From positions 5,001 to 69,000 of the forward strand of contig CALDSU010000011.1 in the NCBI GenBank assembly GCA_937924525.1: a DNA stretch of 64,000 nucleotides, given 5' to 3'. The first letter of the stretch is position 1, and every line of letters starts with the position of its first letter. This document shows, in pieces, positions 1 through 64,000 of the stretch. The notes beneath the pieces were generated by a model, which was not told the origin of the DNA, made no database searches, and saw nothing but the letters and a program-made list of their open reading frames with translations. The position numbers and the translations under genes are program-made. The stretch is from an uncultured Bryobacteraceae bacterium. GTDB lineage: Bacteria > Acidobacteriota > Terriglobia > Bryobacterales > Bryobacteraceae.

Positions 1-1181
1 CGGACGAGGCGTTCGCCATTGCCTCCGCGCCGGGGGGCTTCGTGTACCTGGCTGGCTACACCGCTTCCGCTGACTTCCCGCGCGCCGGCAATCCTCTGCA
101 GGACTCCTTTGGCGGCGCCACCGACGCTTTCGTGGCCATTGTGCGGCCGGCTGACGCCGGCTTCGACGCCCTCTGGTACAGCCAGTTCTATGGCGACGAG
201 AGGGATGAAACCGCCTACGCCCTCGCCGTGGACGCCGAAGGCAACATCTATGCGGCCGGCTCCACCACCTCCGGCGCCCTGCCCGGCGCGGCGGGACCCG
301 TGGTGCAGGGCGCGAACCGGGGCGGAACCGAAGGGTTCCTGTTCAAGGTCGTCCCCAACGCCTCTCCCGCTCTTGCTTACAGCACTTTCTTCGGGGGCAA
401 AAGCACCGACGCCATTCTGGCTTTGTCGCTGGATCCGTCCGGCGACGTCTATGTTGCAGGCTACACGTCGTCCGACGATTTCCCGGTCACCTTTGACGGC
501 TACCAGGTCGAAATGCGTTCGAGCCTGGAGGCGTTCCTGGTGCGCCTGGACCTCCGCATCCCCGGACTGGATGCGCTGCTTTATGGCACCTACCTCGGCG
601 GCGACGCCTTGGACGTCGTCCGCGCCATGATCCCGGCCGAGAACGGAGTCTGGCTGGCGGGCTACACGATGTCCTCTGATTTTCCCACCACCCCGGATGC
701 CCATCGCCGGGAGCTGGCCGGAGGAGCGGACGCCTTTCTCGTGCGCTTTGACTACGACCGCCGCACTACGCCGGAAGCCCTGCGCTATGCCACCTATCTG
801 GGCGGCAGGTCCGACGACGTTCCGTATGGTCTAGCGCGCGGCCCTCAAGGCGCGATCGCGGTGACCGGCTACACCTATTCGGACGATTTCCCCCTCGTCG
901 GCAGCCCCCCGCCCACGCCCAAGGCCAGCCCCAACGCGGAGGTGTTCGTGTCCCTGATTGACCCGGCGCGCGGCGGCGGCGCAGCGCTGACGTATTCCAC
1001 GGTGTTTGGCGGGGGCTACGCCGATGTCGCCGCGGGCATCGCCGCCGATGCCGCGGGGCATCTGTACGTCGCGGGCTTCTCCCAGTCTTCCGACTTCCCG
1101 GTGACGGACGAGTCCCGCAAGGCGACCCCCGGAGGGTCCACCCAGAGCTTTGTCGTCAAGACCGCGCCTGCGGGAAACTAG
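1..1181 (+). CDS. SBBP-repeat beta-propeller protein (C-terminal part)
   Basis: The frame is open from the window edge (first full codon at base 3) to a TAG, giving about 393 residues of a longer protein whose start lies outside. It holds six copies of the SBBP signature, short strands such as VYLAGYTASADFP, VYVAGYTSSDDFP and LYVAGFSQSSDFP, each preceded by a strand of the YSTFFGG or YATYLGG type. SBBP repeats form bladed beta-propellers in secreted or cell-surface proteins and are very numerous in Solibacter relatives. No catalytic residue is visible and the ligand is unknown. It ends 9 bases before the convergent cytochrome/FGE gene. The full-length SBBP gene at 45153-48545 is a related protein in the same window. 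Confidence 0.88.
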   Translation, partial: DEAFAIASAPGGFVYLAGYTASADFPRAGNPLQDSFGGATDAFVAIVRPADAGFDALWYSQFYGDERDETAYALAVDAEGNIYAAGSTTSGALPGAAGPVVQGANRGGTEGFLFKVVPNASPALAYSTFFGGKSTDAILALSLDPSGDVYVAGYTSSDDFPVTFDGYQVEMRSSLEAFLVRLDLRIPGLDALLYGTYLGGDALDVVRAMIPAENGVWLAGYTMSSDFPTTPDAHRRELAGGADAFLVRFDYDRRTTPEALRYATYLGGRSDDVPYGLARGPQGAIAVTGYTYSDDFPLVGSPPPTPKASPNAEVFVSLIDPARGGGAALTYSTVFGGGYADVAAGIAADAAGHLYVAGFSQSSDFPVTDESRKATPGGSTQSFVVKTAPAGN

Positions 1182-1190
1182 CCGGAAACG

Positions 1191-2477
1191 CTAGTCTGGC
1201 ACGCTGCGCGCCAGGCGGACGCCATTCCATTTCAGCCGCCGCTCCGGGCGGTCCGAGTGTCGCGCGGAGGGGTCCAGCCACTCTGCCGCGTCGCTGAACG
1301 AGCCGCCCCGGAGCACCCGTAAGCCCTTCCCCCCCGGATCCTCCCGGCCGTCGCGGGGGTCGTAGGGGTATGGCTTTGCGAGGCTGGAAGTCCACTCCCA
1401 GACGTTGCCCAGCAAATCGAACAGGCCGAACTGATTCGCCGGCGTCCGGCCCGTCACCCCGGGACCTTTGGCGTCGGGTGCGAGCGGCGGTGCGGCCGTT
1501 TTGCCTTGTTTGGCCGCGAACTCCCATTCTGCCTCGGTCGGCAGGCGGAAGCCGCCGCCGGCGACGCGAGCGTTCAGACGCGCGATCATCTCCTGGCAGT
1601 CCGCCCAGGAAACGCTGTCCACCGGCAGGCGCGCGGCTTCCGGAAACGCGGCGCCCTGGTGCGTGCTGGGATTGGCGCCCATGATGGCTATCCACTCCGC
1701 CTGCGTCAGTTCGCGCTCGCCCAGGTAAAACGGTTCCACCCGGACCGTGTGCGCCGGCCTCGCCATGGCCAGCCGGTCCGATCCCATCTCGAATTCCCCG
1801 CCCGGCGCCAGCGCCATGGGGATCCCGAGGCCCGCCACTTTCACCTTCCGCGGCAACCCCGTGCGGTCATCATATGCGGACCCTGTGATCTCAAATCCCG
1901 GCCAGACGGTCTTCAGCCGCCGCCCGCACATCCGCTCCCGCTCCGCCGCCGTGGGATCGCCCGGTTTTTCTTTGAGCGCCGCTTGAAACGCCGCGCGCGC
2001 GCCGCGCCAATCCCGCGCCTGCGCCTTGCGTTCTCCTTCCGCCATGCGCTCGCGGTAGCGGGTCCAGCGGGCCGCCAGCTCTTCGTAATGGTCGTCCTTG
2101 GCCACGGCGGGCTGGTCCGGATTCATCAGGGCATGATAATGATGGCATTTCTGGCAGCTCGCCTGGTTCTTGGTCTTTGGACAGCCGTCGCCGTGGCAGT
2201 TCGCGCACATACCCGCGATCGCTTCTCCGTGAGGAATGTGCTCGGGCTTGACGTTATTTCGCTCGTCGATGACGTGGCCCTCACTCTTCCCGTGACAGGC
2301 CACGCAATCGGCGCCCGCCTGCGGGTGCTTCGAGATGCTCCATTCCACCACGGAGATCACGTGGCAGCGGGCGCACACCCCCGCCTGCTTGAAGTTTTCA
2401 TCCTGCGGCGCCTGGCCCCACGCCAGGGACGCGGTGGCCACGGCCGCCGCCAGCAACAATCTGTTCAAGCTCGCCAT
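1191..2477 (-). CDS. Tetraheme cytochrome c / FGE-sulfatase domain fusion protein
   Basis: This 428-residue protein begins with a signal peptide (MASLNRLLLAAAVATASLAWG). Four CxxCH heme sites follow within 80 residues (C35-H39, C58-H62, C91-H95, C108-H112), then a helical linker around 130-190, then an FGE-sulfatase (SUMF1-type) domain from about 210 to the end. That domain shows GGEFEMGS, LPVDSVSWADC, GFRLPTEAEWEFAA, GLFDLLGNVWEWTSS and LRGGSF. The ATG at 2477 is chosen because it creates the signal peptide; it overlaps the last 13 bases of the upstream aldo/keto reductase, so the two are probably translationally coupled. Known FGE-fold proteins oxidise cysteine or sulfur substrates or act as C-type-lectin-like modules; electron transfer from heme to this domain is my inference. 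The fusion is uncommon but every element is clear. Confidence 0.85.
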   Translation of the reverse strand: MASLNRLLLAAAVATASLAWGQAPQDENFKQAGVCARCHVISVVEWSISKHPQAGADCVACHGKSEGHVIDERNNVKPEHIPHGEAIAGMCANCHGDGCPKTKNQASCQKCHHYHALMNPDQPAVAKDDHYEELAARWTRYRERMAEGERKAQARDWRGARAAFQAALKEKPGDPTAAERERMCGRRLKTVWPGFEITGSAYDDRTGLPRKVKVAGLGIPMALAPGGEFEMGSDRLAMARPAHTVRVEPFYLGERELTQAEWIAIMGANPSTHQGAAFPEAARLPVDSVSWADCQEMIARLNARVAGGGFRLPTEAEWEFAAKQGKTAAPPLAPDAKGPGVTGRTPANQFGLFDLLGNVWEWTSSLAKPYPYDPRDGREDPGGKGLRVLRGGSFSDAAEWLDPSARHSDRPERRLKWNGVRLARSVPD

Positions 2478-3568
2478 TGCTCCTCCAGCCACCGGTATTC
2501 TTCCGGCAACCACCCGGGTCCGGCCAGCCGCGCCACCCGGCTGGCTGCTTCCAGCGCCGCCTGCTGCTCCGGCGTGGTCTCCTGATAGCGGGCCAGCGCG
2601 GCGTAGTTGTCGTCCAGCAACTGCTCTTCGAAAATGCCGGCGTTCGCCGTCGCCAGAAACGGTTTTCCATACACGAACCGCATGGCCGCCATGCACAGGG
2701 TCTCGTCCGGCATCCGATTCAGGCTCCGCGTCAACTCGGCCACCGCCGCGGGCAGAATCGCCTTGTTCCGCCGCTGCCACAATTGCAATTCTTCGAACTC
2801 CGGTCTGGCTCCCGGCCTCGCCCGCGGATCCAGCCGCATAATCGAGCCCGAAGCCAGCGGTTTCATCGCGATCAGGCCGATGTTCCGTTCCATCGCGACG
2901 GGCAGAAACTGGCTGTAGTCGGCGCGCGCGTGAATGAAGTTATAGGGGAAGAACAGATAGTCGATTCCCTCCAGCTCGTGCAGCGCCTTGGCCATGACGC
3001 TCTCGGTGTGGGTGGCGATGCCGATCGCCCGAATCTGCCCCAACGCCTTGGCCTTTCGCAGGCGGTCCCACGTCTCCAGCGTCTGACCGTCGATCTCGGC
3101 GGTGTGAAACCGGTAGAGATCCACGTGTCCAAACAGCTTCACCGCGCGGGCGATGTCCGCCGGCGACACCTCGTGCGCCAGCGAAATCAGCACCCGATTG
3201 CGCTTCTCCTTCACCAGCCGCGCGACCGGCTCCCACTGGCCCTCGCTCTCATACACATCAAGCAGGTTCACCCCCAAATCCAAGGCCCTGGCGATCAGCC
3301 GGTCGCGCCGCTGCTGGCCTTCCGGACTCAGCACCGTGCGGCTGGGTCCGCCCGGTCTGCGATCCTTGGGATCCGTGTGCGACCCGAACGACAACAGGGA
3401 TACATCCATCCCCGTGCGTCCCAGGCTGCGATAAACCATGCCGCCCCGGCGGTATTCGCGCACCGCCCCGGCGGCTCCGGGGCCGCCCGCCAGGCAGGCT
3501 CCCGCGGCCAAAAGAAACTTCCGTCTGCTCGTGCAATTCTGGTTCGCAATCATGAGCTTTGGTTCCAT
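2465..3568 (-). CDS. Tat-exported aldo/keto reductase family protein
   Basis: A 367-residue protein opening with a twin-arginine leader (SRRKFLLAAGACLAGG, residues 14-29), followed by an aldo/keto reductase TIM barrel. Visible family motifs are YRSLGRTGMDVSLLSFGSH, ALDLGVNLLDVYESEG with the expected Asp and Tyr, LISLAHEV, and IRAIGIATHTES. The C-terminal third is helical and may be a docking region. The ATG at 3568 is used; a second ATG at 3553 would keep the same leader. It overlaps the downstream cytochrome/FGE gene by 13 bases and so forms a two-gene unit with it. Whether it keeps an NADP cofactor outside the cytoplasm is unknown. Proteins of this type in the Solibacter group are mostly uncharacterised. 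Confidence 0.87.
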   Translation of the reverse strand: MEPKLMIANQNCTSRRKFLLAAGACLAGGPGAAGAVREYRRGGMVYRSLGRTGMDVSLLSFGSHTDPKDRRPGGPSRTVLSPEGQQRRDRLIARALDLGVNLLDVYESEGQWEPVARLVKEKRNRVLISLAHEVSPADIARAVKLFGHVDLYRFHTAEIDGQTLETWDRLRKAKALGQIRAIGIATHTESVMAKALHELEGIDYLFFPYNFIHARADYSQFLPVAMERNIGLIAMKPLASGSIMRLDPRARPGARPEFEELQLWQRRNKAILPAAVAELTRSLNRMPDETLCMAAMRFVYGKPFLATANAGIFEEQLLDDNYAALARYQETTPEQQAALEAASRVARLAGPGWLPEEYRWLEEQWRA

Positions 3569-3649
3569 GAGACGCTCTCATTCGAGCACACGCCGCCGCC
3601 GAACGGAAGGCTGCTCGCCCGCCCCTCCGCCTCGCATCTTGGGCTGGAC

Positions 3650-6600
3650 TCAGCCGGGGGTGTTCGCCCACAGCGCCGCCGCCGGCGTCCACCGGGAAGG
3701 GCACCCTTGGCGGAACCACGGGCATCGCTCGCAAACCTCTCCCTCGTTCAGCGGGAACTCGGTGGATTCCTGCGCGTCGCGCAGAGCCAGGGCGGCGGCA
3801 ATCGCCCGCTCCCGCCCTGACTGGTCCACCGCGACCGGCGCCGCCACGTCCGGGCGCAGAAAGTGCACATACGCTTCGTCCACCGGCCTGCCCGTGTACC
3901 GCTCCAGCGCCAGCGCGTAGAGCTGCACCTGCAACGCATAGGCCCGGGCGCGGCGTTCGGCCTGCGTCACATCCACGTCGTCGGTCTTGTAGTCCACCAC
4001 CACGAGTCGGCCGCGATCTTCAAACCAGAGGTCAATCTGGCCGGCAATCACCAGTTCGTCAAGGGCGAAAAGGAAATCAAACTCACGCTCGGCCAGCAAG
4101 GTGGCTCCCGCGCGGCGGCCCAGTTCGCTCGCGTGGAAGCGTTCGGCCAGCCGGAGAGCTTCCGCCGCCGGCGCGTTCACCGGCGAGCCAGCCAACAGCG
4201 CATGCACCTGCACGCCGATGTCGCTGGCGTCCAGCGGATCCGCGACCTGCCGGGAGCGGTCCCGGCCGGAAGGCGCCATCGCCGGTTCGGGCATGAGCTG
4301 GGTGAACCGGTACCGCCGCGGGCATTGGGCGAACAGCACGATATCGGTTACCGACACCGCGCTGTCGGCCAGCCCGGCAACCACGGGCCGCGCCACGGTG
4401 GGGAGCACGGTATCCTCGTCCGCCACCGCCAGGCGAGGCAACGCCTCGGGAGGGTCGGTCACCACCCTCATCGCGACGTCACACTGGCCGGCCTTGGCCG
4501 CCAGGCGGCGCACGCCGCGGGAGTGCTCCGGCCGCTTCGGGTCGATGCCCAGCGCCTCGCCAAGCGCCTTGGTCCAAGGGTTGCGTTTCGCCCGCGCATC
4601 CCACGACAGAATCAGCCGCTCTTCGGCCCGCGTCATCGCAACGTACAGCAGCCGGTTGGCTTCCTCCTTTTGCTGCACGCTCTGGCGATCCGCGATCCGC
4701 CGTGAAGCCGGATCGCGCACGGTTTCGCCGGTCGCCGGGTTGCGCCACCTGACGCCCAGCCCGAGTCCGGGAGCAAACTCGACGCAGCCGGAGTCGGCGG
4801 CGGTGCCGGTATGGAGGGCGGGGAGGATCACCACCGGAAACTCGAGCCCCTTGGCCGAATGCATCGTTTGCAGCGTCACCCGGTCTTCGCGCTCCTCGGT
4901 CTGCGGATCGGCGTCCCGCGGGTCCGCCTCGCGCATCCGAGCGAGGTCTTCGACCACGGCGTCCAGCGACTGCCGCCGCAACAGAACGCGCAGTTCCGCC
5001 AGGAATCGCTCCACGTTGGCGCGCTGCACCGAGGACATGCGCAGTTCGAACCCGGCCGCGTCCATGGCTTCGGCGATCCACCGGTCCGCAGAAGCCAGGC
5101 CGTCCAGCGCCCGCCAGCGCCGCACGCGCTCGCGAAAACGGGCCAGGCGCTCCCACTCCTCGCGATCCCCTGCGCCGGACGGCGTCGCCGCCAGCATAGC
5201 CTCCGCGAGATTGCCCGTCTGCTTCCACTGCCACAGGGTCTCATCGCGAACCCCGCACAACGGTGATCGCAGAACCGCCGCCAGGCTGACTTCATCGCGC
5301 GGATTCGCCAGCACTCGCAGCAGGCAAATCAGGTCCACCACCTCGCGGGATTCGTAAAACCCGCGCCCGCCCCGCACCACGCAGGGAACTCCTTCTTGTT
5401 CGAGCGCGCGCGCAAACCAGGCCATCGGACTGCTGGTGCGGAACAGGACCGCGATATCCCCAAAGCGGGTCCCCCCTTCCGCAAGCTGGCGAATCCGGCG
5501 CGCGATCCAGCGCGCCTCCAGCTCCTCCGGCTCCTGCCCTTGGCCCGGCGCCGCCTGCCACACCTCCACACATGGCTCGGTCGCCGCCGGCCACTCCCGC
5601 GCGGCCACCAGTTCATGCGGTTCCACGCCAGGCAATCCGGACGCCAGGCAAGATACCGCCGTCAGAATCTCAGGCCGGCTCCGCCAGTTCTCCCGCAAGG
5701 CGCAAAGCCGCCGCCCGCTGGCCGCAACTTGGTCGCGGTAAGCCCGGAACACCGCCGGGTCCGCGTGGCGAAATCCGTAGATCGACTGGTTGATGTCGCC
5801 CACCGCATAGAAGCGGTCGGGCTGCCGGACCAATTCCAGCAGCGCCGCCTGCACGCCGTTGGTGTCCTGGAACTCGTCCATTACAATCTGCTCGAACCGC
5901 CCCGTCACCTCCGCGCGGATCTCGCGATGCTCGCGCAGCAGGCGCAGGGCGCGCTCTTCCAGATCGGCGAAATCGAGCACGCCGGCTTCCCGCTTGCGGC
6001 GCCGGTACAACCGGTCGAAGGCCTCCAGCGCCTGCACCAGCGTCATCCGGCACGGCGCGAAATGAATCGCCGCCAGCGCCTTGGTCAGTTCCGGGACAAT
6101 CGTATCTTTCAAAGCGCGGACCGGCTTTCGCGCGGCCATCGGCAAATGGCCCAGGTTCGGCGGAAACCGCCCCAGCAGGGCAAACCACGCCTCCCCAAGC
6201 GGATGCCGCGCCAGCCTTTCGGCTTCGGCGCACCAGGCCAGCACCTCGGCGGCGGCCTCCTGCTGCGCGGCTGTCCATTGGGAAGAAATCATGCCGGACA
6301 ATTGCGCGGATTGCTCCTGGATCAGCGTTGCATCGAACACCGGCAGCGGGCCCTCCTGACGCAGATCCTCCACCGCGGCTCCCGCCGCCCGCAGCGCATC
6401 GTAGACCTCGCGCAGATCGCCTGCCAGGTTCGCAGCCCCCAGCGCGGCGAGCAACTCCCGCATCTCCGCCGGACGGCCGGCCAACAGCGCATCCAGGCTT
6501 TCTTCGAGCGCGCGGTCCTGCATGCGGCGCGCCTCGGCCTCATCCATCAACCGGAACTCCGGATCCACCTCCGCCGCCAGCGCGTATTCCCGCAGCAGGC

Positions 6601-6886
6601 GCAGGCAGAAGCCATGCAGGGTCGACACCCAGCCGTGCTCGATCTCGCGCAGAATCCCGGGCCGGCCTCGAAACGCCTCCGCGAGTTTCCGCCGCATGTG
6701 CAAGGTCGCCTTCTCGGTGAAGGTGATCGCCAGGATGCGCGACGGCGGCGTCCCGGCCGCCACCAGACGGCAGTACCGCTCGATCAGCACGGTGGTCTTG
6801 CCAGAACCCGGACCCGCCACGATGCAGGTGTCCAGCAGGGGCGTGGGGATCAGCGCGGCGGCCTCCTGCGCGGGCGTCAGCGGCAC
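3650..6886 (-). CDS. UvrD-type helicase-nuclease, AddA-like subunit
   Basis: 1,078 residues starting at a GTG that lies one base after the TAA of the upstream AddB-like gene, with GGAGG about 9 bases ahead; a start further upstream would run into that gene. SF1 helicase motifs appear in order: Walker A AGPGSGKTT, motif Ia ITFTEKA, motif II MDEFQDTN, motif III GDINQSIYGFRH, motif IV LRENWRS, motif V LQTMHSAKGLEFPVV and motif VI LYVAMTRAEER. The C-terminus is a PD-(D/E)XK nuclease (VVVDYKTDDV). A cysteine near its start (FAQCPRRY) and C1052, C1055 and C1062 could clamp a 4Fe-4S cluster. The enzyme should unwind and resect double-strand breaks together with its partner. AddAB-like is the best fit; a stand-alone RecB-like annotation is possible. 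Confidence 0.9.
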   Translation of the reverse strand: MPLTPAQEAAALIPTPLLDTCIVAGPGSGKTTVLIERYCRLVAAGTPPSRILAITFTEKATLHMRRKLAEAFRGRPGILREIEHGWVSTLHGFCLRLLREYALAAEVDPEFRLMDEAEARRMQDRALEESLDALLAGRPAEMRELLAALGAANLAGDLREVYDALRAAGAAVEDLRQEGPLPVFDATLIQEQSAQLSGMISSQWTAAQQEAAAEVLAWCAEAERLARHPLGEAWFALLGRFPPNLGHLPMAARKPVRALKDTIVPELTKALAAIHFAPCRMTLVQALEAFDRLYRRRKREAGVLDFADLEERALRLLREHREIRAEVTGRFEQIVMDEFQDTNGVQAALLELVRQPDRFYAVGDINQSIYGFRHADPAVFRAYRDQVAASGRRLCALRENWRSRPEILTAVSCLASGLPGVEPHELVAAREWPAATEPCVEVWQAAPGQGQEPEELEARWIARRIRQLAEGGTRFGDIAVLFRTSSPMAWFARALEQEGVPCVVRGGRGFYESREVVDLICLLRVLANPRDEVSLAAVLRSPLCGVRDETLWQWKQTGNLAEAMLAATPSGAGDREEWERLARFRERVRRWRALDGLASADRWIAEAMDAAGFELRMSSVQRANVERFLAELRVLLRRQSLDAVVEDLARMREADPRDADPQTEEREDRVTLQTMHSAKGLEFPVVILPALHTGTAADSGCVEFAPGLGLGVRWRNPATGETVRDPASRRIADRQSVQQKEEANRLLYVAMTRAEERLILSWDARAKRNPWTKALGEALGIDPKRPEHSRGVRRLAAKAGQCDVAMRVVTDPPEALPRLAVADEDTVLPTVARPVVAGLADSAVSVTDIVLFAQCPRRYRFTQLMPEPAMAPSGRDRSRQVADPLDASDIGVQVHALLAGSPVNAPAAEALRLAERFHASELGRRAGATLLAEREFDFLFALDELVIAGQIDLWFEDRGRLVVVDYKTDDVDVTQAERRARAYALQVQLYALALERYTGRPVDEAYVHFLRPDVAAPVAVDQSGRERAIAAALALRDAQESTEFPLNEGEVCERCPWFRQGCPSRWTPAAALWANTPG

Positions 6887-6887
6887 T

Positions 6888-9527
6888 TTACCTCGCCTCC
6901 GCCGGAAGCGCCCGCCCCGCCTCGTAACGGCATACATCCCGCGCCTCGCAGGAGCGGCAGCGCCGCGTATCGGCCGGGTCCGGGGCAAAGTGCCCGCCCC
7001 AGATTTGGCCCGCCGCCCGGGAGGCCAGCGCGCGTCCGGCCTCGAGCCACTCCCGGGTCAATGGTTGGCCGGGCAGGCCCGTCCCCGGAACGCTCCAGCC
7101 TTCCAGCGTCGGCCGGTCGTACCGACCGTCGCGGCGCAGTCCCGCAAACCACATGGCCGCTACACGCTCCCCCGTCAGGGCCTCGGCGGCGAGGGCATAG
7201 AGCGGCCCCTGGAGCGAGCGTTCGCTGTTCACGCGCGCCAGCACGCTCGATCGCGGACTGTACTTGTAGTCGATCACCACCGGGCCCGCCGGCGCGCGGT
7301 CCAGCCGGTCGAGCCGCCCCCGCACGCGCAGCCCTTCGCCGAACGAAAGGTCAAACGATACCTCCGTCGCGGTTTCGGCGGGCGGAGGCAAGGAGCCTTG
7401 TCGGAGAAATACCGTCAGGTCGTCCAGCATCTGCCGGCGGTACTGTTCGGCCCGATACCCGCGGGGCGCCGCATGCGCTTCGCAAAGGGACTGAAAGATG
7501 TGCTCGAACACCTCCTCCAGCGGCGCCCGTTCCCGCGCCAGCACGGCGAGCACGCGGTGCACAATTTCCCCGCGCAGCGGCGCATCCAGCCGCTCTGCGG
7601 GCCGCGGCGGCCTCCTGGCCAAACGCAACGCCCGCTGGGCGTAGAACAGGAACGGACACTCCAGGTACGATTCCAGCCCGCTGGGCGAGAAAGTCCGCGT
7701 CGCCTGCCGGAACGCCGCCAGAACCTCGGGCGAGCGCACCGCCGCCAAGGGGACTGGCGCGGCAAACTCCGGCCGCGGCCGCGCGGCGCTCCGTTCGCGG
7801 CGGACCGGCAGCTCCTCCAGAAAACGCGACGGCAGCGTGCCATTCCCTGCCGCATCCGTCTCCGGAAAGCTAAGGGTCAACCGTTCGGTCGCGCGCGTCC
7901 GCGTGACTTCAAACAGCAGTTCCTCCTCCTGTTCCCACTCGCGCGCGGTGCGGATCGCGATTCCCGCCGCGCGCAGGCCCCGGCGGACCCGGTCAGGAAA
8001 GAACGGGTCCTGGGGCGCGCGCTTCGGAAATTCCTTCTCGGTCAGCCCGCAGAGAAAAACCGCCGGCAATTCCCACTGCCGCGCCTCATAGACGCTGAGC
8101 ACGTGGACCACGTTGCGGCGGCGATCTTCCTGCCGCAGCGGCGTCTGCTCCAGCACCGGCCGCACCAGCCGCCAGAATTCCCGCAGGGACATCGCCCGCC
8201 CGGCCAGCAGACCGGCCGCTTCTTCGAGCGCCGAGTCGGCGGCCTCGAGCGCCGTCCGGCGCGCGAGCGAAACCGCCGCCGTCTCAGGCGGACCGCCAGG
8301 ATCGAGGGGAGGCAAAGCAGCCCGCAGCAGGCCCAGCCGTTCCACCCAATGTTCGGGCAGCAAGGTATCGCGCGCCCAGGGTTCGTAGCTCTCCCCCGCC
8401 GCCACGAATGCCGCCAGTTCCGCCGGCAGCAGCCCGGGCTCCTGAAGCGCCGCCAGTCCGCGCGACGGCAAGCGTTGCCGCAGCGCGAAATCGGCCCGGT
8501 CAAGAGACTCCCGCCATCCCGCCGCCCGCCACGCCTCCAGCAGCAGTTCGTGCTCCCAACCCAGCAACAGCGCTTCGATCATCCGGTCCAGGAACCGCAT
8601 CACCGGCGACCCCGCCAGGGTCTCCGGGAAGTAGGACCGAAAGGGGATGCCAAAGCGATGAAACGCCAGCGCCAGCGGTGCCAGATAAACCGCGGGGTTG
8701 CGCACCACGACGCCGATCTCCCGGCAGGCGCGTCCCGCCTCGAGCTGGCGGAGAGTCCGCAGCGCAATGGCCTCCGCCTCGCGGACCGGGTTTTCCGCGG
8801 AAAAGACCTCCGTGCGCGGCGGGGGGCGCCGCCGCTCCAGCCGCACCACCTCCGCCGCGCCGGAGAACACATCCTGACGGACCCCCGGCAGCGTGACCAC
8901 CACGCGAGCCACCCGCCCCAGCGCGGTCACCAGTTCCCGCTCGGGTTCGGTGAACGTGAAAAATCCGTCCAGCCAGAGCGTGTGGAAGAAGCCCGCGGCC
9001 CGCGGCGTCTGTTCCACCGCGCGCGCCGCGGCGCGCAACAACTGCGGCCGCAGCAGCCGCCCGCGGACTTCCAGCATGCGCTCCACTTCGCGATAGACCT
9101 GCGCAAACGCGACGCCCACCGGCCAGGCGGCCGCCGCAGCCGCCAGGCGGGCTGCGTCACATCCCGCATCGGCAAACTCAAGCATCGTCCGGGTGAACGC
9201 CGCGGCGAATCCCGGCCAGGCGGCCGCGGGCTCCAGCGCTGGCGGCAGCCCCCGGTCTAAAGCCTGGCGCACGCACAGCAGGAGCGCCGGATCGGAGATC
9301 TGGCGGGACTCGCCGATCAACCGGGCCACTAGTCCCGACAGCGTCGTGACGGAGCGCGGCCGCAAGACGAATCCCTCGCGCGCCAGCGCGTGGCGGAAGT
9401 GCTCCGCCATGGTGGCTGTCGGCGTCACCAGCCGGACGCCGTCATCCCGTCGCCGCAACGCCTCCCGCAGTTCGTCCCACACCACCGCGGTCTTCCCGGA
9501 GCCAGGAGGGCCAACGACCACCCGCAT
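6888..9527 (-). CDS. AddB-like PD-(D/E)XK exonuclease subunit
   Basis: 879 residues. The ATG at 9527 places the Walker A motif (VVVGPPGSGKT) at the very N-terminus, as in AddB proteins; upstream codons would add only unrelated Arg-rich sequence. The middle is an inactivated-helicase-like region with AVFLCGLTEKEFPKR. The C-terminus is a RecB-family nuclease (VVIDYKYSP) bracketed by a cysteine in ECPFLFYAQRAL and by C857, C860 and C866. This is the cysteine layout of the iron-sulfur staple of AddB. The gene is followed after one base by the AddA-like helicase, so the pair should be made in equal amounts and act in recombinational repair. Its own start faces away from the acyltransferase gene across 67 bases. 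Confidence 0.88.
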   Translation of the reverse strand: MRVVVGPPGSGKTAVVWDELREALRRRDDGVRLVTPTATMAEHFRHALAREGFVLRPRSVTTLSGLVARLIGESRQISDPALLLCVRQALDRGLPPALEPAAAWPGFAAAFTRTMLEFADAGCDAARLAAAAAAWPVGVAFAQVYREVERMLEVRGRLLRPQLLRAAARAVEQTPRAAGFFHTLWLDGFFTFTEPERELVTALGRVARVVVTLPGVRQDVFSGAAEVVRLERRRPPPRTEVFSAENPVREAEAIALRTLRQLEAGRACREIGVVVRNPAVYLAPLALAFHRFGIPFRSYFPETLAGSPVMRFLDRMIEALLLGWEHELLLEAWRAAGWRESLDRADFALRQRLPSRGLAALQEPGLLPAELAAFVAAGESYEPWARDTLLPEHWVERLGLLRAALPPLDPGGPPETAAVSLARRTALEAADSALEEAAGLLAGRAMSLREFWRLVRPVLEQTPLRQEDRRRNVVHVLSVYEARQWELPAVFLCGLTEKEFPKRAPQDPFFPDRVRRGLRAAGIAIRTAREWEQEEELLFEVTRTRATERLTLSFPETDAAGNGTLPSRFLEELPVRRERSAARPRPEFAAPVPLAAVRSPEVLAAFRQATRTFSPSGLESYLECPFLFYAQRALRLARRPPRPAERLDAPLRGEIVHRVLAVLARERAPLEEVFEHIFQSLCEAHAAPRGYRAEQYRRQMLDDLTVFLRQGSLPPPAETATEVSFDLSFGEGLRVRGRLDRLDRAPAGPVVIDYKYSPRSSVLARVNSERSLQGPLYALAAEALTGERVAAMWFAGLRRDGRYDRPTLEGWSVPGTGLPGQPLTREWLEAGRALASRAAGQIWGGHFAPDPADTRRCRSCEARDVCRYEAGRALPAEAR

Positions 9528-9594
9528 CTTTTCCAGCGTATCGCGCCCCGCCTCCCGCGCCGCCTTTCGGGGGAGAATAGCGGCTGCGCTCCTT

Positions 9595-10764
9595 ATGACC
9601 AGTCCAGCCGCCCCCAGCCGGCGCCTCCTGCCGGTCGACGCCTTGCGAGGCCTCATCATGGTGCTGATGGCGCTCGACCATGCTTCGGCGTTCGTCGCCC
9701 GCCAGCACTCGTCCGAGTTCTGGAGCGGCGCTTGGACCCGCTATGAAAGCGCGGCGCCGTTCCTCACGCGATTCGTCACGCACCTGTGCGCGCCCGGCTT
9801 TTTCTTCCTGATGGGCGCGGGCTTGGCGCTGTTCGCCGCCGACCGCGCGGCAGCGGGGTGGTCCTGGCCCCGGATCTCGCGCACCGTCCTGGCTCGGGGT
9901 GCGCTGCTCCTGGTGGTCAGCCAGTTTCTCGAAGTCCCGGCATTCGTGGTCGGCGCGTTCAGCGGCTCGGGTAGCCCGCCCCCCGGCGCCCAGGACTTGC
10001 CGCCCGGCATGGGCGCCGCTCCGCTCTATTTCCTGTGGCCGGTCCTGTCGGCGCTGGCTGCCGCCTTGATCCTCTCGGCGGCGCTTCTGCGGTTGCCAGG
10101 AGTCGTGTGGGCGGGGATCGGCGCGGGCGCGCTGGCGGCGGGCGCCTTGCTGATTCCGAGCCCCGAGTTGGCTCACGCACCTGTCTCGCTGGCCGCCGCG
10201 TTGCTGCTCGTCCCCGGCCAGACTGGCCACGTCTTTGTGCTGTACCCCATCGTGCCGTGGTGGGGCGTCACGGCGGCGGGGGTGTTGTTCGGCCGCTGGC
10301 TCCACCGCGACCGCGCCAACTGCCTGCGCGCCACCCCGTGGATGGGCGCCGGACTCCTGTTGGCCGCCCTCGCCTTGCGCGCCGCCGGCGGCCCCGGCAA
10401 CCTCCGTCTCCCGCGCGACGCGAGTTGGATCGAGTTTCTGAATTTCATCAAGTACCCTCCGGCGCTCGTGTTCACCCTGTTCATGGTGGGAGGCAATCTG
10501 GCGCTGCTCGGTCTGCTGGCCCGCCTCCCTGGGGACCGCGGCCAACGCGTCCTCGCCGCGTTTGGACAGGCGCCTCTGTTTTTCTACCTGGCGCACCTTT
10601 GGTTGTACGCGCTCCTCGGCGCGGCCTTCTTCCGGCGCGGCGTCAGCCTGCCGGCGCTGTATCCGGTCTGGCTGGCCAGCCTGGCGCCCCTGTACGCCGG
10701 ATGCCGGTGGTATGGCCGCTTCAAGGCGGCGAAACCTCCTGAGTCGGTTTGGCGGCTGTTCTGA
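9595..10764 (+). CDS. DUF1624/HGSNAT-type membrane acyltransferase family protein
   Basis: 389 residues, highly hydrophobic, with about ten predicted transmembrane segments. The N-terminal signature RRLLPVDALRGLIMVLMALDHASAF matches the heparan-alpha-glucosaminide N-acetyltransferase-like catalytic domain (formerly DUF1624), where the DH pair in the first segment is conserved. Bacterial members are inner-membrane proteins thought to move acyl groups onto extracytoplasmic sugars; the substrate here is unknown. The ATG at 9595 is used because it sits directly before the family signature. The last codons (PPESVWRLF) are encoded by a 23-base sequence that recurs at 20928-20950, so the C-terminus may have been altered by a repeat. 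Confidence 0.82.
   Translation: MTSPAAPSRRLLPVDALRGLIMVLMALDHASAFVARQHSSEFWSGAWTRYESAAPFLTRFVTHLCAPGFFFLMGAGLALFAADRAAAGWSWPRISRTVLARGALLLVVSQFLEVPAFVVGAFSGSGSPPPGAQDLPPGMGAAPLYFLWPVLSALAAALILSAALLRLPGVVWAGIGAGALAAGALLIPSPELAHAPVSLAAALLLVPGQTGHVFVLYPIVPWWGVTAAGVLFGRWLHRDRANCLRATPWMGAGLLLAALALRAAGGPGNLRLPRDASWIEFLNFIKYPPALVFTLFMVGGNLALLGLLARLPGDRGQRVLAAFGQAPLFFYLAHLWLYALLGAAFFRRGVSLPALYPVWLASLAPLYAGCRWYGRFKAAKPPESVWRLF
10736..10758 (+). repeat. 23-bp dispersed repeat, copy 1
   Basis: The 23-base sequence beginning CTCCTGAGTCGG and ending TTTGGCGGCTG is identical to the one at 20928-20950, about 10 kb away and in the same orientation. This copy encodes the final residues PPESVWRL of the acyltransferase and runs to within a few bases of its stop. 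Flanking bases do not match between copies. I found only these two by reading. Confidence 0.75.
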
Positions 10765-10885
10765 CCGTGCGCAAGCCCAACACAACTACGCAACGGCGGC
10801 GCAGCCGCTCGACTCTCTTCGTGCTTCGCGCTGGCGTAAACGTTGGCGCCCCAGCCGGAAGCCCGGCGTGATCTTGCGCACTCGC

Positions 10886-11668
10886 TCAGAAACGATACGT
10901 CGCCGTGAGTTTGTAGAAGGAGTCCGTCCCGTTGGACGCCGGGCGGCTAGTCACGTCCGAGCCGGCCGTGAAACGCACGGTGACCCGCGCCGGCAACGAG
11001 GCCTGGACGTAGGGTCCGAGCCAGCGGTACACATGCCCGGACGCCGGCGGGCTCGCGCCGCTCGGCTTCGAGAACAAGGCCTCGTAATGCACCCCCACCG
11101 AGATCAGGGACGACGCCTTCCACCCACCGTTGCTCCACCAGTGGACGAAATTGTTCTGCACCGGAACGCTCACCCGCGCGCCCCCGTCCGCGGCCGGCGC
11201 CTTGCCCTTGCGCGCGGCCAGATAGTAGCCGACATAGAACTGACCCTCCCCCCGCGCGGTATCTGCGTTGACGGTGAAGTTAGGAACCACGCCTTCCAGG
11301 GCCATGGGAAAGTTCCCGTTCGAAAGCAGTTTCCCGTTGAGCACGCCTAGTTGAGGATTGAACTGCAACTTGCCTTCCCACGCCTTCAGGTTGACGCCGC
11401 CGCCGAACTCCGTCCAGAGTCCGCCGCCGCCTCCCGTGCCAAAGGAAGGGGTGGTCCAGAAGATCCCATAGTAGGTCCAGTCGATCGTATCGTTCTGCTG
11501 GTAGGACCCGTTCACCTGCGGGTAGAACCCGAAAAATACGTCCTGGTTGAGCGAGAAACTGCCTGACGACCTGCTTTCCTGCGCCTGAGCCGCGGCGGCC
11601 AGGAGGATCATCGTCGCACCGCGGACCATGGCGCCTGAGGCACAAATACACCTCGCGTGTATGTTCAT
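10886..11668 (-). CDS. Putative outer-membrane beta-barrel protein, function unknown
   Basis: 260 residues. The ATG at 11668 has a strong ribosome site (GAGGAGAG) just upstream and gives an N-terminal signal region ending near AAAAQAQES. The rest alternates aromatic and polar residues in strand-like stretches (FFGFYPQVNGSYQQND, WTYYGIFWTTPSF, YVGYYLAARKG, VHYEALFSKP) and finishes with LTATYRF, the terminal aromatic expected of an outer-membrane barrel. I do not recognise the family. It is monocistronic: convergent with the acyltransferase and preceded by a 326-base non-coding region that carries a 22-base inverted repeat. Confidence 0.68.
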   Translation of the reverse strand: MNIHARCICASGAMVRGATMILLAAAAQAQESRSSGSFSLNQDVFFGFYPQVNGSYQQNDTIDWTYYGIFWTTPSFGTGGGGGLWTEFGGGVNLKAWEGKLQFNPQLGVLNGKLLSNGNFPMALEGVVPNFTVNADTARGEGQFYVGYYLAARKGKAPAADGGARVSVPVQNNFVHWWSNGGWKASSLISVGVHYEALFSKPSGASPPASGHVYRWLGPYVQASLPARVTVRFTAGSDVTSRPASNGTDSFYKLTATYRF

Positions 11669-11994
11669 CGAACTCTCCTCAGCTTGTGAATCACTGACTT
11701 CCACCCGGCCAGACGAACCGACCGTGGGTTACCGGCGAAAGTCTGCGGGTTATTCAGCCGGCAGGCTGAATATTTTGGAAGTCTGTTGTTGCCTGAATGG
11801 AAGGCAGTGTATCATCGGGCCGCGCCGAGCCCAAGAAAATATTTTCGATTGGTTACATCCAACTTCTTCATCGGCTGGCCAGCGGGAAAAGCACCGGGCG
11901 GGGCGGGCAGCAAAGATGTTTGCCGTTTCAGCTACTTTGCATCAGCAAGGCTGAGGCAGCGCGACGCGGCCTGGCCGCAAACCAGGCGCCCGGT
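11669..11994. other. Non-coding region upstream of the barrel protein
   Basis: 326 bases with no convincing gene, visibly richer in A+T around 11750-11880 than the flanking genes. It contains the GAGGAGAG ribosome site of the barrel gene at its left edge and the inverted repeat at 11751-11772. The right part, next to the end of the TIM-barrel gene, shows nothing I can interpret. Confidence 0.6.
11751..11772. promoter_or_regulatory. Perfect 9-bp inverted repeat, possible operator
   Basis: TATTCAGCC, a GGCA spacer, then GGCTGAATA. The two arms are perfectly complementary. It lies about 85 bases upstream of the barrel-protein start and is followed by an A/T-rich stretch. This fits a dimeric-regulator operator or a short RNA hairpin; there is no following T tract, so it is not a typical terminator. 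Confidence 0.45.
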
Positions 11995-13098
11995 TTACTC
12001 GCTCGGCAGATTCAGCGCGTGCAGAATGCCGCGCATGTAGCCAAAAGCGAAGATCTTGCCCTTCATCGCGTACCCGGGCCGGTCGTTGGTTTCGCCTTCG
12101 AGCGTGGGGGCGTGGTCCGGGCGGATCGGCCCCTGGAAGCCCGCCTCGGCATAGATCTTCAACATCTCCACCATGTCCGTGGGTCCGTTGTCATGAAACG
12201 TCTCGCGGAACCTCCGGGCGGGCTGGCCGAGCGACGCTCCTTCGATATCCCGAAAGTGCACGAAGAACACTTTCTTCTTGTCGAGGAATTCCTTGGCCAC
12301 CTGGTACACATCCTCGCCCATCGCCACGAAATTGGCCTGGCAATAGGTGACGCCGTTGACCGGGCTCGGCATAATCTCGAAAATCCGGCGGTAATTGGCC
12401 GCGCTGGTCACGATGCGCGCCAGACCGCGCAGCTTCGGCAGCGGCGGATCGTCGGGGTGCAGCGCCATGCCGACGCCGGCTTTCTCGGCCACGGGAATGA
12501 TCGCCTTCAGGAAGTAGGTCAAGTGGTCCCACATCTGCTCCTCGGTGACTTCCCCGAACTCGGTCACTCCCTCGCGCTCGGCGGCGGCCGAGTCGAACTC
12601 ACTCGCCAGCGCCCCGCCGCGCTCGGGAAAGTCCGTCCGCGTGCGGTACCAGTTCACACCCGCCATGAAGTTGTAGCAGATCATCTTCACCCCCAACTCG
12701 GCCAGCGCCTTGATGCATACGACGTAGTTCTCCAGTTCCTCGTCGCGCCCGGCGAGCCCCAGCTTGATCTTCTCGGCCGGCACGGGATGGCTCTCCACGC
12801 CGGCCAGCCCCAGGCCGTGCGCGCGCAAGTCTTGTTGGAACCGGGCCAGCGCGTCGAGATACTGCGTGCGAGGCAGCCTGGCCAGATGTCCGGTCACGCT
12901 GCCAATGGCGTAGTTCACCCCCACCTGTTTGAGCAAACGCATCCGGTCGCGCTCGCCGGGCAGGATGATTTCGGAGAACTTCATCCCGCCGGGACGGCCC
13001 TTGACGGACGGCCTGGCGGGCACGGCGGCCGCGGGCGCGGCCCCGGCCAGCAATCCGGCCGATGATTTCAAAGCGGTGCGGCGCGATAGACGAGGCAT
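11995..13098 (-). CDS. Tat-exported mannonate-dehydratase-like TIM-barrel protein
   Basis: 367 residues with a twin-arginine leader (SRRTALKSSAGLLAGAA) right after the ATG at 13098, which has GGAGACC upstream. The mature part resembles UxuA (mannonate dehydratase, D-mannonate to 2-keto-3-deoxygluconate): AEKAGVGMALHPDDPP, TYCQANFVAMG, VHFRDIEG, ETFHDNGPTDM, GPIRPDHAP and FAFGYMRGI. These carry the His, Asp and Cys residues that bind the metal in UxuA. A Tat leader is unusual for UxuA, which normally works in the cytoplasm, so the substrate could be different. It may share a transcript with the AbgT transporter, which lies 97 bases away on the same strand but downstream of a separate start. 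Confidence 0.82.
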   Translation of the reverse strand: MPRLSRRTALKSSAGLLAGAAPAAAVPARPSVKGRPGGMKFSEIILPGERDRMRLLKQVGVNYAIGSVTGHLARLPRTQYLDALARFQQDLRAHGLGLAGVESHPVPAEKIKLGLAGRDEELENYVVCIKALAELGVKMICYNFMAGVNWYRTRTDFPERGGALASEFDSAAAEREGVTEFGEVTEEQMWDHLTYFLKAIIPVAEKAGVGMALHPDDPPLPKLRGLARIVTSAANYRRIFEIMPSPVNGVTYCQANFVAMGEDVYQVAKEFLDKKKVFFVHFRDIEGASLGQPARRFRETFHDNGPTDMVEMLKIYAEAGFQGPIRPDHAPTLEGETNDRPGYAMKGKIFAFGYMRGILHALNLPSE

Positions 13099-13195
13099 GT
13101 CTTGGTCTCCTTCAGTCAACGTGGTGCTGTTTCGCCGATAGTACCAGCAAACCGCGGATCCGGTCAGGCGCGCCGCAGATGCCGCGCAGCCGCCC

Positions 13196-14719
13196 TCAGC
13201 GCCCGAGATACAACTCCGCTCCCGGCCCCACCGGCCAGCCGAGCAGCATCCAGCCCAGCAGAAACAGAGTCCACGTGACCAGAAAGAACACCGTGTACGG
13301 CAGCATGGTGGCGATGATCGTCCCGATGCCCGCCGCCGGGCTGTATTTCTGCGCAAACGCGATCATCAGGGCGAAGTACGACATCATGGGAGTCACGATA
13401 TTCGTGCAGGAATCGCCGATGCGGTAAGCCGCCTGCGTCAGTTCCGGCGAATACCCGAGGAGCATGAACATCGGCACGAACACGGGCGCCATGATCGCCC
13501 ACTTGGCGGAAGCGCTGCCCATGAAGAGATTCAGCGCCCCGGCGGTAATGATGAACGCCGCGATCAGCGGCGGCCCCGTCAAGCCCACGTTTTTGAGAAA
13601 CTGCGCGCCCTGGATCGCGCTGATGATGCCGATGTTGGTCCAGTTGAAGAAAGCCACAAACTGGGCGGCGAAGAACACGAGCACCAGGTAGCCGCCCAGC
13701 GTGCTCATCGTCTTGCTCATGGCGTCGATGGCGTCGGCGTCGCGGCGAATCGTGCCCGCGGCGATGCCGTACGCCAGGCCGGGCGCCAGGAACGCGGCGA
13801 AGATGATCGCCACGATGCCGCCGAGGAAAGGCGAATCCAGCAAGCCCCCCGTCTGCGGGTTGCGGAGCACCGCCCCGGCCGGCGCGGTGGCCCACAGCAG
13901 CAGCGCGTTGAATCCCACCAGCGCCGCCGCGGCAGCCGCCAGTCCCCGTTTCTCCTGCGTCGTCAGCGCCTGGACGGACGCGGGCGCCGGTCCTTCATAT
14001 CGGCCCAGGCGGGGTTCCACGATCCACTCGGAAACGGCGGTGCCGAGGACCGTCAGCAGCGCCGTCGAGGCCGCCATGAAGTACCAGTTCGCGGCCGGAT
14101 TCACCGTGTAGCCCGGATCCAGGATACGGGCCGCTTCGGTGGTGAGGCCCGCCAGCAACGGGTCCACCGTACCCAAGACCAGGTTCGCGCTGTATCCGCC
14201 GGACACCCCCGCAAAGGCCGCGGCCAAGCCCGCCAAAGGATGCCGGCCCACGGTCAGAAACAGGATCGCCGCCAGGGGAACCAGGATCACGTAGCCCGCC
14301 TCCGACGCGGTGTTCGACAGGATCCCTGTAAACACCACCACCGCCGTCAGGATGCGCTTGGGCGCGGCCAGCACGACGGCCCGCAGCGCCGTCGTCAGCA
14401 GGCCGCTGCCCTCGGCGACCCCCACACCCAGCATGGCCACCAGCACGGTGCCCAGCGGGACAAAGCCGGTGAAATTTGTGACCAGGCTGGTCACGATGCG
14501 ACGCAACCCGTCGGCGGAGAACAGGTTGACCGCCGATACCACCTTGCCGGTGGTCGGATGGATCGCCGTCACGCCCGCCGCCGAGAAGATCCAGGAGCCG
14601 GCTAGCACCGCCATTGCCAGCAGGAAAAACAGCGTCACGGGATGAGGAAGCCGGTTCCCTGCAGCTTCAATGAAGTCGAGCGCCTGATCCAGCAGGGAGC
14701 TCCTAGGTTGATTGCGCAA
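13196..14719 (-). CDS. AbgT-family transporter
   Basis: 507 residues with about a dozen hydrophobic segments. The start is a TTG with GGAGGAGAG directly ahead; no other start precedes the first membrane segment. Family features include [61 protein letters not shown] and the late loop [18 protein letters not shown]. AbgT proteins import p-aminobenzoyl-glutamate or export sulfonamide-type antimetabolites using an ion gradient; the substrate cannot be told from the sequence. The gene sits in the same direction as the TIM-barrel gene, and the VOC gene upstream ends 24 bases before it. Confidence 0.9.
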
Positions 14720-14743
14720 CTCTCCTCCGGTGTCTCCGTACGA

Positions 14744-15577
14744 TCAGAAGGCGTTCAGTCCTTCCGTCAGCGAGACCGTCGTCCCGCTGGGGTCGGTCAG
14801 GACCGCCGCCGCGGCTTTGACTTTCTCGAACCGGCGGAAGGGCTTCTCGAACCGGATGCCCTGCCGTTCGAGTTGGCGGCAGAACGCTTCCAGATTCCGG
14901 ACCTCGAAGCCGATGTGGTCCAGCGCCCGTCCTTGCGACGGCGCCGGGGGGTGCGGCGCCGGGGCGAAACTCAGCACGGCGCCGGGGATTGCCAGTTCCT
15001 GGCGCTCGGTCGTTCGCAAGCCGAAGGTTTGCCGGTACCATGACCGCAGCCCCTCCGGGTCCGGAATCCGGAAGTGCACACGATGAAATCGGATCGCCTC
15101 CCGCTGGGACGGAAAGTCGAACAGATCCACCCGCAACGCCTCAGGAGTGCGCAGACTCAGCCAGGCCGGCCCCAGGCGCGTAAGGCGCACGCCGCCTTCC
15201 TCCAGCTTCGCGGCCAGCCGCGCGAGGTCGCGCGCCCCAAACCCGAGATACTCCACCGCGCTCTCCCCGCTGTCTTCCACCCGTTCGCGCTCCCGCAGCA
15301 TGACCAGCGCACCGGGGAAACGGATCGCCTCCCCCGGCCCGATCTTCACGGGCGCCCCACCCAGCAAGCCGACCCAGAATTGGCGCGCGCGGGCGGCGTC
15401 GAGCACGTTCAGGTGCACGTGCCCCATGTTCACCCGCGGTCCCCGCGGCGTTTCGGCCTGGACGCGCCCCGCCGCCGCCACCCCTGCCAACAGCAGAGCC
15501 AGCGCCCAGTGATACCATGGAGGACAAGATCGAATTGCCGGAAAGGACTTTTTATGGATCGACGAACGTTCCTTCAA
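14744..15577 (-). CDS. Secreted VOC-superfamily protein with two glyoxalase modules
   Basis: About 277 residues. Two vicinal-oxygen-chelate modules are visible: one from MGHVHLNVLDAARARQFWVGLLGG and one from FHRVHFRIPDPEGLRSWYRQTFGL to DPSGTTVSLTEG. Ahead of them is a hydrophobic leader (WALALLLAGVAAAGRVQA). No ATG serves this leader. I chose the in-frame TTG at 15577 because GGAGGA lies 3 bases before it and it yields MKERSSIHKKS as a basic n-region. This makes the gene overlap the divergent aldo/keto reductase start by 24 bases, so the start is uncertain. VOC proteins include glyoxalases, dioxygenases and resistance proteins; the role here is open. Confidence 0.7.
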   Translation of the reverse strand: MKERSSIHKKSFPAIRSCPPWYHWALALLLAGVAAAGRVQAETPRGPRVNMGHVHLNVLDAARARQFWVGLLGGAPVKIGPGEAIRFPGALVMLRERERVEDSGESAVEYLGFGARDLARLAAKLEEGGVRLTRLGPAWLSLRTPEALRVDLFDFPSQREAIRFHRVHFRIPDPEGLRSWYRQTFGLRTTERQELAIPGAVLSFAPAPHPPAPSQGRALDHIGFEVRNLEAFCRQLERQGIRFEKPFRRFEKVKAAAAVLTDPSGTTVSLTEGLNAF

Positions 15578-16513
15578 ATCTCCTCCATGGCCCTGGGCGC
15601 GCAACTGGAGGCTCTCGCCGACGTACCCGTGCCCGTCGCCACTTTGGGCAAGAGCGGCTTGAAGGTCTCCCGCATTTGCCTCGGCGGTTTCCATATGCGA
15701 AAGGGCGGAGAGCAGCAGGGAATCTCCCTCATCCATCGGGCCCTCGATCTTGGGGTTAACTTCCTGGACAGCGCCCATAAGTATCATAACGGCGAAAGCG
15801 ACATCACGTACGGGAAAGCGCTGGCCGGCGGGCGGCGGCAGAAGGCTATTCTGATGACCAAGGCCCAGCTTCGCGACAAGGCTGGAGCCATGCGGCAACT
15901 CGAGGAGAGCCTGACCCGCATGCGGACCGACTACCTGGATCTGTGGCAGTGCCACGAGGTCGCTACCCATACCGAAGTGGATCAGATCCTCGGACCCAAC
16001 GGTGCGCTGGAAGCGTTTGTCCTGGCGAAAAAACAGGGCAAGGTGCGGCACATCGGGTTCACCGGCCATCACGACCCCACGGTGCACGAGCGTCTGATGA
16101 ACGCGTTCGACGGTTGGGAAACCGTGCAGTGCCCGGTCAATCTGATCGATCCGCACTACCTCAGCTTCATCAATACCGTCCTGCCAAAGTTTCGGCAGAA
16201 AGGCCTGGGAATCATCGCCATGAAGTCCAACGCGATCGGCGAGATCACCAAGGCCAGAATCGCCACCATCCCCGAGTGCCTGCGCTTCGCCTGGAGCCAT
16301 GACGTGGACACGCTGGTATCCGGCGTCGAAACGGTGCAGCAACTCGAGCAGAACGTGGTGGCGTGCAAGACGTTTCAGCCGATGTCCAAGCAGGAGCAGG
16401 CGGCGCTGCTGGCGCGGACGAAGCAGGGCCCCTACGGCTCAAAGATCGAGCGCTACAAAAAGCCGGAGCCCGGCGCGCGCCACCGGCTTCATTTCGACGG
16501 CGAAGTGGCGTAA
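15554..16513 (+). CDS. Tat-exported aldo/keto reductase family protein
   Basis: 319 residues beginning MDRRTFLQISSMALGAQ, a short twin-arginine-like leader, after a GGAAAGGAC ribosome site. Aldo/keto reductase motifs follow: VATLGKSGLKVSRICLGG, ALDLGVNFLDSAHKYHNGESD, TDYLDLWQCHEV, VRHIGFTGHH and IIAMKSN. In this subfamily the usual catalytic Tyr region reads DSAHKYHNGES. The protein is related to the reductase at 2465-3568 but is shorter and lacks that gene's C-terminal helical tail. It starts divergently from the VOC gene with overlapping 5' ends, which implies shared control. Confidence 0.87.
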   Translation: MDRRTFLQISSMALGAQLEALADVPVPVATLGKSGLKVSRICLGGFHMRKGGEQQGISLIHRALDLGVNFLDSAHKYHNGESDITYGKALAGGRRQKAILMTKAQLRDKAGAMRQLEESLTRMRTDYLDLWQCHEVATHTEVDQILGPNGALEAFVLAKKQGKVRHIGFTGHHDPTVHERLMNAFDGWETVQCPVNLIDPHYLSFINTVLPKFRQKGLGIIAMKSNAIGEITKARIATIPECLRFAWSHDVDTLVSGVETVQQLEQNVVACKTFQPMSKQEQAALLARTKQGPYGSKIERYKKPEPGARHRLHFDGEVA

Positions 16514-16767
16514 CCGGCATCACCGCCAATTGGTTGCGCGCCAGACGCCAGCTGCTCATTTCTGAATCTCGACGAGATACCGGTGGCCAACCAGGCCGGC
16601 GCCCCCCGAAACCCCGGATGGGAGGCCTGTCCGGCCCTTTGAGGTGATCCCAGCCTCGAAAGCGGCGTGACGCCATTCCGCGTTTCTTACACCTTCTCCC
16701 GTGTTTACGGCATCCCCCTCGAGTGTGAGCCAGTGAAGCTCATAAAAATACCCAGAAAGTAGGGAAC

Positions 16768-17454
16768 ATGCTCAAACGATTTTCTCTGTTTGCATCCGCG
16801 TGCGCCTTGTTCGCTCTGCCCGTCTTTGCGCAGGAGCAGAAGGCCCGTATCCGCGTCGTCCACGCTTCCCCCGATGCGCCCGCCGTTGACGTTCTCGTCG
16901 ACGGAGGCAAAGTCCTGGCCAGTCTGCCCTTCCGCGAGTATTCCGAGTATCTCGCGCTGCCCGCCAAGAGCTATGACATCCGCGTGAATGTGGCGGGCAC
17001 TTCCACTACCGTGCTCCAGGCGAACCCGACCCTGGCTCCTGGCCGCGACTATACGGTGATTGCGGTGGGCCGCGTCTCGGGCGGTTCTGAGCCCCTGTCA
17101 CTTCTTTTACTGGAAGACAACAACGACGAACCGATCCCCGGACAAGTGAAGTTCCGCGTCGTCCACGGCGCGCCGGGCGCTCCGGCGGTGGACGTGTACG
17201 TGACTACCCCGTTTGAGGCGTTGGACAGCAGGACCCCCGTGCTTAGCAACGTCCCGTTCAAGGCGGCTTCGGGCTACCTATCCGTGCCGATTCAAATGTA
17301 CCAGGGGCGGGTAACCGTGGCTGGCACCAAGACCGTGGCGATTGACACGATGCGGGTGCCCACCTGGGGCGGAATGATCCGCACCATCGTTGCGGTCGAT
17401 AGCACCGGGGGCGGGGCTCCTTTCGACGTTCTGCTGTTGCCGGACCGTAACTAG
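16768..17454 (+). CDS. DUF4397 secreted protein
   Basis: 228 residues with a clear signal peptide (MLKRFSLFASACALFALPVFAQ). Two similar halves follow, each starting with a DUF4397 signature: RIRVVHASPDAPAVDVLVDG near 27 and FRVVHGAPGAPAVDVYV near 125. Each continues into strands such as DYTVIAVG or RTIVAVDS. DUF4397 domains are beta-sandwich modules of exported proteins with no known activity. The gene has AGGG shortly before the ATG, stands alone behind about 250 non-coding bases, and converges on glcF with a hairpin in between. Confidence 0.88.
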   Translation: MLKRFSLFASACALFALPVFAQEQKARIRVVHASPDAPAVDVLVDGGKVLASLPFREYSEYLALPAKSYDIRVNVAGTSTTVLQANPTLAPGRDYTVIAVGRVSGGSEPLSLLLLEDNNDEPIPGQVKFRVVHGAPGAPAVDVYVTTPFEALDSRTPVLSNVPFKAASGYLSVPIQMYQGRVTVAGTKTVAIDTMRVPTWGGMIRTIVAVDSTGGGAPFDVLLLPDRN

Positions 17455-17485
17455 AGGCGGGCCGGAGTTCCTACGACGAGTGGCT

Positions 17486-17509
17486 AGGCGGCGAGTGCCG
17501 TCGCCGCCT
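17486..17509. terminator. Hairpin between convergent DUF4397 and glcF genes
   Basis: AGGCGGCGA, loop GTGCCG, then TCGCCGCCT: a perfect 9-bp G+C-rich stem located between two genes that end toward each other. There is no long T run on either side, so it is a probable bidirectional terminator-type hairpin rather than a textbook one. Confidence 0.5.
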
Positions 17510-17516
17510 TCGTCCG

Positions 17517-18842
17517 CTAGTCTTTTCGACGTTTTGCCGACGCTTCCACTCCGCGATAAGCTTCATCGAGGACTTCGACCACATGAAGCACCCGCTGATT
17601 GTGCCCGTGCAGTTTAACCCCGGCGCGCAACTGGAGCATACAGCCGGGATTGGCCGTGACAATCAATCCGGCGCGGGTGCGATTGACATTTTGCATTTTG
17701 CTATCGAGCACCGCCATCGCCATCTCGTTCTGCAGCACGTTATAAATGCCGGCGCTGCCGCAGCAAATGTCCGAGTAGGGCAGTTCCTTGAACTGTAATC
17801 CGGGAACCGATTTCAGCAAATTACGAGGCGGGAGCTTGACTTTTTGGCCGTGCAGCAGATGGCAGGAATCCTGATACGTCGCGACGGCTTCCACGGGCGC
17901 CATATCCGGATTCAACTCGATCGCCGCCAGGAACTCGGTCACGTCCCTCATCTTGCGCTTGAACTCCCGGGCGCGGTCCCGATAGGCGGAGTCATGCTCC
18001 AGCAGTTCGTCGTATTCCTTCAGCGTGGAGCCGCAGCCCGCGGCGTTGGTGAGAATGGCGTCATAATCGCCGGGGTCGATCGCGTCGAGGTTGCGCCGGG
18101 CAAGTTTTCGGGCATCCTCGCGCAAGCCGGAGTGCACGTGCAGCGCCCCGCAGCAAGTCTGCCCGCGCGGAATCACCACCTCGCAGCCGTTCTTCTGGAG
18201 CACGCGCACCGTCGCCTCGTTCAGCCGCGCAAACGATACGTTGGCGATGCATCCCGCCAGAAAGGCCACGCGATGGCGGCGGGCCCCCTCGGCGGGGAAG
18301 GTCTTGCCGATTTTGTCGAAGAAAAACGGCGGCTCGGCCGGTGGCGAAAGTTGCTCTACCGCCGCCAGGTTGCCGAATGCCTTCAGGACTCCCGAAGCCC
18401 GCACCAGCCGCTGCAAGCCCGAGAGCTCGTACAAATAGAGACCCGCCCCGGCGATGCGCAACAGCGCAGGCGACTGGAGCAGGTGCCCAAAAATGAAGCG
18501 CCGGAAGGCGCGCGCATACCAGGGCCGCACCATCTGGCTCTCGATGTGCGCCCGCGCCGCTTCCACCAGCCGGCCGTACTGCACGCCGGAAGGGCACGCG
18601 GTTTCGCACGACCGGCAGGCCAGGCACAGCTCGATGTGCTCGACGTACGCCGGCGTGATCGGCGCGCCATTGTGCACTTGGACCATCTGGTAGATGCGGC
18701 CGCGCGGCGAGTCCATTTCCACGCCCAACTCCCGGTAGGTGGGACAGGCGTTCAGGCACAGGCCACAATGCACGCAGCGGTCCAAATCGACCTGTTGCGG
18801 CCGATCCAGCTTGTTGTCAAGTACGACCAAAGAGTCTGCCAC
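17517..18842 (-). CDS. glcF: Glycolate oxidase iron-sulfur subunit
   Basis: 441 residues from a GTG start. Two 4Fe-4S ferredoxin sites are complete: C23, C26, C29, C33 and C73, C76, C79, C83. Two CCG domains of the heterodisulfide-reductase type follow, with QTCCGALH and SDICCGSAGIYN. This is the GlcF layout, in which electrons from glycolate (or D-lactate) oxidation pass to the membrane quinone pool. Its first 26 bases overlap the end of glcE, so the two subunits are coupled. No good ribosome site precedes the GTG, which fits translation by reinitiation. It converges on the DUF4397 gene. Confidence 0.9.
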   Translation of the reverse strand: MADSLVVLDNKLDRPQQVDLDRCVHCGLCLNACPTYRELGVEMDSPRGRIYQMVQVHNGAPITPAYVEHIELCLACRSCETACPSGVQYGRLVEAARAHIESQMVRPWYARAFRRFIFGHLLQSPALLRIAGAGLYLYELSGLQRLVRASGVLKAFGNLAAVEQLSPPAEPPFFFDKIGKTFPAEGARRHRVAFLAGCIANVSFARLNEATVRVLQKNGCEVVIPRGQTCCGALHVHSGLREDARKLARRNLDAIDPGDYDAILTNAAGCGSTLKEYDELLEHDSAYRDRAREFKRKMRDVTEFLAAIELNPDMAPVEAVATYQDSCHLLHGQKVKLPPRNLLKSVPGLQFKELPYSDICCGSAGIYNVLQNEMAMAVLDSKMQNVNRTRAGLIVTANPGCMLQLRAGVKLHGHNQRVLHVVEVLDEAYRGVEASAKRRKD

Positions 18843-19950
18843 GGTTCAAGAGATGATGCGGGTCAAGCATCCGCTTCACCCGCTGCATGATTTCGAAATC
18901 CGCGCCCGGCGACGGCCATAGTTCGGCCGTGAAGGATCGGGAGGTCGGCGAAAATTCCAGTATAGCCTTGGGCTGGCTCAACACCGCTGCCGCCGCGGAA
19001 GCTTCGGCAAAATAGAGGTACGCGACCCCGCTCCCCGCCCGGATCACCGCCGGCGCGGGCGACTCCAGCAACGCGGGCGCCGTTTCGAGCGTCGAACAAA
19101 GCCGCACCACCGCGCCCTCGGGGTGCTCCTCCAGGAAGGCGGGCGTGAATTCGCGCAGGCGGGCGGTCCAGTTGGGATCAACTTCGGAAAGCGGCCCCAG
19201 CGCGGCCAGTTCCCGCTGGTAGCGGTCCACTACCGCGCGGTTACCGCCGGCCTGGATGGACAGTAGAAAGCCGGACTTTCCCATCCGCGCCGCGGCGGCC
19301 GGGTTCAGCAGATCCAGCGATTGCGGTTGCAGAACGCTGCGCAACACGCGGTCGCGCGCCGCGCGCGCGTCGGCGGCCAAATCAAACGACAGGAGGAAGT
19401 GTCTTTCCACCTGCGGCCGCGGCAGGACCTTGAAGTTCGCCACCACAATCGCTCCCAAGGTGCCGAAAGACCCGATCAGCAGTTTCGCCATATCGAGTCC
19501 GGCCACGTTCTTCACCACCATGCCGCCCGACTGGATCAGCTTGCCCTCCAGCGTAGCGAACTTCATCCCGATGGTCAGGTCCCGCGCCGTGCCGTACAAC
19601 CTGCGCCGCGGCCCGCAGGTATTGGAAGCCAGCACCCCCCCTACGGTGGCTTCGCCGGCAAACGGCGGGTCCAGTGGCAACATCTGGCGGTGCTCACCGA
19701 GCAATTGGTCGACCTCGGCAAACCGGATCCCGGCTTCGACGCTCAGGGTCAGGTCCCGAGGCTCGTACTGGAGCACGCGGGTCAGCCGGGCCGTGGAAAG
19801 ATTCACTTCCGCGGCGGGTACCGCTCCCGCCATGCGGTGCTTCGTGCCGCGGCCAAACAGGGCAATGGTTCGGCGCTGGTCGCTGGCGGCGCGGAGCGCC
19901 GCCGCGAACTCTTCGGGCGAGTCCGGGGAAACCGTTTGAGGGGGAAGCAA
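18817..19950 (-). CDS. glcE: Glycolate oxidase FAD-binding subunit
   Basis: 377 residues with an FAD-linked oxidase (PCMH-type) N-terminal domain: IALFGRGTKHRMAG, LDPPFAGEATVGGVLASNTCGPRRRLYGTARD and GGMVVKNVAGLDMAKLLIGSFGTLG. The length and motifs fit GlcE, the small flavin subunit of glycolate oxidase. The TTG at 19950 is the only start before the FAD domain; an in-frame TAG lies just upstream and GGGGGAAG about 16-23 bases ahead. The gene runs into glcF with a 26-base overlap. The main catalytic flavin subunit GlcD, normally the first gene of the operon, is not present upstream. Confidence 0.88.
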   Translation of the reverse strand: MLPPQTVSPDSPEEFAAALRAASDQRRTIALFGRGTKHRMAGAVPAAEVNLSTARLTRVLQYEPRDLTLSVEAGIRFAEVDQLLGEHRQMLPLDPPFAGEATVGGVLASNTCGPRRRLYGTARDLTIGMKFATLEGKLIQSGGMVVKNVAGLDMAKLLIGSFGTLGAIVVANFKVLPRPQVERHFLLSFDLAADARAARDRVLRSVLQPQSLDLLNPAAAARMGKSGFLLSIQAGGNRAVVDRYQRELAALGPLSEVDPNWTARLREFTPAFLEEHPEGAVVRLCSTLETAPALLESPAPAVIRAGSGVAYLYFAEASAAAAVLSQPKAILEFSPTSRSFTAELWPSPGADFEIMQRVKRMLDPHHLLNRGRLFGRT

Positions 19951-20084
19951 ACCACTACTGTACTACTTCCCCCGGCAGAGGAGGTCAGGGACGGGGGGAA
20001 GGCGGGCAAGCAGGCGGTTTAGGCGTTGTGGCCGTGCTTCCCTGCCGAGGGCATGCACGGCCCGCAGTACGCACGATTCCCTGG

Positions 20085-20919
20085 TCAGCGCATGCCCGGC
20101 TGCGTGACCGACAGGCTGCGCGCGGCGGCCGCCCTACGATCCGCGCCGGCCCGGATCTCCGGGGTTTGCCGGCGCTGGTCCTGCCAGCCCGCCAGCCGCG
20201 GCAACAGGGCTGGGACCTGGTCCCGATAGAGCCGGTAGCGGTCGCCGAAGAACCGCATCAGGTCACGCTCCTCCAGTTGAATTGCCACCAGAATGTATCC
20301 CGTTGTCACGGCTGCGAACAGCAGGTGACCCATCGTCATTGCGGGCGTCACCCAGAACGCGATCAGGAATCCCACCATAATCGGGCGCCGCGTGTACCGG
20401 TAGAAACCGGGCGCGCGAAAGCCCAGCTCCTGGTAGTTGTAGCCGCGGAAATGGAGGTACACCTGCCGCAAGACCGAACAGGTCGAAGTGGTGCATCATG
20501 AACGGGGCCGGCACCACCATCACCCAGCCCCCCAGTGAGCTGGCGGTCAGCGCCGCCGCGCCCAGCGGATGCTCTACCTGCCAGACAACTTCGGGCAGGG
20601 GACGCCACTGCCAAAACAGCATTCCGAATACCACGCACGTCGCAAGTACAAAGGTGCTGCGCTCGATGGGCTGGGGAATGATCCGGGCCCACCTTTTCCT
20701 GAAACCAGGACGAGCCATGCCGCTGTGCTGCACGGCAAAGAGGGAAAGCAAGGCCATGTTTACCAGGATCGCCTCGGCGGTTCCGGCGCTGGCTCCGGTG
20801 TCGATCGATTTGGGAACCATCATGTTGCCTACGAAACCCATCGCGTACACGATGGCGCCGAGGAAACAGGTGTAAGCCAACGCGCCGTAGGCCAGAGACA
20901 GGATTCGTTGCATGGTCAT
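20085..20919 (-). pseudogene. Frameshifted methanethiol S-methyltransferase/NnrU-like membrane protein
   Basis: Two reading frames together make one MddA/NnrU-like protein. The first runs from the ATG at 20919 (MTMQRILSLAYGALAY, with AGGAG ahead) to HHFDLFGL. The second continues RQVYLHFRGYNYQELGF, RRPIMVGFLIAFWVTPAMT, EERDLMRFFGDRYRLYRDQVP. The switch falls at about 20469, where one extra G follows GGTCTT; removing it restores FGLRQVYLH. The total span of 835 bases is one base more than a 278-codon gene. Family members are polytopic membrane enzymes related to isoprenylcysteine methyltransferases that can methylate methanethiol. It is either a recent pseudogene or a sequencing error. Confidence 0.8.
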
Positions 20920-20927
20920 CGTTGTTT

Positions 20928-20950
20928 CTCCTGAGTCGGTTTGGCGGCTG
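20928..20950 (+). repeat. 23-bp dispersed repeat, copy 2
   Basis: Identical over 23 bases to 10736-10758. This copy is intergenic, starting 9 bases upstream of the frameshifted methyltransferase start and covering its probable leader region. Bases beyond the repeat differ from copy 1. Confidence 0.75.
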
Positions 20951-21077
20951 CTTGGCGTTCGTGTTTACTGCCGCCTCACAGACACATGCGCAGAATCCGG
21001 ACCAGAAGGGACACTTCCTTTTGGCTGGCGGTGGATTTCCGGGAAAAGTTCGAGCAAGAACGGGCCGCGTCTGGGCG

Positions 21078-21998
21078 CTACTCCAAGCCATACACGCGGC
21101 GCAGGTCCTCGTATTCACGCAGCGCGCGCGCGGCCAGCGCACGGTCGCCCAGCGTGAGGGCGGCGCGATAGATCTGATAGCGGACCGAGGCGTCCGTGGA
21201 GTCCAGTTCGGCCGCGCGAGTCCACTCGGCCAGGGCTTCACCGGTTTGGCCCAGGGTGGTCAGCGTCCGGGCGAGCAACTTTCGCGCCGCGGCGTCTTGC
21301 GCCGCCAACCTTACGGCTTCGCGCGCGAAGGGCAACGCCTCTTCGGCGTGGCCGGCGGTCAACCGCAGGCGGGCCAGCCCCGACCAGGGCTCCGGAAACG
21401 CCGGCGACAGCTTGCGCGCCCGCTCGAACGAGGCTTCGGCTTCCGCCGCGCGGCCGAGCTTCTCCAGCGCAAAACCCAGGTAGTAGTGGGAGGGAGCATG
21501 CGCCGGCGCCCGCTCCAACGCCGCGCGGAAATGGGCGACGGCGGCTGCGAAGTCGCGCAGATCGGTATCGCAATGGCGGCCCAGATAGTAGTGGGGCGCG
21601 AAGTCCTGCGGACCGTGGCGAACCTCCGCCTCCATCAGCGCGCGGAAGAGCACATATTGACGCTCGGCATAATACGCCGCGGCCAGGGTCTTCCGCACGT
21701 GGGGAGCGGAGGCCGTCTGCTGGGCCCGCCGCAGAGCGCGAATCGCGCCCCCCGGGTTACCAAGGCGCAGCTTGACATAGCCGCTCCAAAATGCGCCATC
21801 GCCGCCGGGCGCCTGGGCGGTCAGTTGGGCCGCGCGCGCCCAATCGGCGGAGCGGATCGCCTCCAGAACCTGCCGGCCGAGCGGACTCAACTCCTCCGCC
21901 GGCGGGAGCAATCCGCCCGTCTCCTCGAACGTGGGCGCGCCCCCCTGCAAGACCAGCGTCGCGGCCAGCCAGCCTACAATACGAATGACGAGGCGCAT
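21078..21998 (-). CDS. TPR-repeat secreted protein
   Basis: 306 residues. The ATG at 21998 gives a signal-like start (MRLVIRIVGWLAATLVLQGG). The remainder is a series of 34-residue TPR helical hairpins with the usual pattern, for example HYYLGRHCDTDLRDFAAAVA, SHYYLGFALEKLGRAAEAEA, WSGLARLRLTAGHAEEALP and KLLARTLTTLGQTGEALAEW. TPR proteins scaffold complexes. The gene is divergent from, and overlaps by 14 bases, the TPR-cytochrome operon, which suggests joint control and possibly a role in maturation or docking of that cytochrome (inference). Confidence 0.83.
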   Translation of the reverse strand: MRLVIRIVGWLAATLVLQGGAPTFEETGGLLPPAEELSPLGRQVLEAIRSADWARAAQLTAQAPGGDGAFWSGYVKLRLGNPGGAIRALRRAQQTASAPHVRKTLAAAYYAERQYVLFRALMEAEVRHGPQDFAPHYYLGRHCDTDLRDFAAAVAHFRAALERAPAHAPSHYYLGFALEKLGRAAEAEASFERARKLSPAFPEPWSGLARLRLTAGHAEEALPFAREAVRLAAQDAAARKLLARTLTTLGQTGEALAEWTRAAELDSTDASVRYQIYRAALTLGDRALAARALREYEDLRRVYGLE

Positions 21999-22704
21999 AC
22001 CCGTGTGGCGGTGTGGTGGTTTGATGCTGGCGGCCTGTTCCGCGCTATGGGCGCAGTTTGCGCCGGTTGCCCAAGCCCGCACACCCGAAGAGTATGACGC
22101 ATTCCTGGACGTGGTGGAGGCGGCGGGCGCGCCCGCCGCGGCGGAGCGCTTCCTCCGCGCCTGGCCTCAATCGGAACTCCGCGGGCGGGTGTACGAGATG
22201 GGATTCGAGGCTTACCGGCGGCAGGGCCGGCGCTCGGAAGCGCTCGCCTGGGGCGAAAAAGCGCTGGAAGTAAATCCCCATCATTTGCCGCTGCGCGCCG
22301 CGCTGGCCGCGTTGCGCGCCAATGGGGCCGGCTCCCCCGGAGAACTCACCCAGGCGGAGGCCGACGCCCGGCAGGCCCTGGATGGCCTCGATGCTTACCG
22401 GCCGCCCAAGAGTGTGGCCCGCGACGAGTGGCGGCGCATCGACGGACGCTGCCGCGCCGAAGCCCACACCGCGCTGGGACTGGTAGCCTTCAAACGCGGC
22501 GACACGCCCGGCGCCATCGAGGCCTTCGAAATCGCCGCGCGGTTCGCTCCCGCGCCGGACGCCGCGCTGCTCTACCGGCTGGGCAAGCTGTACCAACTCG
22601 CGGGACGAAAACAGGAGGCCGCGAAACTGTTTGCGCAGGCGGCCGCGCTCGATGAGCCGGCAATTCGCGGGCTGGCGCTCGCGGAGCTGGAGGCGGCGCG
22701 GTGA
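21985..22704 (+). CDS. TPR-repeat periplasmic protein
   Basis: 239 residues beginning MTRRIPVWRCGGLMLAACSALWAQ, a plausible signal peptide; the next ATG at 22024 would cut into its core. TPR-like helices are visible (FEAYRRQGRRSEALAWGEKAL, HTALGLVAFKRGDTPGAIEAFEIAA, LLYRLGKLYQLAGRKQEAAKLF). The stop overlaps the GTG start of the octaheme cytochrome by 4 bases (GTGA). It is the first gene of a run with that cytochrome and the UroD-like gene, and probably a scaffold for the cytochrome. Confidence 0.82.
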   Translation: MTRRIPVWRCGGLMLAACSALWAQFAPVAQARTPEEYDAFLDVVEAAGAPAAAERFLRAWPQSELRGRVYEMGFEAYRRQGRRSEALAWGEKALEVNPHHLPLRAALAALRANGAGSPGELTQAEADARQALDGLDAYRPPKSVARDEWRRIDGRCRAEAHTALGLVAFKRGDTPGAIEAFEIAARFAPAPDAALLYRLGKLYQLAGRKQEAAKLFAQAAALDEPAIRGLALAELEAAR

Positions 22705-24536
22705 AGCGGCTGACCTGGCTGCTGCTGCTGGCTGCGGCGGGCGCGCCGGCGCAGGAAATCGACACCGTGGTCTTCGAGAAGGACCGGAAGAACTTCCGCC
22801 TGCTCGACCAGATCTCCGACCCGGCGGAGCGCGGGGCGCTGGAGGCCATCTTCGCCGTGCGCGACCCCGCCGGCCGGCTGGCGCGCACCGGCGAGTTCCT
22901 CCAGCAGTATCCGGCGTCGGCGTTCTTGTCCGTCGTGTACGACGTGGCCGCCAAATCCTGCATCGACCTGCGCCGTCCCGGCTGCGTGCTCGAGAACGCG
23001 GCGCGCAGTCTGCGTCTGCTGCCAGAAAATCCCGTCCTCCTGGTTTCGCTGTCCGAGGTGCAGGCGGGCGTCGGCTTGCTGGAACGGGCCGCGCTCAGCG
23101 CGCGCCGCGCCCTCGAACTGCTCGAGCGGTACGCGCGCCCCTCGGGATTCACGGAGCCGCAGTGGAAGGCGTTGGAGCCGAAGTTGCGCGCGGCGGCGCG
23201 CGCGGTCCTCGAGGCTCAAGGGCTGCCCATCCCCGGCGCGGCGCCGCTCCCGCCGGCCCGGCCCGCCGAATACGCCGGTTCCGCCGCCTGCCAGCCCTGC
23301 CACGCCCAGGAGCACCGCAACTGGCAGCGCACCGGCATGGCCCGCATGCTGACCCCGTACCGGCGTGAGAATGTCTTCGGCGACTTCGGCGGCAACTCCT
23401 TCCCGGGACGCGAAGGCGGGGCCGCCCTGCGCATGGTGGACGACCACGGCAGGCACTATTTCGAGATGCGCGACCGCCATGGCGAATGGCGGCGCTACCC
23501 GGTCGACTACACCATCGGATCCAAGTGGCAGCAGGCGTATGGGACCCGCCTGGAAAACGGACGCATCCACGTTTTCCCGATTCAATACAACCGGCTTACT
23601 GGGAAGTGGTTCAACTACTGGGCCACCATTGACCCGCCGGGCTCGCCCCGGACCGTGATCGAGCACTTCACCACGTTCAGCGACGCAACGGCGTATCAGA
23701 TCAACTGCGCGCCCTGCCATACCAGCCAGTTGAAGCAAGTGGGCAAGGAGGCCACCGCCGAGAACATCGCCTTCGCCGAACCGGGGGTGAACTGCGAAAT
23801 GTGCCACGGGCCGTCCGCCGCGCACGTGCGGCAGTGGCGGCAAAAAGCCACGCCGGCCAAAGCGCCCGCCGAACCGCCGGTCGAATTCCGCAAAATCGGC
23901 GGCCGGGAATATGTGGCCATCTGCGCCCAGTGCCACCGCCAGTCCGCCATGTTCGAGCGCGGACCGCACGGGGAGATGAACTATTCGGGCGTCACGCCCG
24001 CTTTCACCAGCAAGGCGAAGGGACGGCCGCTGATCGAGTTCTCGCGGAAAGCGTTCTACCGCGACGGGCGTTTTCGCGAGACCACGTTCATCGTCGAGTC
24101 CTTCGAGCGGTCCCAGTGTTTCGACCGCGGCGGCGCGCATTGCGGCCATTGCCATCACCCGCACCCCGCGGACTTTCCGGCGAATCTGAAGGCGTTGAAA
24201 TACCAGGACGACCCCGACCGGATGTGTACGCAATGCCACGCGGAAATCGGCCGGAACGCCCGCGCGCACACGCGCCACCAGCCCGAATCCGAGGGCGCGC
24301 GCTGTGTCGCCTGCCACATGCCGCGCATCATGCGCACCGTGGAGTTTCAGGCGCGCACGCACACCATCGACGACATCCCCGACGCGGACATGACCGCGCG
24401 GTTTGGGCCGGAGGAGAGCCCGAACGCCTGTCTGGATTGCCATCGCGAACGCGGCCTGGCCTGGGTGGCCGCCCGCTTGCGCGAGCGGCGCGAGCCGCGC
24501 GCGGATTCCGCTCCGGGCCCCGAGCCGGTACGCTGA
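22701..24536 (+). CDS. Octaheme c-type cytochrome with TPR-like N-terminal region
   Basis: 611 residues. A signal peptide (KRLTWLLLLAAAGAPAQ) is followed by about 170 residues of TPR-like helices, then eight CxxCH heme sites: C197-H201, C336-H340, C365-H369, C408-H412, C481-H485, C509-H513, C535-H539 and C577-H581. The last four are closely spaced, as in cytochrome c554/NrfA-like folds. I see no CxxCK site, so NrfA-type nitrite reduction is not supported by sequence alone. The GTG start overlaps the previous gene by 4 bases. A periplasmic electron-transfer or reductase role is likely; the substrate is unknown. The UroD-like gene follows after 8 bases. Confidence 0.88.
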   Translation: MKRLTWLLLLAAAGAPAQEIDTVVFEKDRKNFRLLDQISDPAERGALEAIFAVRDPAGRLARTGEFLQQYPASAFLSVVYDVAAKSCIDLRRPGCVLENAARSLRLLPENPVLLVSLSEVQAGVGLLERAALSARRALELLERYARPSGFTEPQWKALEPKLRAAARAVLEAQGLPIPGAAPLPPARPAEYAGSAACQPCHAQEHRNWQRTGMARMLTPYRRENVFGDFGGNSFPGREGGAALRMVDDHGRHYFEMRDRHGEWRRYPVDYTIGSKWQQAYGTRLENGRIHVFPIQYNRLTGKWFNYWATIDPPGSPRTVIEHFTTFSDATAYQINCAPCHTSQLKQVGKEATAENIAFAEPGVNCEMCHGPSAAHVRQWRQKATPAKAPAEPPVEFRKIGGREYVAICAQCHRQSAMFERGPHGEMNYSGVTPAFTSKAKGRPLIEFSRKAFYRDGRFRETTFIVESFERSQCFDRGGAHCGHCHHPHPADFPANLKALKYQDDPDRMCTQCHAEIGRNARAHTRHQPESEGARCVACHMPRIMRTVEFQARTHTIDDIPDADMTARFGPEESPNACLDCHRERGLAWVAARLRERREPRADSAPGPEPVR

Positions 24537-24544
24537 GATAGCTT

Positions 24545-25813
24545 ATGACTAGCGCCGAACGAGTCCAGACCACCCTCGCCCACCGGCTCCCCGACCGCGT
24601 GCCGATCGATTTCGGCGGCACGTTCGTCTCCGGGATGCACGTCAGTTGCGTGGCCGCGCTGCGGCGCCACTACGGGCTCGACCCGTCGCCGGTGCGGGTC
24701 ATTGATCCGGGGCAGATGCTTGGCGAGATCGACGAGGACCTCAAGCAAGCCATTGGCATCGACACGGAAGGCGTCATCAAGCGGATGACCCGCTTCGGCT
24801 TCCCGCTGGAGGGGTGGAAGCCGTGGCGGATGCCGGATGGGCTCGAAGTGCTGGTGCCCGGCGGCTTCGAAGTGTCGATCGACGCCCATGGCGACATCCT
24901 GATGCATCCGCAGGGGGACCGGTCCGCGCCGCCCAGTTCGCGCATGCCCGCGGGAGGCTATTTCTTCGATCCCATCATCCGCCAGGAACCGCTTGACGAG
25001 GACAAGCTGGACCCCCGCGACAACCTGGAGGAATTCACCCCCATCTCGGAGGAGGAGTTGGATTTCCTGGAGGCCTCCGCCCGCCGCGCCCGGGCCACCG
25101 GACGCGCCGTGGTGGCCGCTTTCGGCGGCACCGCCTTCGGCGACATCGCCCTGGTCCCCGCGCCAGGTTTGAAGAACCCCAAGGGCATTCGCGACATCGC
25201 CGAATGGTACATGGCGACCCGCAGCCGCCGCGACTACGTCCGCGCGGTGTTCGCCGGCCAACTGGAAATCGGCCTGCGGAACCTCGAGCGGATCGCCGCC
25301 CGCGTGCGGGACCTGGTGGACGTGGTCTACGTCTGCGGCACGGACTTTGGCACCCAGACCTCGTCGTTCTGCTCCGTGCCCACTTTCCGCGAACTCTGGC
25401 TGCCGGTCTATCAGGCGCTCAACGGCTGGATCCATCAGCATACGCCGTGGAAGGTGTTCAAGCATTCCTGCGGGGCGGTGGCGAAGTTCGTGCCCAGCTT
25501 TATCGAAGCCGGCTTCGACATTCTCAACCCCGTGCAATGCTCAGCCGCCGGCATGGACCCGGTGGAGCTCAAGTCCGCCTACGGGGACCGGCTGGTGTTC
25601 TGGGGCGGCGGCGTCGATACCCAGCAGACGTTGCCCTACGGCACGCCTGCCCAGGTCCGCGAGGAAGTCCTCCGGCGCTGCGACATCTTCGCCCGGGGCG
25701 GCGGGTTCGTGTTCAATACGGTGCACAACATCCAGGCGCGCACGCCGCTCGAAAACATCCTCGCCATGGTGGCCGCCGTCCACGAGTTCAATGGAAACCG
25801 GGGCGTGATCTAA
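24545..25813 (+). CDS. Uroporphyrinogen-decarboxylase-family protein (UroD/MtaA-like)
   Basis: 422 residues. The N-terminus MTSAERVQTTLAHRLPDRVPIDFGG is the family's usual opening. The core has VVYVCGTDFGTQTSSFCSVPTFRELWLPVYQ, VFKHSCGAV with the His and Cys used for zinc in corrinoid-linked members, and LVFWGGGVDTQQTLPYGTP. It is longer than heme-pathway HemE (about 350 residues), so a methyltransferase-like or unknown function is more likely than heme synthesis. It lies 8 bases after the octaheme cytochrome and is probably co-transcribed with it. It ends 147 bases before the convergent DUF2249 gene. Confidence 0.85.
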   Translation: MTSAERVQTTLAHRLPDRVPIDFGGTFVSGMHVSCVAALRRHYGLDPSPVRVIDPGQMLGEIDEDLKQAIGIDTEGVIKRMTRFGFPLEGWKPWRMPDGLEVLVPGGFEVSIDAHGDILMHPQGDRSAPPSSRMPAGGYFFDPIIRQEPLDEDKLDPRDNLEEFTPISEEELDFLEASARRARATGRAVVAAFGGTAFGDIALVPAPGLKNPKGIRDIAEWYMATRSRRDYVRAVFAGQLEIGLRNLERIAARVRDLVDVVYVCGTDFGTQTSSFCSVPTFRELWLPVYQALNGWIHQHTPWKVFKHSCGAVAKFVPSFIEAGFDILNPVQCSAAGMDPVELKSAYGDRLVFWGGGVDTQQTLPYGTPAQVREEVLRRCDIFARGGGFVFNTVHNIQARTPLENILAMVAAVHEFNGNRGVI

Positions 25814-25900
25814 CCGGGCAGACTTCGTTCTCCCGCGTTCACCAGACGGATCAGACTACCCGAACTAGTTCCCTGCGACAGGCCATGGGCCAGATCTGCC

Positions 25901-25920
25901 GGCAGGCTCTCCGGCCTGCC
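25901..25920. terminator. Hairpin between convergent UroD-like and DUF2249 genes
   Basis: GGCAGGC, loop TCTCCG, then GCCTGCC: a perfect 7-bp G+C stem in the 147-base space between two convergent genes. No T run follows, so its role as a terminator is inferred from position only. Confidence 0.4.
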
Positions 25921-25960
25921 TCGGTCGGGACGCTCGCCAGCCTGTCGGTTCTCGTGGCGG

Positions 25961-26515
25961 CTAGACCGCGCCGCTCTCCCGGGACGCGGCCGGGACTTCC
26001 GGCAACCGCGCCAGGTACGTGGCGTGGCGGCCGGGCGCGAACTCGGCGCAGAAGACGGCCAGTCCCGCCCGCCGCATGGTTTCCAGCAAAGGTTCCGGTC
26101 GGAACGAACTGGTCAGCTTGATCAGTTCGCCCGGCCGCAATTCCGAGGCGCAGGCGCGCACTTTGCCGATCGGGTGCACGCCCGTCTCCAGCATGGCGTC
26201 CGCGTCGATGTTAAACCGGACGTGCTCGTCGTTTACCCAGGCGGGGGTCTGCTCGGCCGCCACGGTCTCCGTGCCAGCGGGCTCTCCGCCAGACTGGCCG
26301 GCCGCCTCGCGCAGCCGGCGCACCAGTTCGCGGACGCTGATCCCTCCCACGCGCGCCGCCTGCTCGAGCGTCGCGACCCGGGCCACGGTCCGGCGCAGCA
26401 CCGGGTTGCGCAGCCTGGCGAACGCCGGCGCGCAGGCGATCAGATGCTCCTCGAGTTCAGGGTAGGCTTCGAGCAGCGCGCCTACCTTGGTGTCGGGCGT
26501 GATCGGAAGACTCAT
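25961..26515 (-). CDS. DUF1858/DUF2249 two-domain protein
   Basis: 184 residues. Residues 1-65 match the DUF1858 type (ITPDTKVGALLEAYPELEEHLIACAPAFARLRNPVLRRTVARVATLEQ), a small helical domain found next to hemerythrin and sensor proteins. Residues 110-170 match the DUF2249 type (ETGVHPIGKVRACASELRPGELIKLTSSFRPEPLLETMRRAG), which resembles TusA-like sulfur-carrier folds but lacks an obvious active Cys. Its ATG overlaps the stop of the upstream DUF438 gene by 4 bases, so the two are made together and probably work in the same redox or nitric-oxide response (inference). Confidence 0.82.
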   Translation of the reverse strand: MSLPITPDTKVGALLEAYPELEEHLIACAPAFARLRNPVLRRTVARVATLEQAARVGGISVRELVRRLREAAGQSGGEPAGTETVAAEQTPAWVNDEHVRFNIDADAMLETGVHPIGKVRACASELRPGELIKLTSSFRPEPLLETMRRAGLAVFCAEFAPGRHATYLARLPEVPAASRESGAV

Positions 26516-27762
26516 ACCACCCCCTCCCGCGGCGGCTCGTCGTACTCGAGCAGCCGGCGTTCGCCTTCCAGCGCGCGCAGGCGCGTCAGATCCTGCGTCA
26601 CCTCCAGCGTGCCGAGGTACCGCCCGTCTTCCCGGACCGCGAAGTACCGAATGTGCACAAACCGGCCGTGGAAGTGGATCCAGAACTCGGCCACGTTCTG
26701 CCTCCCCTCGCGGAAGTCATGCAGGATGCGGTCCACCACGTCCACGCTGCGCGGCGGGTGGCAATGCTGCACCTTGCGGCCAATGATGGCCTTGCTGCGG
26801 GCGAAGATCCGGTCCGGACCTTCGGAGAAGAAACAAACCCGGTCGTCGGCGTCCACGAAAGTGAGATCCACCGGCAGGGTCGAGAAGATCCCCGTCAACT
26901 GCTCGAGCGAGAGGTGGCCGGTGGGCAGGTGCACCGTTTCGCTCCCGGCCAGCCGCAGGCCCTCCCGTACGGCCCGTTCGGGCGGCTGGTAACCGGTCCG
27001 CGGCTCCACCAGGCACCACCCGTACCGCGGCGACGCCGCCCAGATCTCCGCCCAGTCGTCCTCCGTAAACGTATCGAGGCACATGGGCAGCAGAATGTTC
27101 TCTTCCTTGTAGATCATTTCCTCGATGGCGTTGATCGCGGTCTCGCCCAACGTCGCCGCCACCAGCTTCCACTCGCCCGCCGTGGCGTCCTGCTGACGGA
27201 GGGCGGCGCTGAGATCTTTGAGCAGTTCCCGCACCTGGTCATCCTTGGCCCACATCACCTTCGACGGGCCGGTAATCCCGTGCCGTTCGAGCGCGGAGAA
27301 GAACGCGTGCTCTTTGCGCTGGTAGTGTTTGTCGATGTCCATCAGTTCGTTTGACGCCTGCCGCCAGGCGAGGAGGGGCGCGCCCGCCTCCGCGTCATCC
27401 GGCAGCGCGCGCAGGTCCTTCAACGCCTGCCGCATGCGCAGCAGCGAGCCGCGCAGCGCCTCGTTCTCGCGCCGAAGCGTGTCGGCGGGATGTCCGGGAG
27501 GCACAGCGCGCGCCGGCGGCGGCACCAGCACCTCGCGAGTCACCTGCGAATGCAGGTCGCACATCGAGGTGATCTCCTCGACTGGCATCCCCTCGGCCAT
27601 CAACTCCTGTTCCATGGCCACGATCTCCGAGTAGTCAGTCTCCCGGACGATCTGCGCGAGTTGGCCTTTGACCTCCTCCGGCGCGTGTCCGGCGTGCAGC
27701 TTCCTGATGATTTCCTTGAGACTCCGCACCCGGTGCGCGCGGTTGTCGATGATCTCGCTCAT
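26512..27762 (-). CDS. DUF438/hemerythrin-like/PAS sensor protein
   Basis: 416 residues. The N-terminus (SEIIDNRAHRVRSLKEIIRKLHAGHAPEEVKGQL) is DUF438. Residues about 140-250 form a hemerythrin-like helical bundle (DIDKHYQRKEHAFFSALERHG, EEMIYKEENILLPM) with the His and Glu residues expected for a di-iron site. The C-terminus is a PAS domain (LPVDLTFVDADDRVCFFSE, KAIIGRKVQHCHPPRSVDVVDRIL, RYFAVREDGRYLGTLEVTQDLTRL). No kinase or output domain is present, so it may sense oxygen, NO or redox state and signal through its partner. ATG at 27762 with GGAGACG upstream; the downstream DUF1858/DUF2249 gene overlaps by 4 bases. Confidence 0.87.
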   Translation of the reverse strand: MSEIIDNRAHRVRSLKEIIRKLHAGHAPEEVKGQLAQIVRETDYSEIVAMEQELMAEGMPVEEITSMCDLHSQVTREVLVPPPARAVPPGHPADTLRRENEALRGSLLRMRQALKDLRALPDDAEAGAPLLAWRQASNELMDIDKHYQRKEHAFFSALERHGITGPSKVMWAKDDQVRELLKDLSAALRQQDATAGEWKLVAATLGETAINAIEEMIYKEENILLPMCLDTFTEDDWAEIWAASPRYGWCLVEPRTGYQPPERAVREGLRLAGSETVHLPTGHLSLEQLTGIFSTLPVDLTFVDADDRVCFFSEGPDRIFARSKAIIGRKVQHCHPPRSVDVVDRILHDFREGRQNVAEFWIHFHGRFVHIRYFAVREDGRYLGTLEVTQDLTRLRALEGERRLLEYDEPPREGVV

Positions 27763-27896
27763 AGGCTCGCGTCTCCTTCGCCACCTTCCACGGTACCGGC
27801 CGCCCGGAGCGGACGCGATGACTTTGGTCACATTCGTTCGTCCGGGAAGAAGGGACCGGCCGGATTGCCCCTCCAGGCGCGATGTAAAATACGGCC

Positions 27897-28817
27897 ATGC
27901 GTCTGGCCGCCGCCCTGTTGCTTACGGCGGCCGTGGTGCGCGCCGCCGCTCCGTTGCCACTCGGCGCCGTCCCCCCCGGCAAAGTCTTCCTGGTCGTGCT
28001 GTCCCACCATGACGACCATACCTGGGAGTACGGCTTTGGCGGCTTCATCGCCCGCCTGACGGAAGCCGGCTGGGCGGGCTACTACGTCCGCACCACCAAC
28101 GACGAAAAAGATTCGCGGGTGGGCTGGGGACGCGGCGACCAGATCAACCTCCGGGAGGCGCGGGAGGCGATCGGCCACCTGGGCATGAAGGACGTCATCA
28201 GCCTGAACTGGCGCAACGATCACATGGACTCGGTCCCGCTGGCGGAAGTCCGTGCGCAGATGGTGTTGCTGCTGCGCAAATACCGGCCCGACGTGGTGAT
28301 GACCTGGAATCCGTGGGGCCATTACGACCGCAACCCGGACCATCGCAAGGTGGCGCGCGCGATGGCCGAGGCGCTCTATCAGGCGCCGCTCGAAAACGCC
28401 TACCCCGAACACCTGGCGGCGGGCATGCGGCCGCACCAGGTGCGGCAGGTTTATTACACCCAGCGCAGCGACTACGGGAAAGGGCACACCCCCAACATCG
28501 CCATCGCCATCGAGCCGCGGCACGTGGAGCAGAAGGGCAAGGCCTTCTGGGCGCACAGGAACGTGTACGATACGCCCGCCCTGGCGCGGCAGATCCGGGA
28601 GGAGCTGGCGCGCCGCGGCATGGCGATTCCGGAATTCGACGGGCTGACCGATGAGCAGGCCATCGAGAAGCTCCGCAAATGGCAAATGGAATGGGCCTCC
28701 CGCGAAACCGGCAAGCGGGCCGGCGTGGCGTATGCCGAGGCGTTCTATCTGGTGGATGAGTGGGACATGCTGCCCGGCCTGCACGAGTATCTGAAGGAGC
28801 ACGTGGCCGCCCGATGA
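27897..28817 (+). CDS. PIG-L family deacetylase, paralogue 1
   Basis: 306 residues with a signal peptide (MRLAAALLLTAAVVRAAAP). The PIG-L metal site is intact: H37-x-D39-D40 in LSHHDDHTWEYGFGG, and the distal His in WGHYDRNPDHRKVARAM. Also visible are TTNDEKDSR and the C-terminal LVDEWDMLPGLHEYLK. PIG-L enzymes are zinc amidohydrolases that remove acetyl or acyl groups from amino sugars, as in MshB or GlcNAc-PI deacetylase. A periplasmic sugar or peptidoglycan fragment is a likely substrate here. It is first of three tandem paralogues and overlaps the second by 4 bases (ATGA). Confidence 0.9.
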   Translation: MRLAAALLLTAAVVRAAAPLPLGAVPPGKVFLVVLSHHDDHTWEYGFGGFIARLTEAGWAGYYVRTTNDEKDSRVGWGRGDQINLREAREAIGHLGMKDVISLNWRNDHMDSVPLAEVRAQMVLLLRKYRPDVVMTWNPWGHYDRNPDHRKVARAMAEALYQAPLENAYPEHLAAGMRPHQVRQVYYTQRSDYGKGHTPNIAIAIEPRHVEQKGKAFWAHRNVYDTPALARQIREELARRGMAIPEFDGLTDEQAIEKLRKWQMEWASRETGKRAGVAYAEAFYLVDEWDMLPGLHEYLKEHVAAR

Positions 28818-29734
28818 AAGTCCCCGTCTGGCTGATCCTGACCGCGGCCGCCGCCCTGGCCGCCGGGCCGCTGCCGATCAAGGACTTGCCCCCTGGCAAG
28901 GTGATGATGGTGATTCAGCCCCATCACGACGACCACACGACGGACTACGGCATGGGCGGACTGATCGCCCAGTTCACCGACGCGGGGTACGAATCGCACT
29001 TCGTTCGCGCTTCGAACGACGAAAAAGACGGAGCGCACGGCTATGGCCATAACGACCTGATCAACGAGCGCGAATGCAAGGCCGCGATCGCGATTCTCGG
29101 GATGAGCGAACTCTACAGCCTGAGCTGGCGCAACGACTACATGGACCCCGTCCCTCTCCAGGAGTTGCGCGCACAGTTGATCTTCCTGATCCGCAAGCAC
29201 CGGCCGGACGTCGTGCTGACGCACGACCCCTGGGGCCATTACGACCGCAATCCCGACCACCGGAAAGTCGCGCGCGCGATGGGCGACGCCTACTGGCTGG
29301 CCGGGCTCGAGAACGTGCACCCGGAGCACTTTGCACTCGGCGTCCGGCCGCACCGCGTCCCGTACCTGTTCTATAAAGCGCGCGTCGACTACGGCAAAGG
29401 GCATGAGCCGAACGTGGCCGTCGAACTGAACGAAAGCCAGGTGCGGCGGAAGATGCGGGCTTATTCCACGCACCGGAACGTGTATGCCTCGCCCGCGATG
29501 GCTCGGTCCGTGCGAGAGCAGCTTGCCCAGGAAGGCCTGGAGTTGCCCGATTTGCGCGGGCTCACCGACGAAGCCGCGGCGGTCGAGATGGAAGAGTGGC
29601 ACATGGACTGGATTTCGCGCAAGCGCGGCCGGGAGAACGGCGTGCGCTACGCGGAGGTCTATTACTTCGTGGATGAATTCGATCATCTTCCCGGGCTGAA
29701 GGAGTACTTGCGCCAGCATACGGTCCAGCGATGA
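28814..29734 (+). CDS. PIG-L family deacetylase, paralogue 2
   Basis: 306 residues, exactly the length of paralogue 1 and aligned with it along its whole course. Signal peptide MKVPVWLILTAAAALAAGP. The metal motif is H37-x-D39-D40 (QPHHDDHTTDYGMGG) with WGHYDRNPDHRKVARAMGD distal, and SNDEKDGAHG between. The end YFVDEFDHLPGLKEYLRQH mirrors its neighbour. The ATG at 28814 overlaps the preceding stop by 4 bases and the TGA overlaps the next start by 4 bases, so the three are one operon. A duplication with slightly different substrate range is the simplest reading. Confidence 0.9.
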   Translation: MKVPVWLILTAAAALAAGPLPIKDLPPGKVMMVIQPHHDDHTTDYGMGGLIAQFTDAGYESHFVRASNDEKDGAHGYGHNDLINERECKAAIAILGMSELYSLSWRNDYMDPVPLQELRAQLIFLIRKHRPDVVLTHDPWGHYDRNPDHRKVARAMGDAYWLAGLENVHPEHFALGVRPHRVPYLFYKARVDYGKGHEPNVAVELNESQVRRKMRAYSTHRNVYASPAMARSVREQLAQEGLELPDLRGLTDEAAAVEMEEWHMDWISRKRGRENGVRYAEVYYFVDEFDHLPGLKEYLRQHTVQR

Positions 29735-30621
29735 GAATCCTGCTTCTTGCTTTTTGTCTCGCCGCCAGGGCGGCGGCCGCGGATCCCAAGGTGGTGCTGG
29801 TGGTCACCGCGGACGCCGCCGACTTTGTGCATTGCGCGGGCGGGACCATCGCGGCGATGGCGGACCGCGGCGCGGCCGCGCACCTGGTCCGTGTCACCAA
29901 CGACGAAAAAGACTCCTGGCGGCTTTCTCCCGAAGAGACGGCGCGCCGGGTGCGCGAGGAGGTGGAGCAGGCGGCGCGCGCGCTGGGAATCCAAAAAGTG
30001 CATCACCTCGGCTACCGCGCCGGCGAACTGGCCTCCGTGTCGCCCACGGAGTTGCGGGACCGCCTTGCGTTTTATGTGCGCCTGCTGAAGCCGGACGTGA
30101 TGTTCCTGCCCAATCCGTACGCCGAGTACGTGGAGGCGCTGGATCGCCATTACACCGGCTCGGCGGCCGAGGAGGCGCGGCGGGCGGCGGCGCTGGCCAA
30201 CTACCAGCCGCCCTTCGCCCAAGTGGGGTTGGCGCCCCACTACGTGCCCGAGTTGTACTATTACGCCGCGCCCGTCGATCCCCGCCGCCGCGAGCCGGAA
30301 AGCACAGCGACCTTCGTGCCCCAGCCGGTCACCCGCGAGATCGCCGCGACCTTCGACCGGAAACTCCGCGCCGCGCTGGCGCTCCGCACCATCAACTTCA
30401 GTCTGGCCATGCGCATCAGGCAGCGCCTGGAGGATACGGGCCGCCGCTTGCCGCTGCTCGACACCGTGGACGACGCCGCAGTGGCGAAACTGGTGGAGAT
30501 CAACCTGCGCAAACTGGCCGCCATCGGGGCGGAGAAAACCGCGTTCCAACTTGCCGAAGAGTTTCACTACGCGGGCCTCGATTACCAGATCCCCCAGAAG
30601 TATTTGATTCCTCCGCGGTAG
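29731..30621 (+). CDS. PIG-L-like protein, paralogue 3, metal site lost
   Basis: 296 residues with a signal peptide (MRILLLAFCLAARAAAADP). It follows the PIG-L pattern around the first motif (VVTADAADFVHCAGGTIA), but at the position of H-P-D-D it reads D28-A29-A30-D31. The distal NPDH of the other two is replaced by NPYAEYVEALDRHYTG. The shared element VTNDEKDSW is retained. So the fold is kept while the zinc ligands are gone. It may be a regulatory or carbohydrate-binding partner of the active paralogues. It ends the operon, overlapping paralogue 2 by 4 bases. Confidence 0.85.
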   Translation: MRILLLAFCLAARAAAADPKVVLVVTADAADFVHCAGGTIAAMADRGAAAHLVRVTNDEKDSWRLSPEETARRVREEVEQAARALGIQKVHHLGYRAGELASVSPTELRDRLAFYVRLLKPDVMFLPNPYAEYVEALDRHYTGSAAEEARRAAALANYQPPFAQVGLAPHYVPELYYYAAPVDPRRREPESTATFVPQPVTREIAATFDRKLRAALALRTINFSLAMRIRQRLEDTGRRLPLLDTVDDAAVAKLVEINLRKLAAIGAEKTAFQLAEEFHYAGLDYQIPQKYLIPPR

Positions 30622-30682
30622 CAGTTTGCGCTGGCGCGGCGGCGCGAAACCGGACGGCAGCGGGGCTCGTCCCAACCAGCGT

Positions 30683-31105
30683 ATGGAACACCGTTGGGTA
30701 GTGAGCTGCTTGCTGGGCGTCGGCCTGCTCTACGCGCAGAACGACAGGGCGTCCTCGGACCGTCCCCGGATCTTCATCGAAACCAGCCAGGCCTGGCAGA
30801 TGACGGGCGGCGGCGGCTGGGGTTCGGTCGGCGGGGGCGGCGGCATCGCGGGCGGGACGCGGCCGCAAACCGTCGAGATCATGCGCACGTTCCAACAGCG
30901 CTGCCCTGCCGTACGGATCACCAACCGGCGCGAGGCCGCCGACTACGTCGTATCGTTCGACCGCGAAGGCGGCAAAGATATTGTGCGCAAAGACAATAAG
31001 ATCGCGGTTTTCAACCGGGACGGCGACCTCGTCCACACCAGTTCGACGCGTTCGGTCGGAAACGCGGTCAAGAACGCGTGCGCGGTGATCACCGGCCAGC
31101 CCTGA
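30683..31105 (+). CDS. Small secreted hypothetical protein
   Basis: 140 residues. The ATG at 30683 begins a signal peptide (MEHRWVVSCLLGVGLLYAQN); upstream codons in the frame look non-coding. The mature part carries a glycine-rich stretch (MTGGGGWGSVGGGGGIAGG) at about 45-63, then an alpha/beta-like region with RRPQT-type helices and ADYVVSFDREGGKD. I recognise no family. It follows the PIG-L operon after 61 bases in the same direction and may be read through from it. Confidence 0.62.
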   Translation: MEHRWVVSCLLGVGLLYAQNDRASSDRPRIFIETSQAWQMTGGGGWGSVGGGGGIAGGTRPQTVEIMRTFQQRCPAVRITNRREAADYVVSFDREGGKDIVRKDNKIAVFNRDGDLVHTSSTRSVGNAVKNACAVITGQP

Positions 31106-31117
31106 GCCTGGCAGGAG

Positions 31118-32338
31118 TTACTGGCTCACGCCCCGCGCCGCAATCCGCCAGACGCCTTCCACCTGGTCGCCGCGGACGCGGTAAATGCGGTCGTACAGGT
31201 TCACGGAAGGATCGCAGTGCGGCACCATGAACTCGATCCGGTCGCCGATCTTGACCTCGCGGCTGGCGTTGGAAACGTCCAGCCGGCCGTGCTCATCGCC
31301 ACCCCAGTGATAGATCATGCCCTCGATGTCCTTCGCCACCGGCGGGAAGGGTTTATCCGTCGAGAACGCCTTCAGCCCTCCGTCGACCACGGCTTGCCGG
31401 TCATTTGGTTTGCTGACCACCGTGGTCAGCACGGTGAGAGAATTCTGGAAGTCCTGATAAACCGGACCGCTCTTACCGCCGATCCGGTTGTAGTCGATAT
31501 CCATGAAGATGAAACTGCCTGGTTGCAGTTCGGTGATGCCGTCGATCTCCGAATCGATGTTATAGGTGCCGGTGGAGCCGCCGGACAGCCAAGGGCAGGA
31601 AATTCCGTTCTTTTCGATGAGCCGGCGAGTTTCCACGGCGGGCGTCATATCGGCGAGCGAGCGCCGCTGGCGCGCCTCGAAGCCGGTGACGTGCGACGCC
31701 CCGCCCGCGTAAGCTTGAATCCCGTGCAGCCGAAGATGCTTCTTGCGGTCGATGTGCTGCGCCAGGGCGAGCGCGGGCTCGCCGGGGATGATGCCGGTGC
31801 GGTTGCTGACAAACAGGTCGATGGCCAGGTTCAGCCTGATCCGGGCCGCCCCCGCCGCTTCGTCCAGATCGTTCACATTCTGCGCGTTGTCGACGGAGAA
31901 GATGGTATCCGGTTGCTTCCGCGCCAGGTCGATGGCCCGTTCGATCTTGTGTTTGCCGATTACGGCGGTGGTGACCAGCAGTCCGGATACGCCGTTCGCC
32001 GCGAATACTTCGGCTTCGCCCAGCTTCGCGCCGCAGGCGCCGACCGCGCCCGCACGGATCATCGCCTTGGCGATGTCCGGGCACTTGTGGGTCTTGCCGT
32101 GCGGGCGCAGCGCGCGCTGCTGCTGTTTGCAGTGCGCGGCCATCTTCGCCACGTTCGCCTCAAAAGCGTCCATGTCCAGCAACAGGGCCGGGGAGGCGAT
32201 TTCGTCCTTAGTCAGTCGGCCGCGCACCTCCCCGGTAACCAGCATCCGCTCAACTTCGGCGTAGGAGAAGCTGCGTTTGGCCCCCTTCAGGACGGCGGGC
32301 GCCGCGAATAACGTACCTACGAAATGTCGCCGCTGCAT
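31118..32338 (-). CDS. Tat-type D-threonine aldolase/alanine-racemase-fold PLP protein
   Basis: 406 residues. It begins MQRRHFVGTLFAAPAVLKG, a short twin-arginine leader; the ATG at 32338 is the only start giving this. The barrel belongs to fold-type III: ALLLDMDAFEANVAKM, LRPHGKTHK with K82 as the PLP lysine, IRLNLAIDLFVSNRTGIIPG and SGGSTGTYN. The late motif MVPHCDPSVNLYD holds H374 and D376, the metal ligands of D-threonine aldolase. Such enzymes cleave D-3-hydroxy amino acids to glycine and an aldehyde. Periplasmic placement would be unusual. It is divergent from the Ig-like protein gene across 307 bases. Confidence 0.84.
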   Translation of the reverse strand: MQRRHFVGTLFAAPAVLKGAKRSFSYAEVERMLVTGEVRGRLTKDEIASPALLLDMDAFEANVAKMAAHCKQQQRALRPHGKTHKCPDIAKAMIRAGAVGACGAKLGEAEVFAANGVSGLLVTTAVIGKHKIERAIDLARKQPDTIFSVDNAQNVNDLDEAAGAARIRLNLAIDLFVSNRTGIIPGEPALALAQHIDRKKHLRLHGIQAYAGGASHVTGFEARQRRSLADMTPAVETRRLIEKNGISCPWLSGGSTGTYNIDSEIDGITELQPGSFIFMDIDYNRIGGKSGPVYQDFQNSLTVLTTVVSKPNDRQAVVDGGLKAFSTDKPFPPVAKDIEGMIYHWGGDEHGRLDVSNASREVKIGDRIEFMVPHCDPSVNLYDRIYRVRGDQVEGVWRIAARGVSQ

Positions 32339-32645
32339 GATCTGGTGATGATACCAGAATCGTCCAGGGGTTCCGGTCGAACGGGCCCGCCCGCCGCCAG
32401 GCAAGCAGGCCGGTCCGTTCCAGACGCACGCAGGAAAAAGAGCGGAATTCGCCGCGCGGGAAAAACATTTCTGCCCTATAATGTTTGACGAGTGAACACG
32501 GATACCTCGCCGGCGGCGATGCTCCCGCCCCTCAGCGGGCGGAACGTCACCGCGCGCTGGCGCCTCCCCCGGCGGTGCTATACTCAAAGTCTCGCCCGCG
32601 TCCGTCCCGCTTCGGCGGTCACCAAAATTCGTCTCTGAGGTGCGC
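32339..32645. other. Intergenic control region between two divergent genes
   Basis: 307 bases with no gene I can support. On the + strand there are two candidate -10 elements: TATAAT at 32477-32482, and the extended form TGCTATACT at 32576-32584, about 60 bases before the Ig-like gene start. Neither has a convincing -35. GAGG at 32637-32640 is the ribosome site of that gene. Confidence 0.5.
32576..32584 (+). promoter_or_regulatory. Candidate extended -10 promoter for the Ig-like protein gene
   Basis: TGC followed by TATACT, an extended -10 match, placed so that transcription would begin about 50 bases before the start codon at 32646. No -35 is seen, which extended -10 promoters do not strictly need. 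Acidobacteriota promoter rules are poorly known, so this is a weak call. Confidence 0.35.
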
Positions 32646-34748
32646 ATGCTCTCCCCGAACAAGACATTGTTTTCCGTTGCAAGCCTGCTGCTGGCCGCCG
32701 CCGGCGCGGTTTCCGCGCAGACCATCACCGCCGTTTCCGGCAACGGACAGATGGTCCGGCCTAACTTCATCACGGATCCGCTGGTCGTCGAGGTACGGAC
32801 CGCGCAGGGCGCGCCCGCGCCGGGAGTGGAGATCCGGTGGCAGATCCTCGACGCCGGTCTGGGAACGGTCGTGAACAGCATCACGTTCACCGATGGCGCC
32901 GGGCGCGCGTCGACGACCTTCGTCGGGGCGCTGATGCCACCCACCGCCTCGTTTCTCCAAACGACCGTAAACGCGTCGGTGGCGATCAACCCATCCATCA
33001 ACACCAACTTCACGGTCACGACCGTCAATTTCACCGGCGACGGCAGCCAGAGCCTGACGGTCGATATCCTGCTGTTGAGTCCCTCGCTGGAGCAGCGGCC
33101 GCTGGTGGGCGGCGCCGGGACCACCGGCACGGTGCCGATCCGCGTAAGCGTTTTCGCCACGCGCGGCGGGACGCCCGGCCCGGTCCCGAATGTGTCGGTT
33201 CGCGTGCAGGAACAGGACGGATCGAGCGGCACGATCCGTTGCCAGGAAGGCACGGTGTTCACCAATGCCGTCGGCGAGGCGGTGTGTACGCCGGTCTTCG
33301 GCGGCCGGCTGGGTGACGGACAGTTCTCGGTGTTCGTCGGGGGAGATACGTTTTACGTGTTTTCCGACATCCTCTTCCGGATCACCGTCGGCCCGCTGGC
33401 GGCGTTTCGCATCACGAACGGCAACAATCAGAGCGTGAACGCCGGCCAGGCGCTGCCCGCTCCAATGGTCGCGATCGGCGAGGATGCGTCGGGCAACGCC
33501 GTCACGGGCGCCGACGTCGTCTGGGAACTGGTGAGCCCCAACACGGGCGTGCTGAGCAATCTCACCACAGTCACCGATGCGAACGGACGGGTCTCCGGCC
33601 GGCTGACCGCCGGGTCGATTCCCGGTACGTTCCAGGTGCGTCTGCGGAACCCGCGAGGCACCGTCCAGGCGCTCTTCAACTTTACGGTGTCGCTGACGCT
33701 GACGGGCATCACGAAGAATTCCGGCGATAACCAGACCGCGATCACCAACCAGCCGTTCGCCGAACCGCTGGTGATCACGGTGAACAGCGCCCAGGGTCCG
33801 GTGCCCAACATCCCGGTTTTGTTTACCATCACGGGCGGGGCGACGCTCAGCGCGTCGACCGTCACCACCAATGCTCAGGGAATCGCGCGGGTGAACGTCA
33901 CCGCCGGCCCCAACTCCGGAGCGGTTGTGGTGACGGCGTCAGTCAGCAACTTCTCGGTGCAGTTCACCCTGACCGTCCGGCTGCCCGGTCCGGTGCTGAG
34001 CCAGACCAGTTTCACCAGCGCGGCGGGCGGACAGCGCGGCGGCGTCAGCCCCGGGGCGCTGGTCCAGATCACGGCGCCGGGGATCGCTCCCGGCCTCCAG
34101 GGGTGCGTCGTGGCCGCCCAGTTCGTGGGTGGGTTTGCCTACCAACTGGCGCGGGTCACGGTGACCTTCAACAACGTGAGCGCGCCGCTCTACTCGGTTT
34201 GCAACCTTGGTCAAAACCAGGAGTTCGCGGTGGCGCAGGTGCCGACCGAACTGCCCACGGGACTGGCCAACGTCACGGTGGCCGTCGGCGAGGGCAACGC
34301 GACGATAACCGGCATCCCGGTCACGGCGGTGGCCCCCGGGTTGTTTGAAACCGTCATGTCGGACAACATCCGCCGGGCCGTGGCGCTGCGGCCGGATGGC
34401 AGCTATGTGACCCTGCAGAACCCCGCCCGGCGCGGCGAGCGCATCAAAGTGTTCGTTACCGGGCTGGGGGCGCCGGTGACCGCGGCGGGGACTCGGATCC
34501 CGACCAACCAGGTAGCGCCCTCGACCACCCCGGCGACTTCGCCCTTCGGCGTCGTGGTCGGACTGAACAATGAGGGTGTGCCGAACGTAAACGCTCCGGT
34601 GCTGTCCAGCACGCTCATCGGTATCTACGAGGTCACCTTTGAGGTGCCGACCAATATTCCGGCGGGGGCAAACATCCCCTTCGTGGTAGCGTCGGTGGTG
34701 AACGACCAGTTTGTCTTCAGCCAGCCGTCGGCGCTGCCGGTGCAGTAG
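32646..34748 (+). CDS. Large secreted Ig-like protein with a TIGR03437-like C-terminal domain
   Basis: 700 residues with a signal peptide (LFSVASLLLAAAGAVSAQ). ATG 32646 has GAGG 5 bases ahead; a GTG two codons earlier is possible. Three or four Ig-like/invasin-type beta-sandwich modules follow, with recurring VTDANGRVSGRLTAGSIPGTFQVR, VTTNAQGIARVNVTAGPNSGAV and linker starts such as GNNQSVNAGQALPAPMVA. The last 230 residues (SAAGGQRGGVSPGALVQITAPGIAPGLQG, AVAQVPTELPTGLANVTVAVGEG, VFVTGLGAPVTAAGT) resemble the TIGR03437 domain found mainly in Solibacter. It is probably a surface or secreted adhesion protein. It stands alone, convergent with the RND genes. Confidence 0.85.
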   Translation: MLSPNKTLFSVASLLLAAAGAVSAQTITAVSGNGQMVRPNFITDPLVVEVRTAQGAPAPGVEIRWQILDAGLGTVVNSITFTDGAGRASTTFVGALMPPTASFLQTTVNASVAINPSINTNFTVTTVNFTGDGSQSLTVDILLLSPSLEQRPLVGGAGTTGTVPIRVSVFATRGGTPGPVPNVSVRVQEQDGSSGTIRCQEGTVFTNAVGEAVCTPVFGGRLGDGQFSVFVGGDTFYVFSDILFRITVGPLAAFRITNGNNQSVNAGQALPAPMVAIGEDASGNAVTGADVVWELVSPNTGVLSNLTTVTDANGRVSGRLTAGSIPGTFQVRLRNPRGTVQALFNFTVSLTLTGITKNSGDNQTAITNQPFAEPLVITVNSAQGPVPNIPVLFTITGGATLSASTVTTNAQGIARVNVTAGPNSGAVVVTASVSNFSVQFTLTVRLPGPVLSQTSFTSAAGGQRGGVSPGALVQITAPGIAPGLQGCVVAAQFVGGFAYQLARVTVTFNNVSAPLYSVCNLGQNQEFAVAQVPTELPTGLANVTVAVGEGNATITGIPVTAVAPGLFETVMSDNIRRAVALRPDGSYVTLQNPARRGERIKVFVTGLGAPVTAAGTRIPTNQVAPSTTPATSPFGVVVGLNNEGVPNVNAPVLSSTLIGIYEVTFEVPTNIPAGANIPFVVASVVNDQFVFSQPSALPVQ

Positions 34749-35021
34749 GCTCTCGGGCGGGGGGCGGGCCGGCCGGAGCCCCGTCCGCTCTCCGCGCGGT
34801 CAGCGCTGAAAGACGTCGAGACTTGCGTGGCGCGGCTGCGCCGGGCGAAGCTTCGACCCTGTTGCGCGCCTGCGCCGGTGGCGAGCGCTGCCAGCGCGCA
34901 AAGCAGCTTCAGCCTCGCCGTGCGGGGCATTACCTGAGGGGAGCGATGCGTGCGCCACCTTGCCGATACCCCTCTCGATACCGGGCTAATCGGTGACTTG
35001 CCCCGCCTATCGAAGAGCGTC

Positions 35022-38000
35022 TCAATCTCCGGAGACGGTCTGCAGGTCCGCCGCCACGGCGCCGGCCGGGCGTCCACGCCCGGCGCGGTCTTCGACGATC
35101 GTGTAGATGACCGGGATCAACACCAGGGTGATCAGGGTGGAACTGAGCAGTCCGCCGATGACCACGCGCGCCATGGGCTGCTGCAATTCGGAGCCTTCGC
35201 CGATGCCGAGCGCCATGGGCGTAAGGCCGAGCACGGTGGTCAGCGTGGTCATGAGCACGGGGCGCAGGCGGCGGGCGCCCGCGGCGACGACGGCGTCGCG
35301 CACGGCGAAGCCATGGTCGCGGCGGAGTTGATTGGCGTAATCGACCAGGACGATGGCGTTGTTCACCACGATGCCGACCAGCATGATCACGCCGAGAAAG
35401 GCCTGCATGTTGAAGGTAGTCTGCGTGAGCACCAGGAGGCCGATCACGCCCACGGCCGCGAACGGGATCGAGAACAGGATGATAAAGGGGTCGCGCAAGG
35501 ACTCAAACTGCGCGGCCATCACCATGTAGACCAGCAGGAAGGCCAGTAAAGCGGCGAACGTGAGTTCGCGGAAGGCCTCCTGCTGCTCTTCGTACTCGCC
35601 GCCGAACGTGAATTCGTAGCCTGCGGGGCGGGGGATGTCCCGCAGGCGCGCCGCCAGGTCCTTGGTGACGCTGCCGAGGTCCCGGTCACCCAGAGTTCCG
35701 GAGACGGTGATCAGCCGTTCCTGATCCAGGCGTTCGATGGAAGTAGGCCCTTCCTGACGCTTCATGCGCATTACGCTTTCGGCCGGAACGACCTGCCCGG
35801 AAGGCGTCACGAGCGGAATCTTCCCCACCATGGGAAGGCTGAGACGATCCTGCGCTTTGAGCCGGACCACAATATTGAACTCGTCGCCCCGCTGCCGGTA
35901 CATGGAGGTGCGCCGCCCGCCGACCGCGGTTTCCATGGCGTCGGCGATATCGGAGACATTGAGGCCCATGGTGGAAGCCTTGACGCGGTCCACTTGCAGC
36001 AGCATTTCCGGCATGCCGGGCTGCCGGCTCACCTGCACTTCCGGCACGCCGGGGATGGCCGCCATCGCGTCCCGGACCTGCGCGGCCAGATCGGCAAGGA
36101 TTTCCAGATCGTGCCCGCGAATTTGGACGGCCAGCCGGTCCTCGGAGGAAGAACTGGAAGAGCGGAACATGCCGCTCCGGACGTAGGTGCGTACCGTCAT
36201 GCCCGGCTGGATTTGCAGCAAGGGGCGGATGGCCATGGAAATTTCCCTGGCCGAACGGGAGCGCTCGCGCTGGCTAACCAGGCGCAACCGCAGCTCGCCC
36301 TGGTGCTGTCCCGAACTGCGGAATCCCCCGGCCGCGCCGCTCTCCACCATGATGTTGCGTGCTTCCGGCACCTGGTCGCGCAAGATCCGGGCGAGCCGCT
36401 GCATGACGTCGTCGGTCACCTCGACGCGCGTGCCAGGTTCCAGATCGACGTTGACGCGGATCTCCCCTTCGTCGGGCTCGGGCGAAAGTTCCACGCCGAT
36501 GAGCGGCGCGCCCAGCAAAGCCAAGCCCAGCAAGCCGGTAGCGGTGAGGATGGTGACGGCACGATGCCCCAGCGACCAGCGGATGAGGCGCCCATACCGT
36601 TCGGACAACGCCTGCTGCGCCGCGCCAAACCCGTCGGCGATCCGCGTGAGCAGCCCCAGGTTGCGCCGGGGATCCCCCCGGCGGAGGAACCGGGAGCACA
36701 TCACCGGCACCACGGTCAGCGCGACTGCCAGCGAGCACAGCAGCGAAAAGGCGACGACATAGGCAAGCTGGCGAAAGGTGATGGAGGAGATTCCGGAGAT
36801 AAAGACGATCGGCACGAACACCGCCAGCGTCGTCAGGGTGGAGGCGGTCACCGCGCCGGCCACTTCACGGCTGCCTTGCACGGCCGCCTGCCGCGGCGCC
36901 ATCCCTTCCTCGCGGTGGCGAAAGATGCTTTCGAGCACCACGATGGCGTTGTCCACCAGCATGCCCACGCCCAGCGCTAATCCTCCGAAGGAGATCGTGT
37001 TGAGCGTGAACCCGTAAAAGTGCATGAGGGTGAAGGTGGAGATCACCGAGATGGGAATCGCTACGCCGATGATGGTGGTGCTCGACAGGCTGCGCAGAAA
37101 CACCAGCAGGATCAGGATGGCCAGCAGAGCGCCCTGCATGGCGGAGGTTTTGACGTTGCCGATCGCGGCGCGGATGAACTCGGCCGAATCCCCCGTGGTG
37201 GAAATGCGCAGATTCGGATAGTCCTGGTTGATCCGCGCGACTTCCCGCCAGACCGCATCGCTGACCTCGACGGTGTTGGCTCCGGACTGTTTGTAAACGA
37301 ACAGGCGGACCGCAGCGTCGCCATCGACGCTCACCAACTGTCGGACTTCCTCGTGGGAGTCCTCCACTTCCGCCAGGTCGCGGAGGTAAACGGGAACGCC
37401 GCCCCGCGTGGTCACCACCAGGCTGCGAATGTCTTCAAGCGTCCGGTACTCTCCCTGGGTGCGCAACAGGACTTCAAACTCGCCTTCGTGGACCGGTCCG
37501 GCCGGCCGGTTCAGGTTTTCCGCGCGCACGACCTGCACCACCTGCGCGGCCGAGAGCCCCAGCGCGCGGAGTTTCGCGAGATCCAGATCCACGTGGATCT
37601 CGCGGCGGAGTCCGCCGCGAACCGCCAGTTGCGCCACGCCCGGCACGCGTTCGAGGCGGTAGAGAATCTGTTTCTCGACGAAGTGGCGCAGTTGCTTCTG
37701 ATCCATGTCGGCGGACGCCGCGGTGAGGAACAGGATGGGGAACTGCGCGACGTCGTACTTGAACATGACGGGCGGCTCCATATCCTCGGGGAGAGACGCG
37801 CGCCGCCGGTCCAGCCGGCTGCGCAGTTCGTTGGCCGCCTCGTCGAGGTTGGTGCCGTGCGCGAACGAGACGCGGATGCTGGTCTGACCCGCGGTGGAAC
37901 TGGAGGAGATCCGCTCGACGCCCGGCGCGGCGCTGAAGGCTTCCTCGAGAGGCCGGGCGACCAGGTTCTCCATCTCCTCAGGGGCGACGCCCGGATAATC

Positions 38001-38147
38001 GGCGCGCACGCTGATGGTGGGAAACACCATCTCGGGCATCAAGTCGACCGGAAGCCGAACGAAGGCGATGCCCCCCAGCAGAATCGCGATGAGGCAGGCC
38101 ATCAAAACGGTGACGGGGCGGCGAATGGAAAACGCGGGCAGGTCCAA
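35022..38147 (-). CDS. RND efflux transporter permease (AcrB/MexB-like)
   Basis: 1,041 residues, normal for a heavy-duty RND pump. Visible are [24 protein letters not shown] (first transmembrane segment), [36 protein letters not shown], the proton-relay segment [27 protein letters not shown] with paired Asp, and [19 protein letters not shown] in the second half. The start is a TTG 8 bases after the adaptor stop, with GGAGG overlapping that stop. It pumps out hydrophobic or amphipathic compounds in exchange for protons. The adaptor gene lies directly upstream; no TolC-like channel gene is present in the window. Confidence 0.92.
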
Positions 38148-38155
38148 GGCGATGA

Positions 38156-39394
38156 TTACCTCCGCTCTCCGCCACGCCCTGCGGGTGAGGGCGTTTCTCT
38201 GGCCGCGGTGGTATTTGCGCCGGCTTCGTCGCCGCCGACGACCTTCACCGGGACACCGTCGCTGACCAAGGTCGCGCCGCGCGTGATCACCGTCATGCCG
38301 GGGCGCAGGTCCGCCGCGATCTCGATTTCTTCTCCCTGTAGCACGCCCGGGTCGACTTCGCGAAACACCGGCCGTCCTTCCTGAAGCACGTAGACACCGG
38401 GTTGCTGGCCGCGGTAGACCAAGGCCTGGCGCGGAACGAGCAAAGCGGGGCGCTGCCCAGCCAGATCGAGAGTGACGCGAGCGAACATCTCCGCGCGCAA
38501 GCCGATGTCACGGTTCGGAATTTCCACTTCCACCAGGGCGCTGCGCGTGGCGGCGTCCAGTACGGGACCGATGCGGGTGACCTTCCCTTCGAAGATCCGT
38601 TCGCCAAAGGCATCCACCCGCACCAAGGCGCGGTTGCCGATGCGCAGTTTGGAAACTTCGCGTTCCGGGACGTTGGCCCGGGTGATCATGGTGGAGAGGT
38701 TGACGATCCTGGCGATCGGCGTCGCCGGGCTGACGACGGCGCCCGCGTCGACGAAGCGCTCGGCGATCTGACCGTCCATGGGCGAAGGAATCCGCATCTG
38801 CTCGAGGCGAATCTTCAGTTCGTTGAGTTCGGCCACGGCTTGCTCGCCCTGGGCCTCGGTAAGCTGGATTTGCGCCTGGAAGACCCGAAAGCTGGTCTGC
38901 TTGGCCTCGTAGTCCTGACGTGCAAGCAACCCGCTCTCCAGCAACTGTTTGGCTCTATCCAGATCCGCCCGCGCGTTGGCCAGTTCCGCGCGCCGCTGCG
39001 CGAGCGTGGCCTCCACCACCTTCTGGGTGGCCGTGGCCCGGCGCACCTGCTGCTGCAACTCGGAATCCTCGAGGTCGGCGATGGGTTGGCCGCGCTTTAC
39101 AAAGTCGCCGACATGGATGTAAATCCGCTCCACGCGGCCGGTGATCTTTGAGGTGATGTCAACTTGTTCTTTTGGCTTCAGCGCGCCGGTCAGCAGGATC
39201 TCCTCCCGGACGTGGCCCACGCGGACCGAGGCCGCGCCCACGGTGACCACTCTGGACGGGGCGCCGCCCGCCCGGCTCCTGGTTCCTGCGGATTGGTTCA
39301 CGTGGCGGGCCTGCCAGACGCGGTAACCCATCACGGCGGCGAGCAGGAGGGCCGCAACCAGGAAGAAAGCCCGTGCCGCTTGAGGTCGAATCAT
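38156..39394 (-). CDS. RND efflux periplasmic adaptor (HlyD/AcrA family)
   Basis: 412 residues. A membrane anchor (FFLVAALLLAAVMGYRVW) is followed by a lipoyl-like half (LLTGALKPKEQVDITSKITGRVERIYIHVGDFVKRGQPIADLED), a long coiled-coil hairpin (residues about 120-210 with EVVEATLAQRRAELANARADLDRAKQ-type heptads), then a second lipoyl half and beta-barrel (MDGQIAERFVDAGAVVSPATPIARIVNL) and a proximal domain. It bridges the inner-membrane pump to an outer channel. It is the first gene of the pair, with the permease 8 bases after its stop. Confidence 0.92.
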   Translation of the reverse strand: MIRPQAARAFFLVAALLLAAVMGYRVWQARHVNQSAGTRSRAGGAPSRVVTVGAASVRVGHVREEILLTGALKPKEQVDITSKITGRVERIYIHVGDFVKRGQPIADLEDSELQQQVRRATATQKVVEATLAQRRAELANARADLDRAKQLLESGLLARQDYEAKQTSFRVFQAQIQLTEAQGEQAVAELNELKIRLEQMRIPSPMDGQIAERFVDAGAVVSPATPIARIVNLSTMITRANVPEREVSKLRIGNRALVRVDAFGERIFEGKVTRIGPVLDAATRSALVEVEIPNRDIGLRAEMFARVTLDLAGQRPALLVPRQALVYRGQQPGVYVLQEGRPVFREVDPGVLQGEEIEIAADLRPGMTVITRGATLVSDGVPVKVVGGDEAGANTTAARETPSPAGRGGERR

Positions 39395-39668
39395 GCGAAG
39401 TTCCTGATCATCAATGCGTTGTCGTCCTATTAGCCAGCGCCGCCCCGCTCCGGCGCAGGCAGGACTTCAATGAATAGGCGTTCACCGGCTACCGTTAGGG
39501 TACAAGAGGGACAGTTTGAGTGGAAGACCTTGCTTCCCTCGACGGGGAGTCTAGTCCAGCTTCGGGGCAGAGCAGCCTCTCCCGGCTTTTCCACAAGCTT
39601 CTGGGGCGACGGACAGAGGACGCCGACGGCCTGGGGTCCCGAGCCGGGGACAGGCAGGCGAGGTGAGC

Positions 39669-39896
39669 TCAGCCGGCGGCGGCCTGCCAATCCTCGAAAA
39701 CCCGCGGCCGGGCGGCTTCGGCGCGCTGCAGACGGTCGAGGAGCGTTTGATAGCTCGCGGCGTCCTGCACCACGAGTTTAGCCTTTCCGTTGACCGTCAA
39801 CACCATCGGCTGGCGGGTTTCTTTCAACCGCGCCGCGCAGGCGCGAAAGTTCCGCAAAAATTCCGTTGCGGAGCGGATCTCGAGCAGGTTGATCAC
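39669..39896 (-). CDS. Phd/YefM-family antitoxin, orphan
   Basis: 75 residues from a GTG at 39896 with GGGAGA 6 bases ahead; the longer open frame upstream has no family similarity. The sequence INLLEIRSATEFLRNFRACAARLKETRQPMVLTVNGKAKLVVQDAASYQTLLDRL has the Phd/YefM shape: an N-terminal DNA-binding strand-helix region and a flexible C-terminal helix. These antitoxins neutralise a RelE/ParE or Doc toxin and repress their own operon. No toxin gene follows on this strand before the RND adaptor, so this is a solitary antitoxin or the remnant of a pair. Confidence 0.8.
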   Translation of the reverse strand: MINLLEIRSATEFLRNFRACAARLKETRQPMVLTVNGKAKLVVQDAASYQTLLDRLQRAEAARPRVFEDWQAAAG

Positions 39897-40113
39897 GCTG
39901 GTTCTCCCTAGTCGTAGAGGTGCGGAATTGGGTGGGGCGTGACAAAGATTCTCCGAGGAATTCTCTGCGAATTCGCCAAGCGAGTTGCGCAGGGTTTCGC
40001 GCAGCACGGGAGCTTTCGCGCAGCAAGGCGCCGACCCCGCAGGGGAGGCGCCTCTCAGTGATTGGCCAGTCTTCACTTGGACTATTGGAGGAAGGTTTGC
40101 ACGAGGCTGGGCA

Positions 40114-40129
40114 GGTTCGAACCTTCGAA
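40114..40129. promoter_or_regulatory. Palindrome GGTTCGAACC plus second TTCGAA box
   Basis: GGTTCGAACC is a perfect 10-bp palindrome, and TTCGAA recurs two bases later (40116-40121 and 40124-40129). The site ends 2 bases before the GGAGGA ribosome site of the Mo-enzyme FeS subunit. Possible operator or mRNA structure; evidence is positional only. Confidence 0.35.
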
Positions 40130-40142
40130 CTGGAGGACCACC

Positions 40143-40691
40143 GTGACCCGTTATGGATGGCTGCTTGATGCCAAGCGGTGTATCGAGTGCCGGGCCTGCG
40201 AATCCGCCTGCAAACAGTGGAACCAGGTGGAGACGGGGGTGAATGTACGCTTCCGGAGAGTCCGGACGGTGGAATCCGGCACGCACGCCGCCCCCACCGC
40301 CGTGGCTCTTTCGCTCACCTGCAACCACTGCATCGATGCGACTTGCATCAAGGTTTGCCCTGTAAAGGCGATCCAGCGGCGCCCGGATGGACTGGTGATC
40401 ATCGACCAGGCCACTTGCGTCGGATGCCGCCTGTGCGAGAAATTCTGCCCCTATGGGGCGCCCCAGTTCAACGAGGCGACTCGGAAGATGCTGAAGTGCA
40501 CCGGTTGCTTCGACCGGGTGGACGCAGGGTGGGCGCCTGCCTGCGCGACCCTCTGTCCGACTGAGGCGTTGCGCTGGGAGAAGTGGGAAGACATTCAGAA
40601 CACGGGAACCGACCGGGTCACCGGGTTCTCCAACCCGGCGCTGACCAAGCCGGCGATCCGGTTCTTGTCAACGACATGGGGAAGGAAGTGA
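40143..40691 (+). CDS. Four-cluster 4Fe-4S electron-transfer subunit (DmsB/PhsB-like)
   Basis: 182 residues from a GTG preceded by GGAGGA. Four cysteine groups of ferredoxin type are complete: CIECRACESAC, CNHCIDATCIKVC, CVGCRLCEKFC, and CTGCFDRVDAGWAPACATLC. This is the four-cubane pattern of DmsB, PhsB and NrfC-type proteins that carry electrons between a quinol-linked partner and a molybdopterin enzyme. It has no signal peptide and would travel with the Tat-exported catalytic subunit. Its stop is 14 bases before the chosen start of that subunit; a GTGA overlap is possible if the alternative start is used. Confidence 0.9.
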   Translation: MTRYGWLLDAKRCIECRACESACKQWNQVETGVNVRFRRVRTVESGTHAAPTAVALSLTCNHCIDATCIKVCPVKAIQRRPDGLVIIDQATCVGCRLCEKFCPYGAPQFNEATRKMLKCTGCFDRVDAGWAPACATLCPTEALRWEKWEDIQNTGTDRVTGFSNPALTKPAIRFLSTTWGRK

Positions 40692-40705
40692 GAGAGGCGC
40701 GGCAA

Positions 40706-42940
40706 ATGGCACTAAGTAGACGCGGTTTATTACAGTTGGCGGGCGCCGGAACCCTGGCTGGGGCAGACCGCCTGCTGGGGGCGTTCGGAGACATGTTTCG
40801 CCCGGCCTCGCCCTTAGGCGCGGCCACGCAGGTAATCACGGCGTGCGGCGTGTGCAGCCCGGCTTGCGGAATCAAGGCCACGGTGGAGAACAACGCGTTG
40901 CGCTTTGTCGAAGGGCTCGAGGGAGACTTTTCCGGGCGCGGACGCCTGTGCGGAAAGGGCGCCGCGGGCGCCGGCTTTCTGTACGATCCCGACCGGCTCA
41001 AGTACCCGCTGAAGCGCACGAATCCCCGAAAGGGAATTGACGAAGATCCTGGCTGGGTGCGCATCACCTGGCAGGAGGCGCTGGACACCATCGCCGAGCG
41101 GTTCGGCGATGCACGGAAACGATTCGGAGCCGAGTCCTTGCTGTTCGTCACCTTGCCGAGCCCCGATGTATGGCTGCGCTTTATGAACGCGATCGGCGTG
41201 GTGAACCGGATCGATCACATCGATGAGTGTTTCCTGACCGATCGCATCATCCAGCGTTACACCACGGGCTTCAAGAGCTGGTGCAACGATTTCGAGAACT
41301 CGAAGTACATCGTGCTGTTCGGCTGGGACATTCTGGCCAAGGCCAAGCTGGTCTACGCCAACGGCATCATCGACGCCAAGGACAACGGCGCCAAGATTGT
41401 CTGCTTCAACCCGCAGTATTCGACCACGGCGCGCTTCGCGGACGAATGGTACAGCATCCGGCCGGGATCGGATCTGGCGGTGGCGCTGGCGATGATCCAT
41501 GTCCTGCTGGCGGAGAACCTGTACAACAAGGAGTTCGTCGATCAGTACACTAATTTCGGGGAGCATGAAAACACGATCCGCACGCACTTTGCGCAGTACA
41601 CGCCCGAGTGGGCGGAGCGGGAAAGCGACGTGCCGGCGGAAGCGATCCGGCGGATCGCCCGGGAGTTCGGCACGCAGGGACCGGCCATTGTGCCGGCGTA
41701 CAAAAAGACGCTCTGCGCCAACTACCAGAATGCATCGCAACTGGTGCACGCGATCTCCATTCTGAATATCCTGGCGGGCACCATCGACCGTCCGGGAGGG
41801 CGCTACGTGGCGCGGACTCCCGCAGTGCCGGGGATCGACGCCATTGTGCCGCCCCCGCCTTACCCGCCGAAGCAGGGACGGCGCGTGGATGGCAAGGACA
41901 AGCTGCCCCTGGTGCTCCAGGACGGCGGCGGGATGTTCTCGACCTTGGCGGACGGGATCCTGAACCGTTACCCGGGCATGATTCAGGCCGGATTCATCAT
42001 GAACTATACGGCGCTGAGCTTCCCGCAACCGCAACAGACCCTGGACGCGCTGGCCACCATTCCCTTCCTGGCAGTGATGGATTACCTGCCTACCGATACC
42101 GTCACGTATGCGGACATTGCGTTGCCCGGAACGACCTATTTCGAGGTGAGCGACATCATGGCGCGGGACTATTACGCCCGACAACCTCAGTATGTCGCGC
42201 GCACCGCGGTCGTCTCTCCGCTGTTTGAATCGCGCAGCCCCGGGTTCGTCGCGCTGGAACTGGGCAAGCGGCTGGCGCCGGACTATTTCAAGAATCCGGA
42301 CGGAAGCTGGATCAACCTGAACGCGGTGCTAGACGAGCGGACCAAGCGGTTGGGACTGGGAGAGAACTTCGCGGAGTTCCGCGCCAAAGGGATCGTGACT
42401 CGGGAGCAGGCTTTTGTGCCGCGGACCACGTTCAACGTGCCCGGCACCACCAAGTGCCAGATTCTGGTGCCGCAGTTCAAGGACGCGGGCGGCGATCCCT
42501 TGCCGGTGTGGCGACCCAAGCGGGAAATTCCTTCGGCGGAGTATCCCTACTATTACCTGACGTACATCCCGGCGGTGCACAAGCGCAATTCCACGCAGAA
42601 CAACCCGATTCTCAACGAGATGATGGGCACCGCGGTGGCTTCGTTGAACCCGCAACTGGCCGCCAAGCTCGGTATTAGGGAGGGACAGCGGGTTCGGATC
42701 CGCTCCCGCGTGGGCGAAATCGAGCTTCCGGCGCACCTGACCGAAACGGTGCGGCCGGACTGCGTGCTGGTGCCGCATGGCTTCGGCCATCGTTCGCGTC
42801 TGCTCCAGACGGCTGGAGGAAAGGGAGTGCGCGACGGCGACGTGATTCCCGCGCAAAGCATTCAACAATGCGTGGACAGCGTGAACTTTGCGGGGTCGTC
42901 CTGCATCATGGACGCGGTGGTGAACATCGAAGCGCTATGA
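40706..42940 (+). CDS. Tat-exported molybdopterin oxidoreductase catalytic subunit (DMSO-reductase family)
   Basis: 744 residues from ATG 40706, which has AGAGG 8 bases ahead and places the twin-arginine leader (LSRRGLLQLAGAG) at the N-terminus. ATG 40676 or GTG 40688 would extend it by 10 or 6 codons. The N-terminal 4Fe-4S site is intact (C47, C50, C54, C82 with K84). Molybdopterin-binding blocks follow, including SKYIVLFGWDILAKAKLVYANG and, at the end, a dinucleotide-binding barrel (LGIREGQRVRIRSRVGEIELPAHLTETV). Closest in style to PhsA/PsrA-like thiosulfate or polysulfide reductases, but the substrate is not decided by sequence. Operon with FeS subunit and TorD-like chaperone; there is no membrane anchor gene. 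Confidence 0.87.
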   Translation: MALSRRGLLQLAGAGTLAGADRLLGAFGDMFRPASPLGAATQVITACGVCSPACGIKATVENNALRFVEGLEGDFSGRGRLCGKGAAGAGFLYDPDRLKYPLKRTNPRKGIDEDPGWVRITWQEALDTIAERFGDARKRFGAESLLFVTLPSPDVWLRFMNAIGVVNRIDHIDECFLTDRIIQRYTTGFKSWCNDFENSKYIVLFGWDILAKAKLVYANGIIDAKDNGAKIVCFNPQYSTTARFADEWYSIRPGSDLAVALAMIHVLLAENLYNKEFVDQYTNFGEHENTIRTHFAQYTPEWAERESDVPAEAIRRIAREFGTQGPAIVPAYKKTLCANYQNASQLVHAISILNILAGTIDRPGGRYVARTPAVPGIDAIVPPPPYPPKQGRRVDGKDKLPLVLQDGGGMFSTLADGILNRYPGMIQAGFIMNYTALSFPQPQQTLDALATIPFLAVMDYLPTDTVTYADIALPGTTYFEVSDIMARDYYARQPQYVARTAVVSPLFESRSPGFVALELGKRLAPDYFKNPDGSWINLNAVLDERTKRLGLGENFAEFRAKGIVTREQAFVPRTTFNVPGTTKCQILVPQFKDAGGDPLPVWRPKREIPSAEYPYYYLTYIPAVHKRNSTQNNPILNEMMGTAVASLNPQLAAKLGIREGQRVRIRSRVGEIELPAHLTETVRPDCVLVPHGFGHRSRLLQTAGGKGVRDGDVIPAQSIQQCVDSVNFAGSSCIMDAVVNIEAL

Positions 42941-43521
42941 GCGAGCGGTTATCCGCGCCCGGGGATCTGGCGGTCTGGTTCGCCGCAGTGGGAAGGGTTC
43001 TCGCCTCTCCCGATGCCGCCGCCGGTCTTCGGGTCATGGCGGAAGGGCTGGCTGCGCGGGCCAACGCGAGATCGGGAGTGCGCGAAGAATTGGCCGCGCT
43101 GTGGGCGGAGTTCCCGGGCGATCCGCAGGAGGCGCATCGGGAATACGTCCGCTTGTTCTTGAGCCCGGGCGCCGCACCTTGTCCGCTTTGGCAGTCCGCC
43201 CATGGGGATGAGCCGCAACTGATGGGACCCTCCCATCACAGCGCCATCGAGTGGTACCGGAGCGAGGGAATTGAGCCTGGCGTGGAGAACGAACCGGCGG
43301 ATCACGCCAGCCTGCTGCTGGTGTTCTTCGCGCACCTGCTCGATTCCGGCGCTCCGGCGGAGTGGATACAGCGGTACTGGCGCGAACATCTGGCCTGGCT
43401 GCCGAAGGTGCTGGCCAGAATCGAAAGGGAGACCCGGCTTCCCTTCTACGCCCGCCTGGCGCGCGTCACGCGCGAACGGCTGGAGGAGGCCGAGGCGTTT
43501 TTCCGGGAGACGCCCGCCTGA
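42937..43521 (+). CDS. TorD/DmsD-family molybdoenzyme chaperone
   Basis: 194 residues, all helical. The ATG overlaps the stop of the catalytic subunit by 4 bases (ATGA). Family signatures are YVRLFLSPGAAPCPLWQSAHGDEPQLMG near 75 and NEPADHASLLLVFFAHLL near 128, the latter matching the E-P-x-D-H motif of TorD proteins. These chaperones bind the twin-arginine leader and help insert the molybdenum cofactor before export. The placement directly behind the Mo enzyme identifies its client. Confidence 0.86.
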   Translation: MSERLSAPGDLAVWFAAVGRVLASPDAAAGLRVMAEGLAARANARSGVREELAALWAEFPGDPQEAHREYVRLFLSPGAAPCPLWQSAHGDEPQLMGPSHHSAIEWYRSEGIEPGVENEPADHASLLLVFFAHLLDSGAPAEWIQRYWREHLAWLPKVLARIERETRLPFYARLARVTRERLEEAEAFFRETPA

Positions 43522-43578
43522 GCGAACCGCCGGCGGGCCGGAGAGTTGTCCTCCGGGGGCGCCGGTCTCCGCCCGGCG

Positions 43579-44034
43579 TCAGATGTAGGCGATGACGTCG
43601 ATCTCCACGAGCGAATTGCCGGGTATGCCGCCGGCGGCGGCGATGGTGGTGCGGACCGGCGGCTCATCGCCGAAGCGTCCGCGGAAGGTTTCGTTCATCG
43701 CCTGGTAATCCTTCAGGTCGTTCAGGTACACGTTGCACTTGAGGACCTTGTTCATCGAGGAGCCGGCGTTGACGAGCTCCTTCTCGATTTCGTCCAGCAC
43801 ATGCTTGGTGTGCGCCCGGATGTCGCCTTCAAAGTGGGCGCCCTTGCCGGCGATGAAGAGCAGATTGCCATAAGAGACGGCGCCGTTGAACAGCGGGGTT
43901 TGCGCGGGCTTCGGCCCGCGGCGGTGCACCTTCTTCACGGGGGCGCCGGACTGGTCCTGGGCGGCGGCTGCGGGCGCCGCGGCCACGGCGGCTGCCTTGG
44001 TCAGGAAGCCTCTGCGGGATCTGTTCTGAGCCAT
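43579..44034 (-). CDS. RidA-family protein with Tat-like leader
   Basis: 151 residues. The first 30 form a twin-arginine leader (SRRGFLTKAAAVAAAPAAAA); the rest is a RidA/YjgF trimer fold: NGAVSYGNLLFIAGKG, TKHVLDEIEKELVNAGSSMNKVLKCNVYLNDLKDYQAMNETFRGRF, PVRTTIAAAGGIPGNSLVEIDVIAY. RidA hydrolyses reactive 2-aminoacrylate and related imines; the usual active-site Arg is probably present near PPVRTT. Export of a RidA protein is unexpected. A GTG three codons upstream of ATG 44034 has AGGAG closer to it and is an alternative start. Convergent with the TorD gene. Confidence 0.84.
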   Translation of the reverse strand: MAQNRSRRGFLTKAAAVAAAPAAAAQDQSGAPVKKVHRRGPKPAQTPLFNGAVSYGNLLFIAGKGAHFEGDIRAHTKHVLDEIEKELVNAGSSMNKVLKCNVYLNDLKDYQAMNETFRGRFGDEPPVRTTIAAAGGIPGNSLVEIDVIAYI

Positions 44035-44081
44035 GACGTTCACAACACTCCTGAATCGAAATAGACGAGCGGAAACTTCTT

Positions 44082-44098
44082 GCCAAGTATAACTTGGC
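44082..44098. promoter_or_regulatory. 17-bp near-perfect palindrome over a -10-like element
   Basis: GCCAAGT, ATA, ACTTGGC: seven-base arms around a three-base centre, 48 bases upstream of the ridA-like start. Read on the minus strand its centre contains TATACT, a -10-like hexamer for that gene. It may be an operator for the RidA-like gene or for the divergent gene at 44252. Confidence 0.4.
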
Positions 44099-44178
44099 GC
44101 ACCCGGCGCGCCGCGGCCGCGGACCTCGCGTTTGACGGTGCACTCTACACTGAGGGCAGATCCGACACTCCTTGTGAT

Positions 44179-44225
44179 GCAGCCCGGTCCGCGTTGAGCG
44201 TTCGCGGTCCGGGCTGCGCTTTTTC
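44179..44225 (+). terminator. Strong intrinsic terminator in the leader of the 44252 gene
   Basis: Arms 44179-44193 (GCAGCCCGGTCCGCG) and 44203-44217 (CGCGGTCCGGGCTGC) pair at 14 of 15 positions around a nine-base loop, followed by GCTTTTTC. This is a textbook Rho-independent terminator on the + strand, ending only about 27 bases before the start codon at 44252. No + strand gene ends nearby: the last is torD at 43521, with the oppositely oriented ridA-like gene between. So it ends either a short leader RNA or readthrough. Confidence 0.72.
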
Positions 44226-44251
44226 GGACCGACGACAAGAGGAAACCGGCG

Positions 44252-45070
44252 ATGAGATGGATGCGATGGGCCGCGGTACTGGCCGCGGGGTTAACCGTGT
44301 GGGGCGCTCCCCCGCTCACCACGATTCAAGACACGCTGTACCGCGCCGACGGCGCCAAATTCAACGGAATCGTACAGATCTCCTGGACTTCCTTTGAGAG
44401 CGGGAACACGGTGTTCGTCGCCGCCAACAGCAAGACCGTGCGCATCATCGACGGAGTGCTGCGCGTCAGCCTGATTCCGACTGACAACGCCACTCCCGCG
44501 GCGTACTACACCGTGCGGTACTGGGGCGGAGGGCGCGTGCAGTTCTCCGAAACCTGGAGCGTGCCCGCCACGAGTTCGATCTTGAAAATCCGGGATGTCC
44601 GGACTTCGGGTCCGCTGTGGCCCGCCGGTCCCCCGGCGGGGAGCACCGAGGGCGGCGCGATCGAGATCTCGCAGGTCAACGGGCTTCAGAGCCAACTGGA
44701 CAGCCGGCCCGCGAAGGCGACGCCTTTTCAACCTCTGCGGGTCGTGATGGTGAACACGGATGGGCAGTTGGCCTCGGTGACTCCCACCCTGGCGCCCACC
44801 GACTGCGTGCTGGCGAACGGCAGCACGGCGCCCTGCGGGTCAGTGATTCAGTTCGTCGACAACGAAACGCCCGGAGGACTGGTGGACGGAGTCAACCTGA
44901 CGTTTACGCTCGCCTACCCGCCGAATCCGGCGTCCAGCGTGATGCTGTTTCGCAATGGCTTGTTGCAGCGGATGACCGTGGACTTCACGTTGACCGGCAG
45001 CACGATTCAGTTTGTCGCGGGCGCGACGCCGCAACCCGGCGACGTCCTGGTGGTGTCCTACCGCAGGTAG
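44252..45070 (+). CDS. Secreted protein of unknown function
   Basis: 272 residues, ATG after GAGGAAACC. Signal peptide MRWMRWAAVLAAGLTVWGAP. The body is beta-rich: an N-terminal module (TIQDTLYRADGAKFNGIVQISWTSFESG, TVFVAANSKTVRIIDGVLRVSLIP), a spacer around 130-160 (GGAIEISQVNGLQSQLD), and a C-terminal module (VNLTFTLAYPPNPASSVMLFRNGLLQ, DVLVVSYRR) reminiscent of tail-fibre-like binding modules in surface proteins. I do not recognise a named family. It lies 82 bases ahead of the large SBBP gene in the same direction and sits behind a strong terminator hairpin, so conditional transcription is likely. Confidence 0.7.
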   Translation: MRWMRWAAVLAAGLTVWGAPPLTTIQDTLYRADGAKFNGIVQISWTSFESGNTVFVAANSKTVRIIDGVLRVSLIPTDNATPAAYYTVRYWGGGRVQFSETWSVPATSSILKIRDVRTSGPLWPAGPPAGSTEGGAIEISQVNGLQSQLDSRPAKATPFQPLRVVMVNTDGQLASVTPTLAPTDCVLANGSTAPCGSVIQFVDNETPGGLVDGVNLTFTLAYPPNPASSVMLFRNGLLQRMTVDFTLTGSTIQFVAGATPQPGDVLVVSYRR

Positions 45071-45122
45071 GGAGACCCCTATAGCCCTTTGGAGATATTG
45101 AACCGTTCCTAAAGAAATGCGA

Positions 45123-45148
45123 CCCTGCTGACGAAAGTAAGAGCAGGG
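45123..45148 (+). promoter_or_regulatory. Hairpin covering the ribosome-site region of the SBBP gene
   Basis: CCCTGCT pairs with AGCAGGG across a 12-base loop, and the 3' arm ends 4 bases before the GTG start at 45153. The 3' arm includes the G-rich bases that would serve as ribosome site, so folding would hide it. No T run follows, which argues against a terminator. Confidence 0.45.
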
Positions 45149-45152
45149 CCCG

Positions 45153-48100
45153 GTGAAGAACCCAACGGTTCGTCACCCCTCGGACCGCGCCGCCGTTCTC
45201 GAGTGGGCACGCCTCCGGCCGCAGGCGGCTTTCCTCCTCCTTCCCATTCTCCTGACAGGCGCGCGAGCCGAGGCGCGCCCTCCCGCCCTGGGGAAAATCC
45301 CGATCGCCTACATTGAAGACGCCGCCGCATTCGGACACAGCTATGTGGCCCGATCCGGCGAAGCGCTGTGGCGCTTCCGGCTGAGCGGCTTTGACGTCGC
45401 AACGGCGGAGGGCAGCGTCGCCGTCGAGTTCGCAAACGCCAACCCCGTCCTGCCGGCGGGCGCAGGGACTGCGGCGGGACGGGCGAATTTCCTGCTCGGC
45501 CCTCGCGAGCGGTGGCGCACCGGGGTCCCGATTTACGGCGAAATCCGCTATCCGGACCTCTATCCCGGCGTCGACGCGGTCTTCGGCTCCGCGGGAGCGC
45601 TGCTGAAGTCGGAGTTTGTGGTGGCGGCGGGAGCGGACGCGGCGCGCATTCGCCTGCGTTACGACGGCGCGCGCCGGGTGGCGGTCGCCTCGGACGGCGG
45701 ACTCGAGGTGCAGACGGCAGGCGGCATCCTGCGCGAAGCGGCCCCGTTTGCCTATCAATGGCTGCCGGCAGGCCGGCAGGAAGTGGCGGCTCGCTATCAG
45801 GTGCACGCGGACGGGACGGTCGGCTTCGCGCTGGGCGAATACCGGGATGACTTGCCGCTGGTGATCGATCCGGTCTTCACCTATAGCACCTACCTGGGCG
45901 GCAGCAACATGGATTGGGCGCACGCGCTGGCGGTGGATTCCACCGGCGCAGCCTACGTCGCCGGCTACACGATGTCGCCGGACTTCGCCACCGCCTCGGG
46001 GCCGCCGCAGCAATTGCCACAGGGCAACCTCGACGCGTTCGTCGTCAAATTTCACCCCCAGGGCGACAGCCTGGTGTATTGGACCTTTCTGGGCGGATCC
46101 GGTCCGGATGTCGCCAACGCGATCGCCGTGGACAGCGACGGGAACGTGTACCTTGCGGGAGAAACCCAGTCGGCGAACTTCCCGGTCTCCGGCGGATTCC
46201 AGACCAGCGCGACGCCCGGGCGGAACGGGTTCGTCGTCAAGCTGAGCCCGAACGGATCTTCCGTGGTCTGGTCGTCCTTTCTGGGAGGGTCGCAGGAAGA
46301 TTTCGCGAGCAGTATCGCGCTGGACTCGGCCCGCAACGTCTACGTGGGCGGCTGGACGTTCTCGCCCGATTTTCCGGTGGCGGAAGCCTTTCAGAACGTG
46401 GCAGCCGGAGCGGGAGACGGCTTCCTGTGCAAAATCAGGCACGACGGCGCGTCGCTGCTCTATAGCACGTACCTTGGAGGGCAAGCTGCGGACGAGGTGC
46501 GCAGCGTGGCGGTGGATGCGGCGGGCGCCGCTTACGTCGCCGGGCACACCAGTTCTCCGGACTTCCCCGTCCTCAGCGCCGCGCAACCCACGCTCGGCGG
46601 GAGTTCCGACGCGTTCGTCGCCAAATTCAGCCCTGCGGGAAATCTGCTGGAATACTCGACGTTCCTGGGCGGAACCCGCGAAGAGCGAGTGCTCGGGCGC
46701 CGCGCGCTCGCCGTAGATGGCGCGGGGGCGGCTTATGTGGGCGGGCGCACGCACTCCCCAAACTTCCCACTGGCGAACGCGGTGAAAACGGCGCTGCTCG
46801 ACGTGGATGACGCGTTTCTGGCCAAGATCTCTCCCACCGGAAATGCGTTCATGTTCAGCACCTATCTGGGCGGATCCGGCAGCGACGACGTGCGCGGGTT
46901 GGCGCTGGACGCCGCCGGCCGGGCGCACGTGACGGGGAGAACCACTTCCTTCAACTTCCCGGTGGTGAACGCGCCGGTGAGTATGCCAGGCGGGCTATAC
47001 AACCTCTTCGTGGCGCGCTTCAGCGCCAGTGGCGGGGCTCTCGAGCGGAGCGAAGTCATCGGCGGCGGGGGGGACGACGAGCCTCATGCCATCGCCCTTG
47101 ACGCCGGCGGCGCGATCTACGTCGCCGGCGGGACCACTTCTCCGAACTTTCCGTTGCAGAACCCCCTGCAAAACATCAACTATGGGGGCTTCGGGGCTTT
47201 TGTTTTCAAGCTGGCCAGCCCGGGCGCGCCCGCGGCGATTTCAGTATCGCCGGCCAGCGGTTCGGGATCCGCCGCGACCTTTACCTTCATCTACTCCGAC
47301 CCGGACGGCTTTGCCGATATCACGGTTGCGTCGGCGCTGGTCGCCGCCACCCCTTCGACCGCCAACGCCTGTTGGATTCGCTACACCCGCGCGGCGCACT
47401 CTCTCCAATTGGCCAACGACGCCGGCAGCGGTTGGACGGGCCCGGTAACTCCCGGCGGCGCGGGCACCCTGGAGAACAGTCAATGTGTGATTCACGCGGC
47501 CGGGTCGTCCGTTAGCAGCGCGGGGAACAACCTGACCGTCGTCGTCGCGGTCACCTTCCGTACGACTTTCGCCGGCGCGCGCAACGTCTACCTGGACGTG
47601 ACCGACAGCGCCGGTGCGACGGCTGGCTGGCAGTCGCTCGGCACGTGGAACGCAACCGCCGGGGGACCTGTGCCGCCGGTGCTCGTGTCGGTAACCCCTG
47701 CAAGCGGGAGCGGTTCGCAACAGATCTTTCAGTTTGTGTACAGCTCGGTTTACGGGGCGCAGGATCTCAACTGGCTGTTTGCCAACATCGCGCCCGCCAA
47801 CTCCACGGTGGGCGCCTGCATGGTCCGGTACGTCCGCGCCGCCAATCAGGTGGAACTGGCCAGGAACGACGGCAGCGGGTGGGCGGGCCAAGGCGCGCCG
47901 GGAGCGCAGGTCCTGATTCAGAATAGCCAGTGCACCATCAACCTTGCGTTCTCATCGGTCACCGCGAGCGCGGGCGGCATGACCCTGACGCTTTCCGTCA
48001 CCTTCCAATCCAGCTTTGTGGGCGTGAAGAGCCTGTTTATGGCGGCGTTGAACAGCGCGGGCGTGCTGACCGGCTGGACGGCGATGGGTTCCTATACGGT

Positions 48101-48545
48101 GTTGTTTAACTACACGCCCGCGCCCGTGTCGGTGTCTCCGGCATCCGGCAGCGGCGCCAGCCAGGTGTTCGAGTTCACCTACTCGGATCAGAACGGGTTT
48201 GCGGATATCGCCTGGACGGCCATGTTGATCCACGCCACGCTCACTCCGGTCAACTCGTGCCTGCTGCGCTTCACGCGGACCACCAATCAGATCGAACTCG
48301 CCAACGACGCCGGCGCATTCACGAACGTCTTGACCGCGGGTTTCTCCGGTACGATCCAGAACAGCCAGTGCATCGTGGACGGTCTGAACTCAGCGGCCAT
48401 CATTGCCGGGAACCAGCTTACCGTGCGGGTCGCCTTGACTTTCAAGCCGGCGTATGCCGGCGGGAAGAACATCTACATGACGGCGGCGGACCACCCGGGA
48501 AACGTAGCCGCCTGGGCATCTCGGGGAACCTGGACCGTCCCCTGA
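45153..48545 (+). CDS. SBBP-repeat surface protein with three C-terminal beta modules
   Basis: 1,130 residues from a GTG. After a leader around residues 24-40, an N-terminal domain (IAYIEDAAAFGHSYVARSGEALWRF to LPLVIDPVFTYSTYLGG) typical of the region ahead of SBBP repeats leads into seven propeller repeats at about 240-690 (AYVAGYTMSPDF, VYLAGETQSANFP, VYVGGWTFSPDFP and so on). Three tandem modules of about 148 residues follow, starting near 696, 844 and 992, each opening VSxxPASGSG and containing a Cys pair (ACWIRY/SQCVIH, ACMVRY/SQCTIN, SCLLRF/SQCIVD). A secreted or surface-attached protein; ligand unknown. The hairpin before the start may limit translation. Confidence 0.87.
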   Translation: MKNPTVRHPSDRAAVLEWARLRPQAAFLLLPILLTGARAEARPPALGKIPIAYIEDAAAFGHSYVARSGEALWRFRLSGFDVATAEGSVAVEFANANPVLPAGAGTAAGRANFLLGPRERWRTGVPIYGEIRYPDLYPGVDAVFGSAGALLKSEFVVAAGADAARIRLRYDGARRVAVASDGGLEVQTAGGILREAAPFAYQWLPAGRQEVAARYQVHADGTVGFALGEYRDDLPLVIDPVFTYSTYLGGSNMDWAHALAVDSTGAAYVAGYTMSPDFATASGPPQQLPQGNLDAFVVKFHPQGDSLVYWTFLGGSGPDVANAIAVDSDGNVYLAGETQSANFPVSGGFQTSATPGRNGFVVKLSPNGSSVVWSSFLGGSQEDFASSIALDSARNVYVGGWTFSPDFPVAEAFQNVAAGAGDGFLCKIRHDGASLLYSTYLGGQAADEVRSVAVDAAGAAYVAGHTSSPDFPVLSAAQPTLGGSSDAFVAKFSPAGNLLEYSTFLGGTREERVLGRRALAVDGAGAAYVGGRTHSPNFPLANAVKTALLDVDDAFLAKISPTGNAFMFSTYLGGSGSDDVRGLALDAAGRAHVTGRTTSFNFPVVNAPVSMPGGLYNLFVARFSASGGALERSEVIGGGGDDEPHAIALDAGGAIYVAGGTTSPNFPLQNPLQNINYGGFGAFVFKLASPGAPAAISVSPASGSGSAATFTFIYSDPDGFADITVASALVAATPSTANACWIRYTRAAHSLQLANDAGSGWTGPVTPGGAGTLENSQCVIHAAGSSVSSAGNNLTVVVAVTFRTTFAGARNVYLDVTDSAGATAGWQSLGTWNATAGGPVPPVLVSVTPASGSGSQQIFQFVYSSVYGAQDLNWLFANIAPANSTVGACMVRYVRAANQVELARNDGSGWAGQGAPGAQVLIQNSQCTINLAFSSVTASAGGMTLTLSVTFQSSFVGVKSLFMAALNSAGVLTGWTAMGSYTVLFNYTPAPVSVSPASGSGASQVFEFTYSDQNGFADIAWTAMLIHATLTPVNSCLLRFTRTTNQIELANDAGAFTNVLTAGFSGTIQNSQCIVDGLNSAAIIAGNQLTVRVALTFKPAYAGGKNIYMTAADHPGNVAAWASRGTWTVP

Positions 48546-48615
48546 GCGGGCGGGCATCCAGACGCCCGCGCGACCGCGCCCGCCGCGGCGAGCAGTCCAG
48601 TAAAATACGGGGCAC

Positions 48616-50475
48616 ATGCCCCGGTTGATTCTCGCTTGCTGGCTCTTGGCCGCTGGCTCCGGCGCTTCCGCGCAGCAGTGGCTCCACTACGGAGGGGACG
48701 CCGGCGCACAGCGCTACTCTCGGCTGAAACAGATTCATCGCGGCAACGTCACCCGCCTCCGGGTGGCGTGGACGTACCGAACCGGAGAACTGGAGGCGGC
48801 TCCCGGTTCGCCGTACCGGCTCGCGTTTGAAGCCACGCCGCTGGTCGTGGACGGGGCGATGTACTTCACCACCCCGTTCAACCGGTTGGTGGCGCTGGAC
48901 GCGGAGACCGGCAGGGAGCGCTGGATCTTCGACCCGGAAATGGACCGGGAAGCTCCCGTCAATCTCTTTTTGCACCGCGGCGCGGCCTTCTGGACGGATG
49001 GGAAACGCCGCCGGCTGTTCTACGGCACCCTGCGCGGCCGGCTCTACGCGATTGACGCAGACACGGGCCGGCCCGACCCCGCGTTCGGTACGGAGGGCTC
49101 CGTCGACCTCCGGCAGGGAGTGGCGGACCGCTTCCCCGGCAAAGGCTACGGCATGACCTCCCCGCCCGCGATTTATCGCAACCTGGTGATTTGCGGTTCC
49201 CTCACGGCCGACGGAGAACCGCAGGGCCCGGCGGGCGATGTGCGCGCGTTCGACGCGCGGAGCGGCAAGGAGGTGTGGCGGTTTCACGTGGTCCCGCGCC
49301 CCGGCGAGTACGGCCATGACACTTGGGCGCCTGGCTCGTGGAAAGACCGCGCCGCGGCGAATGCCTGGTCCATCCTGACCGTGGATGCGGACCGCGGCCT
49401 GGTGTTCCTCCCGCTGACCTCGCCCGCCACCGACTTCTACGGCGGCGACCGCAAGGGCGCGAATCTGTTCGGCGATGCCGTGGTGGCGCTGGACGCGCGC
49501 ACGGGCAAGCGCGTCTGGCACTTTCAGACCGTCCATCACAACATTTGGGACTACGATCTCCCCGCCGCGCCAGTACTCGTCGACGTCACGCGGAACGACA
49601 AGAAAGTTGCCGCCGTGGCTCAGGTCACCAAAACCGGTTTCGTCTTTCTGCTCGACCGGCTGACCGGGAAGCCGCTGTTCGAGGTTGCAGAACGCCCGGT
49701 TCCGCAGAGCGAGGTCCCGGGCGAGGAGGCCTGGCCGACTCAGCCGTTTCCGGTGAAGCCGCCGCCCTTTGCACGACAAAGTATGCGGCGGGATGAATTG
49801 ACCAGCGTTACACCCGAATCCCGGGCCTTCTGCGCCAAACTGGTCGAGGACGCCGTGTTCGGTAGTCTGTACACGCCTGTCGGCTTGAAACCAACCGTGC
49901 TGTTCCCCGGCACCAACGGCGGCGCCAATTGGGGAGGAGCCTCCTTCGATCCCACGACGCAAACCTTGTACGTTAACTCCATGGACGTGGGGATGCTGTA
50001 CCGCATGGTCGAGCGGCCCGCGGGTTCGCAGATCCCCTACCGAACCCAAGGACTGGGGACTCCCAACTCCCGGTTTTGGGACCAGCAGATGCTGCCCTGC
50101 CAGCAGCCGCCGTGGGGACACCTCACGGCGATTGACCTCAGCCGGGGCGACTTCCGGTGGCGCAGCGTCCTCGGCGTCGTCGACGCCCTGCTGGAGAGAG
50201 GCATTCCGCCCACCGGCACTTCCAACATTGGCGGTTCGCTGGTCACCGCCGGCGGATTGGTGTTCATCGGCGCGACCAACGACGCGCGCTTTCGGGCGTT
50301 CGACAAGGAAACCGGCAAGGAACTGTGGGTCGCGCGCCTGCCGGCCAGCGCGCACGCCTCCCCGATGACCTATAAAGGGAAGAGCGGCAAACAGTATGTC
50401 GCGATCGCCGCGGGAGGAGGCAACAAATACAACGCCATCGTTTCCGATACGCTGGTGGTCTTCTCGCTGCCCTGA
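48616..50475 (+). CDS. PQQ-dependent dehydrogenase (quinoprotein, eight-bladed propeller)
   Basis: 619 residues with a signal peptide (MPRLILACWLLAAGSGASAQ). The start QWLHYGGDAGAQRYSRLKQIHRGNV is the family's entry motif. Propeller blades with the W-motif ending in GxxxW recur (VALDAETGRERWIFDP, RAFDARSGKEVWRFHV, VALDARTGKRVWHFQTVHHNIWDYDLPAAPV). FDPTTQTLYVNSMD and GGLVFIGATNDARFRAFDKETGKELW close the ring. It oxidises a sugar or alcohol in the periplasm with PQQ and passes electrons onward; there is no heme motif, so a separate cytochrome is needed. The pentaheme gene overlaps its stop by one base (TGATG), which supplies it. Confidence 0.9.
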   Translation: MPRLILACWLLAAGSGASAQQWLHYGGDAGAQRYSRLKQIHRGNVTRLRVAWTYRTGELEAAPGSPYRLAFEATPLVVDGAMYFTTPFNRLVALDAETGRERWIFDPEMDREAPVNLFLHRGAAFWTDGKRRRLFYGTLRGRLYAIDADTGRPDPAFGTEGSVDLRQGVADRFPGKGYGMTSPPAIYRNLVICGSLTADGEPQGPAGDVRAFDARSGKEVWRFHVVPRPGEYGHDTWAPGSWKDRAAANAWSILTVDADRGLVFLPLTSPATDFYGGDRKGANLFGDAVVALDARTGKRVWHFQTVHHNIWDYDLPAAPVLVDVTRNDKKVAAVAQVTKTGFVFLLDRLTGKPLFEVAERPVPQSEVPGEEAWPTQPFPVKPPPFARQSMRRDELTSVTPESRAFCAKLVEDAVFGSLYTPVGLKPTVLFPGTNGGANWGGASFDPTTQTLYVNSMDVGMLYRMVERPAGSQIPYRTQGLGTPNSRFWDQQMLPCQQPPWGHLTAIDLSRGDFRWRSVLGVVDALLERGIPPTGTSNIGGSLVTAGGLVFIGATNDARFRAFDKETGKELWVARLPASAHASPMTYKGKSGKQYVAIAAGGGNKYNAIVSDTLVVFSLP

Positions 50476-50918
50476 TGATGTGCGGCGCGCCCGGTCGCGC
50501 TGGCGAAGCCCCTGTGCCCTTCTCCCACCCGGTCCATGCGCCGCTCAAGCTGAAGTGCGTCCATTGTCATGAGCAGGCCGAAACCGGCGAGCGGGCCGGG
50601 TTTCCCGCCGCGGGCCGCTGCCTGACGTGCCACGCCGGACCGCGTCCGGACATCGAACCGATTCGGAAGTTGGCCGCCTTATCAGCCGAGGCGAAGGTTT
50701 TTGGGACCAATCCGATTTACCGCCTGCCGGACTTCGTCGTTTTCAGTCACGCCCGCCACAAGGAGGCTGCCATCGGCTGCGCCGTCTGTCATGGTCCTGT
50801 AAACGAAAAAGACGCCAAGCAGGTCTTCTATCCGACTACAATGAAAGGTTGCGTGGACTGCCACCAGTCCCGCGGCGCTGCTGTTTCCTGCACCATCTGT
50901 CACGAACTTAACCAATAG
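50475..50918 (+). CDS. Pentaheme c-type cytochrome
   Basis: 147 residues with five CxxCH sites: C28-H32, C49-H53, C102-H106, C126-H130 and C139-H143, plus extra His residues (FSHPVH, FSHARH) placed as distal ligands like those of cytochrome c3/c7. The ATG at 50475 overlaps the dehydrogenase stop by one base. From this ATG there is no usual signal peptide, yet heme attachment needs export. The codons just upstream in the same frame read YAGGLLAALMMCGAPGRAGEA, which looks like a signal core, but no ATG, GTG or TTG precedes it. It probably accepts electrons from the PQQ enzyme. Confidence 0.82.
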   Translation: MMCGAPGRAGEAPVPFSHPVHAPLKLKCVHCHEQAETGERAGFPAAGRCLTCHAGPRPDIEPIRKLAALSAEAKVFGTNPIYRLPDFVVFSHARHKEAAIGCAVCHGPVNEKDAKQVFYPTTMKGCVDCHQSRGAAVSCTICHELNQ

Positions 50919-50931
50919 GATCCTTCGCGAA

Positions 50932-52515
50932 ATGATTGCCCGGTTCTTCGCCCTGTGCCTGGGGTTTGCGCTTGCCGTGCCGCTGGCGGCGGCGGACAAA
51001 CCGAAGCTGGTGCTGGCCATCATGGTGGACCAGTTCCGTTACGACTATCTGCTCCGCTTTCGGAGCGAATACCAGGGAGGCTTGCGCCGGCTGTTGGAAC
51101 GGGGCGCCGTCTTCACAGAGGCGCACTTCGAGCACTTTCCCACGGTCACGGCGATCGGCCACAGCACTTTCTTGAGCGGCGCCACGCCTTCGGTCAGCGG
51201 CATCATCGGCAACGACTGGTTCGACCGCGAAACCGGCCGCAGCGTCACCAGCGTGGAAGATCCGCAGGTGCGCCAATTAGGCGGCGCGGGCAACCGGGGA
51301 GCGTCGCCCCGCCGCCTGCTGGTCAGCACGCTCGGCGATGAGCTCAAGATCATGACCGGCGGCCGTTCGCGCGTCGTCGGGATTTCGCTCAAGGACCGGT
51401 CCGCCATCCTGCCGGCAGGACATATGGCCGATGGCGCGTTTTGGGTGGAGGCCGAAACCGGGCAGTTTGTGAGCAGCACGTTCTACTTTGCGGACCTGCC
51501 CGCGTGGGTCAAGGAGTTCAACGCCGCCCGGCCAGCCGACCGGTACCTGGGCGCCAGGTGGGACCTAACCCCTTACGGCGGGCAGGTGCGCATCTTCCCA
51601 GCGGCGGCGGACAAAACGTTCTATCGGTCGCTCACCGCCAGTCCGTGGGGCAACGAACTGGTGGAAGCACTGGCGGAACGGGCCATCGAGACGCTAAACC
51701 TCGGCCGCGGTCCGGCCACCGACCTGCTAGCCCTCAGCTTTTCCTCCAACGATTACGTGGGCCACGAGCACGGCCCCGATTCTCCCGAGGTGCACTCGAT
51801 TTCCGTCCTGACCGACCGGCTGCTGGACAAGCTCTTTCGTTTTGTGGACGCCCGCGTCGGCATGGACCAGGTGCTGGTGGTGTTTTCCGCGGACCATGGC
51901 GTAGCGCCGCTACCGGAAGTGACCGCCGCGCGCCGCATTCCCGGCGGCCGGATGCCGCCCAAGGTAATCCAGGAGACGGTGACCGCGCGGCTGACGGAGA
52001 AGTTCGGCGCGGGGCGGTGGATCCTGAGCCCCTCGGACCATTCCTTGTATCTCAATCGCGCCTTGATCCGGGAGCAAGGCCTCAGTGAACCGGAAGTGCA
52101 GCGGGTGGCCGCGGAGGCGGCCGTGGGAGTCCCGCACGTGGCGCGGGTGTACACACGCGCGCGGCTGGCTTCCAGCACCCAAATGGTGGATGACGTAGGC
52201 CGCCGGGTCCTCAACGGCTACCACGATGGCCGGGGACCGGACATCATAATCGTGCTCGATCCCTATTGGATGTATTCGTCCTCCGGCACCACGCACGGCT
52301 CGCCGTACGGGTACGACACCCATGTCCCCATCATCTTCGCGGGTCCGCGGATCAAGCCCGGCACGCACCGCCAGCGGGTCGCCGTCAACGACATCGCGCC
52401 CACTTTGGCAAGCCTGCTGGAGACGGAAACTCCCAGCGGCTCGTGCGGACGCGTGCTGCACGAGATGATCGCGGAGCCGGGGCCGGCCAGACTCACCGGC
52501 GCACGCGGGAAATGA
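50932..52515 (+). CDS. Alkaline-phosphatase-superfamily hydrolase (PafA/NPP-like)
   Basis: 527 residues with a signal peptide (MIARFFALCLGFALAVPLAAAD). Metal and nucleophile elements are present: D33 in IMVDQFRYDY, nucleophile T73 in FPTVTAIGHSTFLSG, SSNDYVGHEHGPDS, VFSADHGV, and the late SPYGYDTHVPIIF. This is the PafA-like layout: a two-zinc periplasmic phosphomonoesterase, or a nucleotide pyrophosphatase. It lies 13 bases after the pentaheme gene and may belong to the same transcript, although the functional link is not obvious. Confidence 0.88.
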   Translation: MIARFFALCLGFALAVPLAAADKPKLVLAIMVDQFRYDYLLRFRSEYQGGLRRLLERGAVFTEAHFEHFPTVTAIGHSTFLSGATPSVSGIIGNDWFDRETGRSVTSVEDPQVRQLGGAGNRGASPRRLLVSTLGDELKIMTGGRSRVVGISLKDRSAILPAGHMADGAFWVEAETGQFVSSTFYFADLPAWVKEFNAARPADRYLGARWDLTPYGGQVRIFPAAADKTFYRSLTASPWGNELVEALAERAIETLNLGRGPATDLLALSFSSNDYVGHEHGPDSPEVHSISVLTDRLLDKLFRFVDARVGMDQVLVVFSADHGVAPLPEVTAARRIPGGRMPPKVIQETVTARLTEKFGAGRWILSPSDHSLYLNRALIREQGLSEPEVQRVAAEAAVGVPHVARVYTRARLASSTQMVDDVGRRVLNGYHDGRGPDIIIVLDPYWMYSSSGTTHGSPYGYDTHVPIIFAGPRIKPGTHRQRVAVNDIAPTLASLLETETPSGSCGRVLHEMIAEPGPARLTGARGK

Positions 52516-52658
52516 GCTGGTAACGCCGCAACTTGTCTTATTCTCCCTCAGGCCGGGCAGGCAGCGCCCCTTTCCGCATCATCCTCCCACCGGGCCGAAT
52601 TTGACGGCCAGCAGGGGGCAGGTGTAGCTTGAAGCGATTCCAGAGCAGAGCCGGAGAG

Positions 52659-54116
52659 ATGGCTACCTGTATGAAACCCTCGACCAAAACCCTTTTGCCG
52701 ACAGGCTTGCGATGCGGAAAGCCGCTGCTCGTCCTCGTGGCGGTGCTGGGATGCGCGGCGGCAGGGGAAGCGGCGTTGCGCGCCGGGGCGGCCGTGGCCG
52801 ACATCACCCCCCAGGAGTGGCCGGTGCGCATCATTGGCGGCTTTTCCCTGGTGCTGGCCGACTCGGCGCACGACCCGCTCCACGCCCGGGCGCTGGTGCT
52901 CGAAGAGGGGTCTACGAAAATCGCGATCGCGGTGATCGACAGTTGCTACGTCAAGCGCGAAGAACTCGACCGGGCCAAGGCGCTGGCATCCCAGCGGACT
53001 GGCATTCCGGCCGCGCACATGCTGATCGCCGCGACCCATACGCATTCGGCGCCGCCCTCCCGGGCGGACCCCGCCAAACCCGCGGAAGTGCGCTACACCG
53101 ACTACCTGGTCGCGCAGACGGCGGAGGCCATCATCGAGGCCGACCGGCGGCTGAAGCCGGCGCGGCTGGGCTGGGCGATGGTCCCGGCGCCGGAGGAGTT
53201 GTTCAACCGGCGGTGGTATATGAAACCGGGGACTGTTCCGCCGAATCCTTTCGGCGAAACCGGCGACCTGGTGAGGATGAATCCGCCGGCGGGCAGCCCG
53301 GACCTGGCGCATCCGGCCGGCGGCACCGACCCGGAGTTCACCATCGTGTCGGTGCAAACGGCCGAGGGCAAGCCATTGGCGCTGCTTGGCAACTATTCGC
53401 TGCACTATGTGGGCGGCGTGCCGGGCCACCTGGTCTCGGCGGACTATTTCGGCGAGTTCGCCCGGCAGGCAGCGGACCGCATCGCGCCCGGCGACCGGGA
53501 ATTCGTGGCCATGCTAAGCAACGGGACCAGCGGGGACGTCAACAACATCAACTTTTTGCAACCCCGCGCACCCAGTCAGCCCTTCGAAAGGATCGCCGCG
53601 GTGGCGGGGAAGCTGGCCGCGCAGGCGGCGCGGGCGATGAGGGAGATCGATTATCGGTCCGACTTGCCGGTGCGCGCGGCCGAGCGCGAGTTGCGGCTCC
53701 GCCTTCGCAGGCCGACGCCGGCACAGCTCCGGTTCGCCAGGGCGGCGCTGGCGGAACCCGATGAGAAGAAACTGCCGCTTCGCGCCAAGGCTTACGCGCA
53801 ACGAGCACTCGCCCTGGCGGAAGGTCCAGAGTTCGCCCAGCTCAAGCTCCAGGCGCTGCGCATCGGCCCGATGGGCATTGCCGCGATCCCCTGCGAAGTG
53901 TTCACCGAGACGGGTCTCACCATCAAGGAATTGAGCCCCCTGCGGCCGAGCTTCACCATCGGGCTGGCCAATGGCCACTACAACTACCTGCCCACGCCCC
54001 GGCACTTCGACCTGGGCGGCTATGAGACGTGGCTGGGAACAAACACCCTGGAGCGGGAGGCCTCGGTGAAGATTACCCGCGAGATTCTGGCGTTGCTCGG
54101 GGAGGCGGCGCGGTAG
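52659..54116 (+). CDS. Neutral/alkaline ceramidase-like secreted hydrolase
   Basis: 485 residues from ATG 52659 (GGAGAG just ahead); ATG 52671 would also keep the leader PLLVLVAVLGCAAAGEA, and a TTG at 52629 is possible. The domain opens LRAGAAVADITPQEWPVRIIGGF, then LLIAATHTHSAPPSRA with the zinc His pair, NYSLHYVGGVPGHLVSADYFG, and MLSNGTSGDVNN. These are the features of the ceramidase N-terminal domain family. Bacterial homologues of this length lack the C-terminal domain of true ceramidases and many probably act on other amides or esters, so the substrate is open. Symporter gene follows after 123 bases. Confidence 0.86.
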   Translation: MATCMKPSTKTLLPTGLRCGKPLLVLVAVLGCAAAGEAALRAGAAVADITPQEWPVRIIGGFSLVLADSAHDPLHARALVLEEGSTKIAIAVIDSCYVKREELDRAKALASQRTGIPAAHMLIAATHTHSAPPSRADPAKPAEVRYTDYLVAQTAEAIIEADRRLKPARLGWAMVPAPEELFNRRWYMKPGTVPPNPFGETGDLVRMNPPAGSPDLAHPAGGTDPEFTIVSVQTAEGKPLALLGNYSLHYVGGVPGHLVSADYFGEFARQAADRIAPGDREFVAMLSNGTSGDVNNINFLQPRAPSQPFERIAAVAGKLAAQAARAMREIDYRSDLPVRAAERELRLRLRRPTPAQLRFARAALAEPDEKKLPLRAKAYAQRALALAEGPEFAQLKLQALRIGPMGIAAIPCEVFTETGLTIKELSPLRPSFTIGLANGHYNYLPTPRHFDLGGYETWLGTNTLEREASVKITREILALLGEAAR

Positions 54117-54239
54117 CGCATCCTTCCTTGCTGGTCAAGCCGGGACCGAACATCGGCCGGGTAGCCGCCGGGCGGCGTTGCGTCTACGATGATTCTTTGG
54201 CCGGGTCCGCCGGGGGCCCGGCCGGCGGGGATCGTCCTG

Positions 54240-55925
54240 ATGAAAAACCTTTCCTTAACGACGGTCGACTGGGCTGTCCTGGTCTTCTATCTCGTTGGCA
54301 TCGCCATGATTGGCGTGCTGGCGGGGCGGGCGGTGCGCAGTACGGACCACTTCTTTCTCGGCGGCCGCCGGTTCAGCAAGTGGCTCATGATCGGCCAGAG
54401 CTTCGGCACCGGCACCCACGCCGACATGCCGGTTTCCCTGGCGGGCGCGGTGTATTCGTTCGGCCTGTCCGCGATCTGGTTTCAGTGGAAGAATCTGTTC
54501 GTCACGCCGTTCTATTGGATGTTTGCGCCCGTCTTCCGGAGGGTGCGGCGCACCACCACCGCGGAGGTGATGGAAGACCGCTATGGCGCGCTGATGGGCG
54601 CTATCTACACCGTGTACGCTCTGATTTTCTTCATGATCGCGATGGCGGGCATGTTGAAAGGCGCCGCCAAAGTGATTGTGCAAGCCGCCGGGGCGGACGT
54701 GCCGGTCAACGGACTGATCGTCGCCATGACGGCGGTGTTTCTGCTTTACAGCTTCATCGGCGGATTGGTGGCCACGGCCTGGACGGACTTCCTGCAAGGG
54801 TTTCTCATTCTGGTTCTCTCGTTCCTCCTGATCCCGTTGGGCTGGGAGGTGGTCGGCGGACTGGGGGGCATCCGGGCGACGCTGGGCGACACGAAGTTGT
54901 CGCTGGCCACGCCGGAAGGCATCGGTCCGGCTTTTATCGCGATCCTCACGTTGAACGGACTGGTCGGCGTGATCGCACAGCCGCACTTGATCGCCGCAGT
55001 CGGCACGGGAAGAACCGAACACGCCTGCCGCACCGGCATGCTGTACGGCAATTTGACCAAGCGCATCTGCACCGTGGGCTGGGCCGTGGTGGGCCTGATG
55101 GCCGCCGCCCTGGTGGTCCGCGGCGCCTTCGGCGTCACTGCGCTCCAGGACCCGGAAGAGGCCTTCGGCTTTGCCTGCCGCCACCTGCTGTTTCAGGGTG
55201 GAGTCGGCCTGCTGATCGCGAGCGTGCTGGCCACCAACATGGCGGGTTGTTCCGCGTTTATGGTGAACTCAGGCGCGCTCTTCACCAAGAGCCTGTACGC
55301 GCGCTATCTGGTGAAGGACAAGCCGGATGCACACTATCTGTGGGTCGGTCGCGTAAGCGGTTTGCTGATCACGCTGGCCTCGGCGCTCTACTCGGTGTTT
55401 CTGGTCGAGCGGATCCTCTACTCGTTTCTGCTGATGGAAACCATGGCGACGTACATGGGCGTCAGCCTGCTGGCGGGGATCTGCTGGAAGCGCGCGACGC
55501 GCTGGGGCGCCATTTCCAGCCTGGCGGTGGCGCTGGTGGTGAATTTTTCGCTCTACGCCGTGCGGGGACAGCGGCTGGATTACTGGGATCCCTGGGTGTT
55601 TCTGACCGCGCTCGGCGCGGGGTTGCTGACGATGGTGGTGGTCAGCCTGGCGACGCCCCGGGAAGCGCCGGAGCGTCTGGAGCTGTTCTACGGCCGCCTC
55701 CAAACGCCAGCCGAGGCGGGCGACCCCGCACCCGGCGCCCACGAACCCTCTCCGGAGCATGCCGCCAAGGGTCAGCAATTGTTGGTGGTGAACCTGCTGC
55801 AACCTCGCCAGGGCGCCGCCGGCCAGGGTTTTCTCCGGGCATACCGTGAGGATTTGGGCGGCTTTGTGAAGGGGTGGGGGATTGTGCTCGCGCTGGTCGC
55901 CCTGGTGTGGCTGATTTTCCGCTGA
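54240..55925 (+). CDS. Sodium:solute symporter (SSS family)
   Basis: 561 residues with about 13 transmembrane segments. The ATG at 54240 is taken because it follows GGCGGGGATC and opens directly on the first segment (VDWAVLVFYLVGIAMIGVLAGRAV). SSS features include STDHFFLGGRRFSKWLMIGQSFGTGTHADM and SFIGGLVATAWTDFLQGFLIL. A long polar loop near 480-530 precedes the last membrane segment (GWGIVLALVALVWLIF). It takes up a small solute together with Na+; sugar, amino acid or carboxylate cannot be decided. It converges on dnaJ with only 10 bases between them. Confidence 0.9.
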   Translation: MKNLSLTTVDWAVLVFYLVGIAMIGVLAGRAVRSTDHFFLGGRRFSKWLMIGQSFGTGTHADMPVSLAGAVYSFGLSAIWFQWKNLFVTPFYWMFAPVFRRVRRTTTAEVMEDRYGALMGAIYTVYALIFFMIAMAGMLKGAAKVIVQAAGADVPVNGLIVAMTAVFLLYSFIGGLVATAWTDFLQGFLILVLSFLLIPLGWEVVGGLGGIRATLGDTKLSLATPEGIGPAFIAILTLNGLVGVIAQPHLIAAVGTGRTEHACRTGMLYGNLTKRICTVGWAVVGLMAAALVVRGAFGVTALQDPEEAFGFACRHLLFQGGVGLLIASVLATNMAGCSAFMVNSGALFTKSLYARYLVKDKPDAHYLWVGRVSGLLITLASALYSVFLVERILYSFLLMETMATYMGVSLLAGICWKRATRWGAISSLAVALVVNFSLYAVRGQRLDYWDPWVFLTALGAGLLTMVVVSLATPREAPERLELFYGRLQTPAEAGDPAPGAHEPSPEHAAKGQQLLVVNLLQPRQGAAGQGFLRAYREDLGGFVKGWGIVLALVALVWLIFR

Positions 55926-55935
55926 GCGCGCACGC

Positions 55936-57051
55936 CTACATGAAGTAGTCTTTGACCTTTTCGAAAATGCCCTTTTCCCGGGGTTCGTTTTCCACCGGCA
56001 GGGTGTCGCGCAGTTTCTCGAGCAGTTCGCGCTGTTGTCTAGTCAGTTTGGTCGGCACCCGCACCTCGACGTGGGCGTACAGATCGCCCCGGCCGTGGCC
56101 GTTCACATGCGGCACGCCCTTGCCGCGGAACCGGAACTGCGCACCCGTCTGCGTGCCCTCGGGGATCTTCAACGTCTCCGTGCCGTCGAGCGTGGGAATT
56201 TCGACTTCCGCGCCCAGCGCGGCCTGTGCGAAGTTAATCGGGATCGTGCAGTGCAAGTCGTTCTCGCGGCGCTCGAAGAAGGGGTGCTCGCGGACTTTCA
56301 GCAGGACGTACAGGTCGCCCGGCGGACCGCCGTTAACGCCCGGCTGGCCTTCGTGCGAAAGGCGCAGGCGCGTGCCGTTGTCCACTCCCGCGGGAATGGT
56401 CACCTTGAGTTTGCGCTCGACGCGCTTGTAGCCATCGCCCTTGCATTGCGGGCAAGGCCGGCGGATGATCTCGCCGGCGCCGTTGCACTGGCCACAAGTA
56501 CGGCGGATCGACAGAAAGCTCTGCTGGTAGATCACCTCGCCGCGGCCCTTGCAGGTGGGGCAGGTGACCAGACCGCCCGGCTCGGCCCCTTTGCCGGAGC
56601 AAGTCCCGCACATTTCCAGGCGCGGGACCTGGATCTCCGCAGTCAAGCCCTTCACGGCGTCATCGAAGTCGATCTCCAGGTCGTAGCGCAGGTCCTCCCC
56701 ACGCTGAGCCCGGCTCCGCCGGCGGCCGCCCCCGCCGCCGAACAGGTCCCCAAAGCCGAACAGGTCGCCGAGGATATCGTTGAAATCGGTGAAGGCGTTG
56801 GGGTCGAAGCCCGGCGAACCGCCCGCCGCGACGCCCTGGTGGCCATACCGGTCGTAGGCCGCGCGCTTCTGCGGGTCGCTCAGGACGCTATAGGCTTCGG
56901 CGGCTTCCTTGAACTTCTCCTCCGCCTCCGGACTGTTGGGATTGCGGTCCGGGTGATATTTCAGCGCCATCTTGCGATAGGCGCTCTTGAGTTGCTGCTC
57001 GTCCGCGTCCCGGCCGACACCAAGGACCTCGTAGTAATCTCGCTTCGTCAC
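55936..57051 (-). CDS. dnaJ: Chaperone DnaJ
   Basis: 371 residues from a GTG. J domain 1-70 with the catalytic YHPDRN; Gly/Phe-rich region around 75-115 ([23 protein letters not shown]); four CxxCxGxG zinc boxes ([32 protein letters not shown]); then the substrate-binding C-terminal halves. This is a full-length type-I DnaJ that feeds unfolded clients to DnaK and stimulates its ATPase. It is the last gene of hrcA-grpE-dnaJ, 22 bases after grpE. No clear ribosome site precedes the GTG, so reinitiation after grpE is likely. Confidence 0.95.
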
Positions 57052-57073
57052 GCAGTTTGCTCGCGGAAGGGGC

Positions 57074-57655
57074 CTAGGCCGGCGCGACCGCGACCTTCAC
57101 CATGGCGGCCCGCAATAATTTCCCTTTAAAATTGTACCCTTGCTGGTAAACAGCCAGCACCGTGTGATCCGGCGCCTCGGCGGTTTCGGCGCGATCCACC
57201 GCCTGATGCACATTTGGGTCGAAGGGCTGCCCCTGGCACTCCATGGGCTCCAACCCCGCCTTCTTCAGCGCGTCGAGGAGCCGCTGATAGATCAATTCCA
57301 CGCCGCGCCGATAACCGCCGTCCACGCCTTCGGCCGCCGCCTCTCCCGCCTGCAACGCACGTTCGAAATCATCCAGGATGGGCAGCAGCGATTTGACCAC
57401 CTCCGCCGCCGCATACTCGGAAAACTCGATGCGTTCGCGCTCGGTGCGGCGGCGGAAGTTCTCAAATTCCGCCTGCCGGCGCAGCAACAAATCCTGCAAT
57501 TCCGCCTTTTCGGCCGCCAACTGGTCCCGTTCGGCGGCCAGCGCCGCCAGGGCCGCGGCCAGATCTTCCGTCGCCGGAGCGGAATCGCCCGGGACAGCCG
57601 CCGCCTCCGCCGGCGCCGCTTCCGGTTCCTGAGTCACCTGATTTTCTGAATTCAC
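57074..57655 (-). CDS. grpE: Nucleotide exchange factor GrpE
   Basis: 193 residues from a GTG with AAGGTGG upstream. An acidic, Ala-rich N-terminus is followed by the long coiled coil ([37 protein letters not shown]) and the beta-wing end ([52 protein letters not shown]). It releases ADP from DnaK and also acts as thermosensor. It lies between hrcA and dnaJ on the same strand, with 56 bases to hrcA. Confidence 0.94.
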
Positions 57656-57711
57656 AGTTCCACCTTAACAGAGGTCTTGCCGGGCTTTCGGGCGCTCCGC
57701 GCCGGACGCCG

Positions 57712-58794
57712 TTAATGGTACGTTTCCGTGAAGAGACGGCCCAGGTGCAGCACCGCGCCCATCACGCGCTCATAGTGGATGCGCATGGGACCGAGCACGG
57801 CGACCTTCGCCATCAATCCACCGGGCAAGGCGACGGACGTGCCGATCAGCACCAGTTCATTCATGGCCGGGTGGGCCTCCCCCAGCCCAATCTGCACCCG
57901 GACTTCGCCGGGCATTTCTTCGAGAAAACGGTCCAGCAGTTCGACCAGGCGCTTCTTCTCCTCCAGCGCCCGCATCAACTCGCGCAGCTTCTGCTGGTTC
58001 AGTCCGGACTCCCCGATCAGATTCGACGCGCCGTCCAGGTATACCTCGGGGATTTCCCCCGCGTCCAGCAAGCCCTTGCTGTACAAGAGGGTCAGTTTCC
58101 GCTGGAGCGCGTCGCAAGCCGCGCGTTCCACGTCGATCCGCCGCAGCAGTTCTGTCCGCGCCTGAAACAGGGTCCACCCGCTGAACTGGCGGTTCACGTA
58201 ATTGCGGATGGAGGCAAGTTCCTCGGGGGACACCGGTTCATCCAGGGTCACCACGCGGTGGCGCACCATCCGGTCCCGGGTCGCCAGAATCATCAACACC
58301 CGCCCGCCCGACAGACTGACCAATTCCACCTGGTCCAGCACCTGTGCGGAGGTGGGAATCGCCGCGGCAATGCCAACGTTCCGGGTGATCTCCGTCAGCA
58401 CGTGCGAGGACTTTTCCACGTGCTCCTCCAGCGTCTCGGAAGACGCCAGTTGCCGGCGCATGCGCTCCGCCTCCCCCGGCGGGATGCGGCCCGCCTCCAA
58501 GGAGGCGACGAAATACCGGAAGGCCTTCTCGGTCGGGACCCGGCCCGCGGAAGTATGCGGCTGGCTCAAGTAGCCGGAATCCTCCAGATCGGCCATCGCG
58601 TTCCGGATGGTGGCCGGACTCAGGTTGTCCAGCCGGGCGCGCGAAACCGTGCGCGAGGCCACTGGTTCGCCCGTCTCGATGTAGGCGCGCACGACGGACG
58701 TCAATACTTCGTGGGCCCGCAACGGCAGCCTTTCGTCCACTCTCTTCATGAGCGCGCGATCTTCAGGAGGAGCTTCTACTGCGAGTTTATCCAA
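57712..58794 (-). CDS. hrcA: Heat-inducible transcription repressor HrcA
   Basis: 360 residues. The winged-helix N-terminus (AHEVLTSVVRAYIETGEPVASRTVSR, LSPATIRNAMADLEDSGYLSQPHTSAGRVPTEKAFRYFV) and the long regulatory domain match HrcA. HrcA binds the CIRCE inverted repeat to repress heat-shock operons and needs GroE to stay active. The TTG at 58794 is the first start; ATG 58749 (MKRVDERLPLRAHEVL) would remove 15 unconserved residues and is a good alternative. Neither has a clear ribosome site. I see no CIRCE in the 99-base leader. It is the first gene of an hrcA-grpE-dnaJ run that has no dnaK. Confidence 0.93.
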   Translation of the reverse strand: MDKLAVEAPPEDRALMKRVDERLPLRAHEVLTSVVRAYIETGEPVASRTVSRARLDNLSPATIRNAMADLEDSGYLSQPHTSAGRVPTEKAFRYFVASLEAGRIPPGEAERMRRQLASSETLEEHVEKSSHVLTEITRNVGIAAAIPTSAQVLDQVELVSLSGGRVLMILATRDRMVRHRVVTLDEPVSPEELASIRNYVNRQFSGWTLFQARTELLRRIDVERAACDALQRKLTLLYSKGLLDAGEIPEVYLDGASNLIGESGLNQQKLRELMRALEEKKRLVELLDRFLEEMPGEVRVQIGLGEAHPAMNELVLIGTSVALPGGLMAKVAVLGPMRIHYERVMGAVLHLGRLFTETYH

Positions 58795-58893
58795 CTGACG
58801 CCGAAGCGGGCAAGCTTGGGGAGGGCGGCGGGGCGGGGCGGGCGGGCGAGCAGTCCGGGACAGCCCGCCGAAAGTAGGGTAGGCTGAGAATCA

Positions 58894-59826
58894 ATGAGGA
58901 TCGAGTCTCTGTTGACCGAGGCCGAAATCTCGGAAGAATTCGCCGAGGCGCTGGAAGCCCGCGACCTGCCCGAGAAGTTTTTCTATTGGTCGCCGATGTC
59001 GGTGCGCGCCTGGCAGGCGCTCTCGCGCGATCTGGCGTTTGAAAGCTGCCTGCACTCCTGGAACCTGCTGGTGCACGACAGCGAGTCCATCGCGCGGGAA
59101 TTCAACCAGGCGATTTCGGTGGTCAGCCTGGGCGCGGGGAGCGGGGCGAAGGACCTGTTGCTGTTGAAAGCGCTGGAACAGGCGGGGAAGCAGGTAGAGT
59201 ACCTGCCGGTGGACGCCAGCATGCCGCTGCTGGAGCGGGCATGCGCGGCGGCCGAAGAGGGTGAGATCGAGGCGCTGGGCCTGAAAGCCGATATTTCGAG
59301 TCCCGTGCACCTGGTGCTGATCTCGGACACGCCCGAACATCCGCGCCTGTATTTGTTGTGCGGCAACACGCTGGGCGGCTTCGATCCTTTGGACGAGCTG
59401 ATGCAACTGGCCAGTTGCATGCGCTCCGGGGACCGCCTGATTGTGGATGCCGAACTGGCCGACGGGTCGGCGCTGCCCTCGCGCGACCACCCGGTGGGCC
59501 GCCGGTTCGCCCTGGCCCCCCTCACCGCGATCGGCGTCGGTCCGGATGACGGCGAAGTAATGTTCGAACTTCGGGAGGACGACCGCCACGCCGGCCTGGA
59601 GGTGGTCACCCGCCATTTTCACGTCGCGCGCGACCTTCGCCTTCGCCTGCCGGAGCGCGAGATTCCGGTGCAGCGGGGCGAGCGGATCAACCTGAATTTC
59701 AACTACACCTACAGCCCGGAGGCGTTTCGCTGGCTGCTGGCCGAGCGGGCGGGACTGCACATCCTGCGGGAGTACCCGAGTCCGGACGGCCGCTACGTCA
59801 CCGCCGTGTGCGCCCGGTCGCGCTAA
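58894..59826 (+). CDS. EgtD-like SAM-dependent histidine-type methyltransferase
   Basis: 310 residues. It belongs to the histidine-specific methyltransferase group: AISVVSLGAGSGAKDLLLLKAL is the SAM-binding loop, then VEYLPVDASMPLLERA, LYLLCGNTLGGFDPLDELMQL and, near the end, RINLNFNYTYSPEAFRWLL. EgtD makes hercynine (trimethyl-histidine) for ergothioneine. No EgtB or other ergothioneine gene is visible here, so another acceptor is possible. It is divergent from hrcA and 57 bases ahead of the DUF2256-photolyase genes, probably in one transcript with them. Confidence 0.82.
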   Translation: MRIESLLTEAEISEEFAEALEARDLPEKFFYWSPMSVRAWQALSRDLAFESCLHSWNLLVHDSESIAREFNQAISVVSLGAGSGAKDLLLLKALEQAGKQVEYLPVDASMPLLERACAAAEEGEIEALGLKADISSPVHLVLISDTPEHPRLYLLCGNTLGGFDPLDELMQLASCMRSGDRLIVDAELADGSALPSRDHPVGRRFALAPLTAIGVGPDDGEVMFELREDDRHAGLEVVTRHFHVARDLRLRLPEREIPVQRGERINLNFNYTYSPEAFRWLLAERAGLHILREYPSPDGRYVTAVCARSR

Positions 59827-59883
59827 GCGGGCGTCGCTGTCAATCTTTCCCTCCCTTCACCCCCGCGAGGCATCTCAATTGGT

Positions 59884-60033
59884 ATGCCGAGGGGGCGAAA
59901 GCGCGCTCTGCCGTCGAAGATTTGCCCGGTTTGCGCCCGTCCGTTCACCTGGCGGAAGAAATGGGAACGCGACTGGAAAAACGTGCGGTATTGCAGCGAG
60001 CGGTGCCGGCGTTCCGGAAGGAGTCCCGGGTGA
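59884..60033 (+). CDS. DUF2256 small zinc-ribbon-like protein
   Basis: Only 49 residues, easily missed. It begins [20 protein letters not shown] and continues [23 protein letters not shown], ending GRSPG. Cysteines 14, 17, 37 and 41 make a C-x2-C-x19-C-x3-C metal site, and the aromatic/basic core FTWRKKW is the DUF2256 hallmark. DUF2256 genes are often found next to photolyase/cryptochrome genes; their function is unknown. The TGA overlaps the GTG start of the next gene by 4 bases (GTGA), which also fixes that start. GAGG lies 13 bases before the ATG. Confidence 0.9.
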
Positions 60034-60836
60034 GCGAGGAATTGCGGCGCTCGTTCGCCAGCCGCGAAGATCTGGCCGCATATTTGAAGGAGCAGTTTCC
60101 GGAAGCAGCCGCCATCGACTCGCACGTCAGCCCGTTCGAGGGCGGCCGCACCGCCGCGGAACGGCGTCTTGCGCAAATCGAACCCGCCCGCTACGCCTTT
60201 ACCCGAAACTATCTGGACGGGATGGTGACCAGGCTGTCTCCCTACATCCGGCACGGCGTGGTCAGCCTCGGCGAGGTGCGGGATCTGGCGCTCGCCCGCG
60301 TCGACGACCCGTTGCATGCCTCCAAGTTCCTCGCCGAGCTCACCTGGCGCGACTATTGGCAGCGCCTCTATGCCCGCTGGGGCGACGGCATCTGGCGGGA
60401 CCGCGAGCCCTACAAAACCGGCTGGCGCGCGGAGGACTACGCCGCCGAACTGCCCGACGAAATCCGGCAGGCGCGCACGGGTCTGGCCTGCATGGACGCC
60501 TTCGCGAAGGAACTGCACGAAACGGGTTACCTGCACAATCACGCGCGCATGTGGGTGGCGGCTTACGTCGTGCACTGGCGAAGGGTGCGTTGGCAGGCCG
60601 GGGCGCGCTGGTTTCTCCAGCACCTGGTGGACGGCGATCCAGCCAGCAACAACCTGTCGTGGCAGTGGGTGGCCAGCACGTTCAGCCACAAGCCGTACTT
60701 TTTCAACCGCGAGAACCTGGAGAAATATTCGGGCGGCGTTCATTGCCGCCGGTGTTCCGTGCGGGGACGTTGCGACTTTGAAGGCAGCTACGCCGCGCTG
60801 AGCGAGAAGCTGTTCCCGCGGAGGAGCCCGGCATGA
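60030..60836 (+). CDS. Stand-alone photolyase FAD-binding (catalytic) domain protein
   Basis: 268 residues from a GTG with AAGGAG 9 bases ahead and a GTGA overlap with DUF2256. It is a photolyase/cryptochrome C-terminal domain only: [72 protein letters not shown], and [15 protein letters not shown] with the Asn next to flavin N5 (N208). Tryptophans 106, 175 and 211/213 could form an electron chain. After the domain comes C239-x2-C242-x5-C248, a possible metal site. The N-terminal alpha/beta domain is missing from this protein and is encoded by the next gene. Confidence 0.9.
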
Positions 60837-61339
60837 CCAGCGTGCTCTGGATTCATGAGGACGTGCTGAATCCGAAAGCCGCGATCTGGCAACGCCCTTA
60901 CGCCGGCGCCGTGTTCGTTTTCGACGCGGAGCAACTGCGCGAAGCGGGATACAGCCTCAAGCGCGTGATGTTCCTTTACGAAAGTCTTCTGGAGTTGCCG
61001 GTTTCGATCCGGCAGGGGAATACGGAGGAGGTCGTCTCTTCGTTCGCGGCGGAGCGAGGCGCGCAACGTATTCTGACCAGCGCCAGCGTGCAGCCCTGGA
61101 TCCGGCGCGTGGTGGAGCGGCTGCGGGCGCGCTGGAGTGTGGAAGTGGTCCCGGAGGCTCCTTTCCTGGATGGTCCGGAACCGTCCGACCTGACGCGGTT
61201 CGCCCGTTTCTGGCGGCAGGTGGAACCTTACGCGTTCGGCAGGGAGCCATGGCTCAGGGCGCGGCGCGCAGCCGCAGCCGCGGCGCGGCCGGCGACGGGA
61301 GACCGGACCACAACGCAATCGCGGCGCCCTCGCCAATGA
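60833..61339 (+). CDS. Stand-alone photolyase N-terminal alpha/beta (antenna) domain protein
   Basis: 168 residues, ATG overlapping the stop of the FAD-domain gene by 4 bases (ATGA). The sequence follows the DNA-photolyase N-terminal Rossmann-like domain: SVLWIHEDVLNPKAA, AVFVFDAEQL, LKRVMFLYESLLELPVSIRQGNTEEVVSSF, AQRILTSASVQPWIRRVV. In ordinary photolyases this domain comes first and binds the light-harvesting pigment. Here it is a separate gene placed second. The last 29 codons overlap the 3' end of the convergent kinase gene (61254-61339). The Arg/Ala-rich tail beyond FGREPW is probably disordered. Confidence 0.78.
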   Translation: MTSVLWIHEDVLNPKAAIWQRPYAGAVFVFDAEQLREAGYSLKRVMFLYESLLELPVSIRQGNTEEVVSSFAAERGAQRILTSASVQPWIRRVVERLRARWSVEVVPEAPFLDGPEPSDLTRFARFWRQVEPYAFGREPWLRARRAAAAAARPATGDRTTTQSRRPRQ

Positions 61340-63428
61340 TCGCCACTTCGCGGCCATCCGGCCGGAAAGCCGCCGCCGCCACGCGCCGTTGCCGCATCGG
61401 GGCCAGGAGCATCTCCCCGCGCCAGACGTCCCATACCCGAACGCCTTCGGCGGTCTGGAGCACCGCGACGCACCGGTTGTCTTCCACAAAAGACACCGCC
61501 ACCACCCGGGACGGCGGATGGGACAGATGCAGCGGGCTGGCGTTCCGGGCGTCGAGAATGCGCACCTGATCGTCGCCGACCACCGCCAGGTACTGCCCGT
61601 CTGGACTGAAGATGACGTTTCGCGCGCCGCGCTCGAGACCCGGTCCGCGAATCGGGGCGGCATCCGGCGCCAACCGCCAGAGCCGGGTCGTCTTGTCCGC
61701 GGCGGCCATGGCGAGCCAGCCGCCGGCGGGATGAAAGGCCAGCGCCAGCGGCTCGCGCCGCACGTCGCGCAGATCGGTCACTACCCCCTTTTCGCGGAGC
61801 GACCACAACCGCACGCGGCGGTCGGAAGTGCCGAAAGCCACCCACCTGGCGTCCGGGCTGATGGCCACCGACCGTACCGGGGCCGATTGTCCAAAGGTCT
61901 TGGTTTCGATCCCCTCCTTGAGATTCCACACCTTGACCGCGCCGTCGGCGCCGCCGGAAATCAGCGACGCGGAATCCCCACTAAAGGCGAGCGAGGTCAC
62001 GGAGGCGGAGTGGGCGACGAGCGGACGCACCCGGCGCGGCGGCCGAACCTGCCAAAGCTCGATGACGCCTTGCCCTCCGCCGACAGCCAGCCAGCGCCCG
62101 TCCGGACTAAGCGCCACCGCCAATGGCTGCGACCCGGGCGGCAGAATGCCGATGGGGTGCAGCCGTCCTGCGGGATGCATGGGCGAAACCGGTTCCGTCT
62201 GCGCCGGCGGCGGAACCGGTTTGGGCTCGGCAGGGGGCGGCATCTCCGCCATGGCATGCCGCGGAGCAGGGGCCGGAACCGCAAGCGGCGCGGACGATTC
62301 CGCCGGTGGTGCGGGAACGGGAGGTGGCGTCCGCCGGGGCGCCGCCGCGCTCACCACCACGCTGGTGACCTCGCGCGGCGGTCCGTCCTGCTCCGCCGTG
62401 GGTGGCACAGCAGGCGGCGCGGGTAAGCGCAGGGCCAGGACCTCAACCGGGCGCTCGATCGCGTCCCACACCGCGCGCGCCCCCACCACTGCCCCGAAAC
62501 CAGCCAGGGCGGCGGCGGCCGCCAGCCAGCCCAAGGGCGCAGGCCGCCTTCCAGCCGTCCGGGGGGGGGCGGCGGGAGTCCGGATCTCAAGCGCCCGGGT
62601 GAGCGCCTCCCGGAATTCGCGGGCGCTGGCGTACCGGTCCTCGCGACGCTTCGCCATGGCCCGCAGCACCACTTGGCTGACCGCCGGAGGGACCCCGGGA
62701 TTGCGGACATGGGGTGGCTCCGGCTCCGTTTCCAGGTGCGCCCGCATCAGCGCGAACGAGTTATCCAGAGGGAAGGGTTTTCCGCCAGTGACCACTTCGT
62801 ACAGCACGGCGCCCAGCGAGTAGATGTCGGTCCGCAAATCCACGTCGGGGTCCGACCGGACTTGCTCGGGCGAGATGTAGTGCAGCGAACCCACCACCGC
62901 GCCGGTTTGCGTGAGACGGGGATCGTCCAGGGTCCGGGCCAGGCCGAAATCCGTCAGCTTCAGCACCCCGTCCGGCGTGAGCAGCATGTTGGAAGGTTTC
63001 AGATCCCGGTGCGTGACGCCGCGCTCATGGGCGTATTCGAGCGCCGCCAGCGCTTGCAGGATGTAGCCTGCGCCGGTCCGCAATGGCAGCCTGCCTTGCG
63101 CGAGCGCCTGCTCGAGCGTCCTCCCTTCCACCAGTTCCATCACCATCACCAGGTGTCCGCGAGCCCGGGATGCATTGAGCACAGTGGCGATGTGGGGATG
63201 AACCAGGCTGGCCTGCAATTGGATCTCGCGGAGAAACCGCGCGGCGTGGCTCGGGTCGCCCGCGCGCTCGCGCAACAGGACCTTCATCGCCTCGACCCGC
63301 CGGGTAATGGTGTGCTCCACTTTGTAGACTTCGCCCGCGGCGCCACTGCCCGCGAGGCCGATCACGCGGTATTCGCCCACCTGGTCGCCCAAGCGGAACG
63401 GACCGGAGGATGGAGAGAGCGTTTCGAT
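61254..63428 (-). CDS. Ser/Thr protein kinase with WD40-repeat C-terminus
   Basis: About 724 residues. Kinase domain ~20-290 with GLAGSGAAGEVYKVEH, catalytic K49 (VEAMKV), HRDLKPSN, TDFGLA and SPEQ. A transmembrane segment (APLGWLAAAAALAGFGAVVGARAVW) near 330, a long Pro-rich stretch, then about seven WD40 blades (GVIELWQV, GAVKVWNL, RRVRLWSL, KTTRLWRL, VRVWDVW). It should signal at the membrane with an extracytoplasmic sensor propeller. The start is uncertain: TGAGGAGG, the stop of the previous kinase plus a perfect ribosome site, lies 5 bases before ATC at 63428. The first ordinary start is TTG at 63392, without a ribosome site. Confidence 0.84.
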   Translation of the reverse strand: METLSPSSGPFRLGDQVGEYRVIGLAGSGAAGEVYKVEHTITRRVEAMKVLLRERAGDPSHAARFLREIQLQASLVHPHIATVLNASRARGHLVMVMELVEGRTLEQALAQGRLPLRTGAGYILQALAALEYAHERGVTHRDLKPSNMLLTPDGVLKLTDFGLARTLDDPRLTQTGAVVGSLHYISPEQVRSDPDVDLRTDIYSLGAVLYEVVTGGKPFPLDNSFALMRAHLETEPEPPHVRNPGVPPAVSQVVLRAMAKRREDRYASAREFREALTRALEIRTPAAPPRTAGRRPAPLGWLAAAAALAGFGAVVGARAVWDAIERPVEVLALRLPAPPAVPPTAEQDGPPREVTSVVVSAAAPRRTPPPVPAPPAESSAPLAVPAPAPRHAMAEMPPPAEPKPVPPPAQTEPVSPMHPAGRLHPIGILPPGSQPLAVALSPDGRWLAVGGGQGVIELWQVRPPRRVRPLVAHSASVTSLAFSGDSASLISGGADGAVKVWNLKEGIETKTFGQSAPVRSVAISPDARWVAFGTSDRRVRLWSLREKGVVTDLRDVRREPLALAFHPAGGWLAMAAADKTTRLWRLAPDAAPIRGPGLERGARNVIFSPDGQYLAVVGDDQVRILDARNASPLHLSHPPSRVVAVSFVEDNRCVAVLQTAEGVRVWDVWRGEMLLAPMRQRRVAAAAFRPDGREVAIIGEGAAIALWSGLPSPAAPRLRLRAAP

Positions 63429-63438
63429 GGCGGCCTCC

Positions 63439-64000
63439 TCAGCCCTTCGTGAGCGTGAGAAACCAGTAGAAAACGACCAGCACGACAACGAAGGTAACCA
63501 GGGCCAGCAGGAGCAGGCGGGGTGTCGACCAGCCGGGCGAAACAGGTCGCGGCGCCGGCACCTCACGAATTTGGGAGGGGCGCGCCGCCGGCTCGGGGAA
63601 AATCACGGGGGGCGGAGCCGCCGGAGGCGGAGAGGGTGGCGGGGGCAAAGCCACCGTCCGGTCGACCGGCGGCGCGGGAGCGGTAGCCGGCGTCGCGCGC
63701 CGGGCGGGCGCGCCGTTTTCGGCCAGGTTCTCCAGCGCCGATTGAAAGGCCAGCGCCGAGGCGAAGCGTTTCTCCGGATCCTTTTCGAGCGCCGTCAGCA
63801 CAATCGAACTCAGTTCGGCCGGCAGCTCCGGATTCAGCTCGAGCGGAGACCGGGGTTGGCGCTGCACATGCGCCAGCATCAGTTCAAACTGCGATTCGCA
63901 GATGAACGGCACCTGCCCGGTGAGCATCTCGTACAGCACGGCGCCGGTGGAGTACACATCGGTTCGTCCGTCGAGGGGAGCGCCCTGGATCTGTTCCGGG
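63439..64000 (-). CDS. Ser/Thr protein kinase, C-terminal part (start beyond window)
   Basis: About 187 residues of the end of a kinase open to the window edge: PEQIQGAPLDGRTDVYSTGAVLYEMLTGQVPF, the end of the activation segment and helix F, then LEKDPEKRFASALAFQSALENL. The rest is a Pro/Ala-rich linker and a C-terminal tail anchor (LLLLALVTFVVVLVVFYWFLTLTKG). The kinase would thus be cytoplasmic and fixed to the membrane by its tail, unlike its WD40-bearing neighbour. Its TGA overlaps the ribosome site of the next kinase gene 10 bases downstream, so the two are co-translated. Confidence 0.87.
   Translation of the reverse strand, partial: PEQIQGAPLDGRTDVYSTGAVLYEMLTGQVPFICESQFELMLAHVQRQPRSPLELNPELPAELSSIVLTALEKDPEKRFASALAFQSALENLAENGAPARRATPATAPAPPVDRTVALPPPPSPPPAAPPPVIFPEPAARPSQIREVPAPRPVSPGWSTPRLLLLALVTFVVVLVVFYWFLTLTKG

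Follow-up and report, generated by a model that had tools for sequence, protein, structure and literature searches.

Photolyases whose two parts are encoded separately have been described in marine Synechococcus, where the FAD gene (phr4) and the alpha/beta gene (phr5) occur in reversed order and a fused form (phr6) also exists (Haney et al. 2022, PMC9426592). In that article phr4 and phr5 lie seven base pairs apart, and Phr4 has cysteines at positions 169, 254, 257 and 263. On the basis of these four cysteines the authors proposed that Phr4/Phr5 is a (6-4) photolyase, and they left undecided whether the pair forms two subunits or a frameshifted fusion (PMC9426592). They also reported that disruption of phr4 in RS9916 lowered UV-C survival 20-30 fold with no measurable effect on UV-B survival, and that phr4/phr5 in E. 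coli gave protection after UV-C, with no significant difference between light and dark, and none after UV-B (PMC9426592). The same article describes NewPHL (Emmerich et al. 2020) as a single chain of inverted topology with a short C-terminal domain and no four-cysteine set, and says that NewPHL/SPL relatives repair CPDs (PMC9426592). For S. elongatus, the part of a further article that we cite lists three genes of the family: a class I gene, a FeS-BCP gene and the SPL gene SephrC (PMC9178010). Our literature searches on split and short photolyases found Haney et al. as the sole work on a split photolyase.

The window, by which we mean the whole 64,000-nucleotide stretch of acidobacterial DNA that was analysed, contains a locus of the Phr4/Phr5 kind (Table 1). 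As in Synechococcus, the FAD and alpha/beta halves are separate genes in reversed order, and the FAD half has exactly four cysteines (Cys154, 239, 242 and 248) with a spacing identical to that in Phr4. The window locus differs in that a DUF2256 gene comes first and that the genes overlap by four bases, whereas phr4 and phr5 are seven base pairs apart. The word DUF2256 is absent from the text of PMC9426592, a literature search pairing DUF2256 with photolyase found nothing, and the DUF2256 operon is without earlier description in the literature searched. The original prediction of two reversed photolyase halves, with GTGA and ATGA overlaps linking the genes, was borne out by the ORFs, Pfam, the family profile and the fold. 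Its view that such an arrangement was undescribed is wrong, as phr4/phr5/phr6 had been published (PMC9426592).

Table 1. Genes and start/stop overlaps at the window locus, with neighboring genes.
Feature	Coordinates	Strand	Description and basis
HrcA, GrpE, DnaJ heat-shock genes	55936..58794	-	consecutive; divergent from the photolyase stretch
Histidine-specific methyltransferase gene	58894..59826	+	EgtD-like; PF10017, E=1.4e-19; ends 57 bases before DUF2256
DUF2256 gene	59884..60033	+	49 aa, four-cysteine, TRASH-clan metal-binding-type; PF10013 E=1.8e-21 (Pfam), full-length profile match
GTGA overlap, DUF2256 stop / FAD-half start	60030..60033	+	sequence
FAD/catalytic half, Phr4/SPL type	60030..60836	+	268 aa; FAD_binding_7 PF03441 E=1.5e-25 (Pfam)
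ATGA overlap, FAD-half stop / alpha/beta-half start	60833..60836	+	sequence
Alpha/beta half, Phr5 type	60833..61339	+	168 aa; PF00875 weak match, family profile, model
Kinase ORF	61254..63566		convergent; overlaps the final ~30 residues of the alpha/beta half

The FAD half and the alpha/beta half are two ORFs with a stop codon between them. The methyltransferase gene upstream is on the same strand as DUF2256 and may share a transcript with it. PADLOC gave no match, and NCBIfam gave sub-threshold matches only.

We consider it probable, at roughly 80%, that the window pair encodes a photolyase of Phr4/Phr5 (SPL) type made of two subunits. The FAD-half protein would carry the flavin, the residues for lesion binding and electron transfer and, probably, a [4Fe-4S] cluster. 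The alpha/beta domain, N-terminal in ordinary photolyases, would be a free subunit docked to the FAD-half protein, where it would shield the flavin and perhaps hold an antenna pigment. Reduced FAD, once excited by light, would then cleave a pyrimidine dimer, in all likelihood a CPD, and the DUF2256 protein from the same operon would probably be a small metal-binding accessory. The sequences themselves show the gene layout, the homology, the joint occurrence of the halves and the conserved residues; the heterodimer, the Fe-S cluster, the CPD specificity, the antenna and the role of DUF2256 are deductions from these. The 20-30 times lower UV-C survival of the phr4 mutant is consistent with such an enzyme; on the other hand, the similar protection in light and dark after UV-C in E. 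coli, and its absence after UV-B, speak against it (PMC9426592).

Taken singly, the window alpha/beta protein matched DNA_photolyase (PF00875) at E=2e-4 with 21.8 bits, which does not reach the gathering score of 26.6 and counts against the two-subunit reading, and a single-sequence PDB search returned four chance-level matches and no photolyase. As a family, all 8 members of set A2 (the window protein counted) matched PF00875 at E<=1, the best at 1.1e-6, and the A2 profile found photolyase/cryptochrome N-domains in the PDB (6fn0, E=2.6e-5; 1tez, 3.9e-4). For an AF2 model of the window protein (pLDDT 90.5, pTM 0.74), the top fold matches were photolyase N-domains (1iqr, Z 12.3, rmsd 4.3 over 140 residues; 3zxs, 12.2; 4dja, 12.0), and Foldseek returned 6dd6 (E=1.2e-4, TMq 0.51). 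The alpha/beta fold by itself is not exclusive, because universal stress proteins followed at Z ~10 and phosphopantetheine adenylyltransferases were among the Foldseek matches. Judged by sequence profile and modelled fold together, the third gene is a photolyase N-domain. A failure of this gene to match that domain had been named as grounds for giving up the original prediction; this applies in the narrow sense alone that the PF00875 score of the window protein is below the cut-off, while profile and fold identify the N-domain.

Alignment A3, which took 61 of 69 alpha/beta sequences, showed conservation of W6, H8, D31, R44, F47, G62 and W127; alignment A4 consisted of 76 rows picked by hand. 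The tail of the window protein beyond residue ~138 is without conservation. Compared with seven relatives each, the alpha/beta half of the window was 28-37% identical and the FAD half 43-53%.

The four cysteines of the FAD half align with those of the Fe-S photolyases (FeS-BCP/DPRP) at an hhalign probability of 97%, and by their positions they are probably the ligands of a [4Fe-4S] cluster. FeS-BCP/DPRP enzymes such as PhrB differ from the window proteins in that their domains stand in the usual order and their N-domain is PF04244, a profile that did not match window proteins P0001 and P0002 at E<=1 (Pfam). The complete four-cysteine set was present in 58 of 81 FAD-half rows, and since it was incomplete in the other 23, an Fe-S cluster would not be general to the family; these rows also count against the two-subunit reading as we have drawn it. 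The 23 rows (within L085-L164) are mostly proteobacterial by title, and 13 of them keep the cysteine of column 154.

Counted by hand on the alignment, E103 and W106 of the window protein correspond to E274 and W277 of the E. coli enzyme, N170 and M174 to N341 and M345, W188 and W211 to W359 and W382, and N207 to N378, positions that we take to have the photolyase roles known from E. coli numbering. Among the 81 rows, conservation was complete for N170, W188 and N207 and extended to 78 rows for E103, 79 for W106, 73 for M174 and 75 for W211. These residues argue for an active photolyase. Eukaryotic (6-4) enzymes have His/His at the positions of the Asn/Met pair. By its residues the active site looks CPD-type, contrary to the (6-4) proposal of Haney et al.

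A (6-4) photolyase is an alternative that we regard as unlikely. The four cysteines are held in common with Fe-S (6-4) photolyases, and phr4 was needed for survival of UV-C and not of UV-B (PMC9426592). The model of a natural fusion, L127, was a well-defined two-domain protein (pLDDT 91.1, pTM 0.91), and its FAD part gave PhrB 5kcm (Z 16.4) and the V. cholerae enzyme 7ykn (Z 15.9) as best folds, which also favors a (6-4) enzyme, although the fold scores (12-16) lie close together. With the sequential aligners Foldseek and VIA-align, most matches to this model spanned the FAD part only. Against a (6-4) specificity stand the Asn/Met pair, the CPD repair ascribed to NewPHL/SPL relatives in the cited sections of PMC9426592, and the sequence profile of the FAD half, which matched class I CPD photolyases best in the PDB (1tez, E=1.7e-28) and far above the bacterial (6-4) enzyme 8ijy (8.9e-5).

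GTDB contigs scanned with the FAD profile yielded at least 591 related stretches, of which the best 80 were retained; phyla were assigned by record titles, and the labels of at least two bins appear to be wrong. The best 80 belonged to Cyanobacteria, Chloroflexota, Acidobacteriota, one Acidimicrobiia and Proteobacteria, and by record titles the family occurs in at least six phyla, mostly split and sometimes fused. The FAD half was followed by the alpha/beta half as an adjacent separate ORF in 63 of these best 80 of at least 591 relatives and within a single ORF in five (L127, L142, L143, L152 and L163), a recurrence that places this order beyond chance. A 4-base start/stop overlap is possible at 27 of the 63 split junctions. 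The alpha/beta half was absent from the locus in the remaining 12, namely L089, which lies at a contig end, and 11 cyanobacteria. In all 11 the alpha/beta gene was found elsewhere in the assembly (E<=1e-43), with linkage across a contig gap possible for L093, L109 and L141, whose fetched locus ends <=1.5 kb downstream. Among four Deinococcus plasmids, three had a fused gene and one had separate genes overlapping by four bases.

In a quick tree, the window protein fell within an 83-row clade (SH-aLRT 88, with many inner forks open and a long-branch warning), nearest to relatives from Acidobacteriota and Chloroflexota. The Synechococcus/Cyanobium loci L127, L130, L142 and L163 are in the same clade of this tree, which was built without the RS9916 protein itself. 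The split-photolyase family and NewPHL-like rows were together separate from 21 classical photolyases. NewPHL resembles the window pair in its inverted topology, and NewPHL-like rows also have the HNHxRM motif (L053); however, these rows lie outside the 83-row clade, and the window has two ORFs where NewPHL is one chain sealed by a C-terminal domain. The fused state required three changes on the tree, which was built without L001, L002, L013 and L049 (copies of the window gene), L042 (a copy of L056), L006, L051 and L160. L144, titled Klebsiella pneumoniae, grouped with alphaproteobacterial/Obscuribacterales rows and L114, titled Tatlockia sp., with cyanobacterial rows; both bins are probably mislabelled or contaminated.

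The original prediction also proposed that DUF2256 and the two halves form a fixed three-part complex. This goes too far: DUF2256 adjoined the pair in 23 of the best 80 of at least 591 relatives (20 directly upstream; 3 downstream, L146, L147 and L151) and in some genomes it also neighbors DPRP, a different photolyase family. An upstream DUF2256 was present in 10 of 11 Chloroflexota (the eleventh, L139, begins at a contig end), 9 of 11 Acidobacteriota and the one actinomycete among these best 80, and in 11 of the 20 its stop can overlap the next start by four bases. The remaining 57 loci, as retrieved, showed no DUF2256, the 36 other cyanobacterial loci included. The protein belongs by Pfam (PF10013) to the TRASH clan of cysteine metal-binding domains, according to the part of PMC4047054 that we cite, and the portions of the literature naming DUF2256 that we searched gave no function for it. 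It is probably a small metal-binding accessory expressed with the photolyase here.

We find it doubtful that DUF2256 serves the split photolyase as a dedicated third subunit or as an Fe-S loading factor. In favor of such a role, besides its position beside the pair in these 23 loci, is its presence in 47 of the 48 searched genomes with a Phr4-type gene (the 48 cover part of the 80 loci), including all 18 without DPRP. That count is not decisive, because in our control 109 of 116 cyanobacterial genomes had DUF2256, where it is not adjacent, and 26 had the FAD half; the same numbers led us to reject DUF2256 as an exclusive Phr4/Phr5 partner. Five loci with an adjacent DUF2256 (L129, L134, L146, L147 and L151) have an incomplete four-cysteine set, which also speaks against a loading factor. 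A more general role as Fe-S helper was not supported, since the presence of the DPRP Fe-S motif did not follow that of DUF2256: within the window's phylum, the C-terminal three-cysteine motif of DPRP was present in 10 of 10 proteins assessed from genomes without DUF2256 (an 11th was a truncated gene), and 7 of 28 DPRP rows from DUF2256 genomes were without it, two of the seven possibly cut short. In that phylum DUF2256 occurred in 44 and DPRP in 38 of 396 genomes, both together in 27 by hand count (Fisher p=9.8e-22, kinship ignored). DUF2256 adjoined DPRP in five proteobacterial genomes (L199-L203; L200 by coordinates) and in L044 of the window's phylum. Its other neighbors, which likewise argue against a dedicated subunit, were an Asparaginase_2 gene in several filamentous cyanobacteria (L193, L194 and L212 by Pfam; L196, L210 and L211 by eye) and a DNA ligase in a SAR116 genome. 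In G425 a second DUF2256-FAD-half chain (L209, 1260-4028) occurs in addition to that of L119, and it is followed by an ordinary full-length photolyase and no alpha/beta half.

The two halves themselves were closely associated across genomes. We searched 116 genomes of the cyanobacterial class with cut-offs of E<=1e-30 for the FAD half and E<=1e-15 for the alpha/beta half, and found the former in 26 and the latter in 27, the 26 lying entirely within the 27. The alpha/beta half was thus present in 26 of 26 genomes with the FAD half as compared to 1 of 90 without it (Fisher p=4.8e-25, kinship ignored). The single exception, G517 (C97:13659-14075), may be an incomplete assembly. The pair was on the same strand with the FAD half first and within 1.7 kb in 21 of the 26. 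On the other hand, the halves were 0.54-1.04 Mb apart on the same contig in G473, G487, G501 and G553, and on different contigs in G534. In the window's phylum, the FAD half occurred in 4 of 396 genomes (E below 1e-75) and the alpha/beta half in the same four (199 genomes searched), a fifth match lying inside an ordinary photolyase ORF. Three of the four (G096, G123 and G165) have the halves far apart on one contig, with all three genes at separate places. The original prediction that the parts would assemble in trans is supported by these unlinked cases, five among the 26 cyanobacteria and three relatives in the window's phylum.

These data bear on the possibility that the FAD half works alone and that the alpha/beta gene is a dispensable relic. 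Xu et al., in work from 2021, reportedly described SPLs as lacking an alpha/beta domain, with one SPL active alone; this favors a relic and speaks against the two-subunit reading, and the faster divergence of the alpha/beta half (identities as above) points the same way. The window FAD half resembles an SPL in that its polypeptide has an FAD domain and no alpha/beta domain (Pfam), but it is followed by a separate alpha/beta gene. The same appears to hold for S. elongatus. Of 219 residues, 2 separate the DPRP domain of G474 from that of PDB 8ijy, an entry titled S. elongatus, so G474 is S. elongatus or very near it; it has one strong FAD-half match, with an alpha/beta gene directly downstream, and as S. 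elongatus has the single SPL gene SephrC, this match should be SephrC. The sequences therefore suggest that the SPL of S. elongatus is an FAD half with an alpha/beta gene next door. Given the 26 of 26 co-occurrence, unlinked cases included, the seven residues conserved among 61 alpha/beta rows and the fusions that account for three changes on the tree, we consider a relic improbable.

Programmed frameshifting across the junction into one fused protein, with no heterodimer, is more improbable still: the genes overlap, natural fusions exist (e.g. on Deinococcus plasmids and in L127) and the cited sections of Haney et al. raise the option for phr4/phr5 (PMC9426592), but a frameshifted single chain is impossible in the four cyanobacterial genomes with halves 0.54-1.04 Mb apart, where, as in the fifth with halves on different contigs and in G096, G123 and G165, separate proteins must suffice.

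For those lineages at least, the genomes with halves up to 1 Mb apart answer the question of subunits versus fusion raised by Haney et al. in favor of separate proteins. A wider generalization, which we put forward tentatively and would not yet rely on, is that SPL/Phr4 proteins are half-enzymes, that an obligate heterodimer of an FAD/[4Fe-4S] and an alpha/beta subunit occurs in at least six phyla and assembles even from unlinked genes, that fusions are secondary, and that DUF2256 is an accessory common to several bacterial photolyase families. Assays of SPLs, if they were run without the alpha/beta subunit, may have given a mistaken picture of activity, substrate and antenna, a point that matters for the view of SPLs as the ancestral form of photolyases. 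DUF2256, a small protein that is widespread and uncharacterised, can be put to the test in the context of this operon. In G487, one of the genomes with distant halves, the DPRP gene (C1:925749-926394) was matched in overlapping pieces with an internal stop and looks broken or frameshifted.
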